From the NCBI GenBank assembly GCA_016235815.1, contig JACRIM010000042.1, positions 1-64,000 on the forward strand: a DNA stretch of 64,000 bases. The letters are read 5' to 3'. The first letter of the stretch is position 1. Each line of letters begins with the position of its first letter. A program made the position numbers and the translations under genes. Positions 1 through 64,000 of this stretch are shown piece after piece. The notes beneath the pieces are model-generated. The model was not told where the DNA came from. It did no database searches and saw nothing but the letters and a program-made list of their open reading frames with translations. The DNA is from Planctomycetota bacterium. GTDB lineage: Bacteria; Planctomycetota; Phycisphaerae; UBA1845; UTPLA1.

Positions 1-465
1 ATCGTGCATCTTGGTTCTCCTGGTTGTGGAACCCCGAAAGGGCCTTCCCACTGGGAGAACTTACGCACCATCCATACACGACGGAACGGTCCAAACCTCT
101 TCTCGTCCTCGGCCAGAGGCCGAGGGTTTAGAAAGTACTAAATAAGGGCAGCTCGCATCGGCGAGCGGCCTGTTCAAGAGTAAGCCGGCGTGGTCGAGTG
201 CCTCAGGGTATTCGCCCACGCCGGTTTTTTTTTGGACTCTTCCCCCAAAAAACCTTCGGACGGAAAAGCCGGAGTGCATCGCGAGATGGACTCAGAAATG
301 CAATTGCAATTCAACCAGCCCGTCGTGATCCGAATTGCACCGCATTTCTTAAGTACAAAAAAATGACCGGGAGTGAGCCCGCCGCGCGGCGGCCCCCGGC
401 GCGACCCTGAGTGGCTGTGAATTGGCTTCGGCCCCTTCAGCACTCCATTTCTCGAGGAGAGAATC
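1..465. other. Non-coding left edge with several hairpins
   Basis: No convincing gene is seen before the start at 466. The stretch holds a series of short inverted repeats: an 8-bp stem at 107-125 (cctcggcc/ggccgagg), a 6-bp stem near 152-168 (gctcgc/gcgagc), and a terminator at 185-233. The terminator implies a plus-strand transcript entering from the left of the window. A ribosome-binding site (ctcgaggagaga) lies just before 466. Open frames on both strands here lack codon bias or recognisable motifs. Confidence 0.6.
185..233 (+). terminator. Rho-independent terminator of an upstream gene outside the window
   Basis: ccggcgtgg at 185-193 pairs perfectly with ccacgccgg at 216-224, enclosing a 22-nt loop, and is followed by nine T residues. 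It reads on the plus strand, so it ends a transcript that begins before base 1. Confidence 0.7.
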
Positions 466-3400
466 ATGCATTTTCGAAGTGTCACAACCAGTAGTTTGTT
501 TGCCATCCTTTGTAGAAGGGCACTATTGGTGACGTTGCTCGCCTGTATCGGGTTTGCAAGTACCGCGGCCACTTGTTCGCCAAACACCCCGGCGGGGTCG
601 GACACTGACAGCACCTCCGGAATTCAAGGCACAACAGAACAGACGACGAATACCGTCGAGAATGACTGCGGAAGCATTACGATCGCAGGCAACCTCGCCA
701 TTTCTCAAGGCTCAACCGGCACTTATACCTCCACGTTGAACGAGTCCTGCAGTGTCCCTTTACACACGTGGACCGTGACAAGCGGAACGTGCACCATTAA
801 CGGCGCTGCCACCGGCCCATCGGTCAGCATCCTTGGTGCAGGCGTTGCGTGTACGGTGACCGACACTGTCACATGCGCGAATTGCCTCACCGACACATCG
901 CTTGTGGGAACTCTCAACATCGGCGTCGTCTCGGCGTTGATGCCGAGCTGCGAAATTACAGCCGCTCAGCCGTGTGCGAACTCAACTGGCAACTCCGCGT
1001 GCGTTGCCGATGGCGGAGTCACCGCCTCATACACCTGGAGTATCACCGGCGGCACTATCACCTCCGGCCAAGGCACACGTTGCATTACTTATTCTGCCAA
1101 CGACAACGGATTTGTTAATCTCGGCGTGATTATCATCACGACGAGCCTACCCGGCATCCCTGGTTGCGAATGTACCGGCGCGAAGGTCTTGACCATCGTT
1201 CCAGGACCCATCTGCACCATCACGGCCGGACCATCACCCTGTCCAGGTTCGACGGGCAACATTGCCAGCGTTGCGGACGCCGGAGTCGGCGCGACATACG
1301 TCTGGAGCATCACGAACGGTACCATCACGGCGGGCCAAGGCACCACGACGGTTACCTACACCACAGGCGCCACTGGTACTGTCGTACTGAACGTCGATGT
1401 GACCAATGGCGGTTGCACCTGCCACGGCACCTTGCAAATTCCTCTCGCTGACGCACTCAATTGCACTATCACGGCGTTAGCACCGTGCCCGAACTCCACG
1501 GGAAACACCGCCTGCGTGCCTGTTCATAATGAAGGCAATGTGACCACCTACCTCTGGTCGATTACCGGAGGAACGATTACGGGTGGACTCGGAACCCACT
1601 GCATCACCTATACCGCGGGTGCCAGCGGCACGGTCGTCCTTACTATCAATGTTTCCGAAATTGATTGCGACTGCCCGTGCAACGGTACTTTGACGTTGGA
1701 TATCAAACCCAACCCGGATTGCACCATCACGGCAGGCGTCCCATGCCCCAGCTCTATCGGTAACACGGCAAGTGTCCCCGACGCTGGAATTGGCGCGACC
1801 TATCTTTGGAGTATCACGGGCGGCGTCATCACCGCTGGTCAGGGCACGAATTCCCTCACCTACACGGCAAACGCCAGTGGAACCGTCGTTCTCAGCATTG
1901 ACGTAAACAAGAATGGTTGCACGTGCCACGGAAGCAAGGAGCTGATTATCAGTTCAGTGCTCGACTGCACGATCACCGCAGCCGCACCATGCCCGAATAC
2001 CACCGGCAACACCGCCAGCGTACCTAATGCGGGCGTTGGAGCGACCTATGTGTGGGTTCTCACCGGCGGAACGATTACGGCCGGCCAGGGAACGCAAACG
2101 ATCACCTATACGGCTAATGCAACGGGTCCGGTTGTGTTGACTGTTGACGTGAATCGAAGTGGATGTTCGTGTCACGGTACATTGACGCTGAACATCAAGC
2201 CCGCCCCGATCTGCACGATCACCGCGGCAACACCGTGTCCTGATTCAACAGGCAACACGGCCAGCGTAGCCGATGCAGGTGTGGGAGCGACGTATGTCTG
2301 GACCATCACCGGTGGCACTCTGACCGCCGGCCAAGGCACGTCCAGCATCACCTATACGGCGAATGCGTCCGGTACGGTCGTATTCACCGTCGTCGTCACC
2401 GCGGCAAACGGTTGCTTCTGCGAAGGGACGCTGAGCGTCACCATCCGGGCAACCCTTGATTGCACGATTACGGCTGTGGCACCCTGTCCGAACTCCACCG
2501 GTAACACCGCAAGTGTTCCCGACGCGGGAGTGGGCGCCACCTATGCCTGGACGATTACCGGCGGGACAATCACCGCAGGACAAGGTACGAACACCATTGC
2601 TTACACGGCTAACGCCAGCGGAGCAGTGGTTCTCACCGTGGAAGTGACGAGAAATGGTTGCTCGTGCCGCGGAACCTTGACGCTTCAGATCTTCGCAGCT
2701 CTCGATTGCACGATCACGGCTGCCGCACCATGCCCGAATTCCATCGGTAACACCGCAAGTGTCCCCGATGCAGGCGTTGGAGCGACATATGCCTGGGTCC
2801 TCACCGGCGGAACGATTACGGCCGGACAGGGAACGCGAACGATCACCTATACGGCCAACGCCAGTGGCGCGGTCGTACTGACTGTGGACGTAACCAAGAA
2901 CGGCTGCTCGTGCCACGGTACCCTAACCCTGAACATCAAGTCTGCTCCGAATTGCACGATCACTGCGACGACACCGTGTCCGGGTTCATCCGGCAACACG
3001 GCCAGCGTAGCCGATGCGGGCGTAGGTGCGACGTATGTTTGGACCATCACCGGTGGAGCGATTACAGCCGGACAGGGAACGCCGACCATTACCTACACCT
3101 CCAACGGAAGTGGGGTCTTGAGTTTCGGGATTGTCGTTACCAATGGCGCCGGTTGCATCTGCGAGGGGTCGCGTACTCTTACGATTGCCCCAAGCCTGAT
3201 CTGTGCCATCGCAGCTCCGACCGTGGGTGGTACGTTTACCGGAACCATCACCGGTGGAACCGGGCCCTATACATGCTTGGCGTCGTTTAACGTCTCCGGC
3301 TGGGTCGTTGATAGTTGCGTGGTGAACAATGCGGGCAACGGCCCGGGCTTCACTGTCACCTATCACCGAACCGACGGAACGTGCAGTCCGGTGGAAGCGC

Positions 3401-4014
3401 CGACCGTGTCCGTGTTTATCACGGACAGCATTGGTTGCCAAAGCCTGTGTACGCAAACCGTGCCGTGTCCGCCAAGTGGCTGCATCATCACCGGTCCTTC
3501 GCTGATCTGCGTGGGTGGCTCCGCCGAACTGTGCGTATCCCCCGCGACGGGCACCATCGGACCTGTGACGATCAGTTGGACGGGACCCAATGGGTTCGCT
3601 GCAACGACGTCATGCATCACGGCCAGCACGCCGGGTGTGTATAGCGCCACCATCACCGATGGAAACGGATTGACTTCGGTTTGCTGTGCTCCGCTTGGAG
3701 TACTCAAGCTTAAGGGAATCGCGTCACCTTGTGCCGGTCGAAGCAACCTGCCTTATACCGTGCATGTTGACTTCTCCGGAGCCGGTGGATTCGCCGGAAC
3801 CTTCAACTGGACCATCACCGGGAACGGAACGTTCTGCGATGGATCCACAACGGCAACGGGTGATCCGGTCTGCGTCCACGCGGGCGCTCCTGGAAGTTTC
3901 ACCTTGACCGCCACGGTCAACGGACTTGTCACCTACACGTGTGACGGAACGGAGACCATCGGACCTGTCGCCGGCACCTGCAGCCTCATTGTCCCAGTGA
4001 TCTCGTGTCCATAA
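466..4014 (+). CDS. Large secreted cysteine-rich protein with nine tandem Ig/PKD-like repeats
   Basis: A 1182-residue protein of unknown function. The N-terminus carries a signal peptide (about residues 1-34, two arginines then a hydrophobic run ending FASTAATC), so it is exported. Residues about 162-912 are nine tandem units of 81-86 residues, each beginning C-x-ITA-x-x-PCP. Each continues through S/T-GN-x-A, a central Y-x-W...TGG-x-ITAGQGT strand, then YTANASG and NGC-x-C-x-GT. The layout suggests a beta-sandwich (PKD/Ig-like) with four to five cysteines per unit, probably disulfide-bonded outside the cytoplasm. About 270 C-terminal residues hold further diverged cysteine-rich units. There is no PEP-CTERM or dockerin signal. 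The start is set by gaggaga eight bases before ATG. A surface or matrix role is inference only. Confidence 0.85.
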   Translation: MHFRSVTTSSLFAILCRRALLVTLLACIGFASTAATCSPNTPAGSDTDSTSGIQGTTEQTTNTVENDCGSITIAGNLAISQGSTGTYTSTLNESCSVPLHTWTVTSGTCTINGAATGPSVSILGAGVACTVTDTVTCANCLTDTSLVGTLNIGVVSALMPSCEITAAQPCANSTGNSACVADGGVTASYTWSITGGTITSGQGTRCITYSANDNGFVNLGVIIITTSLPGIPGCECTGAKVLTIVPGPICTITAGPSPCPGSTGNIASVADAGVGATYVWSITNGTITAGQGTTTVTYTTGATGTVVLNVDVTNGGCTCHGTLQIPLADALNCTITALAPCPNSTGNTACVPVHNEGNVTTYLWSITGGTITGGLGTHCITYTAGASGTVVLTINVSEIDCDCPCNGTLTLDIKPNPDCTITAGVPCPSSIGNTASVPDAGIGATYLWSITGGVITAGQGTNSLTYTANASGTVVLSIDVNKNGCTCHGSKELIISSVLDCTITAAAPCPNTTGNTASVPNAGVGATYVWVLTGGTITAGQGTQTITYTANATGPVVLTVDVNRSGCSCHGTLTLNIKPAPICTITAATPCPDSTGNTASVADAGVGATYVWTITGGTLTAGQGTSSITYTANASGTVVFTVVVTAANGCFCEGTLSVTIRATLDCTITAVAPCPNSTGNTASVPDAGVGATYAWTITGGTITAGQGTNTIAYTANASGAVVLTVEVTRNGCSCRGTLTLQIFAALDCTITAAAPCPNSIGNTASVPDAGVGATYAWVLTGGTITAGQGTRTITYTANASGAVVLTVDVTKNGCSCHGTLTLNIKSAPNCTITATTPCPGSSGNTASVADAGVGATYVWTITGGAITAGQGTPTITYTSNGSGVLSFGIVVTNGAGCICEGSRTLTIAPSLICAIAAPTVGGTFTGTITGGTGPYTCLASFNVSGWVVDSCVVNNAGNGPGFTVTYHRTDGTCSPVEAPTVSVFITDSIGCQSLCTQTVPCPPSGCIITGPSLICVGGSAELCVSPATGTIGPVTISWTGPNGFAATTSCITASTPGVYSATITDGNGLTSVCCAPLGVLKLKGIASPCAGRSNLPYTVHVDFSGAGGFAGTFNWTITGNGTFCDGSTTATGDPVCVHAGAPGSFTLTATVNGLVTYTCDGTETIGPVAGTCSLIVPVISCP
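949..3201 (+). repeat. Nine tandem ~250-bp coding repeats
   Basis: The nine protein units of the preceding gene are also recognisable as DNA repeats of about 246-258 bp. Units 5 and 8 share long stretches such as gcaccatgcccgaat and ggcggaacgattacggccgg, and so do units 4, 7 and 8. The repeats near the middle and end are more alike than the first and third, as expected from expansion by unequal recombination. Confidence 0.85.
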
Positions 4015-4041
4015 GACACAACATCACCGATTGTGCGTAAA

Positions 4042-4087
4042 CAAAAGACCCGCCCGGCCATCCGGCCTGGCGGGTCTTTCTTTTTTT
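4042..4087. terminator. Bidirectional terminator between convergent genes
   Basis: The 14-bp stem agacccgcccggcc / ggcctggcgggtct (one mismatch, loop atcc) has a T-rich tract on the plus-strand side (tttctttttt) and an A-rich tract on the other side (aacaaaa), giving U-tracts in both directions. It sits between the convergent ends at 4014 and 4102. Confidence 0.85.
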
Positions 4088-4101
4088 ACGTACTGCAACA
4101 C

Positions 4102-6006
4102 CTATTTGCTAACAACACTTGATGCTGAAACCCCGACATTTCCTGCCGCATCGTAGGCTCGGCACTGAAGCGTGTGCATTCCGGACGCGCTCGACGCCAG
4201 ATTCCACACCGTGGTGAAGGGCGAGCTGGTAGACGTGGCTCTGATGATTCCGTCGACGTATAGCTCGACGCGCGTCACACCGACATTGTCGGTCGCATTC
4301 ACGAGAACTATCACACTTAATTGATTCCGCGCCGCAGCCCACCCACTCTGTGGATATGTAATCACAACGCTCGGCGAAACTTGATCAATGACAGTGTTGT
4401 TGACAATCACGCCAATCTGAACGATCGAAGTGTTTCCCGCCGCATCGGCAGCCGTTGCTTTCAGGCTATGGACGCCGTTCGCAATACTCGTCGTATTCCA
4501 GAAAAACGAAAAGGGTGACGTCGTGTCTGTACTAAGAAGACCGCCGTCGACATACACGCTGACCGATGCTACTCCCACATTGTCGGTGGCGGTCACCTGT
4601 ACGTTCACACTACCCGAGACACTGGCCCCGGATACGGGTGATGAGATACCGACGCTTGGCTTCGTCGTATCGTTGCCCGAACCCACCATCGATAATGCAG
4701 TGGTGACGGCACGATAGGCATTAATCCGACCTGTTCCATAGCTGGTATCCTGGCCCACCGTGCCAAGATCGTCTGTCGTTTGCTTCAGTACGTCCTGAAC
4801 TTGATTGCCGGTCAAACTGGGTGCCGCCGAAATCACCAGTGCCGCCACTCCGGCGACGATCGGCGCCGAAAACGAAGTGCCGGTCCCCGAGACATAAAGC
4901 CCGCCCATGCCCGTGGTAAAAATCCCCGCGCCAGGCGCGACGACGTCGACATAGTTTCCACGGCTTGAGAAGGTCGCAAGTACGTCGTTCGATCCTGTCG
5001 CCCCCACGCAAAGCAAATAAGGATTGTCCGACGCCGAATAAAGCAAGCCGTCATTCCCAGCCGCCGTAATCACGATGCCGCCCCGGGCGCGTAAATATTG
5101 TGCAGCGCTGCTGACCGTCGCATCGCCATTGACTCCGTAGTAGCTCACGTTCACCACGCGGGCGCCGTGATCGGCGGCCCAGACAATTCCGCTCGCAATG
5201 ATCGAGCTGGCGGCGAGTCCCGAGGCATCTGAAATTCGGATCGGAAGTATCGGGCAGCCTCCCGCAACTGAGGCAACTCCAATTCCGTTGTTGCTCGCGG
5301 CAGCGGCCACACCAGCCACGCTCGTTCCATGTCCCGTCACGTCATGCGTGTCCGTATTCCCTGCGAATGCATTCCACCCCGGCAAGAGCTTCGTCACCAA
5401 ATCCGGATGGGCCGGGTCGACGCCTGTATCGCAGATCGCAATCACGACATTCGCGCTGCCGGTGGTCATCGTCCACGCGGCCGGAGCGCCGATCTTAGAA
5501 AGGTGCCATTGGCCGAAATACCAGGTGTCGTTCGGAGTGACATCCGCCGGCGAATAAACGCGGTCCAATTCCGCGTACTCCACTTCTTGCAACGCGCGAA
5601 ACGCAGTAAGCTGCGCCTGCTCGTCTGCTTGATCTGCAAGCTCAATTACTCGGACCCCGATCTGGGGGATGGCGATCACTGACTTCGAACCTATCGCCTG
5701 ACCCAGTGTTCGTTTCGCATCGGCCTCCGAAACACCATGCTTGAGCTTTACGAGCACTCGTCCAGGCAAATGTGCGACGCCCGGAGATTCGGCGGACACA
5801 CCAACCACGTCGACCTGCTCTGCAACTAGCAAATCGCGCAACGTATTGCGGGTCGCCGACAGCCGTTCACCAGGGGGCACCGTCAACGGCTCGGCAATTG
5901 CACTGTTATTCCTATCAGCACACTGACTCATTCCAATGAAACAACATAGTATGCTTTTGTGACAGACACGGGGAAACCAGCGACTTGCATGACACAGTTC
6001 TCGCAT
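4102..6006 (-). CDS. Secreted subtilisin-like serine protease (S8) with two C-terminal Ig-like domains
   Basis: A 634-residue S8 peptidase. A hydrophobic N-terminal segment (about 15-30) is followed by an inhibitor-I9-like propeptide (about 80-150, starting GRVLVKLKHGVS). The catalytic domain has Asp193 in ICDTGVD, His226 in GHGTSVAG, oxyanion Asn318 in AAGND and nucleophile Ser378 in GTSFSAP, so the triad is complete. After about residue 440 come two related Ig-like modules, each with the pattern ATDNVGV-x-x-V-x-x-YVDG and a closing AYDAAGN or AADAAGN. Such modules usually aid substrate or surface binding. A strong site, aggaggatcacg, precedes the ATG. It is convergent with the repeat protein and shares its terminator. 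Confidence 0.92.
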   Translation of the reverse strand: MRELCHASRWFPRVCHKSILCCFIGMSQCADRNNSAIAEPLTVPPGERLSATRNTLRDLLVAEQVDVVGVSAESPGVAHLPGRVLVKLKHGVSEADAKRTLGQAIGSKSVIAIPQIGVRVIELADQADEQAQLTAFRALQEVEYAELDRVYSPADVTPNDTWYFGQWHLSKIGAPAAWTMTTGSANVVIAICDTGVDPAHPDLVTKLLPGWNAFAGNTDTHDVTGHGTSVAGVAAAASNNGIGVASVAGGCPILPIRISDASGLAASSIIASGIVWAADHGARVVNVSYYGVNGDATVSSAAQYLRARGGIVITAAGNDGLLYSASDNPYLLCVGATGSNDVLATFSSRGNYVDVVAPGAGIFTTGMGGLYVSGTGTSFSAPIVAGVAALVISAAPSLTGNQVQDVLKQTTDDLGTVGQDTSYGTGRINAYRAVTTALSMVGSGNDTTKPSVGISSPVSGASVSGSVNVQVTATDNVGVASVSVYVDGGLLSTDTTSPFSFFWNTTSIANGVHSLKATAADAAGNTSIVQIGVIVNNTVIDQVSPSVVITYPQSGWAAARNQLSVIVLVNATDNVGVTRVELYVDGIIRATSTSSPFTTVWNLASSASGMHTLQCRAYDAAGNVGVSASSVVSK

Positions 6007-6449
6007 CGTGATCCTCCTGGCCGGGCGGGTATGAGACAGTCGTTAGACCTTATATCGTGCGTCGTCGTGTAGTCCATAGCACTTTTTTTCGTTGCGACTT
6101 TTTCACGGCCCGTTTTTTTTGAGACAAATAACATCCGGCATCGTCATAACAGCGGATGTCTCGACTCGTGAGTGCGCCTAAAATGGCGTTCAAGGTCAGC
6201 AAAGTGGCTGAGAACATTCGAAAATGCCGTTCGGCAGATTAAGCCGACACCAAGGTTTCGCGCCACGCCACGTTTCAAATTAAGGAGTTGTGGCGCTCGG
6301 CGATTTCCAAAAATGTAAAGAGATTTGTCGAATCGGGTGACCTGGGTTCCCGTTTGAGGACTGGTTTCATTCCCGACTGAAAAGCTGCGGAATGACGCTC
6401 ACAACCGGTTCCCGGTTGGATTGCAACGCTCCGAATTTCGCTGAATACA
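6007..6449. other. Intergenic region, no gene seen
   Basis: This 443-bp stretch lies between the protease start (minus strand) and the end of the zinc-ribbon gene (minus strand). It must hold the protease promoter. A minus-strand TATAAG lies near 6050, but no convincing -35 box is seen. T-rich runs occur at 6083-6090 and 6113-6120. Short frames on both strands have no recognisable content. Confidence 0.5.
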
Positions 6450-6962
6450 TCACAATCGCTGACGAAGCTGCTTTAGAAATCCATTCAGCACGGGCTTGGG
6501 AAGAGTCGGCAGGCCGTATTGCGAAAGGTCGTCGTGCGTCATCTCGTCGAGGACCTTCAGCACCGCCGGCTTATCGCGAGAAAGCTCGGACGCGACGGCA
6601 TCCGCCTTCTCCAGCTTTCCCGTGCTCATGGCCTCGACGAACGAAATGATCAGGCCGGTCAGTTGCTTCGACGGGGCCACGAACCCGGCCATGCCGCCCT
6701 TGGGCGCGCCGGATTTTTCACCCGGAGCGGCCCGCTCGTGCAGCAGGCTGCGCTGATAGGCCGCATCCTCCGAGGCCTCCTTCTTTCGGCGCTTTTCCTC
6801 GGAATCATCCAGCGGCGCGAGATCGTAAACATCATCGTCGGGCACGGGCCGCGGAATGTACGTCGCGTTGTGGCAATGCGGGCAATTCCCCGTGCGCCCG
6901 CCGGCATCGTCGGGAGCCTTGATTAGATGATTGCAATGCTCGCAGTGAAATTCGATGGCCAC
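6450..6962 (-). CDS. Small zinc-ribbon protein of unknown function
   Basis: 170 residues. The N-terminus has a CxxC...CxxC zinc ribbon (HCEHCNHLIKAPDDAGG-x-x-GNCPHCH, about residues 6-31), a type frequent in planctomycetes. A charged linker follows (about 40-85), then an alpha-helical C-terminal domain of unknown fold. The start is GTG at 6962, preceded by aaggaggt, a very good ribosome-binding site. It follows der on the same strand after 27 bp, so the two are probably co-transcribed. Nothing else indicates a function; a regulatory or protein-binding role is inference. Confidence 0.75.
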   Translation of the reverse strand: MAIEFHCEHCNHLIKAPDDAGGRTGNCPHCHNATYIPRPVPDDDVYDLAPLDDSEEKRRKKEASEDAAYQRSLLHERAAPGEKSGAPKGGMAGFVAPSKQLTGLIISFVEAMSTGKLEKADAVASELSRDKPAVLKVLDEMTHDDLSQYGLPTLPKPVLNGFLKQLRQRL

Positions 6963-6989
6963 GGGGCCTACCTCCTTACGTCGGCGGCG

Positions 6990-8366
6990 TCACTCCACGG
7001 ACAGGGCGTTATCGCTCTCCCCTTCCACGCGCGGACCACCACCCGTCCGCTCCGATTGCCGCTGACGCCAGATCAATCGTATCGGCACTTCCGGAAACGG
7101 CAAAATCTCCTTGATTTTCTTCTCCATGAACCGGCGATATTGCTCGCGGACCACGGCCGGATTATTCACAAACAGCACGATCGTCGGCGGGCACGTGGAA
7201 ATCTGCGTCGCGAAATAAATCTTTGGCCGCGTGCCGTGCTTGTCGGCCATCGGCTGCACCTCGGTAATGGCGGCCTCAATCGCGCGATTGAGCTGTCCCG
7301 TGGTAACGCGGGCGCTGGCCTGGCGATACAGACTTTGAGCCAGCTCGATCGTGGAGTTGATGTTGCGCCCTTCCTTGGCGGTCGTGAACGCGATGGGTGC
7401 AAACGCAATATGCGGCATCGTCTTGGTCAAATAGCTGCCGTACTCCTCGGCGTCGGCCTTGCCCTTGGCAAGATCCCATTTGTTAATCACGAGGACGCAT
7501 GGTTTCGACTCGGTCACGATGATATTCGCGAGCTTCTTGTCCACTTCGCCGATGGGCACGGTCGCGTCGATCAGAAAAAGCACCACATCGGTCCGACGGA
7601 TCGACGCCAGCGCCCGGCTGTAGCCGTAGAACTCAATGTCCGAGCTTTGCTTGCGTACTTTGCGCACTCCGGCCGTATCGATGGCGAGAAAAACCTTGCC
7701 GTCCTTTTCGAATCTCACGTCAACGCTGTCGCGCGTTGTGCCCGGCACTTCGCTGACGATCATCCGTTCCTCCCCGACGAGGGCATTCATAAACGTGCTT
7801 TTACCGACATTCCGCCGACCCACGAGGCATACCTTCATTACCGGATCGGGCGCATCATGCCCCGCCCGGTCACCGAGGATCGAGAGAATTCGCTCAACCA
7901 GATCGCGACGGTGTCGAACGTGCAACGCCGAGATGCACAACGCCTCGCCAAAACCCAATCGCACCAGCCCCCCCGCCGCATGTTCATGCTGCTCGATGTC
8001 CGCCTTGTTGGCGACGAGGAGAATCGGCGTCTCAACTCCACGAAGAAGCCTGGCTACCTCCTGATCGAGCGGGGTGATCTCCTCGCGAATATCCACGACA
8101 AAAAGGATCAGGTCCGCCCCGGCGATGGCGTATTGAATCTGCTGCTCGACGTGCTGGGTGAGATTGTCGGAGTCCTCAATGCCGTAGCCGCCGGTGTCGA
8201 TCAACTCGAAGTAGCGCTCTTCGAACTCGCAAACCGCGCTGACGCGGTCGCGTGTGACCCCCGCTGTCGGGTCAACGATGCTGATCCGCCTGCCGGCGAG
8301 CAGGTTCAGGATCGAACTCTTGCCGACATTGGGACGCCCGACGATGGCCACGATGGGTAACGACAT
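6990..8366 (-). CDS. der: Ribosome-associated GTPase Der (EngA)
   Basis: 458 residues, normal for the family. Two tandem G domains are visible: the first with GRPNVGKS (10-17), DTGGYG (57-62) and NKAD (120-123), the second with GRRNVGKS (183-190), DTAG (230-233) and NKWD (295-298). A KH-like domain ends the protein (about 355-458). Der is an essential GTPase that helps late assembly of the 50S ribosomal subunit in the cytoplasm. No clear ribosome-binding site precedes the ATG. The downstream zinc-ribbon gene probably shares its transcript. Confidence 0.97.
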   Translation of the reverse strand: MSLPIVAIVGRPNVGKSSILNLLAGRRISIVDPTAGVTRDRVSAVCEFEERYFELIDTGGYGIEDSDNLTQHVEQQIQYAIAGADLILFVVDIREEITPLDQEVARLLRGVETPILLVANKADIEQHEHAAGGLVRLGFGEALCISALHVRHRRDLVERILSILGDRAGHDAPDPVMKVCLVGRRNVGKSTFMNALVGEERMIVSEVPGTTRDSVDVRFEKDGKVFLAIDTAGVRKVRKQSSDIEFYGYSRALASIRRTDVVLFLIDATVPIGEVDKKLANIIVTESKPCVLVINKWDLAKGKADAEEYGSYLTKTMPHIAFAPIAFTTAKEGRNINSTIELAQSLYRQASARVTTGQLNRAIEAAITEVQPMADKHGTRPKIYFATQISTCPPTIVLFVNNPAVVREQYRRFMEKKIKEILPFPEVPIRLIWRQRQSERTGGGPRVEGESDNALSVE

Positions 8367-8472
8367 TTACGTAGCTTATCGCAAAGGAGCGAAATCCGCA
8401 CGCCGCCTTGGCCGAATTCCATTTTGATGACCAGTCAAGAATTGATTCTTTGCAACTGTGCTCGTTGACTCT

Positions 8473-8490
8473 TCAACCCGAGAGGGTTGA
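8473..8490. other. Perfect 7-bp hairpin with GAGA loop
   Basis: tcaaccc/gggttga encloses gaga in the 263-bp gap between der and the serine hydrolase gene. It lies about 110 bp upstream of der and downstream of the hydrolase gene, and has no T-tract, so it is not a classical terminator. Confidence 0.4.
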
Positions 8491-8629
8491 CGTGTAGGAC
8501 TTGTGAGATGGTTGAGTGAGGGTTGAGGTGTGATGATCGATGATTAACCGTGTCCCACTATTCTGTGGAAGTCTCCATCGTGTACGTCACCGATTCGTCG
8601 GCCACACCCCACGTCGTCTGTTTTTGCGA

Positions 8630-10012
8630 TTACTCTTCCCGCTTGGCTATTGAGTCGCGTCCGGCGCGGCGCAGCGTCATCTGCGTCGCTTTTCCGTTCT
8701 CAATGGTGAACGAAAAACGTACCTCGCTCTCCGGGCTGAAAAATTTGTCCTCGGCCTCGGCGACGAGCTTGACCTTTGACTTGTTCGGCGCTTCCGCGAA
8801 CAGTTGGTTGCCCTTGCGCGAGATGATGAACTTCACCTCGGGTGATAATGCATACACGCCGACGTAGCGATCGAGCGCTTCGGTGGGCAACGTAATCGCT
8901 ACCCGCTTCGACTCCGGCCGACCGACGGCTTCCAGCGCGAGTCGCCCCAGAAGAACATCCGGAGCGACGCCGCCCAACCCATTGCGCAGAATCGCGACGA
9001 AGACTTTTTTCTCCGGAATCCAAACCGCGGCCGACTGAAACCCATTGATGCCGCCGTTGTGCCCGATCCATCGTTCGCCGGAGCTGGTGTGGATGAACCA
9101 GCCATATCCATAGTCCGACGGGCGGTCGCTGGGCTTGTACGGCGTCCACGCCCGTTCCAGTAGTTTCGGGTCCAGTGCCTTTCCCTCCGCAAGCGCGTGC
9201 GTCCACTTCGCCAGATCATCAACGGTTGATTCAATGGCCCCGGCGGCGAAGGGTTGGGTCATGCTCAGCGGCCTCATCGGCACCCATTCGCCGGAACTGT
9301 CCTGGTCATATCCGCGCGCGTGGCGCGGCGTGAGGCCATCGTTGCGACTGTAGCGCGTGTCCGTCAATCCGAGCGGTTTGGTGATCGACGATTTAAGATT
9401 GTTCGCATAGGTCCGCCCCGACACCTTCTCGATCAACATGCCCAGCAGCACATAGTTGGTGTTGCTGTATTTGAACCGCGAACCCGGCTCGAAATCCAGC
9501 GGCTTGTCGGCCACGAGCTTCACGATTTCCGCGGGCTTGAGATCGCGCGTCATGCCTTTTTCGTAGGCGGACCCCTCGGTGTAGTTCGGCAGGCCGGACG
9601 TGTGCGACAGCAAATGTTCAACGGTGATCGTCTTGCCGCGCGTGTCGAAGTCGGGCAGGTATTTCGTGATTGGGTCCTCCAGTGAAACCTTGCCCTGTTG
9701 CACCAACTGCAAAACGCTGACAGATGTGAACTGCTTGGTGATCGAAGCGATGCGAAAGATCATGTCCGGCGTGACCTTCACGCCCTTTTCCATATCCGCC
9801 ATCCCGTAACCCTTGCGCAGCACGGTTTTGCCATCGACCGTGACCAGCACGGCCGCGCCAGGCTCGGTCGCAGACGGGTAGCAGTCCAAAACGAGCTTAT
9901 CGAGCCGCTGCTTGAGCGACTTCGAAGGCTCCTCAGCGCGCGCCGATGAGGCGAACGACAGGACGAAGACCTCGACGATTATTATTGCCGCTGATACTTG
10001 TCGCTGGATCAT
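8630..10012 (-). CDS. Secreted serine beta-lactamase/PBP-like hydrolase
   Basis: 460 residues with a signal peptide (about 1-26, ending SSARA). The beta-lactamase/transpeptidase-like domain (pfam Beta-lactamase, class C and esterase-like branch) shows S90-I-T-K93, the YSN triad Y182-S183-N184, and H318-N-G-G in place of KTG. A C-terminal extension of about 90 residues resembles the DUF3471-like beta domain found in such proteins. Substrates in this family vary (D-amino peptides, esters, cell-wall peptides), and true beta-lactam resistance is not indicated. It is transcribed alone on the minus strand. Confidence 0.9.
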   Translation of the reverse strand: MIQRQVSAAIIIVEVFVLSFASSARAEEPSKSLKQRLDKLVLDCYPSATEPGAAVLVTVDGKTVLRKGYGMADMEKGVKVTPDMIFRIASITKQFTSVSVLQLVQQGKVSLEDPITKYLPDFDTRGKTITVEHLLSHTSGLPNYTEGSAYEKGMTRDLKPAEIVKLVADKPLDFEPGSRFKYSNTNYVLLGMLIEKVSGRTYANNLKSSITKPLGLTDTRYSRNDGLTPRHARGYDQDSSGEWVPMRPLSMTQPFAAGAIESTVDDLAKWTHALAEGKALDPKLLERAWTPYKPSDRPSDYGYGWFIHTSSGERWIGHNGGINGFQSAAVWIPEKKVFVAILRNGLGGVAPDVLLGRLALEAVGRPESKRVAITLPTEALDRYVGVYALSPEVKFIISRKGNQLFAEAPNKSKVKLVAEAEDKFFSPESEVRFSFTIENGKATQMTLRRAGRDSIAKREE

Positions 10013-10151
10013 GTGGTACCTCAGTCTGATATCCCATTGCTTCGGCGCTGGCCCAGACTTTCATATTGGAGCACGCCGAGAGAATATTTTCTTGCTTTCG
10101 GATCGCTAATCGTCTTTGGGTGCAAACCCGATGAAAGGTGCAGGAATGGGG

Positions 10152-11867
10152 CTAAGGTCGTCGCTTTAGACGCTCTGCACTCATCTGCGAGGCGCGATCC
10201 GTGGGATTGAATCTCACCGCCTCGCGATAATGCCGCTCCGCTTCAACCCGGCGGCCCAACTGCTCATAGGCCGTCGCGAGGTTCTGGTGCGCCAGCGCGT
10301 AATCGGGCTTCAGTTCGATCGCCCGCCTCAACGGTTCGACAGCGTCGGCCGCACGCCCCTTGGTGAGATACGCGTTTCCGAGATTTGCGAGACACTTCGG
10401 ATAATCGGCCTGTAGTCGAAGCGCCGAGCGGAAGTTCTCGATGGCGTCGTCGACGTGATTCTCATTGAGCAGCGCCGTTCCGAGGTTGAAATGGGCGATC
10501 GCGGTCGGCGGCTCCAATTCAATGCTGCGCTTGAAAAGGCTCACGGCCTCGGCGTTACGACCCTGTTTCAATCGCAACGATCCAAGGTTGAGATACGCGA
10601 TTCCCGCGCTGGGGTTCTTTCGGATCGTGTCGGCCCAGAGCGTTTCCAGGTTCTGATAAATACCACATTGTCGCCACGTCAGCGTCGCGAGAACAATGCA
10701 AATCACGACACCCGGCACGACGGCAACGCGACTCCCCTGCGTCTGACGGTTCATAAAACGCATCAAGCCGGCGGCAACGAGCACAATCGGCCCAACGCTT
10801 GCCAGATACGCGAAGTGATCCGCCACGGGCGAGTAGCGAATCGCATAATAAACGTTGAAGAACCCAAGTGCCGGAAGAATGGTGCCCGCATACAGGAGCA
10901 TCGCGACGATCGGCCCGCGACCGATGCGTCGCCGCAATGCGAAGAGCGCAGCCACCAAGCCGAGTGCGGTAAATGGAAACAGGAATTGAAGTGCCGTGGC
11001 GGAGTCAATCGACCACTTGGGATAGACGAAGATAAGCGGATTCGGCCATACGAACTTCTCCAGATAAAACCAAAACGCGCGCCCGGCAGTGATAAGTCGA
11101 ACAGCGATGGGCCGCTGCCACTCCGGCCCGCCTGCGCCAACATGCGTGTTTTCCATCCACGCCGTGGTAAGGCCGAGCGCGACACCGAGCGCAAAAAATG
11201 GCGCAAGCCGGGCGATGTCAAGCTTCGAGATGCGGCCGTGCCGCCACCATTGCACAAGCAGCAGCGCGGCCGGCAGGGTGCAGGTGACGCTTTTGCTGAG
11301 CAAGGCACAGACAAAAAGCGCCATCGAGACAATGTACTGCCGCGTCGAGTGCCGTGAGTTGTTGATCTGAAGATACGCCAGCGCCGCGGCAAAGTAGAAG
11401 ACGCCCGACAACACGTTTTTCCGCTCAGTGATCCACGCGACCGACTCGACATGCAGTGGGTGCAAGCTAAACAGAACAGCCGCAAGAAATGCTCCGGGGA
11501 CTTTCAACGCCGCCAGCACGCGCCACAGAAGCGCCGCACCGGCCGCATGGAGCAGTACGTTTACGACATGAAAGCCGATCGGATTCAAGCCCCAGACGTG
11601 TTTCTCAATCCAAAACGTGGTGTACACCAGCGGGTAAAACTGCCGCGTCGCGCCGAACTCGAACCAGATTCGATAAAGTCCCTGGGCATCGTTAAGCGTT
11701 GGATTGTTGGTGACATAATCGTCGTCGTCCCAGAGAAAATCGCCGCGGAGCGACGGGGCATAGGCCATAATCGTCACCACAAACAAGAGTGCGACGCCAA
11801 TCCACACCACCGAATCCGATGTCGCGGGCGGCGTGACGCTGGGTTTGACTGTTCGTTGACGACTCAC
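10152..11867 (-). CDS. Multi-spanning membrane protein with C-terminal TPR repeats (TMTC-like), copy 1
   Basis: 571 residues. About eleven hydrophobic segments span the N-terminal 400 residues, and four tetratricopeptide repeats fill about 415-571. The first extracytoplasmic loop has the acidic motif FLWDDDDYV (about 44-52), and later come HPLHVESVAWITERKN and related conserved segments. This arrangement resembles eukaryotic TMTC proteins and GT-C glycosyltransferases (O-mannosyltransferase-like), so a polyprenyl-linked sugar transferase acting outside the membrane is plausible but not shown. The start is GTG with agagg upstream. It lies 17 bp downstream of a clear paralogue. Confidence 0.85.
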   Translation of the reverse strand: MSRQRTVKPSVTPPATSDSVVWIGVALLFVVTIMAYAPSLRGDFLWDDDDYVTNNPTLNDAQGLYRIWFEFGATRQFYPLVYTTFWIEKHVWGLNPIGFHVVNVLLHAAGAALLWRVLAALKVPGAFLAAVLFSLHPLHVESVAWITERKNVLSGVFYFAAALAYLQINNSRHSTRQYIVSMALFVCALLSKSVTCTLPAALLLVQWWRHGRISKLDIARLAPFFALGVALGLTTAWMENTHVGAGGPEWQRPIAVRLITAGRAFWFYLEKFVWPNPLIFVYPKWSIDSATALQFLFPFTALGLVAALFALRRRIGRGPIVAMLLYAGTILPALGFFNVYYAIRYSPVADHFAYLASVGPIVLVAAGLMRFMNRQTQGSRVAVVPGVVICIVLATLTWRQCGIYQNLETLWADTIRKNPSAGIAYLNLGSLRLKQGRNAEAVSLFKRSIELEPPTAIAHFNLGTALLNENHVDDAIENFRSALRLQADYPKCLANLGNAYLTKGRAADAVEPLRRAIELKPDYALAHQNLATAYEQLGRRVEAERHYREAVRFNPTDRASQMSAERLKRRP

Positions 11868-11884
11868 GCTCGGCCTCTTGCGGA

Positions 11885-13627
11885 CTACGGCGCCTTCTTC
11901 AACATGGATCGGGCTTTCTCGAGATTCGCCTTCGCCTCGGCGTCATCCGGGGCCAACCGAACGGCGACCTCCAGATGCTCAACCGCCTCCGCCGCCTGCC
12001 CGCGCGAGACCAGCAAACACCCAAGGTTGTATCGTGCCGTGTAGTTGTCGCCCTTGAGGCGAACGGCTTCTCGAAGTGATCGAATAGCATCTTCTTGTCG
12101 GCCCGCATGCAGAAACGCCACCCCAAGATTGCCGTGAGCGTCGGATAGGCTTGGCTCAAGGCGAACGGCTTCCTGCAAATGACCGATCGCATCGGCGGCA
12201 TTTCCGCGCTGAAGTAGAAACGCGCCGAGGTTGCTTTGACCCTCGGCGAAGTTAGGGTTCAACGTGACTGCCTTGCTTAGCATCAGAATGGCAGCATCAA
12301 GTTCCCCGCGCATTCCCATCGCATAGCCGATGTTGTTCATGGCGATCCATGCGCCGGGGTTTCGCGCAAGCGTCTCGCGCCACAGGTGCTCCTCGTTGGC
12401 GTACAGCTTGCCCTGGTTCCAAGTGAGCGAACCGAGCGTTACCGCGACCCCCACGGCAACAATCGAACCGGCCACTCGACTGCGTTGCGCCAGCACCGCC
12501 CCCGCCGCCGAAAGGAGAACAATCGGCCCGATGCTCGCCAGGTATTGAAAGTGATCCGCGACGAATGAGAATCGCATCGGATACACATTCACAAACCCCA
12601 ACGCGGGAAGCACCGTGCCGCCGAAGAAGAGCGCTGTGACCAACGGCCCGCGCCCGAGCCGATGACGGAAAGCGAAAAGCAAGGCCACCAGCAGCATGGC
12701 CGCAACCGGCCACGCGATCTGAAACACATCGCCCGTATTCAATTGCCAACGCGGATAAATGAAACTCAAAGGGTACGGCCAAAGCAGTTTGCCAAGATAG
12801 AACCACACCGCCCGTCCTGCGATGAGAAACCGCTCACCGATCGTGAATGCGAACTCAGGCCCGACCGCACCAACGTGGTCCCTCTCAATCCACGCGGTCA
12901 CCAATCCGGCACCAAGACCAATCGCAAAGAATGGCACCATCCGAATCCAGCTCGCTCGTTCAATGCGGCCGCGCTTCCACCATTCAATAAGCAGCATGGC
13001 GGCAGGCCACGACGCTGCAACCGTCTTGCTCAACAGGGCGCAAACGACCAGGCCGAGCGCCACGAAATAAGGACCGGCCTTTCGTCGGTTTGTGGCGTCC
13101 TCTCTATCAGTGAGAAAACGACTCACATAAAAATACGCCGCAGCCAGATAGAACACGCCCGAGAGCACATTCTTTCGCTCGGTAATCCATGCCACCGACT
13201 CGACGTGAACAGGATGTATTGCAAAAACCATCGCCGCAAGGAAAGCGCCCGGGATCATCAATCGCTTCAGGATCCAGAAAAGCAAAATCGCACTTACCGA
13301 ATGCAGCAGCACATTAACGACGTGGTACCCGAGCGGGTTCATGCCCCATAGGGCGTGCTCCAGCCAGAAAGTCGTGAACACCAGTGGGTAGTACTGAGGC
13401 GAGGCCTTCGGTTCCGTCCAGACTTTCGCAAGCCCGTCGGCCGTTCTGAGATTTGGATTGTCATGGACGTAGTGATCGTCGTCCCAGATGTAGCCGCCCT
13501 GCATGGCGGGGATGTAGGCGATGAAGGTGAGCGAGAAGAGGCCGGCAATCGGCAGCCACACTGGAAAACGAAGCAACGATCTCGAAGCCGAAGATTGGTT
13601 GATTCGCTGAACCGATCTGCGCGTCAT
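11885..13627 (-). CDS. Multi-spanning membrane protein with C-terminal TPR repeats (TMTC-like), copy 2
   Basis: 580 residues with the same architecture as its neighbour: a transmembrane GT-C-like N-terminal part with YIWDDDHYV (about 46-54), the segment HPVHVESVAWITERKNVLSG nearly identical to the neighbouring copy, and TPR repeats from about residue 425 to the end. The two genes lie head-to-tail with 17 bp between them and are probably one transcription unit. Sequence divergence outside the conserved loops points to an old duplication. Glycosyltransferase activity is inferred from fold similarity only. Confidence 0.85.
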   Translation of the reverse strand: MTRRSVQRINQSSASRSLLRFPVWLPIAGLFSLTFIAYIPAMQGGYIWDDDHYVHDNPNLRTADGLAKVWTEPKASPQYYPLVFTTFWLEHALWGMNPLGYHVVNVLLHSVSAILLFWILKRLMIPGAFLAAMVFAIHPVHVESVAWITERKNVLSGVFYLAAAYFYVSRFLTDREDATNRRKAGPYFVALGLVVCALLSKTVAASWPAAMLLIEWWKRGRIERASWIRMVPFFAIGLGAGLVTAWIERDHVGAVGPEFAFTIGERFLIAGRAVWFYLGKLLWPYPLSFIYPRWQLNTGDVFQIAWPVAAMLLVALLFAFRHRLGRGPLVTALFFGGTVLPALGFVNVYPMRFSFVADHFQYLASIGPIVLLSAAGAVLAQRSRVAGSIVAVGVAVTLGSLTWNQGKLYANEEHLWRETLARNPGAWIAMNNIGYAMGMRGELDAAILMLSKAVTLNPNFAEGQSNLGAFLLQRGNAADAIGHLQEAVRLEPSLSDAHGNLGVAFLHAGRQEDAIRSLREAVRLKGDNYTARYNLGCLLVSRGQAAEAVEHLEVAVRLAPDDAEAKANLEKARSMLKKAP

Positions 13628-13695
13628 GTCGGCAGTTTATCGAGAGAGGCGCTTAAGGACTAACCACAGACTCCAATAATGAGGCCCACGCGTAA

Positions 13696-13742
13696 GCACG
13701 CGCTCTTGCTCACGAATCGCGTAACCGCTTGCTCGCGCGTGC
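13696..13742. repeat. Inverted repeat between TMTC-like gene and pntB
   Basis: gcacgcgc (13696-13703) and gcgcgtgc (13735-13742) form a perfect 8-bp stem around a 31-nt loop, in a 125-bp gap. The surrounding text (gagcaagcggttacgcgattcgtgagcaag on the minus strand) resembles short dispersed repeats common in planctomycete intergenic DNA. It could also fold at the end of the pntB transcript, though no U-tract follows. Confidence 0.45.
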
Positions 13743-13752
13743 GGCTCGTTGC

Positions 13753-15183
13753 TTAATGACCCATTCCGCCGCCGCCGGAGAGTTCCTTCACAACATCCGC
13801 CACAAACGCCTTCGCATCGCCAAACAGCATCAGCGTCTTGTCGAGGTAGTACAGCTCATTGTCGATGCCCGCGAAGCCGGGGTTCATGCTGCGCTTGATG
13901 ACCATCACATTCTTCGCCTTGTCGGCGTCGATGATCGGCATGCCGTAGATCGGGCTGCTCTTGTCGTGCCGTGCCACGGGGTTGGTCACGTCGTTCGCAC
14001 CAATCACAAGGGCCACGTCGGTCTGCGGCATGTCTCCGTTGATGTCATCCATCTCAATCAGCTTGTCATACGGAATATCCGCCTCGGCCAGCAACACGTT
14101 CATATGGCCCGGCATACGTCCGGCGACCGGATGGATGGCGAACCGCACATCGATACCGCGCTTGGTCAGCAGATCGTGCAGCTCACGAACCTTGTGCTGT
14201 GCCTGGGCCACGGCCATTCCATAGCCGGGGATGATGACGACCGAACTGGAGGACTCCAAAATCTGCGCCGCGTCCTCGGCCGTCGCGCTCTTGTAGGACT
14301 TCTGCTCGGCCTTGCCCCCGGCGGATTGCACCTGTCCAAATGCACCAAACAGCACGTTCGTAAACGATCGGTTCATCGCCTTGCACATGATGATGGACAG
14401 AATCAAACCCGACGAACCATCGAGCGCGCCCGCGGTAATGAGCAGCTTGTTATCCAGCACAAAGCCCATCGCCACAGCCGAGAGGCCCGCATATGCATTC
14501 AAGATGGAAATAACCGTCGGCATGTCCGCGCCGCCGATCGGCAGAACCAGCATCCAGCCGAAATTCAACGCCAGTGGAATAATGAGCAGGCCGAACACCC
14601 ACGGCGCCCAGGCGCTCGTGGGGTTCATAATGACCATCACGCCAAGGAGTAAGGCCAGCCCGATCGCGCCGAGGTTGACGAGATTCTGGCCCTTGTAGAT
14701 CCACGGCCGTTGCGGAATCCACTTGATCTCCTGCAACTTGCCGGCGGCGATAAGGCTGCCGGTAAATGTCAGGAACCCGAGGATGACCTCAAGAATGATC
14801 GCGGTGACGATGAACTTGGTGAGTTGATTCTGCTCATGGCCATACCAGTAGTAAAACTTGGCCGTGCCAACGAGCCCCGCCGCAAGTCCGCCGAATGCGT
14901 GCGAAAGCGCCGTCCGCTGCGGCACTGCGGTCAACGGCACCATCGACAGCCAAACGCCGATGACAATGGCGGGAATGATCGGAATGACCAGCCAAAGATA
15001 GAACTTGGGCGAACCGTTCGAGACCCACGTCGCCGCGACGGCCAGCAACATGGCGAACGAACCAGCGAACACGCCGCGACGCGACGTCTTCACCTCGCTC
15101 ATCCAATGCAGCGAGAAAATAAACAGCGCCGTCGCGAGCAGGTAGGCAAGTTTGCAGAAAACGTCGGTCAACTGGGGGTTCAT
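13753..15183 (-). CDS. pntB: NAD(P) transhydrogenase, beta subunit
   Basis: 476 residues, typical for PntB. The N-terminal 280 residues hold about eight membrane helices (proton channel domain dII). The C-terminal NADP(H)-binding domain dIII shows PGYGMAVAQAQ, HPVAGRMPGHMNVLLAEA, IGANDVTNP, KRSMNPGFAG and LFGDAK. With PntAA and PntAB it couples hydride transfer from NADH to NADP+ with proton entry across the cytoplasmic membrane, supplying NADPH. Its start overlaps the stop of pntAB (ATGA), indicating translational coupling. Confidence 0.97.
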   Translation of the reverse strand: MNPQLTDVFCKLAYLLATALFIFSLHWMSEVKTSRRGVFAGSFAMLLAVAATWVSNGSPKFYLWLVIPIIPAIVIGVWLSMVPLTAVPQRTALSHAFGGLAAGLVGTAKFYYWYGHEQNQLTKFIVTAIILEVILGFLTFTGSLIAAGKLQEIKWIPQRPWIYKGQNLVNLGAIGLALLLGVMVIMNPTSAWAPWVFGLLIIPLALNFGWMLVLPIGGADMPTVISILNAYAGLSAVAMGFVLDNKLLITAGALDGSSGLILSIIMCKAMNRSFTNVLFGAFGQVQSAGGKAEQKSYKSATAEDAAQILESSSSVVIIPGYGMAVAQAQHKVRELHDLLTKRGIDVRFAIHPVAGRMPGHMNVLLAEADIPYDKLIEMDDINGDMPQTDVALVIGANDVTNPVARHDKSSPIYGMPIIDADKAKNVMVIKRSMNPGFAGIDNELYYLDKTLMLFGDAKAFVADVVKELSGGGGMGH

Positions 15184-15479
15184 GCCTTGCCTCCCGGCTT
15201 CGTGCGGAACATCTTCAACATGCGATCGGTGATAAGGAAACCACTGACGATGTTGGTCATGGAGGCGAAGAGCGCCACCGAACCCATGATGCGAATGTGC
15301 GTGGGATAATGCTCGCCGCCGGCCACGATGATCGCGCCGACCACGGCGATGGCCGAGATTGCATTGGTAATCGACATCAGCGGCGTGTGCAGCAGCCGCG
15401 ACACACGTCGGATCACGCCCATGCCGATAAACGACGCGAGCATGAAGACGTAGAGGCTCATTTCTATCTTTGAATCCAT
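15180..15479 (-). CDS. pntAB: NAD(P) transhydrogenase, small membrane alpha-2 subunit
   Basis: 99 residues with three to four hydrophobic helices, corresponding to the C-terminal membrane part of the E. coli PntA. The motif SRLLHTPLMSITNAIS is diagnostic for the family. It provides part of the proton-conducting domain dII between PntAA and PntB. The gene lies 57 bp downstream of pntAA and overlaps pntB by 4 bp. Having the alpha subunit as two polypeptides is the known Rhodospirillum-type arrangement. Confidence 0.95.
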   Translation of the reverse strand: MDSKIEMSLYVFMLASFIGMGVIRRVSRLLHTPLMSITNAISAIAVVGAIIVAGGEHYPTHIRIMGSVALFASMTNIVSGFLITDRMLKMFRTKPGGKA

Positions 15480-15536
15480 CGATCGAACTCCTGTCGAATT
15501 GAAATGCTTGGATTCCAGTGCTTGATTCTGTGGTTC

Positions 15537-16706
15537 CTAGGCACCAGCCGCCACTGGTTGCTGTTCCAAAGCGGACATTCCCATCGCCTGGCGAAGTCGG
15601 TTGTTCACGACTTGACCGTCGCGTGTCACCAGCGACTCGCGAACGATCTCATCCTCCATGTTGAAGTTGATCGCGCCGTCCTTGGCCATGTTCAATACAA
15701 AAGCCGTAATGTTCTTTCCGAACGCCTGGCTCGCGTTGAACGGCAATGTCGCGGGAAGATTCTTCGGGGAAATAATCGTCACGCCATGTTGAACGATCGT
15801 TTCGCCATAACGCGTCAATTCGCAATTGCCACCGGCCTCGCCTGCCAGATCCACAATGACCGAGCCGGGCTTCATGTCGCGAACCATCGATGCCGTAATC
15901 AGCTTCGGCGCCGGCTTGCCGGGGATGAGCGCCGTCGTAATGACGACGTCATTCTCACGGACGTGCTTGTGCAGCGCTTCGGCTTGCTTGGCTTTGTAGG
16001 CGTCGGAGACTTCCTTGGCGTAACCGCCCTTGTCTTGCGCGTTTTCCATCGGGGCATCGACCATGACGAATCGCGCACCGAGACTTTCGACTTGTTCCTT
16101 CACCACCGGCCGTACGTCGTACGCCTCCACAACCGCGCCGAGCCGCTTGGCCGTCGCAATCGCCTGCAGGCCGGCGACGCCCGCGCCGATGATCAGCACA
16201 TGCGCCGGCGTAATCGTGCCCGCCGCGGTCATCATCATCGGGAAAATACGGCCCAGATTCGTCGCACCGATCAGCACCGCCTTGTAACCGGCCAGGCTGC
16301 TCATGGAACTGAGGATGTCCATCGACTGAGCGCGCGTGATTCGGGGAACGAGTTCGAGTGCAAACGCCGCGATGTTTCGCTCGGCGATGCGGCGGATCAG
16401 GTCATGGTTTGTTAGCGCAGAAAGCGGGGCGATCAGGATCGTCCCTGATCGCAACGAGTCAATCTGCTCCGAACTCGGCAGGTGCGCGAGTACCACGACA
16501 TCCGCCTGGTCGAAAAGCTCCCCAACGCTGCCGACCAGTCGGCCACCGGCGGCCTCGTAGTTCGCATCGAGGTAATGCGCCGCCTCGCCGGCACCGCGTT
16601 CGACGAGAAGCTCAAAACCGGCCTTTCGTAGCTTGGCAAATGTCTCAGGAACCAGAGCGACGCGAGTTTCGCCTTCCAACACGGGGCGTGGGACACCAAT
16701 TTTCAT
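15537..16706 (-). CDS. pntAA: NAD(P) transhydrogenase, soluble alpha-1 subunit
   Basis: 389 residues, a two-domain alanine-dehydrogenase-like fold (domain dI). It opens with MKIGVPRPVLEGETRVALVP. The NAD-binding motif GAGVAGLQAIATAKRLGA lies in the middle, and a segment rich in conserved residues (RPVVKEQVESLGARFV) follows. It binds NAD(H) in the cytoplasm and docks onto PntB domain dIII. It is the first gene of the operon and is divergent from the ECF sigma gene across about 190 bp, where its promoter should lie. Confidence 0.96.
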   Translation of the reverse strand: MKIGVPRPVLEGETRVALVPETFAKLRKAGFELLVERGAGEAAHYLDANYEAAGGRLVGSVGELFDQADVVVLAHLPSSEQIDSLRSGTILIAPLSALTNHDLIRRIAERNIAAFALELVPRITRAQSMDILSSMSSLAGYKAVLIGATNLGRIFPMMMTAAGTITPAHVLIIGAGVAGLQAIATAKRLGAVVEAYDVRPVVKEQVESLGARFVMVDAPMENAQDKGGYAKEVSDAYKAKQAEALHKHVRENDVVITTALIPGKPAPKLITASMVRDMKPGSVIVDLAGEAGGNCELTRYGETIVQHGVTIISPKNLPATLPFNASQAFGKNITAFVLNMAKDGAINFNMEDEIVRESLVTRDGQVVNNRLRQAMGMSALEQQPVAAGA

Positions 16707-16899
16707 GCGGACCCCTCTCTAGCGGATCAAATCCGGTCTTCAACGGGCCGCGCCGCCAGTCGAACCGGGGGCGGATCAGTGTATCGCCAAGTCCGATGCA
16801 AGGGGAGCGGCACCCACGGACAAGAAAAAAACGCAATCAGCGTGCGCAACGCATTGGCCAATCCGCTACTATCGGCGACCCGAGAGGCCTTGAAATCGC

Positions 16900-17493
16900 A
16901 TGTCCAAACGCTGGGAGGAGCAACTATTCGAGGCGATTCGGGAAGGTGATGAACTCGCCTTCGAACGCATCTACGACCTTTATCACACGCGCGTCCGGCT
17001 GGTCGCATGGAAGATTTCACATCGCGGCGATTGGGTGGATGAAATCTTGAACGAAACCTGGTGCCGAGCCTTTGCGCAGCGGAGGGAATTTATCGGCGCG
17101 ACCCCGTTCCTTGCATGGATGGCGGGAATCGTGCGAAACGTTTATCGCGAGGAGTGTCGCAAGTCGCCCGTCGTCCTCGCGGAGGAGCGGGAGACTCGTC
17201 AGGAAAAAACCGACGATGCAACTCCGGAATCGCTCGCCGAAGAGGCGGAATGGCTGTCGGCGCTACACGATTGTGTCAGCCGACTTGACGCAAACGACGC
17301 CGAAATCGTCCGCCTCCGATTCTTCGAAGGGTTAACCCTGCGAGATGTGGCCCAGCGGATCGGGGTTCCAGAATCGACTTTACGGGACGTGCGGATCCCG
17401 GCGGCGTACAAGTCTCTCCGTAAGTGTCTGGAATCAAAAGGCTTAAGGATTTCTCAGTTTTTCTCCGCGCAAGAGGGTGGCGAAACGCAATAA
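16900..17493 (+). CDS. ECF-type RNA polymerase sigma factor
   Basis: 197 residues. Sigma region 2 spans about 10-75 (AFERIYDLYHTRVRLVAWK, then DEILNETWCRAF) and region 4 about 125-185 (LDANDAEIVRLRFFEGLTLRDVAQRIGVPESTLR). Regions 1 and 3 are absent, as in extracytoplasmic-function sigma factors. It would direct RNA polymerase to a small regulon, probably including its own promoter. The next gene begins 16 bp after its stop and encodes a membrane protein, the usual position for a regulator of such a sigma factor. Confidence 0.93.
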   Translation: MSKRWEEQLFEAIREGDELAFERIYDLYHTRVRLVAWKISHRGDWVDEILNETWCRAFAQRREFIGATPFLAWMAGIVRNVYREECRKSPVVLAEERETRQEKTDDATPESLAEEAEWLSALHDCVSRLDANDAEIVRLRFFEGLTLRDVAQRIGVPESTLRDVRIPAAYKSLRKCLESKGLRISQFFSAQEGGETQ

Positions 17494-17509
17494 CACTACG
17501 AGGAACGGA

Positions 17510-17971
17510 ATGAACTCAGACCCCCGACAACTGGACGCACTGCTTGCCACGATGGGCGAGGCTCACCGCGACGGCGTTTTCGCCGCTCGGCCCGCCTGCT
17601 ATCCGTGGAAGTCAGCGGCTGCCAGACGGGCTGATCGCCAAGAGCGACGGTTCGGTTGGGTGCGAGTGGCCATTCCGCTGGCGGCGGCTGCAGCAGTGGC
17701 TGTGGCATTCGTCGCCCCGGGCCTCACGAATAAAGGGCGCGTCCAGCCGATCGCTGGAAACCTGAACGTCAATCTCCCGTCTGAGTCGGCCAATCAAATG
17801 GCTGATGCCGAGAAGTCACCGACGAGCGCTGCCACGTTCGACTGCGACTACAACGGCGACGGAACGATCGACGGTCGGGATATCCAGGCCTTCGTGGAAC
17901 GCCTTAACGAGATGCATGGAGACCCCGGCCGACAAGCCGAGTATCTCCAGCGTTGTCTCCTCGGAAGCTGA
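17510..17971 (+). CDS. Single-pass membrane protein with dockerin-like EF-hand loop, paired with ECF sigma
   Basis: About 153 residues from the ATG at 17510, preceded by acgagga. An in-frame GTG at 17477 overlapping the sigma gene is a weaker start. The N-terminal 55 residues are polar and would be cytoplasmic. One membrane helix follows (VAIPLAAAAAVAVAFVAPGL), then a short linker. The C-terminus has a calcium-loop motif DYNGDGTIDGRDIQAFV typical of dockerin type I repeats. Position suggests an anti-sigma or sensor role, but the cytoplasmic part lacks a recognisable anti-sigma zinc (HxxxCxxC) motif. Only one EF-hand loop is present, whereas true dockerins have two. Confidence 0.75.
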   Translation: MNSDPRQLDALLATMGEAHRDGVFAARPACYPWKSAAARRADRQERRFGWVRVAIPLAAAAAVAVAFVAPGLTNKGRVQPIAGNLNVNLPSESANQMADAEKSPTSAATFDCDYNGDGTIDGRDIQAFVERLNEMHGDPGRQAEYLQRCLLGS

Positions 17972-18001
17972 TCGCGATAGCTTCCGAACTTTTCTTGCAA
18001 T

Positions 18002-18053
18002 ACAAGGCCGGGTTGGTGCGTACCGGAGCGCCAACTCGGCCTTGTGTTTTTTT
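18002..18053 (+). terminator. Rho-independent terminator after the sigma-factor operon
   Basis: acaaggccgggttgg and ccaactcggccttgt form a 15-bp stem with one G-T pair, followed by a run of seven T. It lies 30 bp after the stop at 17971 and separates the sigma operon from the antitoxin promoter. Confidence 0.85.
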
Positions 18054-18095
18054 ACGCGACGCGCATTCCGCCGTACGATTCGTCGATAACACAAA

Positions 18096-18137
18096 TTGAC
18101 ACATTGTGCCACAATTGCCATACTTGCAGTATGGCAA
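18096..18137 (+). promoter_or_regulatory. Promoter and palindromic operators of the ParD-like antitoxin gene
   Basis: TTGACA (18096-18101), 17-bp spacer and CATACT (18119-18124) form a good sigma-70-type promoter. The expected transcription start coincides with the A of the ATG at 18131, so the mRNA may be leaderless. Two inverted repeats overlap it: ATTGTG-c-CACAAT (18103-18115) and the perfect 9-bp TTGCCATAC-ttgca-GTATGGCAA (18115-18137). Their placement fits autoregulation by the ribbon-helix-helix antitoxin. Confidence 0.65.
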
Positions 18138-18415
18138 CGCGAACATCCATGAATGTATCTCTTACAGATCAGCTAAGCCGTTTCGTGAATCGGCATGTGC
18201 AAAGCGGACGCTATCAATCGGCAAGCGAGGTAATCCGCGAAGGACTCCGACTATTGCAGGAGCGAGATGCTGAACGTCAATCCGCCCTGGCTGATGTTCG
18301 CAAGAAAATTGCAGTGGGGATGCGACAGATCGAGCGAGGCGAAGTTCACGACGGTGAAAAAGCCTTCGCGGATCTTCGAAAACGATCGAAAGCCCGGCGA
18401 GCGGGACGCAAATGA
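18131..18415 (+). CDS. ParD/CopG-like type II antitoxin
   Basis: 94 residues. The N-terminal ribbon-helix-helix fold reads MATRTSMNVSLTDQLSRFV, then QSGRYQSASEVIREGLRLL, matching the ParD family. The C-terminal half is charged and helical, as expected for the toxin-binding segment. An in-frame start further upstream at 18044 would sit inside the terminator, so the ATG at 18131 is preferred. Family members bind DNA as dimers, repress their own promoter and neutralise a ParE toxin. Its stop overlaps the toxin start (ATGA). Confidence 0.88.
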   Translation: MATRTSMNVSLTDQLSRFVNRHVQSGRYQSASEVIREGLRLLQERDAERQSALADVRKKIAVGMRQIERGEVHDGEKAFADLRKRSKARRAGRK

Positions 18416-18708
18416 GCCGCTTCATTGTCTCAGACGAAGCGCTGAGAGATTAGTCAGACATCTGGGAGTTTATTGCCGCGGTCAATATTGACGCAGCGGA
18501 TCGATTGATCGATGTTTTGGAAGCGGCCTTTGAACGACTTTGTGATCGGCCGCATATTGGCCACGTTCGACCCGATGTATCGGACAACTCGATTCGATTC
18601 TGGCGGGTGAAATCCTACCTCGTAGCCTATCACCCCGACCACAAGCCAGTTTCGATTGTACGAATCCTGCACGGCGCCCGCGATCTCAACGCTTTGCTGG
18701 GTGATTAG
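18412..18708 (+). pseudogene. ParE-like toxin gene interrupted by an in-frame TAG codon
   Basis: Reading from the ATG that overlaps the antitoxin stop gives MSRFIVSDEALRD, then TAG (18451-18453), then SDIWEFIAAVNIDAAD and a complete ParE-like body. The body includes RPHIGHVRPDV, the central FWRVKSYLVAYHPD and the typical C-terminal ILHGARDLNALL. The frame is otherwise open to a TAG at 18706. The ParE family usually has Leu at the interrupted spot (L-x-D-I-W), one base change from TAG. Most likely the toxin is inactivated and the antitoxin survives. Read-through or restart at the internal TTG near 18505 cannot be excluded but would lose the first helix. Confidence 0.8.
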
Positions 18709-18714
18709 GCGTTC

Positions 18715-19881
18715 TTACACACCTACCGCTTTCCGGCTCTCCACCATCGCAAACGCCGCTTCCAGATCCCCGATCAAATCATCCGCATCTTCAATGCCAA
18801 CGCTGAGCCGCAACAAGCCACCCGTCAGTCCTCGGGCCTCGCGTTGCTCCTTCGGCATGCTCGCGTGCGTCATCGTCGCGGGATGGCCGATGAGGCTTTC
18901 CACGCCACCAAGGCTCTCCGCCAGTGAAAACAGCTTCGTCTGCCCGGCAACCTTGCGCGCCGCCGCTTCGCCGCCCTTGAGCTCAAACGACACCATCCCG
19001 CCAAACCCGCGCATCTGCCGGCGAGCCAGATCGTGCTGCTTGTGGTTCGACAGACCGGGGTAAATCACGCGCGACACACTCGTATTCGATTGCAACCACT
19101 TGGCGATCTTCATCGCATTCGCACAATGCGCTTCCATGCGTAGTGCCAAAGTCTTCACCCCGCGCATCACCAGCCAGCAATCATGCGGACCCGGCACGCC
19201 GCCGACCGCGTTCTGGTGATATTTCAATTTCGTGTAGGCCTGCTCGTCATTGGTCAGGATCGCCCCACCGACGACATCCGAATGCCCGCCGATGTATTTC
19301 GTCGTGCTGTGCACCACGATATCCGCCCCAAGGTCGAGCGGCTGCTGCAGATACGGGCTGGCAAACGTGTTGTCGACGACGGTAAGGCACTTGTGCTTGC
19401 GGCCGATCTCCGCAACCGCCGCGATATTCACCACGCTGAGCAGCGGGTTTGTCGGCGTCTCGATCCACAGCATCTTCGTGTTCGGCCGGATCGCCTTGGC
19501 CACGTTCTCGGGGTTGGTCATATCAACCCACGAGTACTGCAGGCCATACCGCGTGAACACCAACTCAAACAAGCGATACGTGCCGCCATAAACATCATCC
19601 GCGCAAATGACATGATCCCCCGCCGACAGCAGATTCATCACCGTCGCGCTCGCCGCCGACCCCGAGGCAAAGCACAGGCCGTACTTGGCGTTCTCCAGCG
19701 AAGCCAGACACGCCTCCAGCGCCGTCCGCGTCGGGTTGCCGGTGCGGGCGTATTCATAGCCCTTGTGCTGGCCGATCCCCTCTTGGGTATAGGTGCTGGT
19801 CTGAAAGATCGGCACGATGGTGGCCCCGGTAACGGGTTCCGCCTCTTGGCCGACATGGATGGCACGCGTTGCGAATTTCAT
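18715..19881 (-). CDS. PLP-dependent cystathionine gamma-synthase/beta-lyase family enzyme
   Basis: 388 residues from the ATG at 19881, supported by the site gacgaggtacta; an upstream in-frame start would add 18 unrelated residues. Family marks are YARTGNPTR, ASGSAA, the substrate-loop ADDVYGGTYRLF, ETPTNP, VDNTFASPYLQQPL and the PLP lysine in HSTTKYIGGHSD. The C-terminal SLGGVESLIGHPATMTHASM matches Cys/Met metabolism PLP enzymes. The reaction could be cystathionine gamma-synthase, gamma-lyase or beta-lyase; sequence inspection cannot decide. It acts in the cytoplasm in methionine/cysteine interconversion. It lies downstream of and opposite to the toxin remnant, with 6 bp between. Confidence 0.92.
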   Translation of the reverse strand: MKFATRAIHVGQEAEPVTGATIVPIFQTSTYTQEGIGQHKGYEYARTGNPTRTALEACLASLENAKYGLCFASGSAASATVMNLLSAGDHVICADDVYGGTYRLFELVFTRYGLQYSWVDMTNPENVAKAIRPNTKMLWIETPTNPLLSVVNIAAVAEIGRKHKCLTVVDNTFASPYLQQPLDLGADIVVHSTTKYIGGHSDVVGGAILTNDEQAYTKLKYHQNAVGGVPGPHDCWLVMRGVKTLALRMEAHCANAMKIAKWLQSNTSVSRVIYPGLSNHKQHDLARRQMRGFGGMVSFELKGGEAAARKVAGQTKLFSLAESLGGVESLIGHPATMTHASMPKEQREARGLTGGLLRLSVGIEDADDLIGDLEAAFAMVESRKAVGV

Positions 19882-19952
19882 ATTAGTACCTCGTCGGGAT
19901 AGTTTATCACCGACAAGGCCGATACGCCGAATCAAAGATCGAGAGGAGAAAC

Positions 19953-20038
<86 letters not shown>

Positions 20039-20040
20039 GA

Positions 20041-20460
20041 GTGGTTGGGGGGGTCGCCTTGAGGGGTTGGAAATGTAGCCCCAGCACCGCCCACCGTCAA
20101 CCGCCGCCGCCGCCACGCCAAAAGTGCGGTCATAGCCCAACCTGTCGACCACGGGACACGAATTCATGTCGCATGTCCTCACGCGTGAAAAAATAATTCG
20201 CGCCGACGATCGCTTTGCAACAAGTTGTTTCATCCCGCTGGCAACTCGCAAAAAGGACGATAAAATAAGGGGGAATTACAACGCGAAGCGCGCCCGTCCG
20301 CCGTGTAACAATATAAATCAGGTGACTTTGGGTATGCAATAGCCCTCAGTTACAGCCCTGTTACACCACTCGCCGCCCGTTGCTCGATAAAGTGAGCGAT
20401 GTCATGCGAAGGCGTCCGCCGCTGTGACGCCCGAAAAACGAACGCACCGGAGACTCACCC
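20041..20460. other. Intergenic region upstream of the DUF1573 gene
   Basis: No gene is seen in 420 bp. The centre (about 20180-20320) is AT-richer than its surroundings. A perfect 8-bp inverted repeat, gtgtaaca at 20303-20310 and tgttacac at 20359-20366, lies about 95 bp upstream of the next start and could be a regulator site. No clear -35/-10 pair is seen. Confidence 0.5.
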
Positions 20461-21717
20461 ATGCTCGAACAACTCATCAACCGACGACTCACGGCCATCG
20501 TCGCCGCGGCCCTTGTCGCCGCCGGCACGGTCGGCACCCTCCTCGCAAAACCGCCGACCCCGGCGAACACCAAGGACCAGACTCCTCCGCACCTTCGAGC
20601 ATCCACAACGCAACCCGCCGTGAACAACAAGACCGCCGCCAAGCCGCAGCCGCCCGCGCCGCCGCAGGCAACCGTCCAGTTGAAGCCCGGCGAGGAGCCG
20701 AAGATCGAGTTCGACACGCCGATCTATGACGCTGGCCGATTGCGCACGGGAGTTGACATTCAGCATGACTTTTGGTTCCACAACACCGGCACCGGCCCCC
20801 TCGAAATCATCCAGGTCAAGCCGTCCTGCGGCTGCACCACCAGCGGGGAATACGACCGCATTGTCGAACCCGGCAAGTCCGGCAAGATTCCACTAAAGGT
20901 CGCCACCGGCAACTTCAGCGGACCGATTTCGAAATCCGTCACGGTGCTCACAAACGCCCCTGGTGCGGCATCCACCATCGCATTGCAGATCAAGGGTGAA
21001 CTCTGGCAGATGGTGCAGGCCGCCCCCAGTAGCGCCCTCTTTGGCAACACCTCCAGCACCACGGCGCGCGAATCCACCCTCACGCGAAAGATCACCATCA
21101 CAAACAACAGCGAATCGCCGTTGACGCTCGCGTCCCCCAAGTCCTCCAACAACGCGTTTTCGGCGGAAATCAAGCCGCTCGAAGAAGGCAAGAAGTGGGA
21201 GCTTACGGTCGCTCTTTCCCAGGAATTGCCGAACGGCGCCGTCACTGGAAACATCGAGATCGAAACCGGACTGAAGGATATTCCGAAGATCACAATCCCG
21301 TGCAATGCCTACCTCGTCTCCGACGTCGATGTCGTCCCGAACAAGGTGGCCATCCCCGAGACCCGCACTGTCCCGATGCAACGTGATTTCTACGTCCGCA
21401 ACAACGCCGCCAAGCCGCTCGCCATTGCAGACCTTGCTTCGAGCAATCCCGCATTGAAACTCACGATGCAGGAAACGCAGCCGGGCATGGCCTATCGTGT
21501 GACCATGGAAGTTCCGCCGGATGCCAAACTGTCGAAGGATGGCGAAACCGTAACGTTCTCCACAAACAACCCGGCCTATGCCAAGATGACAATCCCGGTC
21601 ACGCTTGGCCCCGGCGTCCCAGTTGTTGCCAACGGTGCGCCGGTCCCGGCGATGGCACCGCCGGTTCAGAATCCGTCGGCCATGCAGCCGGCGTCGGGGA
21701 AGCCTGCCGGAAAATAA
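20461..21717 (+). CDS. Exported DUF1573-domain protein
   Basis: 418 residues. A hydrophobic N-terminal segment (about 10-28) serves as signal or anchor, followed by a Pro/Thr/Lys-rich linker. The DUF1573 domain spans about 78-175, with the core NTGTGPLEIIQVKPSCGCTT and the following EPGKSGKI. The rest holds two more Ig-like (ASPM/MSP-like) beta modules and a Pro/Ala-rich tail. DUF1573 proteins are common in Bacteroidetes and planctomycetes, and the two conserved cysteines (SCGC) suggest metal binding or a redox role, but no function is established. It ends 33 bp before a terminator. Confidence 0.85.
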   Translation: MLEQLINRRLTAIVAAALVAAGTVGTLLAKPPTPANTKDQTPPHLRASTTQPAVNNKTAAKPQPPAPPQATVQLKPGEEPKIEFDTPIYDAGRLRTGVDIQHDFWFHNTGTGPLEIIQVKPSCGCTTSGEYDRIVEPGKSGKIPLKVATGNFSGPISKSVTVLTNAPGAASTIALQIKGELWQMVQAAPSSALFGNTSSTTARESTLTRKITITNNSESPLTLASPKSSNNAFSAEIKPLEEGKKWELTVALSQELPNGAVTGNIEIETGLKDIPKITIPCNAYLVSDVDVVPNKVAIPETRTVPMQRDFYVRNNAAKPLAIADLASSNPALKLTMQETQPGMAYRVTMEVPPDAKLSKDGETVTFSTNNPAYAKMTIPVTLGPGVPVVANGAPVPAMAPPVQNPSAMQPASGKPAGK

Positions 21718-21749
21718 CCGGCCAATCCGAATATGCCGATAGTTTCCAG

Positions 21750-21782
21750 GCGAGCGCTCCATTTGGTGCGCTCGCTTTTTTT
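21750..21782 (+). terminator. Rho-independent terminator after the DUF1573 gene
   Basis: gcgagcgc (21750-21757) pairs with gcgctcgc (21768-21775). The stem continues with cca/tgg after one mismatch, and seven T follow. Confidence 0.8.
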
Positions 21783-21888
21783 CTGCGCATCGACGCCCCC
21801 CGGTCATGCGCCGTATCATCGCAACGAACGGCCATACGGGAATAACAAGTCCACCACGATGGTTGGAATGAGGTCAGCGGAGGTTTCA

Positions 21889-22923
21889 ATGTCAGACGCT
21901 GTGGAAAAAGTCATCATCATCGGCTCCGGCCCTGCCGGATGGACAGCCGCGATCTACGCCGCCCGCGCCAACCTCACGCCCCTCGTCTTCGCAGGCCGGC
22001 CCAAAAGCCAACCCTCGCTCGTGCTCCCCGGCGGCCAACTCATGCTCACGACGGAAGTCGAGAACTACCCCGGCTTCAAACACGGAATCACCGGCCCCAA
22101 GCTCATGTCCGAATTCGAGCAGCAGGCCGTCCGCTTCGGCACGCGCATCGTCACCGATGATGGCATGACCCCCGATGTCTCCAACCCCGATGATGGCCAC
22201 TCCTACAAATATCACGACGTGAAGTCCGTCGATTTTTCCAAACGCCCGTTCAAGATCATTGGCGAGGATGACAAGGTCTACCTCGCGCACAGCGTTATCG
22301 TCGCCACCGGCGCCACCGCAAATTGGATCGGCCTGGAAAACGAAATGCGCCTGGCCCGCACCGGCGGCGGCGTCTCCGCGTGTGCCGTTTGCGACGGAGC
22401 CATGCCCATCTTCCGCAACAAGGAACTCGCCGTTGTAGGCGGCGGCGACTCGGCCGTGGAAGAGGCGACGTATCTCACCAAGTTCGCCAGCAAGGTCCAC
22501 ATGATCCACCGACGCGATCAACTCCGCGCCAGCAAGATCATGGCTCAGCGTGCCCACGACAATCCCAAGATCAACTTCCAGTGGAACAAGACCGTCGTCG
22601 ACGTGCTCGGCGATCAAGCCATCACCGCCGTACGCCTGAAAGACACCGTCACCGGCGCAACCTCCGACCTCCCCGTCGGCGGCCTCTTCGTCGCCATCGG
22701 CCACACCCCCGCGACAAAGTTCCTCAACGGCCAACTCGAACTCGACGCCAAGGGCTACATCAAACTCAAAGACCCCTACCGCTCCACCACCAGCGTGGAC
22801 GGCGTATTCGTCGCCGGCGACTGCGCCGACAGCGTCTACCGCCAGGCCATCACCGCCGCCGGCATGGGCTGCAAAGCAGCCATCGACGCCGAACGCTGGC
22901 TCGCCGACCACGGCGTGCATTAA
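21889..22923 (+). CDS. trxB: Thioredoxin reductase
   Basis: 344 residues. FAD-binding GSGPAGWTA (12-20), redox pair Cys165-Ala-Val-Cys168, NADPH-binding GGGDSAVEE (about 184-192), and the FAD-closing segment VFVAGDCAD near the end. It reduces thioredoxin with NADPH in the cytoplasm. The start at 21889 is set by ggaggt; the frame is open upstream into the terminator but lacks family similarity there. It is somewhat longer than the usual 310-325 residues because of an insertion about residues 95-115 (NPDDGHSYKYHD). Confidence 0.95.
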   Translation: MSDAVEKVIIIGSGPAGWTAAIYAARANLTPLVFAGRPKSQPSLVLPGGQLMLTTEVENYPGFKHGITGPKLMSEFEQQAVRFGTRIVTDDGMTPDVSNPDDGHSYKYHDVKSVDFSKRPFKIIGEDDKVYLAHSVIVATGATANWIGLENEMRLARTGGGVSACAVCDGAMPIFRNKELAVVGGGDSAVEEATYLTKFASKVHMIHRRDQLRASKIMAQRAHDNPKINFQWNKTVVDVLGDQAITAVRLKDTVTGATSDLPVGGLFVAIGHTPATKFLNGQLELDAKGYIKLKDPYRSTTSVDGVFVAGDCADSVYRQAITAAGMGCKAAIDAERWLADHGVH

Positions 22924-22993
22924 CAATCCGAGCCGCGTGGCTAATGCCCGTGGTGGCGAACTCACTGACTTGCGAATCGCGTTAAGTGGTGCA

Positions 22994-23077
22994 ATGAAAA
23001 AGAAACTGATTGTTCAGGTACTCTTACTTTTCCCGTTAATCGTGGCGATAATGATCTGGTTGTTGAGCAAGCTCTGA
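22994..23077 (+). CDS. Possible 27-residue membrane peptide
   Basis: ATG at 22994 opens MKKKLIVQVLLLFPLIV and ends IWLLSKL before TGA. Three lysines then a 20-residue hydrophobic helix is a classic small membrane-peptide pattern. There is no good ribosome-binding site, which lowers confidence. It lies 70 bp after trxB in otherwise non-coding DNA. Function is unknown. Confidence 0.35.
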   Translation: MKKKLIVQVLLLFPLIVAIMIWLLSKL

Positions 23078-23302
23078 TCTTGCTGGTGCGGGGAAAGGGG
23101 GACGGGAGTGAACGCTGGTGCGAGTCGAAGAGTCGCCTGGGAGACATCCCGATCTCCCACTCAATAATACGGGAATCCATTTCCGCGTTACACTGAGGCT
23201 GAATAATTTATCCTGACACCGTTTCAGTTCGGTGGGTACGTTGGCCCGACCGGGCTTCCACGATACGATGATCGTGTGACCGTATAAGTTAGGAGTTCGT
23301 CC
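23078..23302. other. Intergenic region before the S41 peptidase, with a repeated motif
   Basis: No gene is recognised. The motif aaagggggacgggagt (23094-23109) recurs as aaaggggacgggagt just after the S41 peptidase gene (24652-24666). The start of the peptidase is preceded by ttaggagttcgtcc. Confidence 0.5.
23094..23109 (+). repeat. Short direct repeat, left copy
   Basis: aaagggggacgggagt, matching the copy at 24652-24666 except for one extra G. The two copies bracket the S41 peptidase gene. Confidence 0.5.
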
Positions 23303-24646
23303 ATGATCCCGATAGGACGATCGCGTTATCTTGTCCTCGTCGCATTCGGTTTTTCCTGTAGCGGATGCAACAGCGGACTGCTGACGGACCCGGGAACGGC
23401 GCTCGACCTCACCGGCGTCTACATTCCGCCCGACTGCCAAGGCCAGACCATCGAGTCCTACCCGACCACGTCCGACATTTCCGAACCGATCCTCCAGCCC
23501 AATCCCATCGTCTCTCAGACGAGTCAACTGGAGCTGTTCGACGACGCGGCCGATGCGGTCGCCGACACCTATGTCGATCCCGGTCTCAACGGCGTTGATT
23601 GGTCGGGAACGGTCGCGACCTACCGGGCCGAGATCGCCGCCGGAATCGAAACGGAGACCTACTATGCGCGAATGCATGATCTAATCGCGGCGCTGGGCGA
23701 TGAACATTCTTACTTTCTGTCACCCGCACAAGTGCTGTCCGAAAGCGCCGCCCTGGCGGGACAGAATGATTTCGAGGGCTTCGGACTCCTGGTACTCCCG
23801 CTGCTCGAGAAGGACAAGGCCACGATTCTGGCCGTTTTCACCGATGCGCCCGCCGATCACGCCGGGCTCGTGCCGCACGACAGCGTTATTTCCGTTAACG
23901 GCTTTCCACTGGTGGAGCAGGGCCAACCCCACCCGACTCGACTACGTGGACCCGAATGCACGGCTGCGGTCCTTACCGTGCAGTCTCCTGGGCAAGCCGA
24001 GCGCAACGTCACGCTGGTACGCCATCGGATTACCGGGCCACTTCCCGTCTACGAGCGACTGGTCGATACCACCGACGGTTCGCGCGTCGGTTACATCTTT
24101 GTTCCCACGTTTCTCGACAGCACGATTCCCACTCAGATCAGAAGTGCGCTGCAAGCCCTCGGTCCGTTGGATGCTTTGATCGTGGACAATCGCATGAACG
24201 GCGGCGGACTGGGATCCGTCATGAATGCTGTGCTGGGCTTTTTCACGGACGGCACGGTTGGACACTTCGAGAGCCGAACCGCCACGCGGCCCCTGGATAT
24301 CACCGCCGATCCCGTCCTTAACTCGCAAACCGTACCGCTCGTCGTCCTGATCGGCACGGGCACAGTAAGCTATGGCGAGGTCTTCGCCGGAATCCTGCAG
24401 GACGTCGGTCGTGCGCAACTCGTCGGACAGACTACCAACGGTAACGTCGAGACCCTTCACAGAATCGACGGATCGGACGGCTCGCAGATGTGGATCGCAA
24501 ATGAGCGGTTCGATCCGCTCAATTCGCCAGCAGATTGGGAGGAAACCGGCATAGTTCCGGACGTCGAGGCCTCCGCAGACTGGGATACTTTCACGTTCGA
24601 GAATGACGTCGCGGTCAACGCGGCGGTGCAGCTTCTTGGGCATTAA
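23303..24646 (+). CDS. Exported S41-family peptidase (probable lipoprotein)
   Basis: 447 residues. The N-terminus has a short hydrophobic stretch ending FSCSGC, a possible lipoprotein cleavage site. A PDZ-like region (about 155-205, GFGLLVLPLLEK, then DHAGLVPHDSVISVNGFPL) precedes the catalytic core: LDALIVDNRMNGGG, VVLIGTGTVSYGEVFAG (Ser with Glu three residues on) and DVGRAQLVGQTTNGNVET. The lysine that partners serine in CtpA-type proteases (usually in T-x-GKG) is Asn here, so this belongs to, or resembles, the non-lysine branch of S41. It probably acts on exported peptides or proteins. Substrate unknown. Confidence 0.85.
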   Translation: MIPIGRSRYLVLVAFGFSCSGCNSGLLTDPGTALDLTGVYIPPDCQGQTIESYPTTSDISEPILQPNPIVSQTSQLELFDDAADAVADTYVDPGLNGVDWSGTVATYRAEIAAGIETETYYARMHDLIAALGDEHSYFLSPAQVLSESAALAGQNDFEGFGLLVLPLLEKDKATILAVFTDAPADHAGLVPHDSVISVNGFPLVEQGQPHPTRLRGPECTAAVLTVQSPGQAERNVTLVRHRITGPLPVYERLVDTTDGSRVGYIFVPTFLDSTIPTQIRSALQALGPLDALIVDNRMNGGGLGSVMNAVLGFFTDGTVGHFESRTATRPLDITADPVLNSQTVPLVVLIGTGTVSYGEVFAGILQDVGRAQLVGQTTNGNVETLHRIDGSDGSQMWIANERFDPLNSPADWEETGIVPDVEASADWDTFTFENDVAVNAAVQLLGH

Positions 24647-24651
24647 CAGAA

Positions 24652-24667
24652 AAAGGGGACGGGAGTC
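24652..24667 (+). repeat. Short direct repeat, right copy
   Basis: aaaggggacgggagtc, six bases after the S41 peptidase stop; same motif as at 23094-23109. Confidence 0.5.
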
Positions 24668-24816
24668 GATCGCAAGGACTCGCTGTACTTGTTTGACGGT
24701 CCGGGTCAGCCTCTTATTTACTTGACCATTTGACCCACCACCTCCATCCCGATTCAAGCCTTCGCCCCACCCCATTCTTGCCCGCGCAGGGCACTCGGCA
24801 TATACCCCGCATACGA

Positions 24817-25578
24817 ATGATCACCTTCTCTCTCCAATCCGGCTCCAACGGCAACTGCATCTACGTCGAGGCCGGCGGGGTTCGCCTGCTCTTCGACGCC
24901 GGGCTCTCCGGCAAGGAAGCTTCCGCCCGAATGGCCTGTCACGGCCGCGATATCCGCAACTGCGATGCCCTCATCATCTCCCACGACCACACCGACCACG
25001 TCAGCGGCGCGGGCATCTTCCATCGCAAGTTCGGCATGCCCGTCCACATGACCCGCGCTGCCTACACCGCCGTGAAATCCCAACTCGGCGAAATCGAGGA
25101 CATCCGCTATTTCTCCGCCGGCGATTGTCTGGAATTCGGCACCGTCCGCGTCCACACCATCCCCACCCCTCATGACGGAATCGACACCGTCTGCTTCGTC
25201 GTCGAACACGAGAACCGCCGACTCGGAATCATGACCGACCTCGGCCACCCCTTCCGCGGCCTCGAACAGGCCCTCGAAGAAGTCGACGCCGCCTACCTCG
25301 AATGCAACTACGACCCCCACCTCCTCTGGAACGGCCGCTACGCCGAGCACCTCAAACGCCGTATCGCCGGCCAGGGCGGCCACATCTCCAACGACGAAGC
25401 CGCCGAACTAACCAAGCGATGCACCACTCCGCGCCTCAAATGGCTCGCCGCCGCTCACCTCAGCCAGGAAAACAACCGCCCCGACCTCGCCATCGAGGCC
25501 CACCGCCGCCGAATCGGCACCATGCTGCCCGTCTTCGTCGCCTCTCGGTACGAGGTCGGCCGCCTGCTTGAGGTCTGA
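24817..25578 (+). CDS. Metallo-beta-lactamase-fold hydrolase, YycJ/WalJ-like
   Basis: 253 residues from the ATG at 24817; the frame is open further upstream but the family begins with ITFSLQSGSNGNCIYVE. Zinc-ligand motif SHDHTDH, a distal PTPHDG, DLGHP and an aspartate/histidine pair (HLSQENN) match the small YycJ/WalJ branch of the MBL fold. Those members are probable 5'-3' DNA exonucleases or related phosphodiesterases. Cytoplasmic, no signal peptide. It stands alone between the S41 gene and the hydantoinase gene. Confidence 0.88.
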   Translation: MITFSLQSGSNGNCIYVEAGGVRLLFDAGLSGKEASARMACHGRDIRNCDALIISHDHTDHVSGAGIFHRKFGMPVHMTRAAYTAVKSQLGEIEDIRYFSAGDCLEFGTVRVHTIPTPHDGIDTVCFVVEHENRRLGIMTDLGHPFRGLEQALEEVDAAYLECNYDPHLLWNGRYAEHLKRRIAGQGGHISNDEAAELTKRCTTPRLKWLAAAHLSQENNRPDLAIEAHRRRIGTMLPVFVASRYEVGRLLEV

Positions 25579-25680
25579 CCCCCCTCCAAAAACGACTCCC
25601 GAACGCATTGACCCGCCCGCCCAATCGGCTCAGAATGCCGGAAATTGGGTCATTCCCGAAGCTTTGGAGAGCCGCCGAAC

Positions 25681-27084
25681 ATGCACTACGACACCATCAT
25701 TGCCAACGGGACCGTGGTAAACGCCGATCGCACCTTCCGCGCCGACGTGGCCATCAAGGGTGAGAAAATCGCCCGAATCGGCAAAGGCCTGGTCCGCACC
25801 ATGAACCCCAACGGCACGCGAATCATCGATGCCAAGGGCTGTTACGTGATCCCCGGCGGTGTGGATGTCCACGTCCACCTCGCCCTGCCCTTCTGCGGCA
25901 CGACCTCTTCCGACGACTACAACACCGGCACCCGCGCCGCGGCCCGTGGCGGCGTCACCACCGTCGTCGATTTCGCAATCCCCTATGGCGATGAATCCCT
26001 CCACAAGGCCGTCGACAACTGGATGGCCAAAGCCGAGGGCAAGGCCTGCGTCGATTACACCTTCCACGTCGCCGTGACGAAGTGGAACAAGCACAAACAT
26101 GAGATGGAGTCCATCGTCAAGCGCGGACTGCCGACGTTCAAGCAGTTCATGATCTATGAGCGAGAAGGCTGGCAGGCCGACGACGCGGCGATCTTCGGCG
26201 CATTGGAAAAAGTCCGCGAGCTTGACGGCATGTTGCTCATCCACGCCGAGAGCAGCCGCGTCCTCGATGAATTGATCGCCCGGCATCACAACGACGCCGA
26301 AATGAAGAAGCTCGGCGCCCGCCTGCACGGCATCACCCGGCCCAACTACATCGAGGCCGAGGCCATCCAACGCGCCATCACCTGGGCCGAAGTCACCGGC
26401 GGCCGCCTCTACATCGTCCACATGTCCACGAAGGAAGGCACCGAGTTGGTCAAGGCCGCCCACAAACGCGGCCTGAAAAATATCTTTGCGGAGACCTGCG
26501 CCCAGTACCTCGTGCTCGATGACTCCGTCTTCGGCAAGGAAGACGGCCACCTGTACGCCTGCTGCCCGCAGCTAAAAAAGCGGCCCGATCAGGCTCGGCT
26601 ATGGAAGGGCTTGAAGGACGACACGGTCTGCGCCGTCTCCACCGACACGTGCACGTTCACGCGTCAACAAAAAGCCATGTGGCAGGGCGACTGGACAAAA
26701 ATCCCCATGGGCATGCCCGGCCTCGAAACGCTTCTGCCAATCGTTTACACCCACGGCGTGCTGAAGAAGCGCCTCAGCATCAACGAATTCGTCAACAAGT
26801 GCTGCACCACGCCCGCACAGATAATGGGCCTCGGTCAGCGCAAGGGCGTCATCAAAGCCGGCTACGACGCCGACCTTGCCGTCATCCATCCCACCAAGAA
26901 AATCAAGGTGGATCCGAAGCAAATGGAAACCAACGCCGACTGGTCACCCTTCGAAGGCTGGCCGCTTGCCGGGTTCGCGCGGACGACGCTTTGCCGCGGC
27001 CGCGTCATCTGCGAGAACTACAAATTCTGCGGCCAAAACGGCTGGGGCCGATTCCTCCCCCGAAAGTCGGCCGGCCACCTGTAA
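25681..27084 (+). CDS. Dihydropyrimidinase / D-hydantoinase family amidohydrolase
   Basis: 467 residues from MHYDTIIANGTVVNADR; ggagag lies ten bases upstream. The metal centre is visible: H64-V-H66 in GGVDVHVHL, carboxylated-lysine candidate K154 in TFKQFM, further histidines in LLIHAES and LYIVHMST, and an aspartate in VSTDTC. The family opens cyclic amides such as dihydrouracil or hydantoins. Usual length is 450-490. The dihydropyrimidinase signature sequence around K154 (family SFK-x-FM) has Thr-Phe-Lys-Gln. The true substrate cannot be told; no other pyrimidine-degradation genes are in the window. It is convergent with the TPR gene, 8 bp apart. Confidence 0.88.
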   Translation: MHYDTIIANGTVVNADRTFRADVAIKGEKIARIGKGLVRTMNPNGTRIIDAKGCYVIPGGVDVHVHLALPFCGTTSSDDYNTGTRAAARGGVTTVVDFAIPYGDESLHKAVDNWMAKAEGKACVDYTFHVAVTKWNKHKHEMESIVKRGLPTFKQFMIYEREGWQADDAAIFGALEKVRELDGMLLIHAESSRVLDELIARHHNDAEMKKLGARLHGITRPNYIEAEAIQRAITWAEVTGGRLYIVHMSTKEGTELVKAAHKRGLKNIFAETCAQYLVLDDSVFGKEDGHLYACCPQLKKRPDQARLWKGLKDDTVCAVSTDTCTFTRQQKAMWQGDWTKIPMGMPGLETLLPIVYTHGVLKKRLSINEFVNKCCTTPAQIMGLGQRKGVIKAGYDADLAVIHPTKKIKVDPKQMETNADWSPFEGWPLAGFARTTLCRGRVICENYKFCGQNGWGRFLPRKSAGHL

Positions 27085-27092
27085 CAGCGCAC

Positions 27093-29180
27093 CTACTCCA
27101 CGCGATAGGGAACGCGATTGAGATAATTGCTCAGTCTCTTCTCGAACAGCGCGGCCGAATCCACCGCATCCGTCTTCCTGGCGATTTCCAACGCCTGCCG
27201 TATGGTGGACGCCGCTTCGTCGAATTGCCCCGCCTCTGCCTGTGCCGCCGCCAGAGTGTCGAGGATTTCCGGGTCTTTACGCTCCGTTAACTGACAACAC
27301 CGCGTCGCGACTTCCATCGCGGTTCGTCCATCCCGAACCGTGTCATCCGGCGAGGTCGCCAACAACCACGCCACCGCGTTCGACATCGATATCGAATTAT
27401 CCAGTCGTCGCCGCGCGTCATTCAACGCCGAGTCGGCCGCCTTCCGGTCCTTTTCCCGCAACAGCCGAAACACGCGCACAAAGGCGTCGCGAATTCGCCC
27501 ACCCGAATCCGACGGAGCCGAACGATGCACCAGCATCAGGGACTTCGCGAATTCCCCGCGCCGCGCCTCCGCAATAATCAACCGTGCCACCGTGTCCAGC
27601 CCCTCGCGAATCATCGCTGCATCGTCCGCCCCGACATCTCGATGCACAGCCTCCGCGAATTTCTCGATCGACTCGCGTCTCAGCGTTGCCCGTTTGAACC
27701 CCGATGGGTCCGCTTCACGCTGCGCCGTCATGATGGCCGTGAAATCAACCGCCAGTGATTCCGCCAGGATGTTCGGCGGCTTCACCGATTTGCGAAGCGC
27801 CACAAATCGCTTAATCGCGATATCCGGCCGCTCCATTCCCACCAGCGCTTCGATTCGCAGCAGCTCGGTCGCCCGCGCAGCAGTCGGTGAAATCTCCGCT
27901 TCACGGAGCGCGTCGTATGCATCTTTCGGCCAGCCGCAGGAAAGCAGAAACTCCGCATACCGCATCGCCATTTCGTAATCATCGCGACGCATCGAGACCA
28001 ACGTCTTGAACACGTTGTCCGCAGCCGCATACTGTCGCGACTCAATCAACATCTGCGTCAATGATCGCCGCACCGCCGTTTGATCCGGCGCGTGATTCAG
28101 CACCTCGCGCAGTTCCGCCGCCGCCTCGTCAAATCGCCGCTCGATCGCATAGATCAATCCGAGGCGATGGCGCAAATCCCACGCTTCCGGATGCACGGCG
28201 ATGCTCCGGCGAAGCACGTCGCCGGCAAGACCGAATTGCCGCTTTTGCTCAAGCTCCTCCACGATGTCATAAACGCGCTCCGGCGATGCCAGGGTCGACT
28301 TCAGGATGACGACGTCAGGATCAATCCCAAGCGGCCTCGGGCCGGCCGACTCCGCGAGTGCCGCGTACATCCGCGAGCCTTGGCGATCTCCAAGCATCTC
28401 ACAAAGCCTGGTCAATTCGAGAAGTGCATCCTTGTATTTGGGGGCCAATTCGACGGCACGCTTTATCCTTCGAAGCGCCATGTCGAACTTCTTTTCCGCA
28501 AGGTCGCACAACCCAATCCCGTATTCCGCCCGTGCGTCGTTCGGCGTTCGGGCAAGCACCTTCTCATATAATTGCCTCGCTTCAACTGGATTCGATGCAC
28601 GTCGCAGGTCGGCGAGCGCCAGCAGGCCCTCCGGTCGATCGCCCATGGAACCCAACGCCTTCGTCAACACCTGGGCCGCCCCTGCCGTGTCAAATGCAAG
28701 TTCTTTCACCATCGCCAGGTACAGCTGCCATCGAATGGCCATCGGCTCGAGGCTCGCCGCGAGAGCGAAGCATGTCTCTGCCTCAGTGGGTGCCGCCAGC
28801 CCAAAGAAGTAAATGCCAAGCTCACCCACCTTTCCGGCATCCGTCGGGGCACGGACCGCGTCCGAATAGACTGCGACAAGCTGTTTCTGAACGTCACGCC
28901 CCAAACCCGATAAGCCCGGCTTTGGGATAGCAGTGGTTGTCGGCAAATCGCTGGGGAAAACCACGGGACCATCGTCCAAATTGACGCCAAGCCGCGTCGC
29001 TTCTGGGAGGGCTGTGCCTGCCGAGGTAGGCTGAGACGTCGAAATTGCCTTCTTGGCCCTTGCCCTTCGTGCGATTGGGTCGTCCGGCTTCTTTTCGCAG
29101 GATGGCCCCGCAATGGCCGCTGCCAAGATAGCCAGACCAGACCAGCCGGCCCGCCAATTTGTCACAGGTTTCAGTGCCAT
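27093..29180 (-). CDS. TPR-repeat protein, probably exported or membrane-anchored
   Basis: 695 residues from the ATG at 29180; an upstream in-frame start adds 43 residues without a signal. The N-terminus (NWRAGWSGLAILAAAIAGPSC) looks like a signal or anchor helix, and the Cys could be lipidated though the box GPSC is not canonical. The rest is helical with many tetratricopeptide-like units. Clear ones are NDARAEYGIGLCDLAEKKFD, WDLRHRLGLIYAIERRFDEA and the C-terminal LDTLAAAQAEAGQFDEAAS. TPR scaffolds mediate protein-protein contacts; no catalytic motif is seen. No partner is evident nearby. Confidence 0.8.
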   Translation of the reverse strand: MALKPVTNWRAGWSGLAILAAAIAGPSCEKKPDDPIARRARAKKAISTSQPTSAGTALPEATRLGVNLDDGPVVFPSDLPTTTAIPKPGLSGLGRDVQKQLVAVYSDAVRAPTDAGKVGELGIYFFGLAAPTEAETCFALAASLEPMAIRWQLYLAMVKELAFDTAGAAQVLTKALGSMGDRPEGLLALADLRRASNPVEARQLYEKVLARTPNDARAEYGIGLCDLAEKKFDMALRRIKRAVELAPKYKDALLELTRLCEMLGDRQGSRMYAALAESAGPRPLGIDPDVVILKSTLASPERVYDIVEELEQKRQFGLAGDVLRRSIAVHPEAWDLRHRLGLIYAIERRFDEAAAELREVLNHAPDQTAVRRSLTQMLIESRQYAAADNVFKTLVSMRRDDYEMAMRYAEFLLSCGWPKDAYDALREAEISPTAARATELLRIEALVGMERPDIAIKRFVALRKSVKPPNILAESLAVDFTAIMTAQREADPSGFKRATLRRESIEKFAEAVHRDVGADDAAMIREGLDTVARLIIAEARRGEFAKSLMLVHRSAPSDSGGRIRDAFVRVFRLLREKDRKAADSALNDARRRLDNSISMSNAVAWLLATSPDDTVRDGRTAMEVATRCCQLTERKDPEILDTLAAAQAEAGQFDEAASTIRQALEIARKTDAVDSAALFEKRLSNYLNRVPYRVE

Positions 29181-29538
29181 GCACCCGCCAGTATAAAGTT
29201 TCGGGCCGGAGAATTCCTTCGATTTCCGCTGCGAGAAGCCTGCGCGAAAGCCAGCCGATGCACACAACTCGATAAATAGCAAATGGTTACGATCGCTTAC
29301 CAAATTCAAAGGCCGGACTGCCGGCCCCCCTGCCGGATATGCCTTGCCGGACCTAAAGGGGCAGACTCAAAAAAAAATTAATTGATAATACCTCGGGCTT
29401 GACTCAACTTGCCCCGTCCGGTTATATTGACCATTTGGAAGTGAGGGAAGCGGAGGAGAAAGCCCTATCTGGGCCCCACCGCCTCAAAATAGAAGTGTTA
29501 GACTTAGAAAGTCTACGAATTTTTGGAGGAGATGACAG
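29181..29538. other. Intergenic region with promoter for the P-domain PEP-CTERM gene
   Basis: No gene. Divergent promoters should lie here. The right half contains the promoter at 29399-29427 and a strong ribosome-binding site, ttttggaggagatgac, before the ATG at 29539. An A-run (nine A, 29369-29377) sits just upstream of the promoter and may act as an UP-like element. Confidence 0.6.
29399..29427 (+). promoter_or_regulatory. Sigma-70-type promoter
   Basis: TTGACT (29399-29404), a 17-bp spacer and TTATAT (29422-29427). Transcription would start near 29434, giving a leader of about 105 nt before the PEP-CTERM gene at 29539. Confidence 0.6.
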
Positions 29539-30183
29539 ATGAAGCGAGTTCTTGCTGCTATGTTGGTTTTGGTTGCCGCTGGTGCTGCCAATGCCGCTGA
29601 CTACAACTGGGCCGTCAACAACACGGCAATCCCTGACAACAACCCTACGGGCGTGTCGATTGACCTCGTCGTCAACGACAATATCCCGCTTTCGTCCGAG
29701 TCCACGAACTGCGTCGAAGTAACGCTCAGCTTCCAGAACATCGCTGGCGGTACCCTCGGCCACACGTGGGCTGGCGATCTCGTCGCGACCCTGTCCAAGG
29801 TCGGCGATGGCTCGGTAACGCTGTTCAACCGAATCGGCAAGACCAGCGCGACGAGCGGTTTCGGTAACTCGGCCAATTTTGTTGGCCCGTACAAATTCAC
29901 GAACAAGACGACAAACAGCATTTGGCAGTTTGCATCCGGAACCCCGACGCCGATTCCGTCTGGTTCCTATCAGGCCTCGGCCGCTTTGACCGGTGCCCGC
30001 ATCGACATGTGCGCCCCGTTCCTTCAGAGCGGTTCGGTCGGCACGTGGCGATTGACGGTCTCGGACAACGCCGGTGGCGACACAGGCGTAATCACCGCCG
30101 CGACCCTCACCCTGAAGCCGGAGCCTTCGACCCTCGCTCTGCTCGGCCTCGGTGTTGTCGCCCTTATTCGCCGACGCAAGTAA
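29539..30183 (+). CDS. PEP-CTERM protein with P/Homo B-like domain
   Basis: 214 residues. Signal peptide 1-22 (MKRVLAAMLVLVAAGAANAA). The body is a proprotein-convertase P-domain-like beta-sandwich: LGHTWAGDLVATLS, then GTWRLTVSDNAGGDTG and a closing TLTLKPE. The C-terminus is a textbook PEP-CTERM signal: PEPSTLALLGLGVVALIRRRK. Such proteins are recognised by an exosortase, cleaved and released or anchored outside; no exosortase gene lies in the window. It has its own promoter, strong ribosome-binding site and terminator, so it is a well-expressed single-gene unit. Function unknown. Confidence 0.9.
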   Translation: MKRVLAAMLVLVAAGAANAADYNWAVNNTAIPDNNPTGVSIDLVVNDNIPLSSESTNCVEVTLSFQNIAGGTLGHTWAGDLVATLSKVGDGSVTLFNRIGKTSATSGFGNSANFVGPYKFTNKTTNSIWQFASGTPTPIPSGSYQASAALTGARIDMCAPFLQSGSVGTWRLTVSDNAGGDTGVITAATLTLKPEPSTLALLGLGVVALIRRRK

Positions 30184-30213
30184 GCTTCGCGAATCTGTCT
30201 GATTAAAGTCTCC

Positions 30214-30246
30214 AACGGCCTCTCCTAACCGAGAGGCCGTTTTTTT
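30214..30246 (+). terminator. Rho-independent terminator after the P-domain protein gene
   Basis: aacggcctctc (30214-30224) and gagaggccgtt (30231-30241) make a perfect 11-bp stem with a six-base loop; six T follow. Confidence 0.9.
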
Positions 30247-30289
30247 GCGCGCGGGTACCCGAGTTTAACCACTAGGCCTACCCACAAGA

Positions 30290-30600
30290 GGTGCTCTAAT
30301 TCCAGCCCAGGTTGAATACTCGAGAGGATTGAACCAACCAACCCCAAAGGGGTTCAGGACCCCAGCCCAGGGTTGAGCGACGCTCTACCCTGTGCCACAA
30401 ATACCCTATGCCTTCACGACCCTGTAGGGGTGGAGGAACGAGCGCTACGCACCACCTGTAATTCGAAAGCTCCCAGAACACCCCGCACAAACCAATTCAG
30501 TCCCGTTCGGGACGGCCCGACAATAGCCCCGCGTTTCAACGCAGGGAAACCAACGTCAACATGCAAAACAAGGTACCCCAGGCAAAACTGAGCCACGAGA
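30290..30600. repeat. Non-coding block of short palindromes (dispersed-repeat-like)
   Basis: This part of a 600-bp gap holds several short palindromes in a row: aaccccaaaggggtt (30341-30355), gtcccgttcgggac (30500-30513) and ccccgcgtttcaacgcaggg (30527-30546, imperfect), plus cccagcccagggttg. The text resembles degenerate dispersed repeats common in planctomycete genomes. No coding signal is seen, and 30601-30780 holds nothing recognisable. Confidence 0.5.
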
Positions 30601-30782
30601 AAGACACGCCCTCATTCGCCAAGCCAATCCCCATGCCTCGTTTGCAAACAAATGGCACGTACAGGGTTATCGCACGTCGCAATATTCCAGCAATGCCCGT
30701 GGTATAATAACTTTACAACGGCGAAGCACCGGGAGATCCTCAAACACATCCGGCATAGAGCCTCTCCGAATATCCTCGTGTG

Positions 30783-30803
30783 GCACCGGCTAATAGCCGG
30801 TGC
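30783..30803. repeat. REP-like palindrome, copy 1
   Basis: gcaccggct-aat-agccggtgc, a perfect 9-bp inverted repeat. It is related to the palindromes at 36205-36254 (core caccg...cggtg). Confidence 0.6.
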
Positions 30804-30850
30804 GATTTAGTTTTTCGGATAGGCCACTGAACGAATCGATGGCGGGGAAA

Positions 30851-31879
30851 ATGAAATTCCACAGCGCGACCAACAAACGCCAACTTCGCATTGCCACCAC
30901 TCTCGTGGCCGCTTGGTGCTTGTGCTTGGTAGTCCAATCGGCCCACGCCGGCCAGCTCACCCCCGGCAACATCCTGATCTCCACCGAATTTGATCGACGG
31001 CTTTACGAATACACCCGCACCGGCCAACTTGTACAGTCTTACACTGTGCCATATCCAGTATCACCTATGCCACAAACGGAGGCTCTACGCGATGTCTTCG
31101 TAACGTCAGACGGCCTCGCACACTTGTATAATGGCACGTTCGATCCTTACCTTACAACTTTGAATCCGTTAACGAATTCTTGGACTCACCGAACTCACAC
31201 GGGGTGGAGCACAATCAACAATATTACCTACGGCGGCATCGGCAACTACGGGCAATATATCTACACGTCCGACGACAACACCGGCAATGGCGATGACAAC
31301 CTTTCCGGCATCATCCGCTTCGACATGACCAACGGCACATCCGAGCGATTCGCCGACACTTTCGAGCCTATCGACCTTACCGTCGGCCAAGACGGCCTGC
31401 TTTACCTTCTGCACCCGCCCACTTCGTCAGGTGGCTGGGCATTAGAAGTGTACGACCCCGTCAGCCTGACCCATTTGAACCACATTTTCTTCGGCATCGC
31501 GGGAGACCACAGAGCCGTCGCCGTGAACGCAGCCGGCGAGATTTACCGGGCTGATGCGCAGGGCAACATCCGGCGCTATGCCCCAGATGCCACGCTGATC
31601 AATGAAATAAACGTCTGCGGCATCTCCCCCGGCCGCTGCTTCCTCTCCGACCTCGACATCGCGCCCGACGGCACAATTATTGCGGGCACGACCTCCGGCC
31701 GCGTAATCATGACGAATACGACGCTCTCCAGCGCCCAACTCTTCCCGGCCATAGTCCCGAACAACGCGATCTTCGTGGCCTTCGTCCCCGAGCCGGCATC
31801 AGCCGCCCTTTTCCTAACCACCGCAATCGGGATCACATCGGCTCGCCCACGGCGACGCAAAGCCACTTCTCAAAGCTAG
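30851..31879 (+). CDS. PEP-CTERM protein with beta-propeller-like body
   Basis: About 342 residues from ATG 30851 (ggcgggg upstream); an earlier ATG at 30839 and a GTG at 30800 inside the palindrome are less likely. A signal peptide precedes QSAHAGQ. The body repeats short motifs such as DVFVTSDGLAHLYN, LTVGQDGLLYLL, VAVNAAGEIYRADAQGNIRRY and DLDIAPDGTIIAG, the look of an NHL/six-bladed beta-propeller. The C-terminus is VPEPASAALFLTTAIG with RPRRRK, a PEP-CTERM sorting signal. Location is the cell surface or outside; binding partner unknown. Confidence 0.82.
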   Translation: MKFHSATNKRQLRIATTLVAAWCLCLVVQSAHAGQLTPGNILISTEFDRRLYEYTRTGQLVQSYTVPYPVSPMPQTEALRDVFVTSDGLAHLYNGTFDPYLTTLNPLTNSWTHRTHTGWSTINNITYGGIGNYGQYIYTSDDNTGNGDDNLSGIIRFDMTNGTSERFADTFEPIDLTVGQDGLLYLLHPPTSSGGWALEVYDPVSLTHLNHIFFGIAGDHRAVAVNAAGEIYRADAQGNIRRYAPDATLINEINVCGISPGRCFLSDLDIAPDGTIIAGTTSGRVIMTNTTLSSAQLFPAIVPNNAIFVAFVPEPASAALFLTTAIGITSARPRRRKATSQS

Positions 31880-32404
31880 ATGCCGTCGCGACATTCCATG
31901 AAATGCCGGGCCCCTAACCCTTTGCCTATCAAATACCTATCCAAATTCGTGGCCGAGGTGAAACACCGATCAAGATTGATAGGCGTATGGAGAGAACCCC
32001 GGACATCCCGCGCTCGCACCACCCCAAACCGCATTGGCGCCCGCGCCATCGAGATAAAAAGACTAATTACCCAAATCCCATTTGTAACAACCCAGAATTA
32101 TTTGTAAGCATCGCTGCACAGCAGCCACATCCTCCTCTGTTCCCTGTTCCCCGATCCCTTTGTCCCTCGCCCCCTCAGCACCTGCCGTGCCGGGTAACGC
32201 CAGCAAACGCCAGCAGTTTTTCATTTCCAACGCCATTTTGCCGCAATTCCAATCCCACCCCAGCGTCGCGCAACGCCCCCCTCCTCTCCGCAGTTTACCC
32301 GTCGCGGCGGGTGCCTTCCTCTGCTCCCTGTTCCCTGGTCCCTGTTCCCTCTTCCGAAGCCTCCCACGGCTACGATATCCCGTCCCCCAAAAAGGAGCTT
32401 CCCC
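31880..32404. other. Intergenic region with pyrimidine-rich microrepeats
   Basis: No gene is recognised; the open frames here lack motifs and codon bias. Two tracts share the phrase tccctgttccc: 32134-32152 and 32322-32356. The last bases, aaaaaggagcttcccc, are the strong ribosome-binding site of the next gene. Confidence 0.5.
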
Positions 32405-32734
32405 ATGAGCAACCTGGCAGATCAGAAATGCATCCCCTGCAAAGGCGGCGTCCCGCCCATGAGCCGCGAAGAAATCGCCGAGTTTCTGCTACACATCCCC
32501 GGCTGGGGAGCGGAGAAGGACCATCACCTCGTTCGCACCTACACCTTCCCCGACTTCGCAAAGGCCCTGGCCTTCGTGAACCGCGTCGGCGCGATCGCCG
32601 AAGCCGAGGGGCATCACCCCGATATTTATCTGGCATGGGGAATGGTCCGCGTGGAGATCTGGACCCACAAGATCAATGGGCTGACCGAGAGCGACTTCAT
32701 CCTCGCCGCCAAGATCGACGCGAATCGAGCCTGA
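32405..32734 (+). CDS. phhB: 4a-hydroxytetrahydrobiopterin dehydratase
   Basis: 109 residues, the full PCD/DCoH fold. Active-site segment GHHPDIYLAWGMVRVEIWTH with both histidines, followed by INGLTESDFILAAKID. It dehydrates 4a-hydroxy-tetrahydropterin in the recycling of the pterin cofactor of aromatic amino acid hydroxylases; in bacteria without such hydroxylases a molybdopterin-related role has been proposed. An extra CKGGVPPMS near the N-terminus is typical of bacterial members. No hydroxylase gene is in the window. It is convergent with the next gene, 16 bp apart. Confidence 0.93.
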   Translation: MSNLADQKCIPCKGGVPPMSREEIAEFLLHIPGWGAEKDHHLVRTYTFPDFAKALAFVNRVGAIAEAEGHHPDIYLAWGMVRVEIWTHKINGLTESDFILAAKIDANRA

Positions 32735-32750
32735 CCAGCAACGCCACCGG

Positions 32751-34862
32751 TTACTGGAAGCCCAGCATCGGATGGTCGTCCTTCGGCTTCGAGATCTGCT
32801 CGCCCGTAGCCGGGCCGGTCGGTACGCGAACGATCCGCTCGAAGCCCGTCCGCTTCTCAACGTTTGGCGGCTTGAACCAGTGCGTCAGCAGAGCGGCCCC
32901 TCGCTCGCCCATCAGCCGGCTCATGCCGTTTTGCCGAAGCGTCGTCTCGTACTTCGCCGTGTCGACGCGCTCCGTCCCGAGCTTCTCAACAACGCACCAC
33001 TTGCCCATCCCGGCCAGGGCCACCGTTCGCACCACCGGCTCAGGCGTTGCGGCGGGCCGTGTCGTGGCCAGTTTCAGCTTGTCCCCCGCCGCCGGCATGG
33101 CATCGGTCGGTTTCCAGCCCTCGGCCGTCATTTCCATGCAGGCATCAACAAACGCCTGGGAAGTACCCAGCCCGCTTACATTCGGAGCCACCAGCGTCGG
33201 CTTGCCTTCGGTAAGCAGTTTTCGCAAATCCTGGCTCATCACCGATACCGAACGTGCAAAGGCCGGCGGTGCCATGACCGTCAGGTCGCTCTGCTTCTTC
33301 TTCAGATCGTCAAACAATGAAAGGGCCTCTTTCAGGCCGATCCGTCGGGCTGCGGCACACAACTCCGCCACCGTCGGCTCCAGCGCCTTCATGGCCGCTT
33401 CGATTCGCAGGTCGCGTTCGACCGCAGCCCGCACCTCATCCACCGACGCCGGCGCATGGGCCTCGCTCGCCTCCACCACGCGGAACAGCACCAGCTTGTC
33501 CACCGGCGGTGTCATTCGACTGGAAAAGAACTGTGCATACTGCGAGTAAATTAAGGGCGAATCCGGGCTTTGAAACATCTGCAAACAAGTCGTCGTCGCC
33601 TCGGCGCCTGGCTCGTTTTTGTGGAACAGAGGCACGCGAAAGGCGTACTCACTTATCTTCAGGCCGCCCGTGCCCTCGCCCGTCAGAATCGCATGTTTCA
33701 GGTCGTCGTTCTTGTCGATGTCGGCCGCGGAAACCAGGCCCGTCTCTTTGTATTCGAGGAATATTCCGCCTTCCTTCGCCGCCTTTTCTACGGCATCCTT
33801 CAGGAACGTCGGCTCTTTCGCTACGGTGGGGATTGTCTTGTAACCCGTGTCCTTATCCGTCTTTTCCTCAAGCCACGGCTTTTGCAGCGTGTTGGCCAGC
33901 TTGGCCATCACCTGTTCTGCCAGCTTCTGAGAATTCTTCTTGCGAAGCTCGGTTTCGACATCCGGCCGGGCTTCGGCGATCAACTTCTCAACGGATTTGG
34001 GAACCGGGGCAGGCTGCGAGGTCGGCCCACTGGTGGGCTGCGAAGTCGGCTCCGGGGTTTCGTAAACCACCTTGCGATACTTGGATTTATTGGCCCGCCA
34101 GTAGGTTTTCACTTCTTCGAAGGAAACATTGATACCCGGCTCGATCTTCTTGAAATCGGCCACGACGTATTGCAGCTTCACGCGACGCGGGAGTTTGTAT
34201 CCGATGACGCCGGTTTCGGGGTTGCCTTCGACGTCCTTGTACTTGTCAAACTGTGACTGCACCTGCTCCGCAGAAAGCGGCAGATTGGCATCCATGAACT
34301 TCTCGGCGTCCAGCGCCACAAACTGCACTTTGATCTTGTCCTCGGTGTCGCGTACGTAGTGGCGAATCTGGTTTTCGCTGGGCGTGGCGGCCGAGGCCAA
34401 GTGCTCGGCATTCTTCATGATCGTCAGGTGCTTTCGCAGGGCCTCGCGGGCCACCGTCGGCGTGATTTTGTATTGCACGCGAAGGACTTCCAACAGGTTG
34501 ATTCCATTGGCTCCGACGGCCTGCTGCATGCGGTTTAGTTCTTCGTCAATCTCGGCCTCGGAGACGACCAGTCCGGCCCGCACGGCCTCCTCATGAAGCA
34601 CATGCCAGGTCTCGATGGACATGCGCTGGTCGGCGTCGTACTGCCAGTTGATGCCAAGGGTCTTGAGTACGTCGGCATCGCGCTGAGAGACGCGGATATC
34701 GCCGACGGTGTACTCCTGCCCGAAGGCCTTGATCGCCGCCTCGCGTTCCTCGCTGGGAGCGAGGATCTGGGTGAGGGCCGACCCGCCAATAAACGAGAAC
34801 ATGGCCAACAACACCGTGACGACCATGATCTGCTTCGTATGCGCACGCAACCACTTCATCAT
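32751..34862 (-). CDS. Membrane-anchored SurA/PpiD-like protein
   Basis: 703 residues from MMKWLRAHTKQ (ggagt upstream; a start 15 bp earlier is possible). One N-terminal membrane helix (IMVVTVLLAMFSFIGGSAL) anchors an extracytoplasmic body, as in PpiD. About residues 60-200 resemble the SurA N-terminal chaperone domain (EEAVRAGLVVSEAEIDEELNRM, then REALRKHL). A Thr/Pro/Ser linker (about 275-295, TSQPTSGPTSQPAP) interrupts the chain. I see no clear parvulin rotamase motif, so isomerase activity is doubtful; chaperone function on exported proteins is inference. Confidence 0.75.
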   Translation of the reverse strand: MMKWLRAHTKQIMVVTVLLAMFSFIGGSALTQILAPSEEREAAIKAFGQEYTVGDIRVSQRDADVLKTLGINWQYDADQRMSIETWHVLHEEAVRAGLVVSEAEIDEELNRMQQAVGANGINLLEVLRVQYKITPTVAREALRKHLTIMKNAEHLASAATPSENQIRHYVRDTEDKIKVQFVALDAEKFMDANLPLSAEQVQSQFDKYKDVEGNPETGVIGYKLPRRVKLQYVVADFKKIEPGINVSFEEVKTYWRANKSKYRKVVYETPEPTSQPTSGPTSQPAPVPKSVEKLIAEARPDVETELRKKNSQKLAEQVMAKLANTLQKPWLEEKTDKDTGYKTIPTVAKEPTFLKDAVEKAAKEGGIFLEYKETGLVSAADIDKNDDLKHAILTGEGTGGLKISEYAFRVPLFHKNEPGAEATTTCLQMFQSPDSPLIYSQYAQFFSSRMTPPVDKLVLFRVVEASEAHAPASVDEVRAAVERDLRIEAAMKALEPTVAELCAAARRIGLKEALSLFDDLKKKQSDLTVMAPPAFARSVSVMSQDLRKLLTEGKPTLVAPNVSGLGTSQAFVDACMEMTAEGWKPTDAMPAAGDKLKLATTRPAATPEPVVRTVALAGMGKWCVVEKLGTERVDTAKYETTLRQNGMSRLMGERGAALLTHWFKPPNVEKRTGFERIVRVPTGPATGEQISKPKDDHPMLGFQ

Positions 34863-35175
34863 TGTCGGAAACTCCATCGCCGGCCCGGACCATGAGCCGA
34901 ATTGGGGAAACCGGGTAGCGTAGCGGAACCACAGGGATTTGCAAGGCCAGCACCGACAAGGGGTTAGGAGCGGCGTCGTTCCCTATTCCGACTCTCTCCT
35001 TGTCTGCGCCAATCGAAGCCAAGATGAAAAAACGTGAAATCTTGAGCCGAGATGATGCGGCGCGGGGGCGAGGAATGCATGGGGGGCGACGGTGTCAGGG
35101 CGCGACGGGGCGGCTTCAACCTGACAGGGTAAGCGGCACCGATACGAAATTGTTTATGCACGTGGATCAACCGTA
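34863..35175. other. Intergenic region, no gene seen
   Basis: 313 bp between two minus-strand genes. It should hold the promoter of the SurA/PpiD-like gene. No hairpin with T-tract, no repeat and no convincing frame are seen. Confidence 0.5.
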
Positions 35176-36042
35176 TTACGCTCTCAGTACAAGGGCAAGA
35201 CTCGTCATGTTCGAGCCTGAGCGAGTCGCCCATGGCAACTCGCCCAATGGGATGACAGAGACGCCGGATCCACCGGGCATTGATTGTAGGTAGCGAATGG
35301 CTCGATACGGCCCAGGAATCGGTGCGCCGTCCTCCCACAACGCACGGCCTCCTGGATAATAGTCGTGTAGCAAAATGACTCCACCAGGCGAGAGAACCTT
35401 CATCGCCGCGACAACCTCCACCCATGTCGCTTTCGCCGAATGGCTGCTATCGATAAACACAAAATCAAACGTTCGGTTGCACGTCGGGTAATAATCCAGC
35501 GAATTCATGGTGACAAAGGTCACGAAGCCATCGCAGCGCGCCATTTTGGTCATCTCGGCCGGGGAATAGGTTGAGCCATATTTAATCCATGGCCGAGTTA
35601 CCCTGTCGTTCACGTCTGCAATGTCCACACTGACCATTTCGGGCGAGCCGAAAACAGTACCGGTCGCGGCGTTTTGGCGAAGGCCCAACGCAAAATGCAG
35701 CGTCGAACCGCCGATGTGCGTGCCAAGCTCCAACACGGTTCGGACGCCCAACCCACGAACGAGGTAATAGATTGCCCGTCGATCGCCCGGATTCACGGCA
35801 TCGGCCTTGTCGGTGATGCGCAGGGCCTCGATCTCCGGACGAAGCGTCTCCCACTCGGCTGCGATCTGAGTGTCTCCCATGATCGAGGCAACGCTCACGT
35901 CTGACGCCTTTCGCAATCGAGAGGCCGCCGACGAATCCCATGATCGTGGATCCACTTTGCTCAGGCCGATGCGGTCAATTAGCGCCAGCACAATGCTCTT
36001 GAGCGGTCCCGGCATGGCCGCGAAGATAGCTTGACGATTCAT
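35176..36042 (-). CDS. SAM-dependent class I methyltransferase
   Basis: 288 residues from ATG 36042, with ttggaggt just upstream. The Rossmann core is of the Methyltransf_24/cephalosporin-hydroxylase-like type: motif I VLELGTHIGGSTLHFALGL, then MVSVDIADVND, FDFVFIDSSHS and GGVILLHDYYP. Members methylate sugars, antibiotics or other small molecules; the acceptor cannot be predicted. It has no signal peptide. It stands alone between repeat-containing spacers. Confidence 0.85.
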   Translation of the reverse strand: MNRQAIFAAMPGPLKSIVLALIDRIGLSKVDPRSWDSSAASRLRKASDVSVASIMGDTQIAAEWETLRPEIEALRITDKADAVNPGDRRAIYYLVRGLGVRTVLELGTHIGGSTLHFALGLRQNAATGTVFGSPEMVSVDIADVNDRVTRPWIKYGSTYSPAEMTKMARCDGFVTFVTMNSLDYYPTCNRTFDFVFIDSSHSAKATWVEVVAAMKVLSPGGVILLHDYYPGGRALWEDGAPIPGPYRAIRYLQSMPGGSGVSVIPLGELPWATRSGSNMTSLALVLRA

Positions 36043-36443
36043 TCGCACCTCCAACTAAGGCGCGGAGGAGGCGCGTCTTGGTACGAGAAGGGATTCTCGG
36101 GCCAGTAAGTATGGATTCTCGTACCCGCGATCGACGGGGCAATTCGGACACGGGGGGGGGGGAAATGCGAAGAAAGCCACGGCGAGGCTCCTTTCACAGA
36201 GGTCCACCGACTTAGCGTCGGTGACACACCTGCCACACCGGTGATTAACCGGTGCCACAACGATACAAACACATTGGCCCGAAGCACACCCCCGGTCCGC
36301 CCGAGCACTTCAATAGGAAGAATAACCGGTGCCGCAAGAAAGGCAAATGATTTTCGTCACACGGAACAACTTGTCGTCCGCATGTTCCGGCCGGGCTGGA
36401 GCTTATAGCGAAAAAAAAATCTGAACTCGTATGCGAATGACGG
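36043..36443. other. Intergenic region with palindromes and an 11-G tract
   Basis: No gene. An uninterrupted run of eleven G lies at 36152-36162. Two related palindromes follow (36205-36254), and a half copy, aaccggtgcc, lies near 36325. An A-run (nine A) occurs at 36411-36419. Confidence 0.55.
36205..36254. repeat. REP-like palindromes, copies 2 and 3
   Basis: caccgac-ttagc-gtcggtg (36205-36223) and caccggt-gatta-accggtg (36236-36254): two perfect 7-bp inverted repeats, each with a 5-base loop. They share the core caccg/cggtg with the element at 30783-30803. Confidence 0.6.
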
Positions 36444-37640
36444 CTAGCCCACTTCGCGCGTCTCGAACATGGCGGCGGCAAGGGCTATGAACGCCGCAGT
36501 GTAGAGGGCCATGTAAATCGCACCCGACCCGATGAAGGCCCATGGAATCACCCGCTCATCGGCAAGCGCATCCAGCACCCAGAAGAACTGGAAATTCGGC
36601 ACCAACGGGTAGATCATCCGTGCAAAGGCGTTTTCGGCGGCATAAGGCTTGATCACCTGATCGGCCGACAAGCCCAGGCCCAGGCCGATGACCGCGACGA
36701 GGAATGTCGCCATGGCGCCGAACCGCGTGGCCGCCGCGAGGGACATGCTGCCGAGCAGCACCAGGGCAAAGAGGATCAGCACGGTTGCCTTGATCAGCTC
36801 CGGGCCTTCGACCTTGCGGCACTCCTGCACGAGAAAATTGACGCTCTTTTTCCATTCCTGCTGCGTCGAAAGCTTGAGCAGATAATCCTGATCCTCATCA
36901 TTGATCGGGCCTTTCCAATTGCTGCGCACCAGATGGCCGTGGTGGCCTTCGATGAAGCTGCTTCCGGGTTCAGGCTGAAACTCGATGATCCCTTTGAAGC
37001 CCGGGCCGCGAATCAGGTCGGCCGGCAGATTGAAGACCGGCTGCTTCGTGATGTAGCCCTCGAACTTCCATTCCTTACTGATGAACAAAAGGATTCCCGC
37101 CCCGAGGGTGAGCAGCGGGAGGATGATCATCACCACGCTCGGCAGGAAGCGTCGTTCGTAGAGAATGTTCAGCACGATTGCCGCACCAATGGCGAGAAAG
37201 CCGAACCCCACGCCGAAGGTCAGCACCGTCGTATCCATGGTGTCGGCCGCCGCCTGCATCACGCCGTGGCGCATCATCATCATGAATGCGATGGAGGCCA
37301 CATAATGCGCCGCGACGACGGCCAGCGTCACGCCGCCGAATTTGCCAAGGATGAAAACGAACCTGCTGACCGGCTTGGCCGAAACGGTGAGAACGGTCTT
37401 ATCCTCGATTTCGGCATCCAGCACGCTGCTGGCCGCGAAAACGGCGAGGAGCAATCCCTGCATCAAGAGGGTGGATAGCCCCATGTCTCGCAGCATCTTG
37501 TTGTCGTCATCGAGGGTCCAGCCGGTCAGGGCCGGCAACAGGACAAAGCCGAAAAGCGTGACTAGAACTATCAGCCCGTAGACGGGCTGCCGCATGGTTT
37601 GTAGGCAGGTGTTCTTGGCGATGGCGACAAACTGGTCCAT
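36444..37640 (-). CDS. ABC-2-type transporter permease
   Basis: 398 residues with about six hydrophobic helices: two near the N-terminus, a cluster at about 110-200, and several in the last 130 residues. Between them is an extracytoplasmic domain (about 205-270). The segment LDAEIEDKTVLTVSAKPVSRF, then GKFGGV, lines up with LSVEIASKQIFGIASKPVPRW, GKWMGV in the permease at 43662-45404, so the two are related. It lacks an adjacent ATPase on its own strand. It is divergent from the SPFH gene at 37839 across 198 bp and could share the ATPase of that cluster. Confidence 0.82.
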   Translation of the reverse strand: MDQFVAIAKNTCLQTMRQPVYGLIVLVTLFGFVLLPALTGWTLDDDNKMLRDMGLSTLLMQGLLLAVFAASSVLDAEIEDKTVLTVSAKPVSRFVFILGKFGGVTLAVVAAHYVASIAFMMMMRHGVMQAAADTMDTTVLTFGVGFGFLAIGAAIVLNILYERRFLPSVVMIILPLLTLGAGILLFISKEWKFEGYITKQPVFNLPADLIRGPGFKGIIEFQPEPGSSFIEGHHGHLVRSNWKGPINDEDQDYLLKLSTQQEWKKSVNFLVQECRKVEGPELIKATVLILFALVLLGSMSLAAATRFGAMATFLVAVIGLGLGLSADQVIKPYAAENAFARMIYPLVPNFQFFWVLDALADERVIPWAFIGSGAIYMALYTAAFIALAAAMFETREVG

Positions 37641-37838
37641 GGGTCAATCTGGGGTACTTTCAATAAATGGTCCCGCCGAGGCGGTCAAGGCTGGGATCAT
37701 AAAGGGAAATGATGAAAGCGGCTCTCTGCCGACGACCGCCAGAGCGCTTGGCACCCGCGCCTAATCCCTTACAATCCGAGACCTTGGGCGCGTCCGACGT
37801 GTTGGACCTACCGAACGAGTCGTTCCGAACGAGCATTC

Positions 37839-39986
37839 ATGAATCGACCCGACAAACGAGGTGAAGTTGTCTCCCTGATGGGGGCACTGGCCTGCCTGGC
37901 CGGAGCCATTGTCCTCGGCCTACTGGCGTTGACCGCCGAGTCGGCCTCGGTTTGGGGGGCCGCCTTCCTCATGGCCGGCGGCGTCGGCATCTGGCTGGTG
38001 ACGCTGATACAGGTCCACCAGCTCCGCCTAGTCGCGGAGGAACGGCTGGAGGTCGCCGAACTCGAACGCGGCCGGCGCGAACTCCTCGGAGGCGCAAAGA
38101 CCATCTTTGACGAGGAAGAACTCGACCAGATGGAGAAGCTGTCGATGGGCCGGCGGCTTCGCTCCATCGAGAAATTCCTCGTTCCTTCGATTGCATTGTT
38201 GACCACCGCGTACTTTCTCGTGGCCGGCTCCGGCATGATCCCGTGGCATGAGTTGAACATGCCGTCGGCGCTAAAGTTCCTCCGGCAATTTACGTTTATC
38301 GATTCCATCTCCAAGCTCACGATTCTTAATCCGACGCCGGTGCTCTTTTTCGCCGGTGGCATTGCCTTTGTATGTTTCATGATGTCGCGCTATGCCCTCG
38401 GAATGGCGCACTTGCGCGAGTGGTCGTTGCTGCGGGCCGGCGGCAATCTCATGTTCGGCGTCAGCGCGGCGTGTTTGGCCGTCGCTATTTCGATGCTCTG
38501 CGTGATCAGCGGTTTGCCCCGGTTGGAATCGTGGCTGGCCACGACACTCGGCATCCTCATGATCGTCCTTGCTATCGAGACGATCACTAACTTCGTTCTT
38601 GATTTCTATCGCCCGCGCACGCCGGGCCAGTTGCAGCGGCCGTTTTACGACAGTCGGTTGCTCGGCATGTTTAGCGAACCGGAGGGCATCCTCCGCAGCG
38701 TCGCGAAAAGTCTCGACTATCAATTCGGCTTCAAGGTCAGCGAGACGTGGTTCTACCGATTGCTGGGGCGAATCATTCTGCCGCTCTTGCTCGTGCAGAT
38801 CGTTCTTATTTTCGCGCTGACTTGTATCACGGTCGTGCCGCCGGGGCACAAGGCGGTCATTGAGCATTTCGGCGCAAATCCGCGCGTGTTCGACGCCGGC
38901 GTTCACCTCACATGGTGTTGGCCCATCGACCAAGCGACGATCATTCCAGTCGAATACGTTCAGCGAATGGAGATCGGCTTTGAACGGCAGGCCCGCGAGA
39001 TGCAGTTTGAAGGCGCCATCCTCTGGACCAAGAAGCATTACAAAAAGGAATATCTCCTTCTCGTGCCCGACACCGGGCAGAGTATGCGATCGACCGGCGC
39101 GGTCGTGGCCGATCGAACCAGCACCGCCGGCGGCAACGCCCCGCCGATCAACCTGTTGAGCATGAACATGCCGGTGCAATGGCGCGTGGGGAGTTCCGAC
39201 GACGACGTCATTCGCTTCCACACGCAGGCTGCCGACGTCCCCGAGTTGCTTGAAGCGCTCGCATACCGCGAACTAACCCTCTATGCCGCGAAAAGCGATC
39301 TGCTTCATCTTCTGGGTCGTGGCGGGATTGAATCCGCGTCCCACCTCGCGGCGAATCTGCAGGCCTCCTGCGATCGCGCCGGCTACGACGGAAAGGGCCT
39401 CGGCATCACGATTGTTCACGTCGGCATCGGCGGCGTTCACCCCCCTGCGGATGACGACGTCGCCAAGTCGTATGAGGATGTGGTCAGCGCGATGGAGACG
39501 AGATCCGCCACGATCAAAATGGCGGAGGGCGACGCGGCACAGTCACGCCTGCGCGCCGCCGGTGATGATTGGGAAACGCTCTACAACGCGATCGTCGCCG
39601 AAGATGCGGCCCGCACGGCGAACGCTGCCGACACCTCCGCGAAAACAACCGAAGTTGAGCGCCTTCTGCGAACCGTCGTGGGCGGCGAGGCTCGGGCAAG
39701 AGCCGTCACCGCCGAAAAGAACACGATGCGTCGTGTGTTCGACGTGAAGTCGTCCGCCGAGCAATACACACTCATGATGGATGCCTATCTTCAGGCGCCG
39801 GAAATCTATGAGATGCGAATGTATCTGAAGATTCTCTCGGAGCAGCTCGGCAAGATTCGCAAGTTTGTCATCGTGCTGGAGGACTCCAGCAAGGTGCTTT
39901 ACGACATGGACCTGCGCCCGCCGCAGATGCTGGACGTCCTTGGCGCTGAGGCGCAGGCGACGGACGTCCAAATGAGAAACCCGTAA
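37839..39986 (+). CDS. HflK-like SPFH protein with seven-helix membrane N-terminus
   Basis: 715 residues, about twice the length of HflK. Six hydrophobic helices lie at about 11-32, 38-58, 113-134, 167-187, 202-225 and 234-257, with a charged cytoplasmic stretch at 62-110. A seventh helix (about 309-330) leads into the SPFH/band-7 domain (VPPGHKAVIEHFGANPRVFDAGVHLTW). The last 200 residues are helical and rich in Ala/Glu, as in HflK/flotillin stalks. HflK normally restrains the FtsH protease; here no ftsH is near. It is the first gene of a six-gene cluster to 47237. Confidence 0.85.
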   Translation: MNRPDKRGEVVSLMGALACLAGAIVLGLLALTAESASVWGAAFLMAGGVGIWLVTLIQVHQLRLVAEERLEVAELERGRRELLGGAKTIFDEEELDQMEKLSMGRRLRSIEKFLVPSIALLTTAYFLVAGSGMIPWHELNMPSALKFLRQFTFIDSISKLTILNPTPVLFFAGGIAFVCFMMSRYALGMAHLREWSLLRAGGNLMFGVSAACLAVAISMLCVISGLPRLESWLATTLGILMIVLAIETITNFVLDFYRPRTPGQLQRPFYDSRLLGMFSEPEGILRSVAKSLDYQFGFKVSETWFYRLLGRIILPLLLVQIVLIFALTCITVVPPGHKAVIEHFGANPRVFDAGVHLTWCWPIDQATIIPVEYVQRMEIGFERQAREMQFEGAILWTKKHYKKEYLLLVPDTGQSMRSTGAVVADRTSTAGGNAPPINLLSMNMPVQWRVGSSDDDVIRFHTQAADVPELLEALAYRELTLYAAKSDLLHLLGRGGIESASHLAANLQASCDRAGYDGKGLGITIVHVGIGGVHPPADDDVAKSYEDVVSAMETRSATIKMAEGDAAQSRLRAAGDDWETLYNAIVAEDAARTANAADTSAKTTEVERLLRTVVGGEARARAVTAEKNTMRRVFDVKSSAEQYTLMMDAYLQAPEIYEMRMYLKILSEQLGKIRKFVIVLEDSSKVLYDMDLRPPQMLDVLGAEAQATDVQMRNP

Positions 39987-40067
39987 CGCGCGAGCCATAC
40001 CGCGCTGCAAGGATCGATGCCATGGTGTGTTGGATGCAACGGAGCTCGTCGTCGGAGGTCATGCCAC

Positions 40068-41057
40068 ATGAATAAGAATGCCCCCGCTCTTCTCGTGGCC
40101 GGTCTCGTGATCGTCGTCATCCTCATGATGATGTGCGCGTTTCAGGTCCGCTTTACCGAGACAGCCGTCGTCACGCGATTCGACCAGATCAAAGAGGTGA
40201 TCGAACCAAACAAGGCCGGCCTGCACTTCAAGCTGCCGTGGCCGATCGATCAGGTGCATCGCTACGACAACCGACTGCGGGCCTTTGAGACAGAATTCCG
40301 CCAGTTGGGCACGGAGGATCAAAAAACGGTCGTCATGACGGCCTATGCAACCTGGCGCATTGCGGATGCGAAGCAATTCTTAAAAGCCGTCCGCAAGGAG
40401 GAAACCGCACAGGACAAACTCCGCGATCTTCTCGAAAACCGCGTTTCCATCGTCCTGCGAACGCACCCACTGGAACACCTCGTCAATGTGGATGAGCAAA
40501 AGATCAAGTACACCCAGATCGAGCAGGAGTTCATGCAGGGCATTCAGGAAGCGGCCCGCAGCAATTACGGAATTGAGTTGGTCAGCGTCGGCATCAAGCG
40601 GCTCGGCATCCCTGAATCCGTCACCAAAGAAGTCTTCGAGCGGATGAAGCAGGATCGCACCAAAACGATCAAAGAGCTTGCCGCCGCGGGTGAGGCCGAA
40701 GCAAAGCAGATCCGCAGCACGGCCGAGGAAAAGGCCGGCAAGATTCTGGCCCGCACAGAGGCCTATGCAAAGATGCTTGAAGGCCAGGGCGATGCCGAGG
40801 CAGCAAAGTACTATTCCGAATTTTCAAAGAACCCCGCACTGGCGAATTTGCTCAAGATGCGTGAGTCGTTGCTGAAGATTCTCAACAGCGGCCAAACCAC
40901 GATGGTTCTCGATTCCAAGCAGATTGCACCGTTCACGCTGCTCCACCAGGCGCTAAAGTCGTCCGCCACGCCTCCCGCCGCCACGCCGAACAACAACGGC
41001 GGACTTAACGACAAAATCGGCGCAGCCAACGACACACCGAGGAAGCAGCCTGAATGA
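40068..41057 (+). CDS. HflC-like SPFH protein
   Basis: 329 residues from ATG 40068 (ggaggt nine bases upstream). One N-terminal helix (ALLVAGLVIVVILMMMCAF), then an SPFH domain (TETAVVTRFDQIKEVIEPNKAGLHFKLPWPID). A long helical stretch follows with the HflC hallmarks SVGIKRLGIPESVTKEVFERM and AEAKQIRSTAEEKAGKILARTEAYAK. It most resembles HflC. HflC normally forms a multimeric cage with HflK at the inner membrane. Its stop overlaps the start of the next SPFH gene (ATGA). Confidence 0.9.
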   Translation: MNKNAPALLVAGLVIVVILMMMCAFQVRFTETAVVTRFDQIKEVIEPNKAGLHFKLPWPIDQVHRYDNRLRAFETEFRQLGTEDQKTVVMTAYATWRIADAKQFLKAVRKEETAQDKLRDLLENRVSIVLRTHPLEHLVNVDEQKIKYTQIEQEFMQGIQEAARSNYGIELVSVGIKRLGIPESVTKEVFERMKQDRTKTIKELAAAGEAEAKQIRSTAEEKAGKILARTEAYAKMLEGQGDAEAAKYYSEFSKNPALANLLKMRESLLKILNSGQTTMVLDSKQIAPFTLLHQALKSSATPPAATPNNNGGLNDKIGAANDTPRKQPE

Positions 41058-42442
41058 CCCAGCTTCCCATCCATCCGCAGTCCGACCAGCCCAACGTCGA
41101 CGAGTTCGACCCGGCCAATCAATCGCTGGCTGACGCCCTGCGCCGAAGCTTCCGCGTATTGAAGCTGCTCATGATTGTGCTGGTCGCGCTTTATTTTCTG
41201 AGTGGGTGGTTCAGCGTACAACCCAACGAAGTCGCGATCGTGACGCGATGCGGCCGTGTGCTTGGTACCGGTGCAAACGACCTCAACGCCAGCGCCGTTC
41301 TCGGCCCCGGCTGGCACTGGTCGTGGCCGTATCCAATCGACCAATGGGTCAAGGTCTCGACCAGCGAGCGCGAAATTCCCGTGCAATTCATGTTTGAATT
41401 GAGCGACGATGAAAAGGCGTCCGGCTCCCTTGCGCCCAAATACGGCACACTCGCCCCTGTCCGTGACGACTATCTCATTACCGGCGACGTGAACATTCTG
41501 CACGCAGCCCTTGTCGTGAAATATCGCATCACCGATCCGGTCGCTTACCTGGCGAATGTCTATCCCATGTTTAGCGCCGCGGCCTCGGGTCGCGCGAAAC
41601 AATATCACAGTTACCCTGAATACACCGTCCTCACCAGCATCGTGCGCGATGCAGTCATCGACACCGCCGCGCGACGCAATGATCTGGAGATCCGCGGCGC
41701 GAAGCAGAGTGAGTTCCTCGCTGCCGTCGCCGATTGCGTCAATGCGAAACTCAAGAGGCTTGCTTCGTCCGGCGCGCCGCTTGGCATCACCATCGACCCG
41801 GCCACCGGCATCCTCGCCCCCAAAACGAACAACGTCGAAGGCATCATGCCGCCGCGCCAGGTACAGGACGCATTCGAAGGCGTGGACAAAGCCCTCTCCA
41901 CCCGCGTCATCACCGTCACAAAGGCCAGCTCGGACGCACATGGGCTTTACCTGCAAACGGCCGGCCCGGATTTTGAGAAGCTCGGCGAAGCCGTGCAGTC
42001 TGAGTTTGACATGTTGCTCAAAGCATCGTCGTCGGCATCCGGACCGAAGCCGACCGCGGAAGACATCGAAAAGCAGCGGAAAGTGGTCGAGGAACTTCTG
42101 CTCCAGGCGACGGGAGACGTGCGCAACATTATCAAGACCGCTCAAATCAAGCGGGATCAGACCGTCAAAGAGGCCGCAGGCGACTACGATCAATACAAGG
42201 CCGTCCTCCCCGAATATAAGAAAAACCCCGAGGTCTTCTTCTCGCAGATACTTTCAGAAACATTCTCCGCCGCGCTCGGTAACAGAGAGATTGGCAAGAC
42301 CTTTGTCCCCGATACCGGCAGGGCATACTGGCTACAAATCCCCCGCGCCCCCGTCGAGGCGACGGAGCGCAGCAGGATGAACGAACCAACCCCCGGCATC
42401 ATCCAAGACCCCAACGCCCCAACGATGCGTAAAGTGAACTAA
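41054..42442 (+). CDS. HflK-like SPFH protein (second)
   Basis: 462 residues. One membrane helix (about 37-54, LLMIVLVALYFLSGWF) precedes an SPFH domain (VQPNEVAIVTRCGRVLGTG, PGWHWSWPYPIDQWVKVSTSERE, then DVNILHAALVVKYRITDPVAYL). The C-terminal part is helical (KAAGDYDQYKAVLPEYKKNPEV-like, as in HflK) and ends in a short Pro-rich tail. It overlaps the HflC-like gene by 4 bp and lies 10 bp before the ABC ATPase gene, so it is almost certainly translated from the same mRNA. Confidence 0.88.
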   Translation: MTQLPIHPQSDQPNVDEFDPANQSLADALRRSFRVLKLLMIVLVALYFLSGWFSVQPNEVAIVTRCGRVLGTGANDLNASAVLGPGWHWSWPYPIDQWVKVSTSEREIPVQFMFELSDDEKASGSLAPKYGTLAPVRDDYLITGDVNILHAALVVKYRITDPVAYLANVYPMFSAAASGRAKQYHSYPEYTVLTSIVRDAVIDTAARRNDLEIRGAKQSEFLAAVADCVNAKLKRLASSGAPLGITIDPATGILAPKTNNVEGIMPPRQVQDAFEGVDKALSTRVITVTKASSDAHGLYLQTAGPDFEKLGEAVQSEFDMLLKASSSASGPKPTAEDIEKQRKVVEELLLQATGDVRNIIKTAQIKRDQTVKEAAGDYDQYKAVLPEYKKNPEVFFSQILSETFSAALGNREIGKTFVPDTGRAYWLQIPRAPVEATERSRMNEPTPGIIQDPNAPTMRKVN

Positions 42443-42452
42443 GCGGATTCGC

Positions 42453-43640
42453 ATGGCATCCACAGCCGACTACTCCGTCCTTCAGTGCATTGCCCTCACC
42501 AAGGTCTTCAAGGACTTCTGGGGGCGCGCCAAGGTCCTTGCGGTTGATAAGCTTGATCTGGAAGTGCACCCCGGTGAAATTTTCGGCCTGCTTGGTCCCA
42601 ACGGCTCCGGCAAATCCACCACAATCAAAATTCTGCTCGGCCTGCTTTACCCCACTTCGGGCAGTGCACGCGTCTTCGGCCGCTCCCCCTCGGACACCGC
42701 CGTAAAGGCGCGCATCGGCTTCATGCCCGAGGAGTCGTACCTCTATCGTTTTCTCAATGCCCGCGAGACACTCGACTATTACGGCCGACTCTTCAAGCTC
42801 GACCGTCACGAACGCCGCCGCCGCACCGAACAACTGATTGAAATGGTCGGCCTGAAGCGCGCGGCCCATCGGCAAGTGGGCACGTATTCGAAGGGCATGG
42901 CCCGACGTATCGGCCTCGCGCAGGCTCTGATCAACGACCCAGATCTGCTCATCCTGGATGAGCCGACCACCGGCCTCGACCCCGTGGGCACGCGACAGAT
43001 CAAAGACGTCATCGATACGCTTGGCAGCCGCGGCAAGACGGTTGTCCTTTGCAGCCACCTTCTCGGCGATGTCGAAGATGTTTGCGACCGCGTTGCGATC
43101 ATGTACGGAGGCAAGCGACAGGCCATCGGCTCCGTCGAAGAACTGCTCCAACGGCGCGACGTGACGCAGATCACCACACGCGAACTCGACAGCAAGACGA
43201 TCAATGCCGTAAAAGAACTCGTGGCCAAGTCCGGCGGCGAAGTGTTGGCCGTTGAACACCCCACGGATCGACTCGAATCGCTCTTTCTCCGCGTTGTCGG
43301 CGCGGCACAGCGAGAGAAGATCGAAACCAGCGGCGCGGAATCCACCGTCGGCGTATCCAGCTTTCTCGCGGGGAGAACCGGACCGGAATCAGGAATCACG
43401 CTGGTCGAATCCCTGGTGCAGGCCGGCAAGGAACCTGCAAACGCCGCTCCGGCACCCGCCCCGACGACGTCACCGGTCGAGCCGTCAGTTCGCAAAGACG
43501 TTCTCACATCGCTCACCGGCACTTCGGCACCATCGAAACCCGCTGAGCCAGTCGGCCCCGTCGAAGTGAAATTGCCCGAGCCGGATCGAAACGTACTCAA
43601 TCGCCTGCTCAAACCCCGCGACGATGAACCGTCGAGTTGA
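42453..43640 (+). CDS. ABC transporter ATP-binding protein
   Basis: 395 residues. Walker [10 protein letters not shown] (48-56), Q-loop region [10 protein letters not shown], signature [15 protein letters not shown], Walker [14 protein letters not shown] and H-loop VVLCSHLL are all present, so it should hydrolyse ATP. The nucleotide-binding domain ends near residue 230; about 165 further residues include a small alpha/beta domain and a low-complexity Pro/Ala/Ser tail. Its type is that of ABC-2 exporters. It pairs with the permease 21 bp downstream and sits directly behind three SPFH genes. Confidence 0.93.
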
Positions 43641-43661
43641 TCGTAGGAACACAGGCATCGC

Positions 43662-45404
43662 ATGACCTACGACGAGAATCGATTCTTCTTCATCATGCTC
43701 GGCTTCGGCCTGTTCATGGGCCTGGTCACGCTGATTTACGTGATCAAGCAGGCGTTCGGCCGCACCGGCGGCGAAGTCGGCGGCTGGGAAATCCGTGGCG
43801 CACCGGCCCGCATCTTCGCGATTGCACGAACGACGCTGGCCGAGGGCATGCGTGCGAAGGTCGGCGCCGGGTTCGTCGGCATCATCCTGGTTGCCATTCC
43901 CATCTTCTACTTCACGGCCGAGGGCGACGGCACCATCAAGGGCCGCGTGCAAATGTTTCTGAGCTATTCGATGGGATTCGCCTCGTTCGTGATCGGCGTG
44001 CTCACGGTGCTGTTCAGTTGTCGCTCTCTTTCCGTGGAGATTGCGTCGAAGCAGATCTTCGGCATTGCCTCCAAGCCCGTTCCACGCTGGCAGATCGTCG
44101 CGGGCAAGTGGATGGGTGTGATGTCCCTTAACGTCGCGCTGCTCACCATTGCCACCGTCGCCGCCTATGCAGGCACGCAGGGCATCATTCGGCAATTCAA
44201 GAGCAATCTCGCTCACGAGCTTGAAACCTATGGCGGCCTCACGCCCGAGCAATCCGCGAAGACGGTCGCCGCGCTGGAAGACGTTCGCGGAATTGGTCGG
44301 CAGGGAATCCAAAGCCCGGTGATCGACGCGTTTGCCAAAGCGCTCGGCCGCACCGAAGAGCAAGTCACCGAACTTCTCCTGCGCCTTCCTGAAGGCACAC
44401 GAATGAACCTGCGCCGCTTCGATGAACTGCGCCGGCATGTCATTGCGTGTCGGGCCGCCGTGAAGGCCGAGATTCCAGACCTGACGCAGGAGGTGCGGGC
44501 GCAATATGAGAAGCTGCGGCAATCCGGCGACATCCCCGAAGGCTGGACCGAGTCGAAACTTTTGCAAAACCTGAGGGCCGCCGCGCTCGGCCGCTTCTGC
44601 ACCATTCCGCCCGGCCCTCAAAACGCGCGCCAGTGGACCTTCAAAGGACCCAAGCCCATTAAGGGCAAAGACGTAATCATGAGCATCCGCTTCAAGCTCG
44701 ATGCGCCGGGCTATGTCCCGCCGCAGGAAGTGCGCGGCGAGCAACTCCCTGAAAACACACTCCTTTGTTTCTGGGGATTCGGCGACCCGACCAAACCCAA
44801 CTACGCCGAGACGGCCGAGCCATATCCGATCAACCAGTTCTTTGAGTTAGAAATGCCTTCCGAATGCGTCGGCGACGACGGCTCGATCCTCATCAGCTTC
44901 GCCAATGCGGATCCACGCCGACAATCCGTCAGTATGGACCTCGCAAACAAGGGACTCGAAGTCCTCTACCACACCGGCAGCTTTGAAGAAGGTGTCCTCC
45001 AGACGGCGATCTCGACGCTAATACCGGTGGCCTGTCTGGCATCGTTCGGCGTTTGCGCGTCGACATTCCTGACATTCCCCGTCGGCACACTCGTTGTCAT
45101 GACGCTCTTTATCATCAGCAGCTCCATGGGATTTGTCGCCGATGCGCTCGCCGCAACAAAGGAATATGCGGGGGCTAACATGACGCTTGAATGGGAATTG
45201 CGCAAGATGACCGTCGACACGATCGGCTGGGCCCTGGCCATTGGCGACCTTGACCCTGTGTCTCAACTGATCGAAGGCCGTGCCGTCGGCTGGGCGGCCA
45301 TCATGACGAATACGCTCATCTTTGTTTTGCTGAAAGGCGCCGTTGTGTTTGGACTGGCCGTGCTGATTATTCGTCGGCGCGAAATGGCCGCTGTGATCGT
45401 GTGA
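43662..45404 (+). CDS. ABC-2-type transporter permease with large extracytoplasmic insert
   Basis: 580 residues. Helices cluster at about 5-25, 65-85, 100-125 and 145-165 and again in the last 130 residues; about 170-440 is a large hydrophilic domain containing an all-beta segment (WTFKGPKPIKGKDVIMSIRF). The segment SVEIASKQIFGIASKPVPRW, GKWMGV is shared with the divergent permease at 36444-37640. It should form the membrane channel for the ATPase encoded upstream. Substrate and direction are unknown. Confidence 0.85.
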   Translation: MTYDENRFFFIMLGFGLFMGLVTLIYVIKQAFGRTGGEVGGWEIRGAPARIFAIARTTLAEGMRAKVGAGFVGIILVAIPIFYFTAEGDGTIKGRVQMFLSYSMGFASFVIGVLTVLFSCRSLSVEIASKQIFGIASKPVPRWQIVAGKWMGVMSLNVALLTIATVAAYAGTQGIIRQFKSNLAHELETYGGLTPEQSAKTVAALEDVRGIGRQGIQSPVIDAFAKALGRTEEQVTELLLRLPEGTRMNLRRFDELRRHVIACRAAVKAEIPDLTQEVRAQYEKLRQSGDIPEGWTESKLLQNLRAAALGRFCTIPPGPQNARQWTFKGPKPIKGKDVIMSIRFKLDAPGYVPPQEVRGEQLPENTLLCFWGFGDPTKPNYAETAEPYPINQFFELEMPSECVGDDGSILISFANADPRRQSVSMDLANKGLEVLYHTGSFEEGVLQTAISTLIPVACLASFGVCASTFLTFPVGTLVVMTLFIISSSMGFVADALAATKEYAGANMTLEWELRKMTVDTIGWALAIGDLDPVSQLIEGRAVGWAAIMTNTLIFVLLKGAVVFGLAVLIIRRREMAAVIV

Positions 45405-45407
45405 GAA

Positions 45408-47237
45408 ATGAGTAGGCAGGCAATGCGACCATCCACTCGAAAATGGCTACTCACGCTCACGGCGCTCGCGCTGGCATTTGCGGCGTCGCTGCGCGTCGGC
45501 CCGATGAACGAACTGCGCGAGGCCCACCAGCTCATCCTGCCGCCGCTACCCAAGAAGGTGTCCTCCTCCGCCCTGCTCACACCCATGCTCGCGCTCGGCC
45601 GTGCCCCGCTCGTGGACTATCTCTGGCTCCGCGCCACAAAGCTCAAGGATGAAGGGCGTTTTTTTGATGCCTATCAGCTCGCTCAGTGGATCTGCGAGAT
45701 GCAGCCCAAGTTCCCCAGCGTCTGGGCCTTCCAGGGCTGGAACATGGCATACAACATTTCGGTCACGCACCAATCCGCCGAGGAACGGTGGCGGTGGGTC
45801 CGGAATGGTTACGAACTTATCCGCGACAAAGGCATTCCGCTCAACCCGAACAACACACAACTTTACCGCGAGCTTGCATGGATTCTTTTCCATAAAGTGG
45901 GCGACCTGCTCGACGAATGGCAAGGCTATTACAAGCTGCAGTTCGCTCTGCAAATGGAAGATGTTCTCGGCCCGCCACCGGAAGGGTACGAGCGCGCCGG
46001 TCGACTTGCCGGAGATTACTACCGTTCCTATGACTACAAGCCCCTGGCCGATGCTCCGCTGAAGTTCGAGGACCTGCTCAACAACGCCGATATCGCGGCG
46101 TTCGCGTCGAAAATGGATGCGTTCGGATTTGACGTCCGCCAAACCGGTGTTTATCTCGGCATGATCGCCGCGTGGAAGGACAACACGCTCGAAGTGCGCA
46201 ACGTACCGGAGGGACGAAAAGCGGATCAGCTTGTCGCGCTCAAGTCCGCCCTGACCGACCCGGCTTCGCAAAAGGCCCGCCGCTCGCTTGAGATCTTCTG
46301 GCGCGCCTGGCGGGTTCGCAACGAGCTGAAACTCGACCCCGCCAAAGTCATCGAGATCAATAACACCCTCGGCCTCATTCTCGATTATCGCCTGCCTGAG
46401 TCGCACGCGCTGTATTGGTCCATCCTCGGCGTCGAGAAAGGGCGCGGCACACGCCTCAACTATGACATTCACAAGCTGAACACCCGCCGGCTGGAGTTCT
46501 TCTGCCTGCAAAAGATGTTCCAGCGCGGTCGGATCGCCATGAGCCGGGATTCCAAATCGGGCGAGCCGCCGCTCATGCAGCCTGACGTTCGCGTCGCGAA
46601 GGTGCTGTTCGATGCATTCGTGCGCGACTCCGAGCAATTCGAGAAGGAAAAACATGAAGGCCCCATTTCGCAAAACTTCATCACTGGTTTCGTCGGCTTT
46701 ACACGAACCGCCATTCTGCGCTATCACGAGCTGGGGATGAACAAAGAGGCCCAGGAGTTCTTCGACTACCTGAAGAAGTATTATCCCGACCCGATGTACG
46801 AGCGCGGGATTTCCGGGTTCCTCGAACTTCAGTTCCGTGAAGACAAGAAGATCTACGACTACCGAACGTCACTGGCCCGCATCGAAGCCATGATCTACCG
46901 CGGTCTCGTCCACTATGCCTATGATGAAGATGAGGACGCCATTCGCTTTATTAAGCGAGCGAAGGACCTGTTCGACAATTACCAGCGAACCGTTGCCTCG
47001 CCGCGGCTGAAGTTTACCTTCACCTTCGCCCAGACCATTGAACAGGTTGCCCACGAGCGAGCCGGCCAACTCAGTCGCCCTTCCTATGAGACCATCTGTC
47101 GTAAGCTCAAAATCCAGCCACTTCCCGAAGGCGCGACCATTCCGATCAACCTGCCGACGTCGTTGCCTGCGGAGTCCCCCGAAGAAAAGGCGGCTCGCGA
47201 AAAGCTCAATGCCGAGCTTGACCAGTCGCGGCCATGA
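45408..47237 (+). CDS. Large helical (TPR-like) protein with N-terminal membrane helix
   Basis: 609 residues; start at 45408 or at ATG 45423 (ggcaggca upstream). One hydrophobic helix (about 12-28) is followed by an entirely helical chain rich in aromatic residues with irregular TPR-like units: ATKLKDEGRFFDAYQLAQWICEM, NPNNTQLYRELAWILFHKVGD and MNKEAQEFFDYLKKYYPD. No catalytic motif is seen. It follows the ABC permease after 3 bp, so it is probably a scaffold or substrate-binding part of the SPFH/ABC system. It is convergent with the ClC gene, 5 bp apart. Confidence 0.78.
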   Translation: MSRQAMRPSTRKWLLTLTALALAFAASLRVGPMNELREAHQLILPPLPKKVSSSALLTPMLALGRAPLVDYLWLRATKLKDEGRFFDAYQLAQWICEMQPKFPSVWAFQGWNMAYNISVTHQSAEERWRWVRNGYELIRDKGIPLNPNNTQLYRELAWILFHKVGDLLDEWQGYYKLQFALQMEDVLGPPPEGYERAGRLAGDYYRSYDYKPLADAPLKFEDLLNNADIAAFASKMDAFGFDVRQTGVYLGMIAAWKDNTLEVRNVPEGRKADQLVALKSALTDPASQKARRSLEIFWRAWRVRNELKLDPAKVIEINNTLGLILDYRLPESHALYWSILGVEKGRGTRLNYDIHKLNTRRLEFFCLQKMFQRGRIAMSRDSKSGEPPLMQPDVRVAKVLFDAFVRDSEQFEKEKHEGPISQNFITGFVGFTRTAILRYHELGMNKEAQEFFDYLKKYYPDPMYERGISGFLELQFREDKKIYDYRTSLARIEAMIYRGLVHYAYDEDEDAIRFIKRAKDLFDNYQRTVASPRLKFTFTFAQTIEQVAHERAGQLSRPSYETICRKLKIQPLPEGATIPINLPTSLPAESPEEKAAREKLNAELDQSRP

Positions 47238-47242
47238 CGTGC

Positions 47243-49339
47243 TTATGACGGGGCGACAGCGTCATCATGCTCCTCCGCCAAGACCAAGAGCCGCTGCGAC
47301 GCCGCAAGCGGCGCATCCAGACTTGGCGGGCATTGCACTTCACCCGTGGGCTGCTCAATCGCAATTACTTGTGCGTGATATCGACGCCGAAAATCGGCCT
47401 GCCGCAGGGACTGCCCCACCGCATCGATTGGCACCATGATCCTTTCAAACCGATTCTTGCGGCCATCGCCCGCGCCCAACACCAGTTCCTGAATTTCCGC
47501 TTCCTGCTGCATTGCCGCGAGGCCGGCGTGCTCTGATAGCATCTGGCGTTGCCGTTCGGCGACATGCTGTTGGATGCGTTTGTAGACACGCTCGCGCGCG
47601 ATCATGCCCAACCAGCGTCCATCCTCCCGGCGAACGACCGGCAAAACATTGTGCTGGCTTCGGCGGAATTGATCCATCGCCCGGTACATGTCCACGTCCG
47701 GATGCAGCGTCAGCAGCCGCTCCGTCATGATGTCGGAGGCGATCACCACTTCCGCGAGGCCCGGTTCTTCCATGATTTTCCGGATGTCACTCGTCGACAC
47801 GACGCCGAGCAATCTCTGCCCCTCCGCAACAGCGAACACCGGCCGCGTTCCCGGCTGAATGCGAGGGATGATCTCGCGCAGCGGTGTGTTGCGCTCTACC
47901 GTTTCCGTCCACGTCGGTTCCATGAATTCCGCGACGCGCCAGGACTCCAGCATGTGCACGATGGCGTCGCCTGCATGGGCCGGAGACTGCGCCATGCTGG
48001 GCAACTGTTCTCGATTGAGGCCCCAACGGCGGCCGATCACATAGGAGCTGACGCACACCAGCATCAACGGAACGATCAAGCCGTAGCTGCCCGTCATTTC
48101 CGTGACCATGACGATCGCGGCAAGCGGTGTCCGCATCACGGCCGCAAGGACGCCGCCCATTCCGACGGGAATCAGGGCGGCTCGAAGCACGCTGTCACTC
48201 GGAAATAATCCCGGCATGGCCGCGTGAAGCAGCGCCCACCATCCAGCGCCCACAACGCCGCCGAGAAACACGGCCGGGCCAAGCGCCCCACCCGATCCGC
48301 CGCTTCCCACTGTGAACGCCGTCGCAACGCACTTCGCCAGGATCACTGCTGCGAACAGCCACACCCACCACCAGTCATTAATCGGCGGGCTTCCAAATCC
48401 GTTCAAGGCGTTCTTGATGAAGATGTATCGGCCGTCCAGCACTTGCGGGATTGCACAAGCAATTGCGCCGGTCACCAGCCCGCCGATGCACGGCCCCAAC
48501 CAGCGAGGCAGGCGCGACATCGGCATCACGGTCTCTTCCACGAAACGCAGCGACATGTGAAAGAGCATGGTCACCAATCCGCATAGCACGCCCAACCCTG
48601 CATACGGGATCAACTCCTTCATGGAATGGAAACCAAGTTGATCGGTGTTCGGAAGCAGGTACTCATGTCCGCCCAGCACGCCGCGAAGCGACATGAAAAC
48701 CGAGTATGCAATCACGGATGCCACGAACGACGGCACGATCGCGCCGGACTCGAATTCCTCTTCCTGATAGAGCACGCTGGTCGCGAACATCGCCCCGCCA
48801 AGTGGGCACCGAAAGATGGCACCGACCGCCGCCGCGCACCCCGCCAAGAGCACGATTCGCCGTTCACGCGGTGTCAGCCGCAGCACACCACCGACCGACG
48901 AGCCCATCGCCGCACCCAGCGCCGCCATTGGACCTTCCGGTCCCGTCGATCCGCCAAACGAGAGCACCGCGACATTGGCCACTGAACGCACGGCGGGGCC
49001 GCGAAGGCGGAACTTACCCTGTTGATGGTGAAACGCCCGAATGAGCAGGTCGGTTCCGTGGCCGACGCTTCGTGGCGCCAGCGTGCGCGTGAGTACGCCG
49101 GAAATCAGCCCGCCAGCCGCCGGGAAGAGAAGCACGCGCCAGTCGAACCGAAGTATCTCTGCGCTGCCCACGTGAGCGACCTGCCCGATGATGGTTGCTG
49201 TTCCCCACTCAATCGCTGCTTCAAGCGCCCAGGCCGTCCCGCCGCCCAGTACGCCGACAACGATGCCAAGAAAAAAAAGGCGACTCCACCGCGCTGCCGG
49301 CCGAGGAAGGCGTTCAAGTATTCGGCGCAGCCCGACCAT
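47243..49339 (-). CDS. ClC-family chloride channel/transporter with two CBS domains
   Basis: 698 residues. The ClC membrane core (about 15-430) shows the selectivity motifs GGSTGPEGP, with the gating-type glutamate, and GSGGSGGALGPAVFLGG. Paired CBS domains follow (about 455-575; VAEFMEPTWTETVERNTPL, then VASDIMTERLLTLHPDVDM), and a C-terminal regulatory segment of about 100 residues. It moves chloride, as a channel or in exchange for protons. The second, proton-path glutamate could not be assigned by eye. It is the only ion channel in the window. Confidence 0.93.
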   Translation of the reverse strand: MVGLRRILERLPRPAARWSRLFFLGIVVGVLGGGTAWALEAAIEWGTATIIGQVAHVGSAEILRFDWRVLLFPAAGGLISGVLTRTLAPRSVGHGTDLLIRAFHHQQGKFRLRGPAVRSVANVAVLSFGGSTGPEGPMAALGAAMGSSVGGVLRLTPRERRIVLLAGCAAAVGAIFRCPLGGAMFATSVLYQEEEFESGAIVPSFVASVIAYSVFMSLRGVLGGHEYLLPNTDQLGFHSMKELIPYAGLGVLCGLVTMLFHMSLRFVEETVMPMSRLPRWLGPCIGGLVTGAIACAIPQVLDGRYIFIKNALNGFGSPPINDWWWVWLFAAVILAKCVATAFTVGSGGSGGALGPAVFLGGVVGAGWWALLHAAMPGLFPSDSVLRAALIPVGMGGVLAAVMRTPLAAIVMVTEMTGSYGLIVPLMLVCVSSYVIGRRWGLNREQLPSMAQSPAHAGDAIVHMLESWRVAEFMEPTWTETVERNTPLREIIPRIQPGTRPVFAVAEGQRLLGVVSTSDIRKIMEEPGLAEVVIASDIMTERLLTLHPDVDMYRAMDQFRRSQHNVLPVVRREDGRWLGMIARERVYKRIQQHVAERQRQMLSEHAGLAAMQQEAEIQELVLGAGDGRKNRFERIMVPIDAVGQSLRQADFRRRYHAQVIAIEQPTGEVQCPPSLDAPLAASQRLLVLAEEHDDAVAPS

Positions 49340-49365
49340 GCGGTCAGTGTATGCGAAAGTGGAGA

Positions 49366-50271
49366 CTACTCGGAATCATCGGGCGGCGGTCCATCGTCGC
49401 GCGGCGGACGATCGTCATCGGGCGGCGGTTCGCCATTGGGACCCGGCGGCGGGCGATCACCGGGGCGACCTCCTCCTTCGCCCTGAGGACCTCGCGGGCC
49501 GCGAGGCCCGCCAAACGGGCCTTTTCCATCCATACCCGGCCCGAATCCCGGCATCGGATCGGCCATTCGACCGTTCTTAATCTGCGATATTCGTCGGCTG
49601 ATAAAGTCATCCTTCTTCGAGTTCATCATCTGATGTTGCTCCTTCATCATCTGAAGTTGCAACTGCTGATCCTTGATTCGATCCTCGAACTCCTCCAGCC
49701 GGGCCTGCATGCGCTTTTCGCGAAGTTCGACCTGCTTGCGAACCAGCGTCTCCATTTCCTGCTCAAGTGCCGTCTTCTTCGCGGAATCCTCGCGCGCTTC
49801 GCCGTATTCCTTGCTCAACTCACGCAGGCGCTCTTCGGCCTGAAACTCTTGCAACACGGTTTCAGCCAGCTCCGGGCGATGTTCCAACAGACCGCGATAT
49901 TCCCGAAGAAACGGCATCAGCTTTCGGAATGCCTGATCAAACCGCTGCGGGTTGTTCTGTCGAAGATACGACATCCGCTCATGCAAGCGCGGCAACTTCT
50001 CTTTCATGGCATCCATGGCCCAGTTGATCATCTCATCGGGGACCTTCGGCGGGTTTTCGCCGTCTCGCCTCTCGAGGATGCGATCACGAATCTCGCGCCG
50101 TCGCTCCGGATCGCCCCCCTGTCGATCGCGGGGCCCGCGCCGGGGGCCGCCCATCGGCTCGCCCTGAGGCTGGGCAAAGCCAACTGAAGAAAACGCGAAG
50201 CAAAACAACAGGACGCATCTCAGCCCAGTGCCCATGCGTCCCCAGTTCGTCGCTCGTCGCTGCTCGTTCAT
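49366..50271 (-). CDS. Exported coiled-coil protein with Gly/Pro-rich tail, third gene of an ECF operon
   Basis: 301 residues. A signal peptide (about 14-33, ending SSVGFAQ) is followed by a Gly/Arg/Pro-rich stretch. A long helical charged region (about 75-225) has LREYRGLLEHRPELAETVL and a glutamine-rich coiled coil KDQQLQLQMMKEQHQMM. The last 60 residues are low-complexity Gly/Pro/Asp (GPRGPRGPQGEGG, then PPDDD). The overall look recalls Spy/CpxP-like periplasmic helical proteins, but no LTxxQ motif is seen. It follows the membrane-protein gene by 36 bp and probably belongs to the sigma operon. Confidence 0.7.
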   Translation of the reverse strand: MNEQRRATNWGRMGTGLRCVLLFCFAFSSVGFAQPQGEPMGGPRRGPRDRQGGDPERRREIRDRILERRDGENPPKVPDEMINWAMDAMKEKLPRLHERMSYLRQNNPQRFDQAFRKLMPFLREYRGLLEHRPELAETVLQEFQAEERLRELSKEYGEAREDSAKKTALEQEMETLVRKQVELREKRMQARLEEFEDRIKDQQLQLQMMKEQHQMMNSKKDDFISRRISQIKNGRMADPMPGFGPGMDGKGPFGGPRGPRGPQGEGGGRPGDRPPPGPNGEPPPDDDRPPRDDGPPPDDSE

Positions 50272-50307
50272 CTCAACACCCTTTTCAATCCGGTCCCCAA
50301 CACGGCC

Positions 50308-50826
50308 TCAGCCTTTTCGCCCGTTTCCATTCGTGATCGGCGCGTCCCCATACACGGCGTCCAACGCCGCGGACAAGGAGTTGCCCGACAAATCCCACGT
50401 CGAGTCCTTCGACCACTCTTCCAGGTTCGACAATCCCTCGTCAATCTGCGATGACATCGCGACAGATGAATCGGAATAGACCTCGTTCGACTCGGCGTAC
50501 TCCGAAGGATTGACCACATTCTTCGGCTCAACTTTGACCGGCGTCGGCGCCTTCGCAATCGGCCGCACACCGTCTTTCACCGGAGTCCCGCGAGTCGCCA
50601 ACCAACCTACGTACACGGCAGCAAGGAGGCACGCCGCCATCGCCACGCGCCCCATCGTCGACCAAATCGAAGTGGCCCGTCGCGGCGCGCTCGCCAACTC
50701 CGCGCGAATCGCCTGCTTGACCCGCGCAACGCGCTCAGCCGACGGCCCCGGCGTGCCCACGCCGCGAAGCCATTGCTCGCCCGACTCGATTTCTTTATTC
50801 AGTTCGCGATTCTCGTCAGACATCAC
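50308..50826 (-). CDS. Single-pass membrane protein, probable anti-sigma factor
   Basis: 172 residues. A cytoplasmic N-terminus of about 57 residues (EQWLRGVGTPGPSAERVARVKQAI) precedes one membrane helix (VAMAACLLAAVYVGWLA) and an extracytoplasmic tail. Its start overlaps the sigma-factor stop by 4 bp, the classical arrangement for an anti-sigma factor. No zinc-binding HxxxCxxC motif is seen, so the assignment rests on context. Its cytoplasmic segment would bind the sigma factor until released. Confidence 0.75.
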   Translation of the reverse strand: MMSDENRELNKEIESGEQWLRGVGTPGPSAERVARVKQAIRAELASAPRRATSIWSTMGRVAMAACLLAAVYVGWLATRGTPVKDGVRPIAKAPTPVKVEPKNVVNPSEYAESNEVYSDSSVAMSSQIDEGLSNLEEWSKDSTWDLSGNSLSAALDAVYGDAPITNGNGRKG

Positions 50827-51446
50827 TCATCATCCTCGACCGCAACACTCAGCGATCGCTCATTCGTGCCCTGCGCGCCCATGATTTCCCGCAACCTGCC
50901 AAGTGCCCGATGCGCCCGGGCCAGCGCGGTGCCCAGCGGCGTGCCCATCGACTCGGCGATCTCTTTGAACGACATGTCCGAAAAATGTCGGAGCATGATT
51001 ACCGTTCGTTCGGCCTCGGGCAGTTCGGCCAGGGCCCGCCCCAGTGCGTCCAAATCCTCTCGCATGACAAGCCCGGCATCGGGTGCGGCCGTGTCGGATG
51101 AAGGAAGCAACGAACCAGCGTTCGAGTCTCCATCTGCATCCGTGCCGGCGTCAATCGAGATCTGCTTCGGCGTTCGCTTCGCCTTGCGAACACGGTCGCG
51201 GCACAGATTCGCCGCAATCCGAAAGAGCCACGACTCGAACCGGCCGTCGTGCTGATACGCGCCAATCATGCGAACCAGCCGGACGAAGACCTCCTGCATC
51301 AAGTCTTCAGCGTCGGACCGGGAGCCCGTCAGACGATACAGGAACCCAAATACCCGCCCGCTGAAATGATCGACAAGCGTGTCGAAGGCCGCCGCATTGC
51401 CGCGCTGCGCTCCAAGGATCGCTGCCGCCAACGCGTCGCCGTCCAT
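50823..51446 (-). CDS. ECF-type RNA polymerase sigma factor
   Basis: 207 residues from ATG 51446, with agagga upstream. Region 2 is FDTLVDHFSGRVFGFLYRLTG, then DAEDLMQEVFVRLVRMIGAY with RFESWLFRIAANLCRDRVRKAKR. Region 4 is LPEAERTVIMLRHFSDMSFKEIAESMGTPLGTALARAHRAL. The same frame stays open for another 2.2 kb over rpmB, gatC and gatA on the other strand; that extension is a GC-driven artefact. It is the first gene of a sigma / anti-sigma / exported-protein operon. Confidence 0.93.
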   Translation of the reverse strand: MDGDALAAAILGAQRGNAAAFDTLVDHFSGRVFGFLYRLTGSRSDAEDLMQEVFVRLVRMIGAYQHDGRFESWLFRIAANLCRDRVRKAKRTPKQISIDAGTDADGDSNAGSLLPSSDTAAPDAGLVMREDLDALGRALAELPEAERTVIMLRHFSDMSFKEIAESMGTPLGTALARAHRALGRLREIMGAQGTNERSLSVAVEDDE

Positions 51447-51662
51447 TCGTCCTCTTCCAAGCCTAACGCCTGAATACGCCAAGAATTGCAGCCGACCGGG
51501 CCGCCGGGAACCCCTTACGGGACAATAAGTTATCAGACCTAACCCCTTCCCACAAACCCAGACGCCATCAGGACTTGAAGACACGCCCGATTCCGTTATA
51601 CTGCCCGGCCCTAGTTTTGACGTTTTGAATGAGCCATGTTTTGAGATTTTCTCAGGTGCCTT

Positions 51663-51926
51663 ATGCCCCGAGTCTGCCACTTTACAGGTAAGCGAACCAC
51701 CACCGGCCGCCAGTACACCCATCGCGGCAAGGCGAAGTACCTGGGCGGTGTCGGTACCAAGGTCACGGGCCGCACCAAGCGCACGTTCAAGCCGAACATC
51801 CAGCGCGTCCGAGCGTTGATCGACGGACGAATCGTCCGCATCAAGGTTTCGACCAAGGCCATTCGCATGGGCCTCGTCACCAAGCCGATGAAGCGGGATT
51901 ACAAGCCCGAGGCGGCAACGGCCTAA
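51663..51926 (+). CDS. rpmB: 50S ribosomal protein L28
   Basis: 87 residues. MPRVCHFTGKRTTTGRQYTHRGKAK, KRTFKPNIQ and a C-terminal STKAIRMG fit bL28, which binds the large subunit. The protein is a little longer than usual because of an insert between the GRQYTHRGKAK stretch and RTFKPNIQ. Start at ATG 51663 behind caggtg. A terminator follows 28 bp after the stop, so it is a single-gene unit. Confidence 0.93.
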   Translation: MPRVCHFTGKRTTTGRQYTHRGKAKYLGGVGTKVTGRTKRTFKPNIQRVRALIDGRIVRIKVSTKAIRMGLVTKPMKRDYKPEAATA

Positions 51927-51954
51927 GTCGGACATCAATAATTGAACTCCACAA

Positions 51955-51981
51955 ACCGGCGTCCTTCGCCGGTTTTTTTTT
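51955..51981 (+). terminator. Rho-independent terminator after rpmB
   Basis: aaccggcg (51955-51962) and cgccggtt (51968-51975) form a perfect 8-bp stem with a 5-base loop; a run of T follows. Confidence 0.9.
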
Positions 51982-52023
51982 CGCGCCGTCGACGAAGCTC
52001 GAATCCGCGATGACAATGCCCTT

Positions 52024-52329
52024 ATGCCCGCACCGATTGATGAATCACAGGTCCGCCATATCGCGCACCTCGCGCGGATCAAATTAACCGATGCCGAGGT
52101 CGCGGCGTTCGGCGCACAATTCGCCAATATTCTCAAACACTTCGAGACACTCAGTGAGGTCAACACGGATGGCGTCGAGCCGACGGCCCATCCGCTACCG
52201 ATCACGAACGTGTTGCGCGACGACGAGCCTGTCGAACCGATCGGCGTCGAGGCCGCCCTTGCGAATGCACCGGCCCGGGAGACGCCGTATTTCAAGGTTC
52301 CCAAGGTTCTCGACCAGGAGACGGCATGA
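52024..52329 (+). CDS. gatC: Asp-tRNA(Asn)/Glu-tRNA(Gln) amidotransferase subunit C
   Basis: 101 residues: [48 protein letters not shown] is the complete GatC pattern. GatC stabilises the GatA-GatB complex that amidates mischarged tRNA. Its stop overlaps the gatA start (ATGA), which indicates coupled translation. No strong ribosome-binding site precedes the ATG. gatB is not in the window. Confidence 0.95.
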
Positions 52330-53705
52330 GCGCGGTGGACCAGGTAACTGCCGCGCTTGATCGCATCAAGCGACTCGATCCGCAGTTGAAGTGCATCCTG
52401 CGCACGCAGGACGCCGCCGCTCCGATCAAATCGGGTGACGGGTTGCTTCAAGGTGTTCCCATCGCGATCAAGGACAACATCTGTACGCATGACGGAATCA
52501 CTACCTGTGGATCGAAAATGCTGGCCAACTATCGCTCGCCCTACGATGCACATGTCGTCGAACGGCTGCGCGCTGCCGGTGCCGTCATCGTCGCCAAGAC
52601 CAACTGTGACGAATTCGCGATGGGCTCTTCCACCGAGCATTCCGCCTTCTTTCCCACGCGAAATCCGTGGAATCCTGAATGCGTTCCCGGCGGCACGTCC
52701 GGCGGATCGGCCGCCGCCGTGGCCGCGAGGCTCGTGCCCTATGCACTCGGCAGCGACACCGGCGGCTCCGTGCGACAACCGGCCGCGCTGTGCGGCGTTT
52801 GCGGGTTGAAGCCGACGTATGGCCGCGTGTCGCGCTATGGACTTGTCGCACACGCCAGCAGCCTCGATCAGATCGGACCGATAGCGACGGATGTTCGGGG
52901 CATCGCACGGATGTTGCAGGTCATCGCCGGGCACGATCCGCGCGATTCGACCAGCGCGCACGAACCAGTGCCCGATTACCTCGCTGCGCTCGATCAGTCG
53001 ACCGGCAAACTCTGCATCGGCGTCCCTCGCGAATACTTCGGCGATGGGCTCGATCCTGAGATTCGCCGCGCCGTTGAGGCCGCGATTGAGACGTACAAAT
53101 CGCTCGGCGCCACGATTCGCGAGGTTTCGCTTCCGCATTCGAAATACACCATCGCGTGCTATTACATCATCTCGACCGCCGAGGCGTCGAGCAATCTTGC
53201 GCGATTCGACGGCGTGCGCTATGGGCATCGCACCGCGAACCCGCGTGATTACATTGACGTCTATAGCAGCAGCCGCGCTGAGGGCTTCGGACCCGAGGTC
53301 AAACGTCGCATCATGCTCGGCACCTATGCCCTGTCGAGCGGCTACTACGACGCGTACTACAGCAAGGCGCTCAAGGTGCGCACACTCATCAAGCGCGACT
53401 TCAATGAGGCATTCAGCCAATGCGACATTCTCCTTTCGCCCACGTCGCCCACGCCGGCATTCAAGATCGGCGAGAAGTCCGATGACCCGCTGGCGATGTA
53501 CCTCGCCGACATTTACACGACCTCCATCAGCCTCGCGGGCATCCCGGCGATCAGCATCCCTTGTGGGCTGACGGCTTCGAGATTGCCCATTGGGCTGCAA
53601 CTCATGGCCACGCACTTTGGCGAGGTCCGGCTGCTTCAGGCGGCTCACCAGTACCAGTCTGCGACGGCGTTTCATACGGCGACGCCGCCTGTTTGCGCTG
53701 AATAG
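52326..53705 (+). CDS. gatA: Asp-tRNA(Asn)/Glu-tRNA(Gln) amidotransferase subunit A
   Basis: 459 residues, a little shorter than the usual 470-490. The amidase signature is intact: lysine in VPIAIKDNI, cis-serine in [13 protein letters not shown] and nucleophile serine in [16 protein letters not shown], then [16 protein letters not shown]. It releases ammonia from glutamine for GatB. The distal part ([29 protein letters not shown]) is also typical. No terminator is seen before the small gene at 53810. Confidence 0.96.
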
Positions 53706-53809
53706 CCAATCCGTAACATGTTGCCAATAAGCAGGTTATGTCGTTCTTGCAAATCGCGCGTGATGATATTAAAATGATATCGTTCAGATAACAATAGAGG
53801 AGTCTTCCC

Positions 53810-53929
53810 ATGCTTGGTGACATGCTGAATCGGCGACACGGAAAAGCGACGGTCTGGCACGGAATCATCGCAGCGATCGTCGGCGTACTCCTTGCCGTCG
53901 GAGTGGCGATCGCGGCGTTGTGGGGTTGA
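53810..53929 (+). CDS. Small 39-residue membrane peptide upstream of SPFH gene
   Basis: ATG at 53810 behind the strong site agaggagtcttccc. The peptide MLGDMLNRRHGKATVWHG is followed by a 20-residue hydrophobic helix rich in Ala/Val/Ile and ends LWG. Start-site quality and its place 27 bp before the SPFH gene support a real gene. It probably inserts in the membrane with the SPFH protein; function unknown. Confidence 0.65.
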   Translation: MLGDMLNRRHGKATVWHGIIAAIVGVLLAVGVAIAALWG

Positions 53930-53956
53930 TTTCTTTCTTCTGAAAGGAGATGTCCA

Positions 53957-54859
53957 ATGGCTTCGGAATTTGCACGCTCGACACGAACCGGCTGGGGAAT
54001 GCTCCCGCTGATTCTCATTGCGCAGTCGGGAACAATCGCGGGACTCATATGGTCCATTTCGCTGGTGAAGGGACTGGGCATCGCCGATCCGAAGTTGCTG
54101 CCGGGGCTGCATATCGCGGCGTGGGCGCTGGGCAATATCGTGGTGCTCATCCTGTGGGGCGGATTCTTCACGCTGCAGCCAAACACCGCCGCGGTGTTGC
54201 TGCTTTTCGGCGAGTACAAGGGCACGGCGACACGGGCGGGCATCAACTGGGTCAATCCTTTCTACAACGCACAGAAGATTTCGCTTCGCGCCCGCAACCT
54301 GAACAGCGAGAAGCTGAAGGTGAACGACCAGCGCGGCAATCCGATTGAAATCGCCGCCGTCGTCGTCTGGCGCGTGCAAGACACGGCCAAAGCCACGTTC
54401 GACGTGGACAGTTATGACCACTACGTGCACGTGCAAAGCGAGTCGGCCATTCGCCATCTCGCGAGCGCCTACCCCTACGACACGACCGAGGATCATCAGA
54501 TATCGCTTCGCGGGAGCATGGACGAGGTCTCGAAGGCGCTGCAAATCGAACTGCAGGAACGCCTGGGCAAGGCCGGCGTGCTGGTCGATGAGGCGCGGCT
54601 GAGCCATCTTGCGTATGCCCCCGAGATCGCCGGGGCGATGCTGCGTCGGCAACAGGCCGAGGCGGTGGTGGCGGCACGAACGCGGATCGTCGAAGGCGCG
54701 GTGGGCATGGTTCGCATGGCGCTGGAGCACCTGGACAAGGACAAGATTGTCGAACTCGACAACGAGCGCAAGGCCGCGATGGTGAGCAATCTGCTGGTCG
54801 TGCTCTGCGGCGAACAGGCGGCGCAGCCGATCGTGAACACGGGGACGCTCTACACCTAA
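53957..54859 (+). CDS. Stand-alone SPFH/band-7 protein
   Basis: 300 residues. Two hydrophobic N-terminal helices (about 15-38 and 53-72) lead into an SPFH domain: LQPNTAAVLLLFGEYKGTATRAGINWVNPF, NDQRGNPIEIAAVVVWRVQDTAKA and SAIRHLASAYPYD. The distal segment is ERLGKAGVLVDEARLSHLAYAPEIAGAMLRRQQAEAVVAARTRIVEGAVGMV, a form common to bacterial SPFH genes that stand beside Arc-like genes. A site gaaaggagatgtcc precedes the ATG. It is distinct from the three HflK/C-like proteins. SPFH proteins organise membrane microdomains. Confidence 0.92.
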   Translation: MASEFARSTRTGWGMLPLILIAQSGTIAGLIWSISLVKGLGIADPKLLPGLHIAAWALGNIVVLILWGGFFTLQPNTAAVLLLFGEYKGTATRAGINWVNPFYNAQKISLRARNLNSEKLKVNDQRGNPIEIAAVVVWRVQDTAKATFDVDSYDHYVHVQSESAIRHLASAYPYDTTEDHQISLRGSMDEVSKALQIELQERLGKAGVLVDEARLSHLAYAPEIAGAMLRRQQAEAVVAARTRIVEGAVGMVRMALEHLDKDKIVELDNERKAAMVSNLLVVLCGEQAAQPIVNTGTLYT

Positions 54860-54881
54860 CCGCCGACTCGGGGATGCCGTC

Positions 54882-55079
54882 ATGGCGGACAAGAAGTCCA
54901 TCCTGCTTCGCATTTCGCCGGAGCTGTGGGAACAGCTGAACCGGTGGGCACGGGACGATCTGCGCAGTTTGAATGCGCAAATCGAATTCGTGCTTCGCGA
55001 GGCCGTGCGGCGGCGCGGCCGGGGCGAGGAGGCGGAGGGCGGAGGCGGGACGGGGCCTGAAAAGCCCGACGCTCGCTGA
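54882..55079 (+). CDS. Arc-like ribbon-helix-helix protein
   Basis: 65 residues. KKSILLRISPELWEQLNRWARDDLRSLNAQIEFVLREAVRRRGR is an Arc/MetJ-type ribbon-helix-helix; a Gly/Glu tail follows. Such proteins bind DNA as dimers. It lies 22 bp after the SPFH gene and is probably co-transcribed. A role as repressor of this small operon is inference; it may instead act on the SPFH protein. Confidence 0.8.
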   Translation: MADKKSILLRISPELWEQLNRWARDDLRSLNAQIEFVLREAVRRRGRGEEAEGGGGTGPEKPDAR

Positions 55080-55283
55080 ATGTTGCTGCACCGATGGAGA
55101 ATGGGGCGAGGGTCCGTGGGGTTGAGTACAGGTCAAAGCGACGAAGGCACGAAGCGACGGAGCGACGAAGGGGAAGAAGGGGTTGCTTCGCAACGCGGGG
55201 ACCGGGAGTTTGCGGCAGTTTGTCTTTTGATTTGCTACGGGCGGCAGAGGTTCTCCAGATTACCATTTGTTAGGTTTAAGTTA

Positions 55284-55299
55284 TGTTCCACGTGGAACA
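55284..55299. promoter_or_regulatory. Putative parS centromere site
   Basis: TGTTCCACGTGGAACA, a perfect 16-bp palindrome. It matches the widely conserved parS consensus TGTTnCACGTGnAACA bound by ParB (Spo0J) during chromosome segregation, including the CACGTG core. parS sites cluster near the chromosomal origin; no parA/parB genes are in this window. Confidence 0.75.
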
Positions 55300-55420
55300 C
55301 GATTTCGGTGTGTGTTGGCACACATTTTGGGTTTTTTGTCCGATGATCGCGTTGGGGATAGCGCTCCGCCGCGGCGGATCTTCGACAGTGCGGAATCCCA
55401 GTTTCGGGGGTGGAAAAGAA

Positions 55421-55450
55421 GTGGGATTTAGTGGGACAAAGTGGGACGGG
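55421..55450 (+). repeat. Three-unit 10-bp tandem repeat
   Basis: gtgggattta, gtgggacaaa, gtgggacggg: three consecutive units sharing gtggga. Confidence 0.5.
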
Positions 55451-55749
55451 GCGAATGAAGAATGTCGAATAGCGAATAGCGAAAGCGGATGGCGGTTGCT
55501 TCGCAACATGGATTACGTTCCTTTTGTGACGGCGCGCGGATAGAGCGCGGCCTCCCGGTTGCAGGCTTGCGCGGCGTTCCTAACTCTTACCTAACTTAAT
55601 ATAGTCTTGGGATACGCAAAGGCAAGGAGAACTTCGCAGGCTGGTCAAAGTTTAACTTTGGAGTCGGGATTTGGCGTGGATGCCGGGTGTGGTGGGTTGA
55701 GTACAACCGCACCCTACGATTTCAGGTCGAGCATTGAGGGGTAGTGAGG

Positions 55750-57630
55750 TTATTCGCTCAAGAGGCGGGCGACGAAGGGGGCGATGTCGTCGGTATTGAC
55801 AATGCCTTCGCCGGTGAGGTCGTAGGCACATGACGCTGCGCTTACAGGGGCGAAGTTCACGAGGGAATCGACGAAGGGTGCGATGTCGCGGGCATCGGTG
55901 AGGCCGTCGAGGTTGCCGTCGGCGGTGTTGGTGGGGAAGACGGTGAGGGTGGCGGTGTGCGAGATCTCCGCGCCGCAGTCGGGGAGTTTCACGTAGCAAT
56001 CGTAGTCGCCGGTCTCGGCGGGCTGGGCGTGCAGGAAGACGAGCGTCGGGGATTGCGCGCCGAGGATGGCATCGGAGTCGGCAAGCGGTGTGCCATTTTT
56101 TCGCCATTGGTAGGTGACAGTGCTGCCGCGCGGGTCGGCCGAGGCATGCAATGAAACCGTGCTGCCCTGGCAGACGCTGGGCGAGGCGGGTTGTTGGGTG
56201 ATGAGGCCGAGGCAAGGGTAGTCGCCGATGCGGAGGAACCAGACATCCTGCTCGCCGTTGAAGGTGGCGGCGTAGGCGAGATTGGCACCGAGGTCGTCGG
56301 AGACCATGTGGTAGTAGTCGCCGATTTTACTCTGGTTTGGCCAGCCAACGGAGCTGTCCCAGGCGGGGGAGAGTTGTTCGTTGGGGGACCAGGTGAGGCC
56401 GCCATCGGAAGATGAAGAGTAGTAGAGTTCGGAGATGAACCGATTGGAGGGTGAATGTCGTGTGTCATTCCAGATGATGTCGATGCGACCGTTGGGGGCG
56501 ACGGACATGGTGGCGAACCAATGAACGATGCGCGAATCCGCCACATCGTCGTTAACTCGATTCGGGAGAGACCAAGACACGCCTTTGTCGGTACTTCGAG
56601 AAAACCTCACATCTACAAACCAGCCAGAATGAAAGTAGATAACTGAACATAACAGATATACATTTCCTCGATTTCGCCCGGAAGAGTGGTCGGTTGCGAT
56701 CCATGCTTGCCCTAGCAGTCCGTCCGGGTTGGGGTCAATAAATGTCGGCAATAAACCATCCAATGACACGTAATTAAACAGTTGAAAGCTTGGCACAACT
56801 GCCGGATCTTGGGCATTGTCGGACCTTACGACAACAAAGGAGGTCTCATCTGTGTTCCCATTGGGATTTCCTCCAGACACATATAATTCGCCGTCAGGGC
56901 CTACCGAAATAGTACCGAAAGGAGGCCGCAATGGGACGTCAATCGGATCTAACCAAGTTTGTCCGCCATCAGTTGATCGCGTAAATGAGCGATAACTGCA
57001 GCAGCCTGAACCTGGAGACCAAGCTGCATAAATGTTCCCTCTTCCCACACCGCTTGTCTTGTCAGTACCCATCCATGCTTTATCACCGCCATAGGCACCT
57101 GCAAAGTTTGGCCACGACTGGCCTCCATTGGCAGAGCGAAAGACATCGCAACGAAATGGAGATACTCTGAGACTATTGTAGTAAAATTCACCAGATGGGC
57201 TTGCCGCCAAAACCGGGTCACTCCTGAATACGCCTGGTTGCAAAGTGCCCGGAAAAATCCAATTGCGACCCGCATCAGCAGTGTAACCGTAGCCAGCTTG
57301 CCGGAAGTTGGAATACACGCTGTCGAATTGCCGCCAACCGATAGCCATGCGATAGGGATTGGTCGGATCGACGGCGATGGAGGGTTCGTTGGCGGCGTCG
57401 TCGAGGATGTTGTTGCCGTTGGCATCGACGTTGACCTGAATGCTGACGTGGGGGCCGAATTGGACATGGCGCGAGGGGGCGGTGCGGCCGGTGCCGGGCC
57501 TGTAGGGCATGGTCTGGCGTTCGCGCTGGGCGCGGAGGGTGATTGGATCGGGTAGGGCGGACTGGTCGACGCAGGCCGGTTCACTGATCTGGGTAATGAT
57601 CAAAAAACAAAGCAGCAGTGCTGAGTGCAT
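55750..57630 (-). CDS. Secreted BNR/sialidase-like protein with Ig-like and dockerin-like domains
   Basis: 626 residues, with ggaggcacaa before the ATG. Signal peptide 1-18. From about 60 to 450 it is a beta-propeller of sialidase type with Asp-box repeats: RSANGGQSWPN, RSTDGGQTWLD, RSTDKGVSWSL and SSSDGGLTWSP. Then comes an Ig-like domain (about 475-560; QQPASPSVCQGSTVSLHASAD, GTPLADSDAILGAQSPTLVF, GDYDCYVKLPDCG). The C-terminus has two dockerin-like loops (TADGNLDGLTDARDIAPFVDSL, then DLTGEGIVNTDDIAPFVARL), both ending APFV. The catalytic residues of true sialidases cannot be shown; it may only bind glycans. Confidence 0.88.
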   Translation of the reverse strand: MHSALLLCFLIITQISEPACVDQSALPDPITLRAQRERQTMPYRPGTGRTAPSRHVQFGPHVSIQVNVDANGNNILDDAANEPSIAVDPTNPYRMAIGWRQFDSVYSNFRQAGYGYTADAGRNWIFPGTLQPGVFRSDPVLAASPSGEFYYNSLRVSPFRCDVFRSANGGQSWPNFAGAYGGDKAWMGTDKTSGVGRGNIYAAWSPGSGCCSYRSFTRSTDGGQTWLDPIDVPLRPPFGTISVGPDGELYVSGGNPNGNTDETSFVVVRSDNAQDPAVVPSFQLFNYVSLDGLLPTFIDPNPDGLLGQAWIATDHSSGRNRGNVYLLCSVIYFHSGWFVDVRFSRSTDKGVSWSLPNRVNDDVADSRIVHWFATMSVAPNGRIDIIWNDTRHSPSNRFISELYYSSSSDGGLTWSPNEQLSPAWDSSVGWPNQSKIGDYYHMVSDDLGANLAYAATFNGEQDVWFLRIGDYPCLGLITQQPASPSVCQGSTVSLHASADPRGSTVTYQWRKNGTPLADSDAILGAQSPTLVFLHAQPAETGDYDCYVKLPDCGAEISHTATLTVFPTNTADGNLDGLTDARDIAPFVDSLVNFAPVSAASCAYDLTGEGIVNTDDIAPFVARLLSE

Positions 57631-57699
57631 TTGTGCCTCCGGGTAGGAGTTTTATTGTAACCAAAATGGGGTGAGTTGTTCAAGAGTTTGAGAGATCAA

Positions 57700-57779
57700 G
57701 GGGCCGAGGGGCCGAGGGTTCAAGGGTTTAAGGGTTCAAGGATTTAAGGGTTTAAGGGTCCGAAGGGTTAAGGGTGCGG
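57700..57779 (+). repeat. Ten-unit 8-bp tandem array
   Basis: Units read ggggccga, ggggccga, gggttcaa, gggtttaa, gggttcaa, ggatttaa, gggtttaa, gggtccga, agggttaa, gggtgcgg; a G-triplet every 8 bases with a variable tail. Confidence 0.75.
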
Positions 57780-57788
57780 GAGAGTCGC

Positions 57789-57907
57789 TAATGGTTCGCA
57801 CAGCGGACGTTTCGTTGTTAATGGTCCGCACAGCGGACCCTACGTTGTTGGTGGTTCGCACAGCGGACGTTTCGTTGTAATGGTCCGCACAGCGGACCCT
57901 ACGGGTT
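57789..57907 (+). repeat. Four-unit 30-bp tandem array
   Basis: Four units of 29-30 bp each contain gg(t/c)-cgcacagcgga and alternate two types: cgcacagcggacgtttcgttgt (units 1 and 3) and cgcacagcggaccctacg (units 2 and 4), giving a 60-bp higher-order period. Units 2 and 4 contain the perfect hairpin ggtccgc-aca-gcggacc. Confidence 0.75.
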
Positions 57908-57936
57908 GCGTCGCCCTACGGGTTGAGCTACCCGGT

Positions 57937-59301
57937 TCAGATTTCTTCGAAGCGGGCGGTGAAGTGGCGGAGGACCGGGGGTTGGTGGGTCATGCGGAGG
58001 CCGCGGAGATTTGCCTTTGATGCGGCGAGTTCGGCGGCGGCTTCGATGACGTAGTCGATGTGGCTTTGGGTGTAGACGCGGCGGGGCATGGCGAGGCGGA
58101 CGAGTTCGAGGCGCGGCTTGCCGGTGGCGGTCGGCGCATTTCCAAACATGACGGAGCCGATCTCGACGGAGCGCACGCCGCCGATGCGATACAGCCCGCA
58201 GACGACGGCCTGGCCGGGGAATTGGGCGGGCGGGATGTGCGGGCAGAGAGCGCCGGCGTCGATGTAGATGGCGTGGCCGCCGGGCGGTTCGACGATGGGG
58301 ATGCCGGCGGCGATGAGTTTTTCACCGAGGTATTCGACGCTGCGGATGCGATAAGCGAGGTAGTCGTCGTGAACGACTTCTTCGAAGCCCTGGGCCATGG
58401 CCTCCAGATCGCGGCCGGCGAGACCGCCGTAGGTGATGAAACCTTCGGTGAGGATGAGGAGGTTGCTGGCGCGGTAGAGCATTTGTTCATCGCGCAGGAG
58501 GAGGAGGCCGCCGATGTTGACCATGCCGTCCTTCTTGGCGGAGATGGTGGCGCCGTCGGCGAGGTCGAACATTTCGCGGACGATTTCGCGGACGGTGCGG
58601 TCCTTCATATCAGGCTCGCGCTGCTTGATGAGGAAGGCATTTTCGGAAAAGCGGCAGGCGTCGAGGAACAGTGGTAGTTTGTGCTTGTCGCAGACGGCGC
58701 GGACGGCGCGGAGATTGGCCATACTGACGGGCTGGCCGCCGCCGCTGTTGTTGGTGACGGTGACCATGACGAGGGGGATGCGATCGCGGCCGACGTCGGC
58801 GATGAGCTTCTCCAATGCGGCGACGTTCATGTTGCCCTTGAAGGGGTGGCGGTTCTTCGGCTCGGCGGCCTCGGGGATGGGCAGGTCGACGGCCTTTGCG
58901 CCGGAGTGTTCGACATTGGCGCGGGTCGTGTCGAAGTGGGCATTGTTCGGGACGATCTTGTCGGGGCCGCCGACGAGTTCGAAGAGGATGCGTTCGCTGG
59001 CGCGGCCCTGGTGCGTGGGGAGGACGTGTTCAAAGCCGGTCAACTCAGTGATGCGATCCTGGAAGCGATAGAAGCTGGTGGCGCCGGCGTAGGATTCGTC
59101 GCCGCGCATGATGCCGGCCCACTGTTCGGCGGACATGGCGCCGGTGCCGCTGTCGGTGAGCAGGTCGATGAGCACATCCTCGGCGCGAATGAGAAAGACG
59201 TTGAAGCCGGCCTCGCGGAGGATTCGTTCGCGCTCGTCGCGCGTGGTCATGCGAATCGGTTCGATGGACTTGATTCGAAATGGCTCGATGATGGTTTTCA
59301 C
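57937..59301 (-). CDS. Tryptophanase / tyrosine phenol-lyase family PLP enzyme
   Basis: About 454 residues. Start taken at GTG 59301, just before EPFRIKS, where homologues begin; an open extension to 59412 would run through a terminator and has no homology. The PLP lysine lies in ISAKKDGMVNIGG, with LTDSGTGAMS, YAGATSFYRF, PTHQGRASE, TVTNNSGGGQPVSMANLRAV and the final LRHFTARFEEI all conserved. The family cleaves tryptophan to indole or tyrosine to phenol, with pyruvate and ammonia. The segment FDTT carries the Asp typical of tryptophanases; the segment YGGLAGRDLEAM carries the Arg typical of tyrosine phenol-lyases, so substrate preference is open. Confidence 0.9.
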   Translation of the reverse strand: MKTIIEPFRIKSIEPIRMTTRDERERILREAGFNVFLIRAEDVLIDLLTDSGTGAMSAEQWAGIMRGDESYAGATSFYRFQDRITELTGFEHVLPTHQGRASERILFELVGGPDKIVPNNAHFDTTRANVEHSGAKAVDLPIPEAAEPKNRHPFKGNMNVAALEKLIADVGRDRIPLVMVTVTNNSGGGQPVSMANLRAVRAVCDKHKLPLFLDACRFSENAFLIKQREPDMKDRTVREIVREMFDLADGATISAKKDGMVNIGGLLLLRDEQMLYRASNLLILTEGFITYGGLAGRDLEAMAQGFEEVVHDDYLAYRIRSVEYLGEKLIAAGIPIVEPPGGHAIYIDAGALCPHIPPAQFPGQAVVCGLYRIGGVRSVEIGSVMFGNAPTATGKPRLELVRLAMPRRVYTQSHIDYVIEAAAELAASKANLRGLRMTHQPPVLRHFTARFEEI

Positions 59302-59362
59302 GTGGGCATCGTATTCGGAGTTTTTTGTCTTGACAAACCGTGGTGCGCCGACGGCCGGTCCA

Positions 59363-59397
59363 ACAAAAAGGCCCCCGCGAGCGAACTCGCAGGGGCC
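59363..59397 (-). terminator. Rho-independent terminator of the M43 protease gene
   Basis: On the minus strand ggcccctgcgag-ttcg-ctcgcgggggcc, a 12-bp stem with one mismatch and a TTCG tetraloop, followed by TTTTTGTT. It lies 34 bp after the stop of the protease gene at 59431. Confidence 0.88.
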
Positions 59398-59430
59398 GGC
59401 CATGAAAATCAAAGTGACTGACCCGACCAG

Positions 59431-60408
59431 TTACAGTCCTCGATACTGCAATACCAAGCTGTCCGCGCGCGACGCTTGCCCCGCCGTGAACTCGAACATG
59501 CACGAATCATCGGTGTAATCCATGAAATTGGTGATGGGGTCGTTGCCGGTTTGCGAGCAGGTGTTGCGACCCGTCGGGCAACCAAAGGCAGCCGATCGCT
59601 CGCGCGCGGTATCGGTCACGTAATCATTGTTCGCGCTGCAACCACCCTGGAAGGTGTGATAGAGGCCAAGCCAGTGGCCGACTTCGTGGGTGGCCGTGTC
59701 TCCGAGGTTGTACGGAGCAGCCGTTCCGCCCGGGACGCTGGAGTAGAGGATCACGACGCCATCATCCTTTGGGGCGCTCGAATATGACCATGGGAAGGTG
59801 GCCCAGCCGAGGATGCCGCCGCCAGGGCTTGCGGTGTAGATGTTTAGGGTCTTGGCGTCGCCCTTTCGGAGGGCGTTCTTTGCATTGGCCTCTGCAGAGG
59901 AGCCGTCGCTCAAGGTATACCAAGTGGCATTGGTCGTGCGATCGACGCCAGCGAGCACGAAGCGGAACGGGGTGTTGTTTCCGCCGGTCGCGCCGCTGTA
60001 GGCGTTGTTGAGCACGGTCATCTGAGCATCAATTTGAGACTGCGGGATATCGCCGTTGGCAATGCCTGTGCCTTTGTTGATGACGTGAAACCATACCGAG
60101 ATCGTGACGGTGCCGGGAGCTCGCACCAGCTCTGGGTTGTTGTCGCCATCGGGACCCACCGCCGGGCGGAATCGCTCGATCTGTTGCTGGATTACGTTGG
60201 AGGTAATTTCATCGGGCGTCGGCGTGCCGCATCGACCGCCGGCGAGAATGAAGGCTGCCTTGCTGGCGTAAATATTCCCTTCGATCACGAACGGCTGTGT
60301 TGAATCTGGGCTTTCATCGACGATCGCCGTTTTTTCATCTTCGGCGAACGTGGGAAGTTGAAAGGCCACGAGAACCACACCGGACAGGCAGAATTGCCGC
60401 AGTCGCAT
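59431..60408 (-). CDS. Secreted M43 (pappalysin-like) zinc metalloprotease
   Basis: 325 residues from ATG 60408, with gaaggagatgctt upstream; an earlier in-frame start adds 14 residues. Signal peptide 1-22 (ending LPTFA). The zinc motif THEVGHWLGLYH (HExxHxxGxxH, about residue 235-245) is followed by two cysteines and the Met-turn NFMDYTDDSCMFEFTAGQ, both typical of M43 cytophagalysins. It would digest proteins outside the cell. Nothing of the usual C-terminal sorting modules remains; the protein ends after the catalytic domain. Confidence 0.92.
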   Translation of the reverse strand: MRLRQFCLSGVVLVAFQLPTFAEDEKTAIVDESPDSTQPFVIEGNIYASKAAFILAGGRCGTPTPDEITSNVIQQQIERFRPAVGPDGDNNPELVRAPGTVTISVWFHVINKGTGIANGDIPQSQIDAQMTVLNNAYSGATGGNNTPFRFVLAGVDRTTNATWYTLSDGSSAEANAKNALRKGDAKTLNIYTASPGGGILGWATFPWSYSSAPKDDGVVILYSSVPGGTAAPYNLGDTATHEVGHWLGLYHTFQGGCSANNDYVTDTARERSAAFGCPTGRNTCSQTGNDPITNFMDYTDDSCMFEFTAGQASRADSLVLQYRGL

Positions 60409-60617
60409 AAGCATCTCCTTCGCATTCATGCGCAAGAGGCAAGCTCCCACGGAAGTGAACCTATCGCTTACACGGCGACCGGTCGGAAGGCTCGCCTGAG
60501 AACTGCAGGTGCGATCTTACCGATGGCGGGATACTGATTTCAAGATTGTTCCGGCATAAATGAAAAAAGAAGTTGTGGCACTATATGAACGAATCGCAAT
60601 TTCATTGTGCGATTGCA

Positions 60618-61151
60618 TCATGCACGGTAGCAGGTCGGTTCGTGTTCGGCATCTATCTTGCCGACTCCCATGAGGTAGCACTTGGTCGTTTCGGGACCCA
60701 TGAATTTGAAGGTCGACTTGAAGAGTGGGTAGAGGGCGGCGCGGTCTTTGGGAGTCTTTGCGGGGAGGGCATTGAACCATTTGAGATAGGTGCCGTGGGC
60801 ATCGGCGAGATTGAGGAAGACCTTCGCGTTTGAGACGATGGCCTCCAACTTGGCGCGGTTGCGGATGATCGCGGCGTCGGCGCAGAGTTTTTCGATCTCG
60901 CGCTTGCCGAAACGGGCGACGACCGCCGGGTCGAAGCCTTTGAATCGCTCGCGGAATGCGTCGCGCTTGGTGAGCACGATTCGCCAGGAGAGGCCGCATT
61001 GGAAAACTTCCAACGCCATTCGTTCGAGATGGCCGGCGTCGGTGCGGATGGGCTTGCCCCATTCGTGGTCGTGGTAGGTGGCTTGGAGTGAATCCTTGGA
61101 GGCCCACTTGCAACGGATCAGCCCGTCATTGGGATCGACCATTTTGGTTGC
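60618..61151 (-). CDS. tag: DNA-3-methyladenine glycosylase I
   Basis: 177 residues from ATG 61151; a start 39 bp earlier adds unrelated residues. Family marks: RCKWASKD with the zinc Cys, YHDHEWGKP with the zinc His, catalytic-site Glu in ALEVFQCGLSWRIVLTKRDAFRERF, then FDPAVVARF, RNRAKLEAIVSNA, KFMGPETTKCYLM and the final H-x-x-x-C pair (EHEPTCYR). It removes 3-methyladenine from alkylated DNA in base-excision repair. It is slightly shorter than the E. coli enzyme. It is divergent from the next gene across 89 bp. Confidence 0.93.
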   Translation of the reverse strand, partial: ATKMVDPNDGLIRCKWASKDSLQATYHDHEWGKPIRTDAGHLERMALEVFQCGLSWRIVLTKRDAFRERFKGFDPAVVARFGKREIEKLCADAAIIRNRAKLEAIVSNAKVFLNLADAHGTYLKWFNALPAKTPKDRAALYPLFKSTFKFMGPETTKCYLMGVGKIDAEHEPTCYRA

Positions 61152-61240
61152 CATCCGGGGAATCGTACACGCGTCCAAAGGGAACGGCATCGTGCGGAGG
61201 CCGCAGCGGATGGATACAATGATGCTCGGAGAAAGCCCAT

Positions 61241-62416
61241 ATGCTCGAACGCCTGTACCTCGATAATGCCGCTACCAGCTTTCCGAAGCCGCCGGAGGTG
61301 TTGGAGGCGATGCGGGCCTATGCCGAGGAACTTGGGGCGTCGGCGGGACGCGGGGCGTATCGCGAAGCGGTGGATACGGGCGTGTTGGTTGCGGAATGCC
61401 GGCGGCGGCTGGCGCGGCTGATCGGATGCGAACCTGCGAAGAACGTTGTGTTCACGCTGAATTGCTCGGAGGCGCTGAATCTGGCCATCAAGGGCGTGCT
61501 GCGCGACGGCGATCATGTTATTACCACGGCGATGGATCACAATTCGGTGCTGCGGCCGTTGAACGCGCTGCAGGACCGGGGGCGGAATGAGGTCACGTTT
61601 GTCCCGGCGGATGCGGAGACGGGCGCGGTGCGGGCCGATGATGTGCTGGCCGCGATTCGACCGCGTACGCGACTGGTGTGCATGACGCACGGGAGCAATG
61701 TGACGGGGACGCTGCAACCGATTGACGAAGTCGGGGAGGCGTTGCGCCAGCGGGAGATCTTCCTTCTCGTCGATGCCGCACAGACCGTGGGCCATGTGCC
61801 ACTTGATGTGGCGAGGCAGTCAATTGATTTTCTCGCAATGCCGGGGCATAAAGGATTGATGGGACCGCTTGGCACCGGTGCCCTCTACATTCGACCGGGG
61901 CTGGAAAATCTGGTCGAGCCGCTGGTCGAGGGCGGGACGGGATCGGTAAGCGAACTGGCCACGCAGCCGGACTTCATGCCGGACCGGTTTGAGTCGGGCA
62001 GTCACAATGCAATCGGGCTTGCCGGACTGGGGGCGGCGTTGGCGTGGATTGAAGAGCGCGGCGTGGAAAATCTGCACGCGCACGACCTGGCATTGTCGAC
62101 CCGATTTCTTGAGAAGGCGGTCGAGATCGAGCCGCTGCGCGTGTATGGCCCGCGTGATGCCGCGTCGCGCGTGGCGGTGTTCAGTGTCCGAATGGAGGGG
62201 CTGGAGCCCGCGGAGTTGTCGGCGCTGCTTGAGACCGAGTTCGGAATTCTCAGCCGTTCGGGCCTGCATTGTGCGCCGCTGGCCCACCAGACGCTTGGTA
62301 CGCACGAGATCGGCGGCACCACGCGGCTGTCATTTGGGGCGTACAATACACTGGACGACGTGGACCGCTGCGTTCATGCGCTGGCACAGTTGGCCGGCGC
62401 GGGCGCGCGGGCCTGA
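61241..62416 (+). CDS. Cysteine-desulfurase-like class V aminotransferase
   Basis: 391 residues behind the site cggagaaag. MLERLYLDNAATSFPKPPEV, then SAGRGAYREA, FTLNCSEALNLAIKG, DHNSVLRPLN, THGSNVTGTLQP, DAAQTVGHVPLDV and the PLP lysine in FLAMPGHKGLMGPLGTG identify the Csd/SufS-like branch. The nucleophile cysteine is present in SRSGLHCAPLAH. It should release sulfur from cysteine for Fe-S cluster or other sulfur transfer. No suf or isc partner is in the window, so the acceptor is unknown. Confidence 0.9.
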   Translation: MLERLYLDNAATSFPKPPEVLEAMRAYAEELGASAGRGAYREAVDTGVLVAECRRRLARLIGCEPAKNVVFTLNCSEALNLAIKGVLRDGDHVITTAMDHNSVLRPLNALQDRGRNEVTFVPADAETGAVRADDVLAAIRPRTRLVCMTHGSNVTGTLQPIDEVGEALRQREIFLLVDAAQTVGHVPLDVARQSIDFLAMPGHKGLMGPLGTGALYIRPGLENLVEPLVEGGTGSVSELATQPDFMPDRFESGSHNAIGLAGLGAALAWIEERGVENLHAHDLALSTRFLEKAVEIEPLRVYGPRDAASRVAVFSVRMEGLEPAELSALLETEFGILSRSGLHCAPLAHQTLGTHEIGGTTRLSFGAYNTLDDVDRCVHALAQLAGAGARA

Positions 62417-62460
62417 GCGACGTTCGACCTGCCTGCGAGCTTCCCTTGCCCGCCTCGCTG

Positions 62461-64000
62461 ATGAAACACCTCCGACGTGCACTGCTCGTTGCGATCTTCG
62501 CGGGCTGGTTTCATTGCGCGCCGTATGCCAAAGCGGTTGATGACGAGGCGGTCAATGCCGCGATCAAAGAGGGCGTCTCGGCGCTGCTTGGCCATTTGCG
62601 AAACGACGACGAGATCACCTACTCACGCGGCGGCGGCAGCGTGACGGTGCGAGGAAATGTCACAAAGTTCACACGTGACGCCGTTCAGATCACAACGACG
62701 GAGAAAAAAAATCTCTCCATCACGAGGTCCACCATCTCGACGTGGAAGCGGGCCGGGCTGGTTCGGGATGAACTGGACGCGCCGTGCGCGCAGGGTCGGT
62801 CGACGCTGGTTGCGCTCGCGCTCGCGGCCGCGGGTGTTGAGACAACGCACCCGACATTCGAACGCCTGCTGGCCATCCTGGAGGAAGGGCCGGGTAGCGG
62901 CGGTGGGACCTATGTGTACAGCCTGCGAGCGAGCCTGTGGAGCACGCTACTCGATCGTCCACTTGCGGCCGCGCATCGCAATCGGCTGAAGAAACTTCTC
63001 AAAAGCGATGTCGATTGGCTTCAGCGCGCGGGGCGGGAGAGCGGCTGGTACACCTACGTTTCTGGCGGTGGCGGCGGCGATCACTCCAATACGCAGTTCG
63101 CCAACCTCGGGCTTTGGTCCGGCTCCATCGGCGGCAGCGAAGTCGGTAACGGACACTGGCAGCGAATAAGCCGCCACTGGCTCGAGTTGCAGAACCCGGA
63201 TGGCGGGTGGTCCTATGCCGCAGGTACCAATCAATCGACACCGTCGATGACGGTTGCGGGATGCAACAGTTTGTACATTGCGCTGGATCGCCTTTATGCG
63301 CGACCGGAGATGGGTTACCGCGTTTTCGAAGGAATCGCCATCGACAAGCCAGCGCGGGAACGAATCAGCAAGATTCACGCGGCGATTGGTCGGGGAAATA
63401 CGTACCTTGAGGAGCATCCGCCGGATGGAACCAACAACAGCGGGTATGAGTTGTTTGGTTTGGAACGGTTGGGGTTGGCCAGCGGGTTGGCGTACATCGG
63501 TGGGCGGGATTGGTTTCGGGCCTATGCGGCGGACGTGTGCCGACACGACTGGGGCACGGATATCCTCGCCGATGCATTTGGCGTAATTTTTCTGGTACAT
63601 GGACAGGCGCCGGTCCTCTTTCAGAAACTCGAACACGGTGAGCGATTTGATGACTGGAGTTACTACCAGCGCGACCTCGCCAATCTGACGCGATTTGTTA
63701 ATCGCACGTTCGAGCGGCTGCATCGATGGCAGCGAATCCCGGTCAACGCAACGATTCGCGACATGCAGGATGCGCCAATCCTTTACATCGCAGGACAAGG
63801 CCCGTTGGAATTGCCAAATGAAACGATGAAGCGGATCCGCCAGTATGTTGAAGAGGGCGGAACGGTATTCCTTCACGCCGACCGGGCGTCACGCAAGTTC
63901 CGCGATTCGGCGGAAAAGCAGTTTGAGACTCTTTTTATGGATTATGGGTGGCGGTTCACGGACGTGCCGAGCGATCACGCCATCTATCGCTGCCAGTTCG
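62461..64000 (+). CDS. DUF4159 protein with terpenoid-toroid-like N-terminal region (partial, runs off the right edge)
   Basis: At least 513 residues, open from ATG 62461 to the window end with no stop. A signal peptide (MKHLRRALLVAIFAGWF, then CAPYAKA) is followed by a helical region about 30-340. Its motifs recall the alpha/alpha toroid of prenyltransferase/squalene-cyclase-like domains: YVYSLRASLWSTLL, NTQFANLGLWSG, NPDGGWSYA and STPSMTVAGCNSLYIALDRL. From about 385 the DUF4159 domain begins: DWSYYQRDLANLTRFVNR, PILYIAGQGPLELP and RIRQYVEEGGTVFLHAD. This combination recurs in planctomycetes; function is unknown. The end lies outside the window. Confidence 0.85.
   Translation, partial: MKHLRRALLVAIFAGWFHCAPYAKAVDDEAVNAAIKEGVSALLGHLRNDDEITYSRGGGSVTVRGNVTKFTRDAVQITTTEKKNLSITRSTISTWKRAGLVRDELDAPCAQGRSTLVALALAAAGVETTHPTFERLLAILEEGPGSGGGTYVYSLRASLWSTLLDRPLAAAHRNRLKKLLKSDVDWLQRAGRESGWYTYVSGGGGGDHSNTQFANLGLWSGSIGGSEVGNGHWQRISRHWLELQNPDGGWSYAAGTNQSTPSMTVAGCNSLYIALDRLYARPEMGYRVFEGIAIDKPARERISKIHAAIGRGNTYLEEHPPDGTNNSGYELFGLERLGLASGLAYIGGRDWFRAYAADVCRHDWGTDILADAFGVIFLVHGQAPVLFQKLEHGERFDDWSYYQRDLANLTRFVNRTFERLHRWQRIPVNATIRDMQDAPILYIAGQGPLELPNETMKRIRQYVEEGGTVFLHADRASRKFRDSAEKQFETLFMDYGWRFTDVPSDHAIYRCQF

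Follow-up and report, generated by a model that had tools for sequence, protein, structure and literature searches.

A bacterial chromosome is commonly assumed to have a single origin of replication with parS near it, and it is well established that ParB binds to sites of the parS type and that SMC is loaded there. The DNA considered here, a window of 64,000 nucleotides (bases 1-64000 of C24, a 105-kb contig in the assembly of a planctomycete, probably of the Phycisphaerae), carries a perfect parS-like palindrome. Does the palindrome lie near the origin, as a preliminary description of the window proposed as one of two possibilities, or is it one of several such sites, each with a claim of its own?

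The palindrome and its copies

The 16-bp palindrome TGTTCCACGTGGAACA lies where it was first described, at 55284-55299 of the window, and fits TGTTNCACGTGNAACA exactly. Against the strict TGTTNCACGTGAAACA it has a single departure (A to G), forced by perfect palindromy. The exact sequence is found once in the window, and the assertion that there is no other copy survives even a search that allows three mismatches to the B. subtilis-type parS consensus. In Pseudomonas aeruginosa the identical 16-mer constitutes parS2 and parS3, the highest-affinity sites of that species (PMC4368675). The site appears to be intergenic, within a region (55080..55749; neither region nor site is assigned a strand) bounded on the left by an ORF of 65 amino acids (54882-55076, + strand) and on the right by a BNR/Ig-domain gene (55750-57630, - strand). 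The apparent ORF 'MFHVEH' that runs across the site is a mere translation of the palindrome. The SPFH/Band_7 protein encoded by a neighboring gene (53957..54859, + strand; PF01145, E 2.6e-23) implies no function in replication.

The assembly consists of 4.58 Mb in 60 contigs, 95.5% complete and 1.9% contaminated, and all of it together contains six exact copies of the 16-mer, at five places on five contigs. Besides the window copy (C24:55284) there are outlying copies at C11:150071, C23:108311, and C27:173787, and a pair (C34:25359 and C34:25458) just upstream of parB. A variant with one mismatch, at C44:69753, is equal to parS1/parS4 of P. aeruginosa (PMC4368675). In 1.33 Mb, the degenerate parS consensus has 6, 1, 3, and 54 matches at 0, 1, 2, and 3 mismatches, respectively, so the exact sites stand far above background and chance is excluded at the scale of the genome. 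The reversed pattern, as control, gives 0 matches in this genome.

The parB gene adjoining the pair (C34:25724; TIGR00180, E 2.9e-52) is the best chromosomal parB in the genome. Its product has all three domains, ParB_N, HTH_ParB, and ParB_C, and its nearest named relative (49% identity) comes from a Phycisphaerae MAG. A three-domain ParB with two identical parS sites upstream makes the window site credible as parS. The best matches to ParA-type ATPases (C31:9193 and C16:9346) do not adjoin parB. Immediately upstream of the parB-linked sites, at C34:19.5-24.7 kb, are helicase-like and DNA methylase-like genes that by eye resemble a restriction-modification system. The gene dnaA is at C24:66185, 11 kb from the window copy, and DnaA_N has a single match in the genome.

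The preliminary description had staked its reading on the genome possessing ParB and on the copies not being scattered about the chromosome. Half of this holds: ParB exists, but the copies, on five separate contigs, extend over 0.41 Mb or more (about 9% of the genome at the minimum), and their order along the chromosome is uncertain because the assembly is fragmented.

Coincidence of parS with jumps in GC skew

The positions of the parS sites were fixed before GC skew was looked at. A jump is defined as the skew to the right of a point minus the skew to its left, and jumps were scanned over 1.33 of the 4.58 Mb (29%), in eight joined contigs, two of which (C41 and C58) have no parS. On C24, negative GC skew prevails between 1 and 52 kb, and between 55 and about 88 kb the skew is positive. 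At the switch between them (52500..55500, no strand assigned) a skew of about -0.1 gives way, from left to right, to one of +0.2, with a cumulative minimum near 53.5 kb and the largest jump, 0.25 at W = 10 kb, at 53.6-54.5 kb. A similar upward switch is found at the parS loci on C34, C11, C23, and C27. Each of the five parS loci has one of the eight largest upward jumps of the 1.33 Mb no more than 2 kb away (binomial p 1.5e-8). The jump at parS averages 0.223 (W = 10 kb; permutation p < 5e-5), and the p value is still no greater than 5e-5 when the parB locus is left out.

There are also six upward jumps in the 1.33 Mb, comparable or somewhat smaller, that have no parS: C41:180600, C11:18700, C58:168500, C27:110300, C41:108200, and C41:42800. 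The first of these is the largest jump of all (0.36 at W = 10 kb). A search of the six for degenerate parS found none with two or fewer mismatches, and the variant site at C44:69753 has no skew jump. A parS site is therefore neither necessary nor sufficient for a jump, and I do not claim that it acts as a replicator.

A different candidate for that role, a second module beginning TATCAATCTTGATCAGTGTTTCAC, is found near jumps at C41:182.9k, C41:41.3k, C11:19.5k, C27:174.1k, and C23:108.5k. It was not taken up, since the copies at C23:45.7k and C58:108k show no clear jump. On C41 there is also a 1.1-kb element in two copies, 91% identical (C41:181946-183019 and C41:41219-42343), each lying about 2.5 kb or less from an upward jump. 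Within it is a hairpin, TTTCACATTCGCTGTGAAA, with arms similar to half-sites of parS.

What becomes of the idea that the palindrome is an origin-proximal marker? It finds support locally, with dnaA nearby and a sharp switch in skew at hand. It does not extend to the genome, where four other loci have upward jumps of their own and parB is on another contig. A count of the exact 16-mer against skew, dnaA, and parB, part of the check that had been advised, places every one of its five locations at an upward jump. Offered the choice between a site near the origin and an outlying parS, the latter is nearer the truth: the window holds an origin-like point that is one among several and is not the origin itself.

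The jumps have a consistent direction. None of the ten largest (W = 10 kb) is downward, the strongest in that direction being -0.147, and the distribution of jumps over the 1.33 Mb has a skewness of +1.46. After a jump, the skew declines roughly linearly over 60-130 kb (r2 0.56-0.93), which gives the whole the form of a saw-tooth. The same measure applied around oriC of E. coli K-12 reaches a maximum of 0.083 and shows no asymmetry. At most loci the jumps show in intergenic DNA and in third codon positions alike, whether of + or of - genes (at C23 the + genes give a mixed picture), and the strand of genes is uncorrelated with local skew. Transcription therefore does not explain the jumps, and skew driven by it is rejected. 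TA skew, in third positions plus intergenic DNA, is positive at 5/5 parS loci. A tendency of genes to be oriented away from parS is weak at 10 kb (p 0.045) and gone at 15 kb and beyond, and was set aside.

parS and skew in related genomes

In the sampled members of the family, parS and its one-mismatch variants adjoin parB almost exclusively, an apparent chance match in genome G002 being the exception; a wider count of genomes also turned up G003, with 27 copies. Several named planctomycete parB genes likewise have parS adjoining. The outlying copies therefore look derived in this lineage. The jump at parB-linked parS is positive in 10/10 relatives from the family and order, some of the jumps being small (0.012 in G015), and the local maximum falls within 500 bp of parS in G002, G013, G019, G008, and G009. 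Among five more distant planctomycete parB loci, viewed in short windows, only one has a positive jump.

An upward switch 1.5-12 kb upstream of dnaA is found on C24 and in G002, G013, G011, and G015 (within 10 kb in the relatives). In complete genomes of the family, parB is hundreds of kb from dnaA, giving two origin-like points on one chromosome. G002 has a single broad V-shaped skew, coarsely sampled, with its minimum near parB, not dnaA, and with little saw-tooth asymmetry.

A dispersed repeat that carries parS

Comparison of sequences across contigs shows that the window palindrome is embedded in a mosaic intergenic repeat (55190..55460, + strand), pieces of which, about 69-91% identical, are dispersed on C44, C27, C23, C51, C59, C41, C22, and C12, and weakly on C11. 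The repeat is clearly common to the outlying parS copies on C24, C23, and C27, and also to the variant on C44, with a weaker resemblance at C11; the parB locus lies outside it. Some copies of the repeat have other sequence where the palindrome would stand. A scan of public genomes for the repeat together with parS found none. Contigs C51, C59, C12, C41, and C29 end in or near members of this repeat family (near the first 830 bases).

When five copies are aligned, the only change in the palindrome is at its last base, in C44, and the flanks have diverged. Preservation of the palindrome while the flanks diverged suggests that selection acts on it.

Might parS be merely a passenger of the spreading repeat, its coincidence with jumps due to chance or to a preference for insertion? 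Three outlying copies are clearly in the repeat and that on C11 weakly so, and the intergenic DNA of this genome is rich in repeats. I consider this quite improbable, however, given that conservation is higher in the palindrome than elsewhere in the repeat, that repeat density is uncorrelated with jumps (rho 0.02), and that copies of the repeat without exact parS (C44:69.5k, C58:144k, and C23:45.5k) are without a strong jump. The lack of correlation also leads me to reject the repeat as the cause of the jumps.

It is more improbable still, to the point of being hardly credible, that the pattern arose through assembly or binning, either from contigs falsely joined at repeats or from several organisms, each contributing its own origin. 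The 60 fragments and the several contig ends near members of one repeat family might raise the suspicion. Against it, copies of the parS-bearing repeat differ by 15-20%, and the identical stretches they share are short, making it hard for them to mislead an assembler, and the repeat does not include the parB locus at all. Contamination is low (1.9%), tetranucleotide usage is uniform across contigs, as in a single genome, and the jump at parS is present in complete relatives too.

One origin or several

A minimum of skew need not be an origin (Gao 2015, PMC4403523; Xia 2012, PMC3269012). No parS locus has a cluster of DnaA boxes (three or more matches to TTATCCACA, up to one mismatch), a different box being possible, so initiation at these loci would need either independence from DnaA or another box. 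Minimum GC near the parS loci, a check for an AT-rich unwinding element, falls within the range of background.

One could suppose that the chromosome has a single origin with all copies of parS forming an ordinary cluster in the origin half, its skew broken by rearrangements or other forces and parS kept at or near the points of rearrangement. The five loci need span no more than that 9% of the genome, 0.41 Mb, compatible with the zone of ~500 kb that is permissive for parS in Caulobacter (PMC5815017); dnaA is close to the window copy; and the skew of G002 forms one broad V. I nonetheless regard this account as unlikely, though the most serious contender. Rearrangements yield upward and downward jumps equally, yet the ten largest jumps are all upward. 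The declines between jumps are gradual, and it is not to be expected on this account that 5/5 parS loci should sit on upward jumps.

Alternatively, a single active origin may have shifted repeatedly, leaving behind old parS sites and fading jumps. The jumps are indeed unequal in height (0.20-0.36), and relatives keep parS only at parB. This too is a way to account for dispersal, and an improbable one: the palindromes are perfect amid diverged flanks, requiring that old sites still be under selection, and linear declines require a fork polarity that is stable for long periods.

I propose instead that the window palindrome is a candidate functional parS, at which ParB binds and SMC is loaded, and that it is placed at one of several zones where replication initiates, a proposal to which I give an even chance. 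ParB nucleates at parS, and the SMC that it recruits then travels from parS towards the terminus (PMC7333895). At 55284-55299, ParB would bind and load SMC in this way. From an ancestral place beside parB, parS would have spread to at least four further places, in part by means of the dispersed intergenic repeat, and copies would have been kept where replication starts. Several zones of initiation would produce sharp upward jumps in skew with nearly linear declines between them, the observed saw-tooth, and parS at five of the strongest zones would let ParB and SMC engage DNA that has just been replicated. In B. subtilis, SMC is blocked by replisomes (PMC12322038), a possible reason for loading it where forks start.

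I infer that the jumps may be active origins and hence that there may be several. Multiple origins are only moderately probable, considering that 29% of the genome was read, that the order of contigs is uncertain, that the loci need span only 0.41 Mb, and that skew is ambiguous. A bolder form of the proposal is that the chromosome is polycentric, with tens of initiation zones spaced at about 60-130 kb, skew like that of N-domains, and parS at several of the origins. This I advance tentatively, expecting that it may well prove wrong.

Precedents for parts of the proposal can be found. Like the chromosomal ParABS systems of P. aeruginosa (parS2/parS3), B. subtilis, and Caulobacter, this one has ParB and two copies of parS adjoining parB, the 16-mer being identical to that of P. 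aeruginosa. Unlike them, it has four further loci, on other contigs and borne in part by a repeat, each at its own jump in skew, and its best ParA-like genes are apart from parB. The cyanobacteria Synechocystis 6803 and Nostoc 7120 replicate from multiple origins independently of DnaA and oriC (PMC7198777). They share with the present case a bacterial skew that does not fit one origin, but theirs is irregular, whereas here the jumps are sharp and five of the largest are at parS. In the N-domains of human chromosomes, the shape of the skew reflects the polarity of replication forks (PMC3320577), and there as here upward jumps border segments of linearly falling skew; those domains extend over megabases, in contrast to about 60-130 kb in this bacterium, where parS is at five of the borders. 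Finally, Dehalobacter has a putative second origin adjoining parB (Gao 2015, PMC4403523), similar in that an origin-like switch in skew stands beside parB and apart from dnaA. The Dehalobacter site is also supported by DnaA boxes, of which no cluster was found at the loci described here, and the present genome has more than two switches.

If each of several parS sites coincides with an origin-like switch, then the placement of centromeres would be tied to the placement of origins. The question of multiple origins would also be open to direct test, each candidate site being located to about 2 kb.

Dispersed parS in the wider class

Most of 296 genomes from the class have from zero to two canonical parS sites, and 15 (about 5%) have five or more, a proportion that suggests that dispersal of parS arose more than once in the class. 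The most exact copies are found in G154 (36 at 24 places on 21 contigs) and G003 (27 on 13 contigs), both from the same order as the present genome. If the polycentric reading is true, then these two Phycisphaerae genomes would be further cases.
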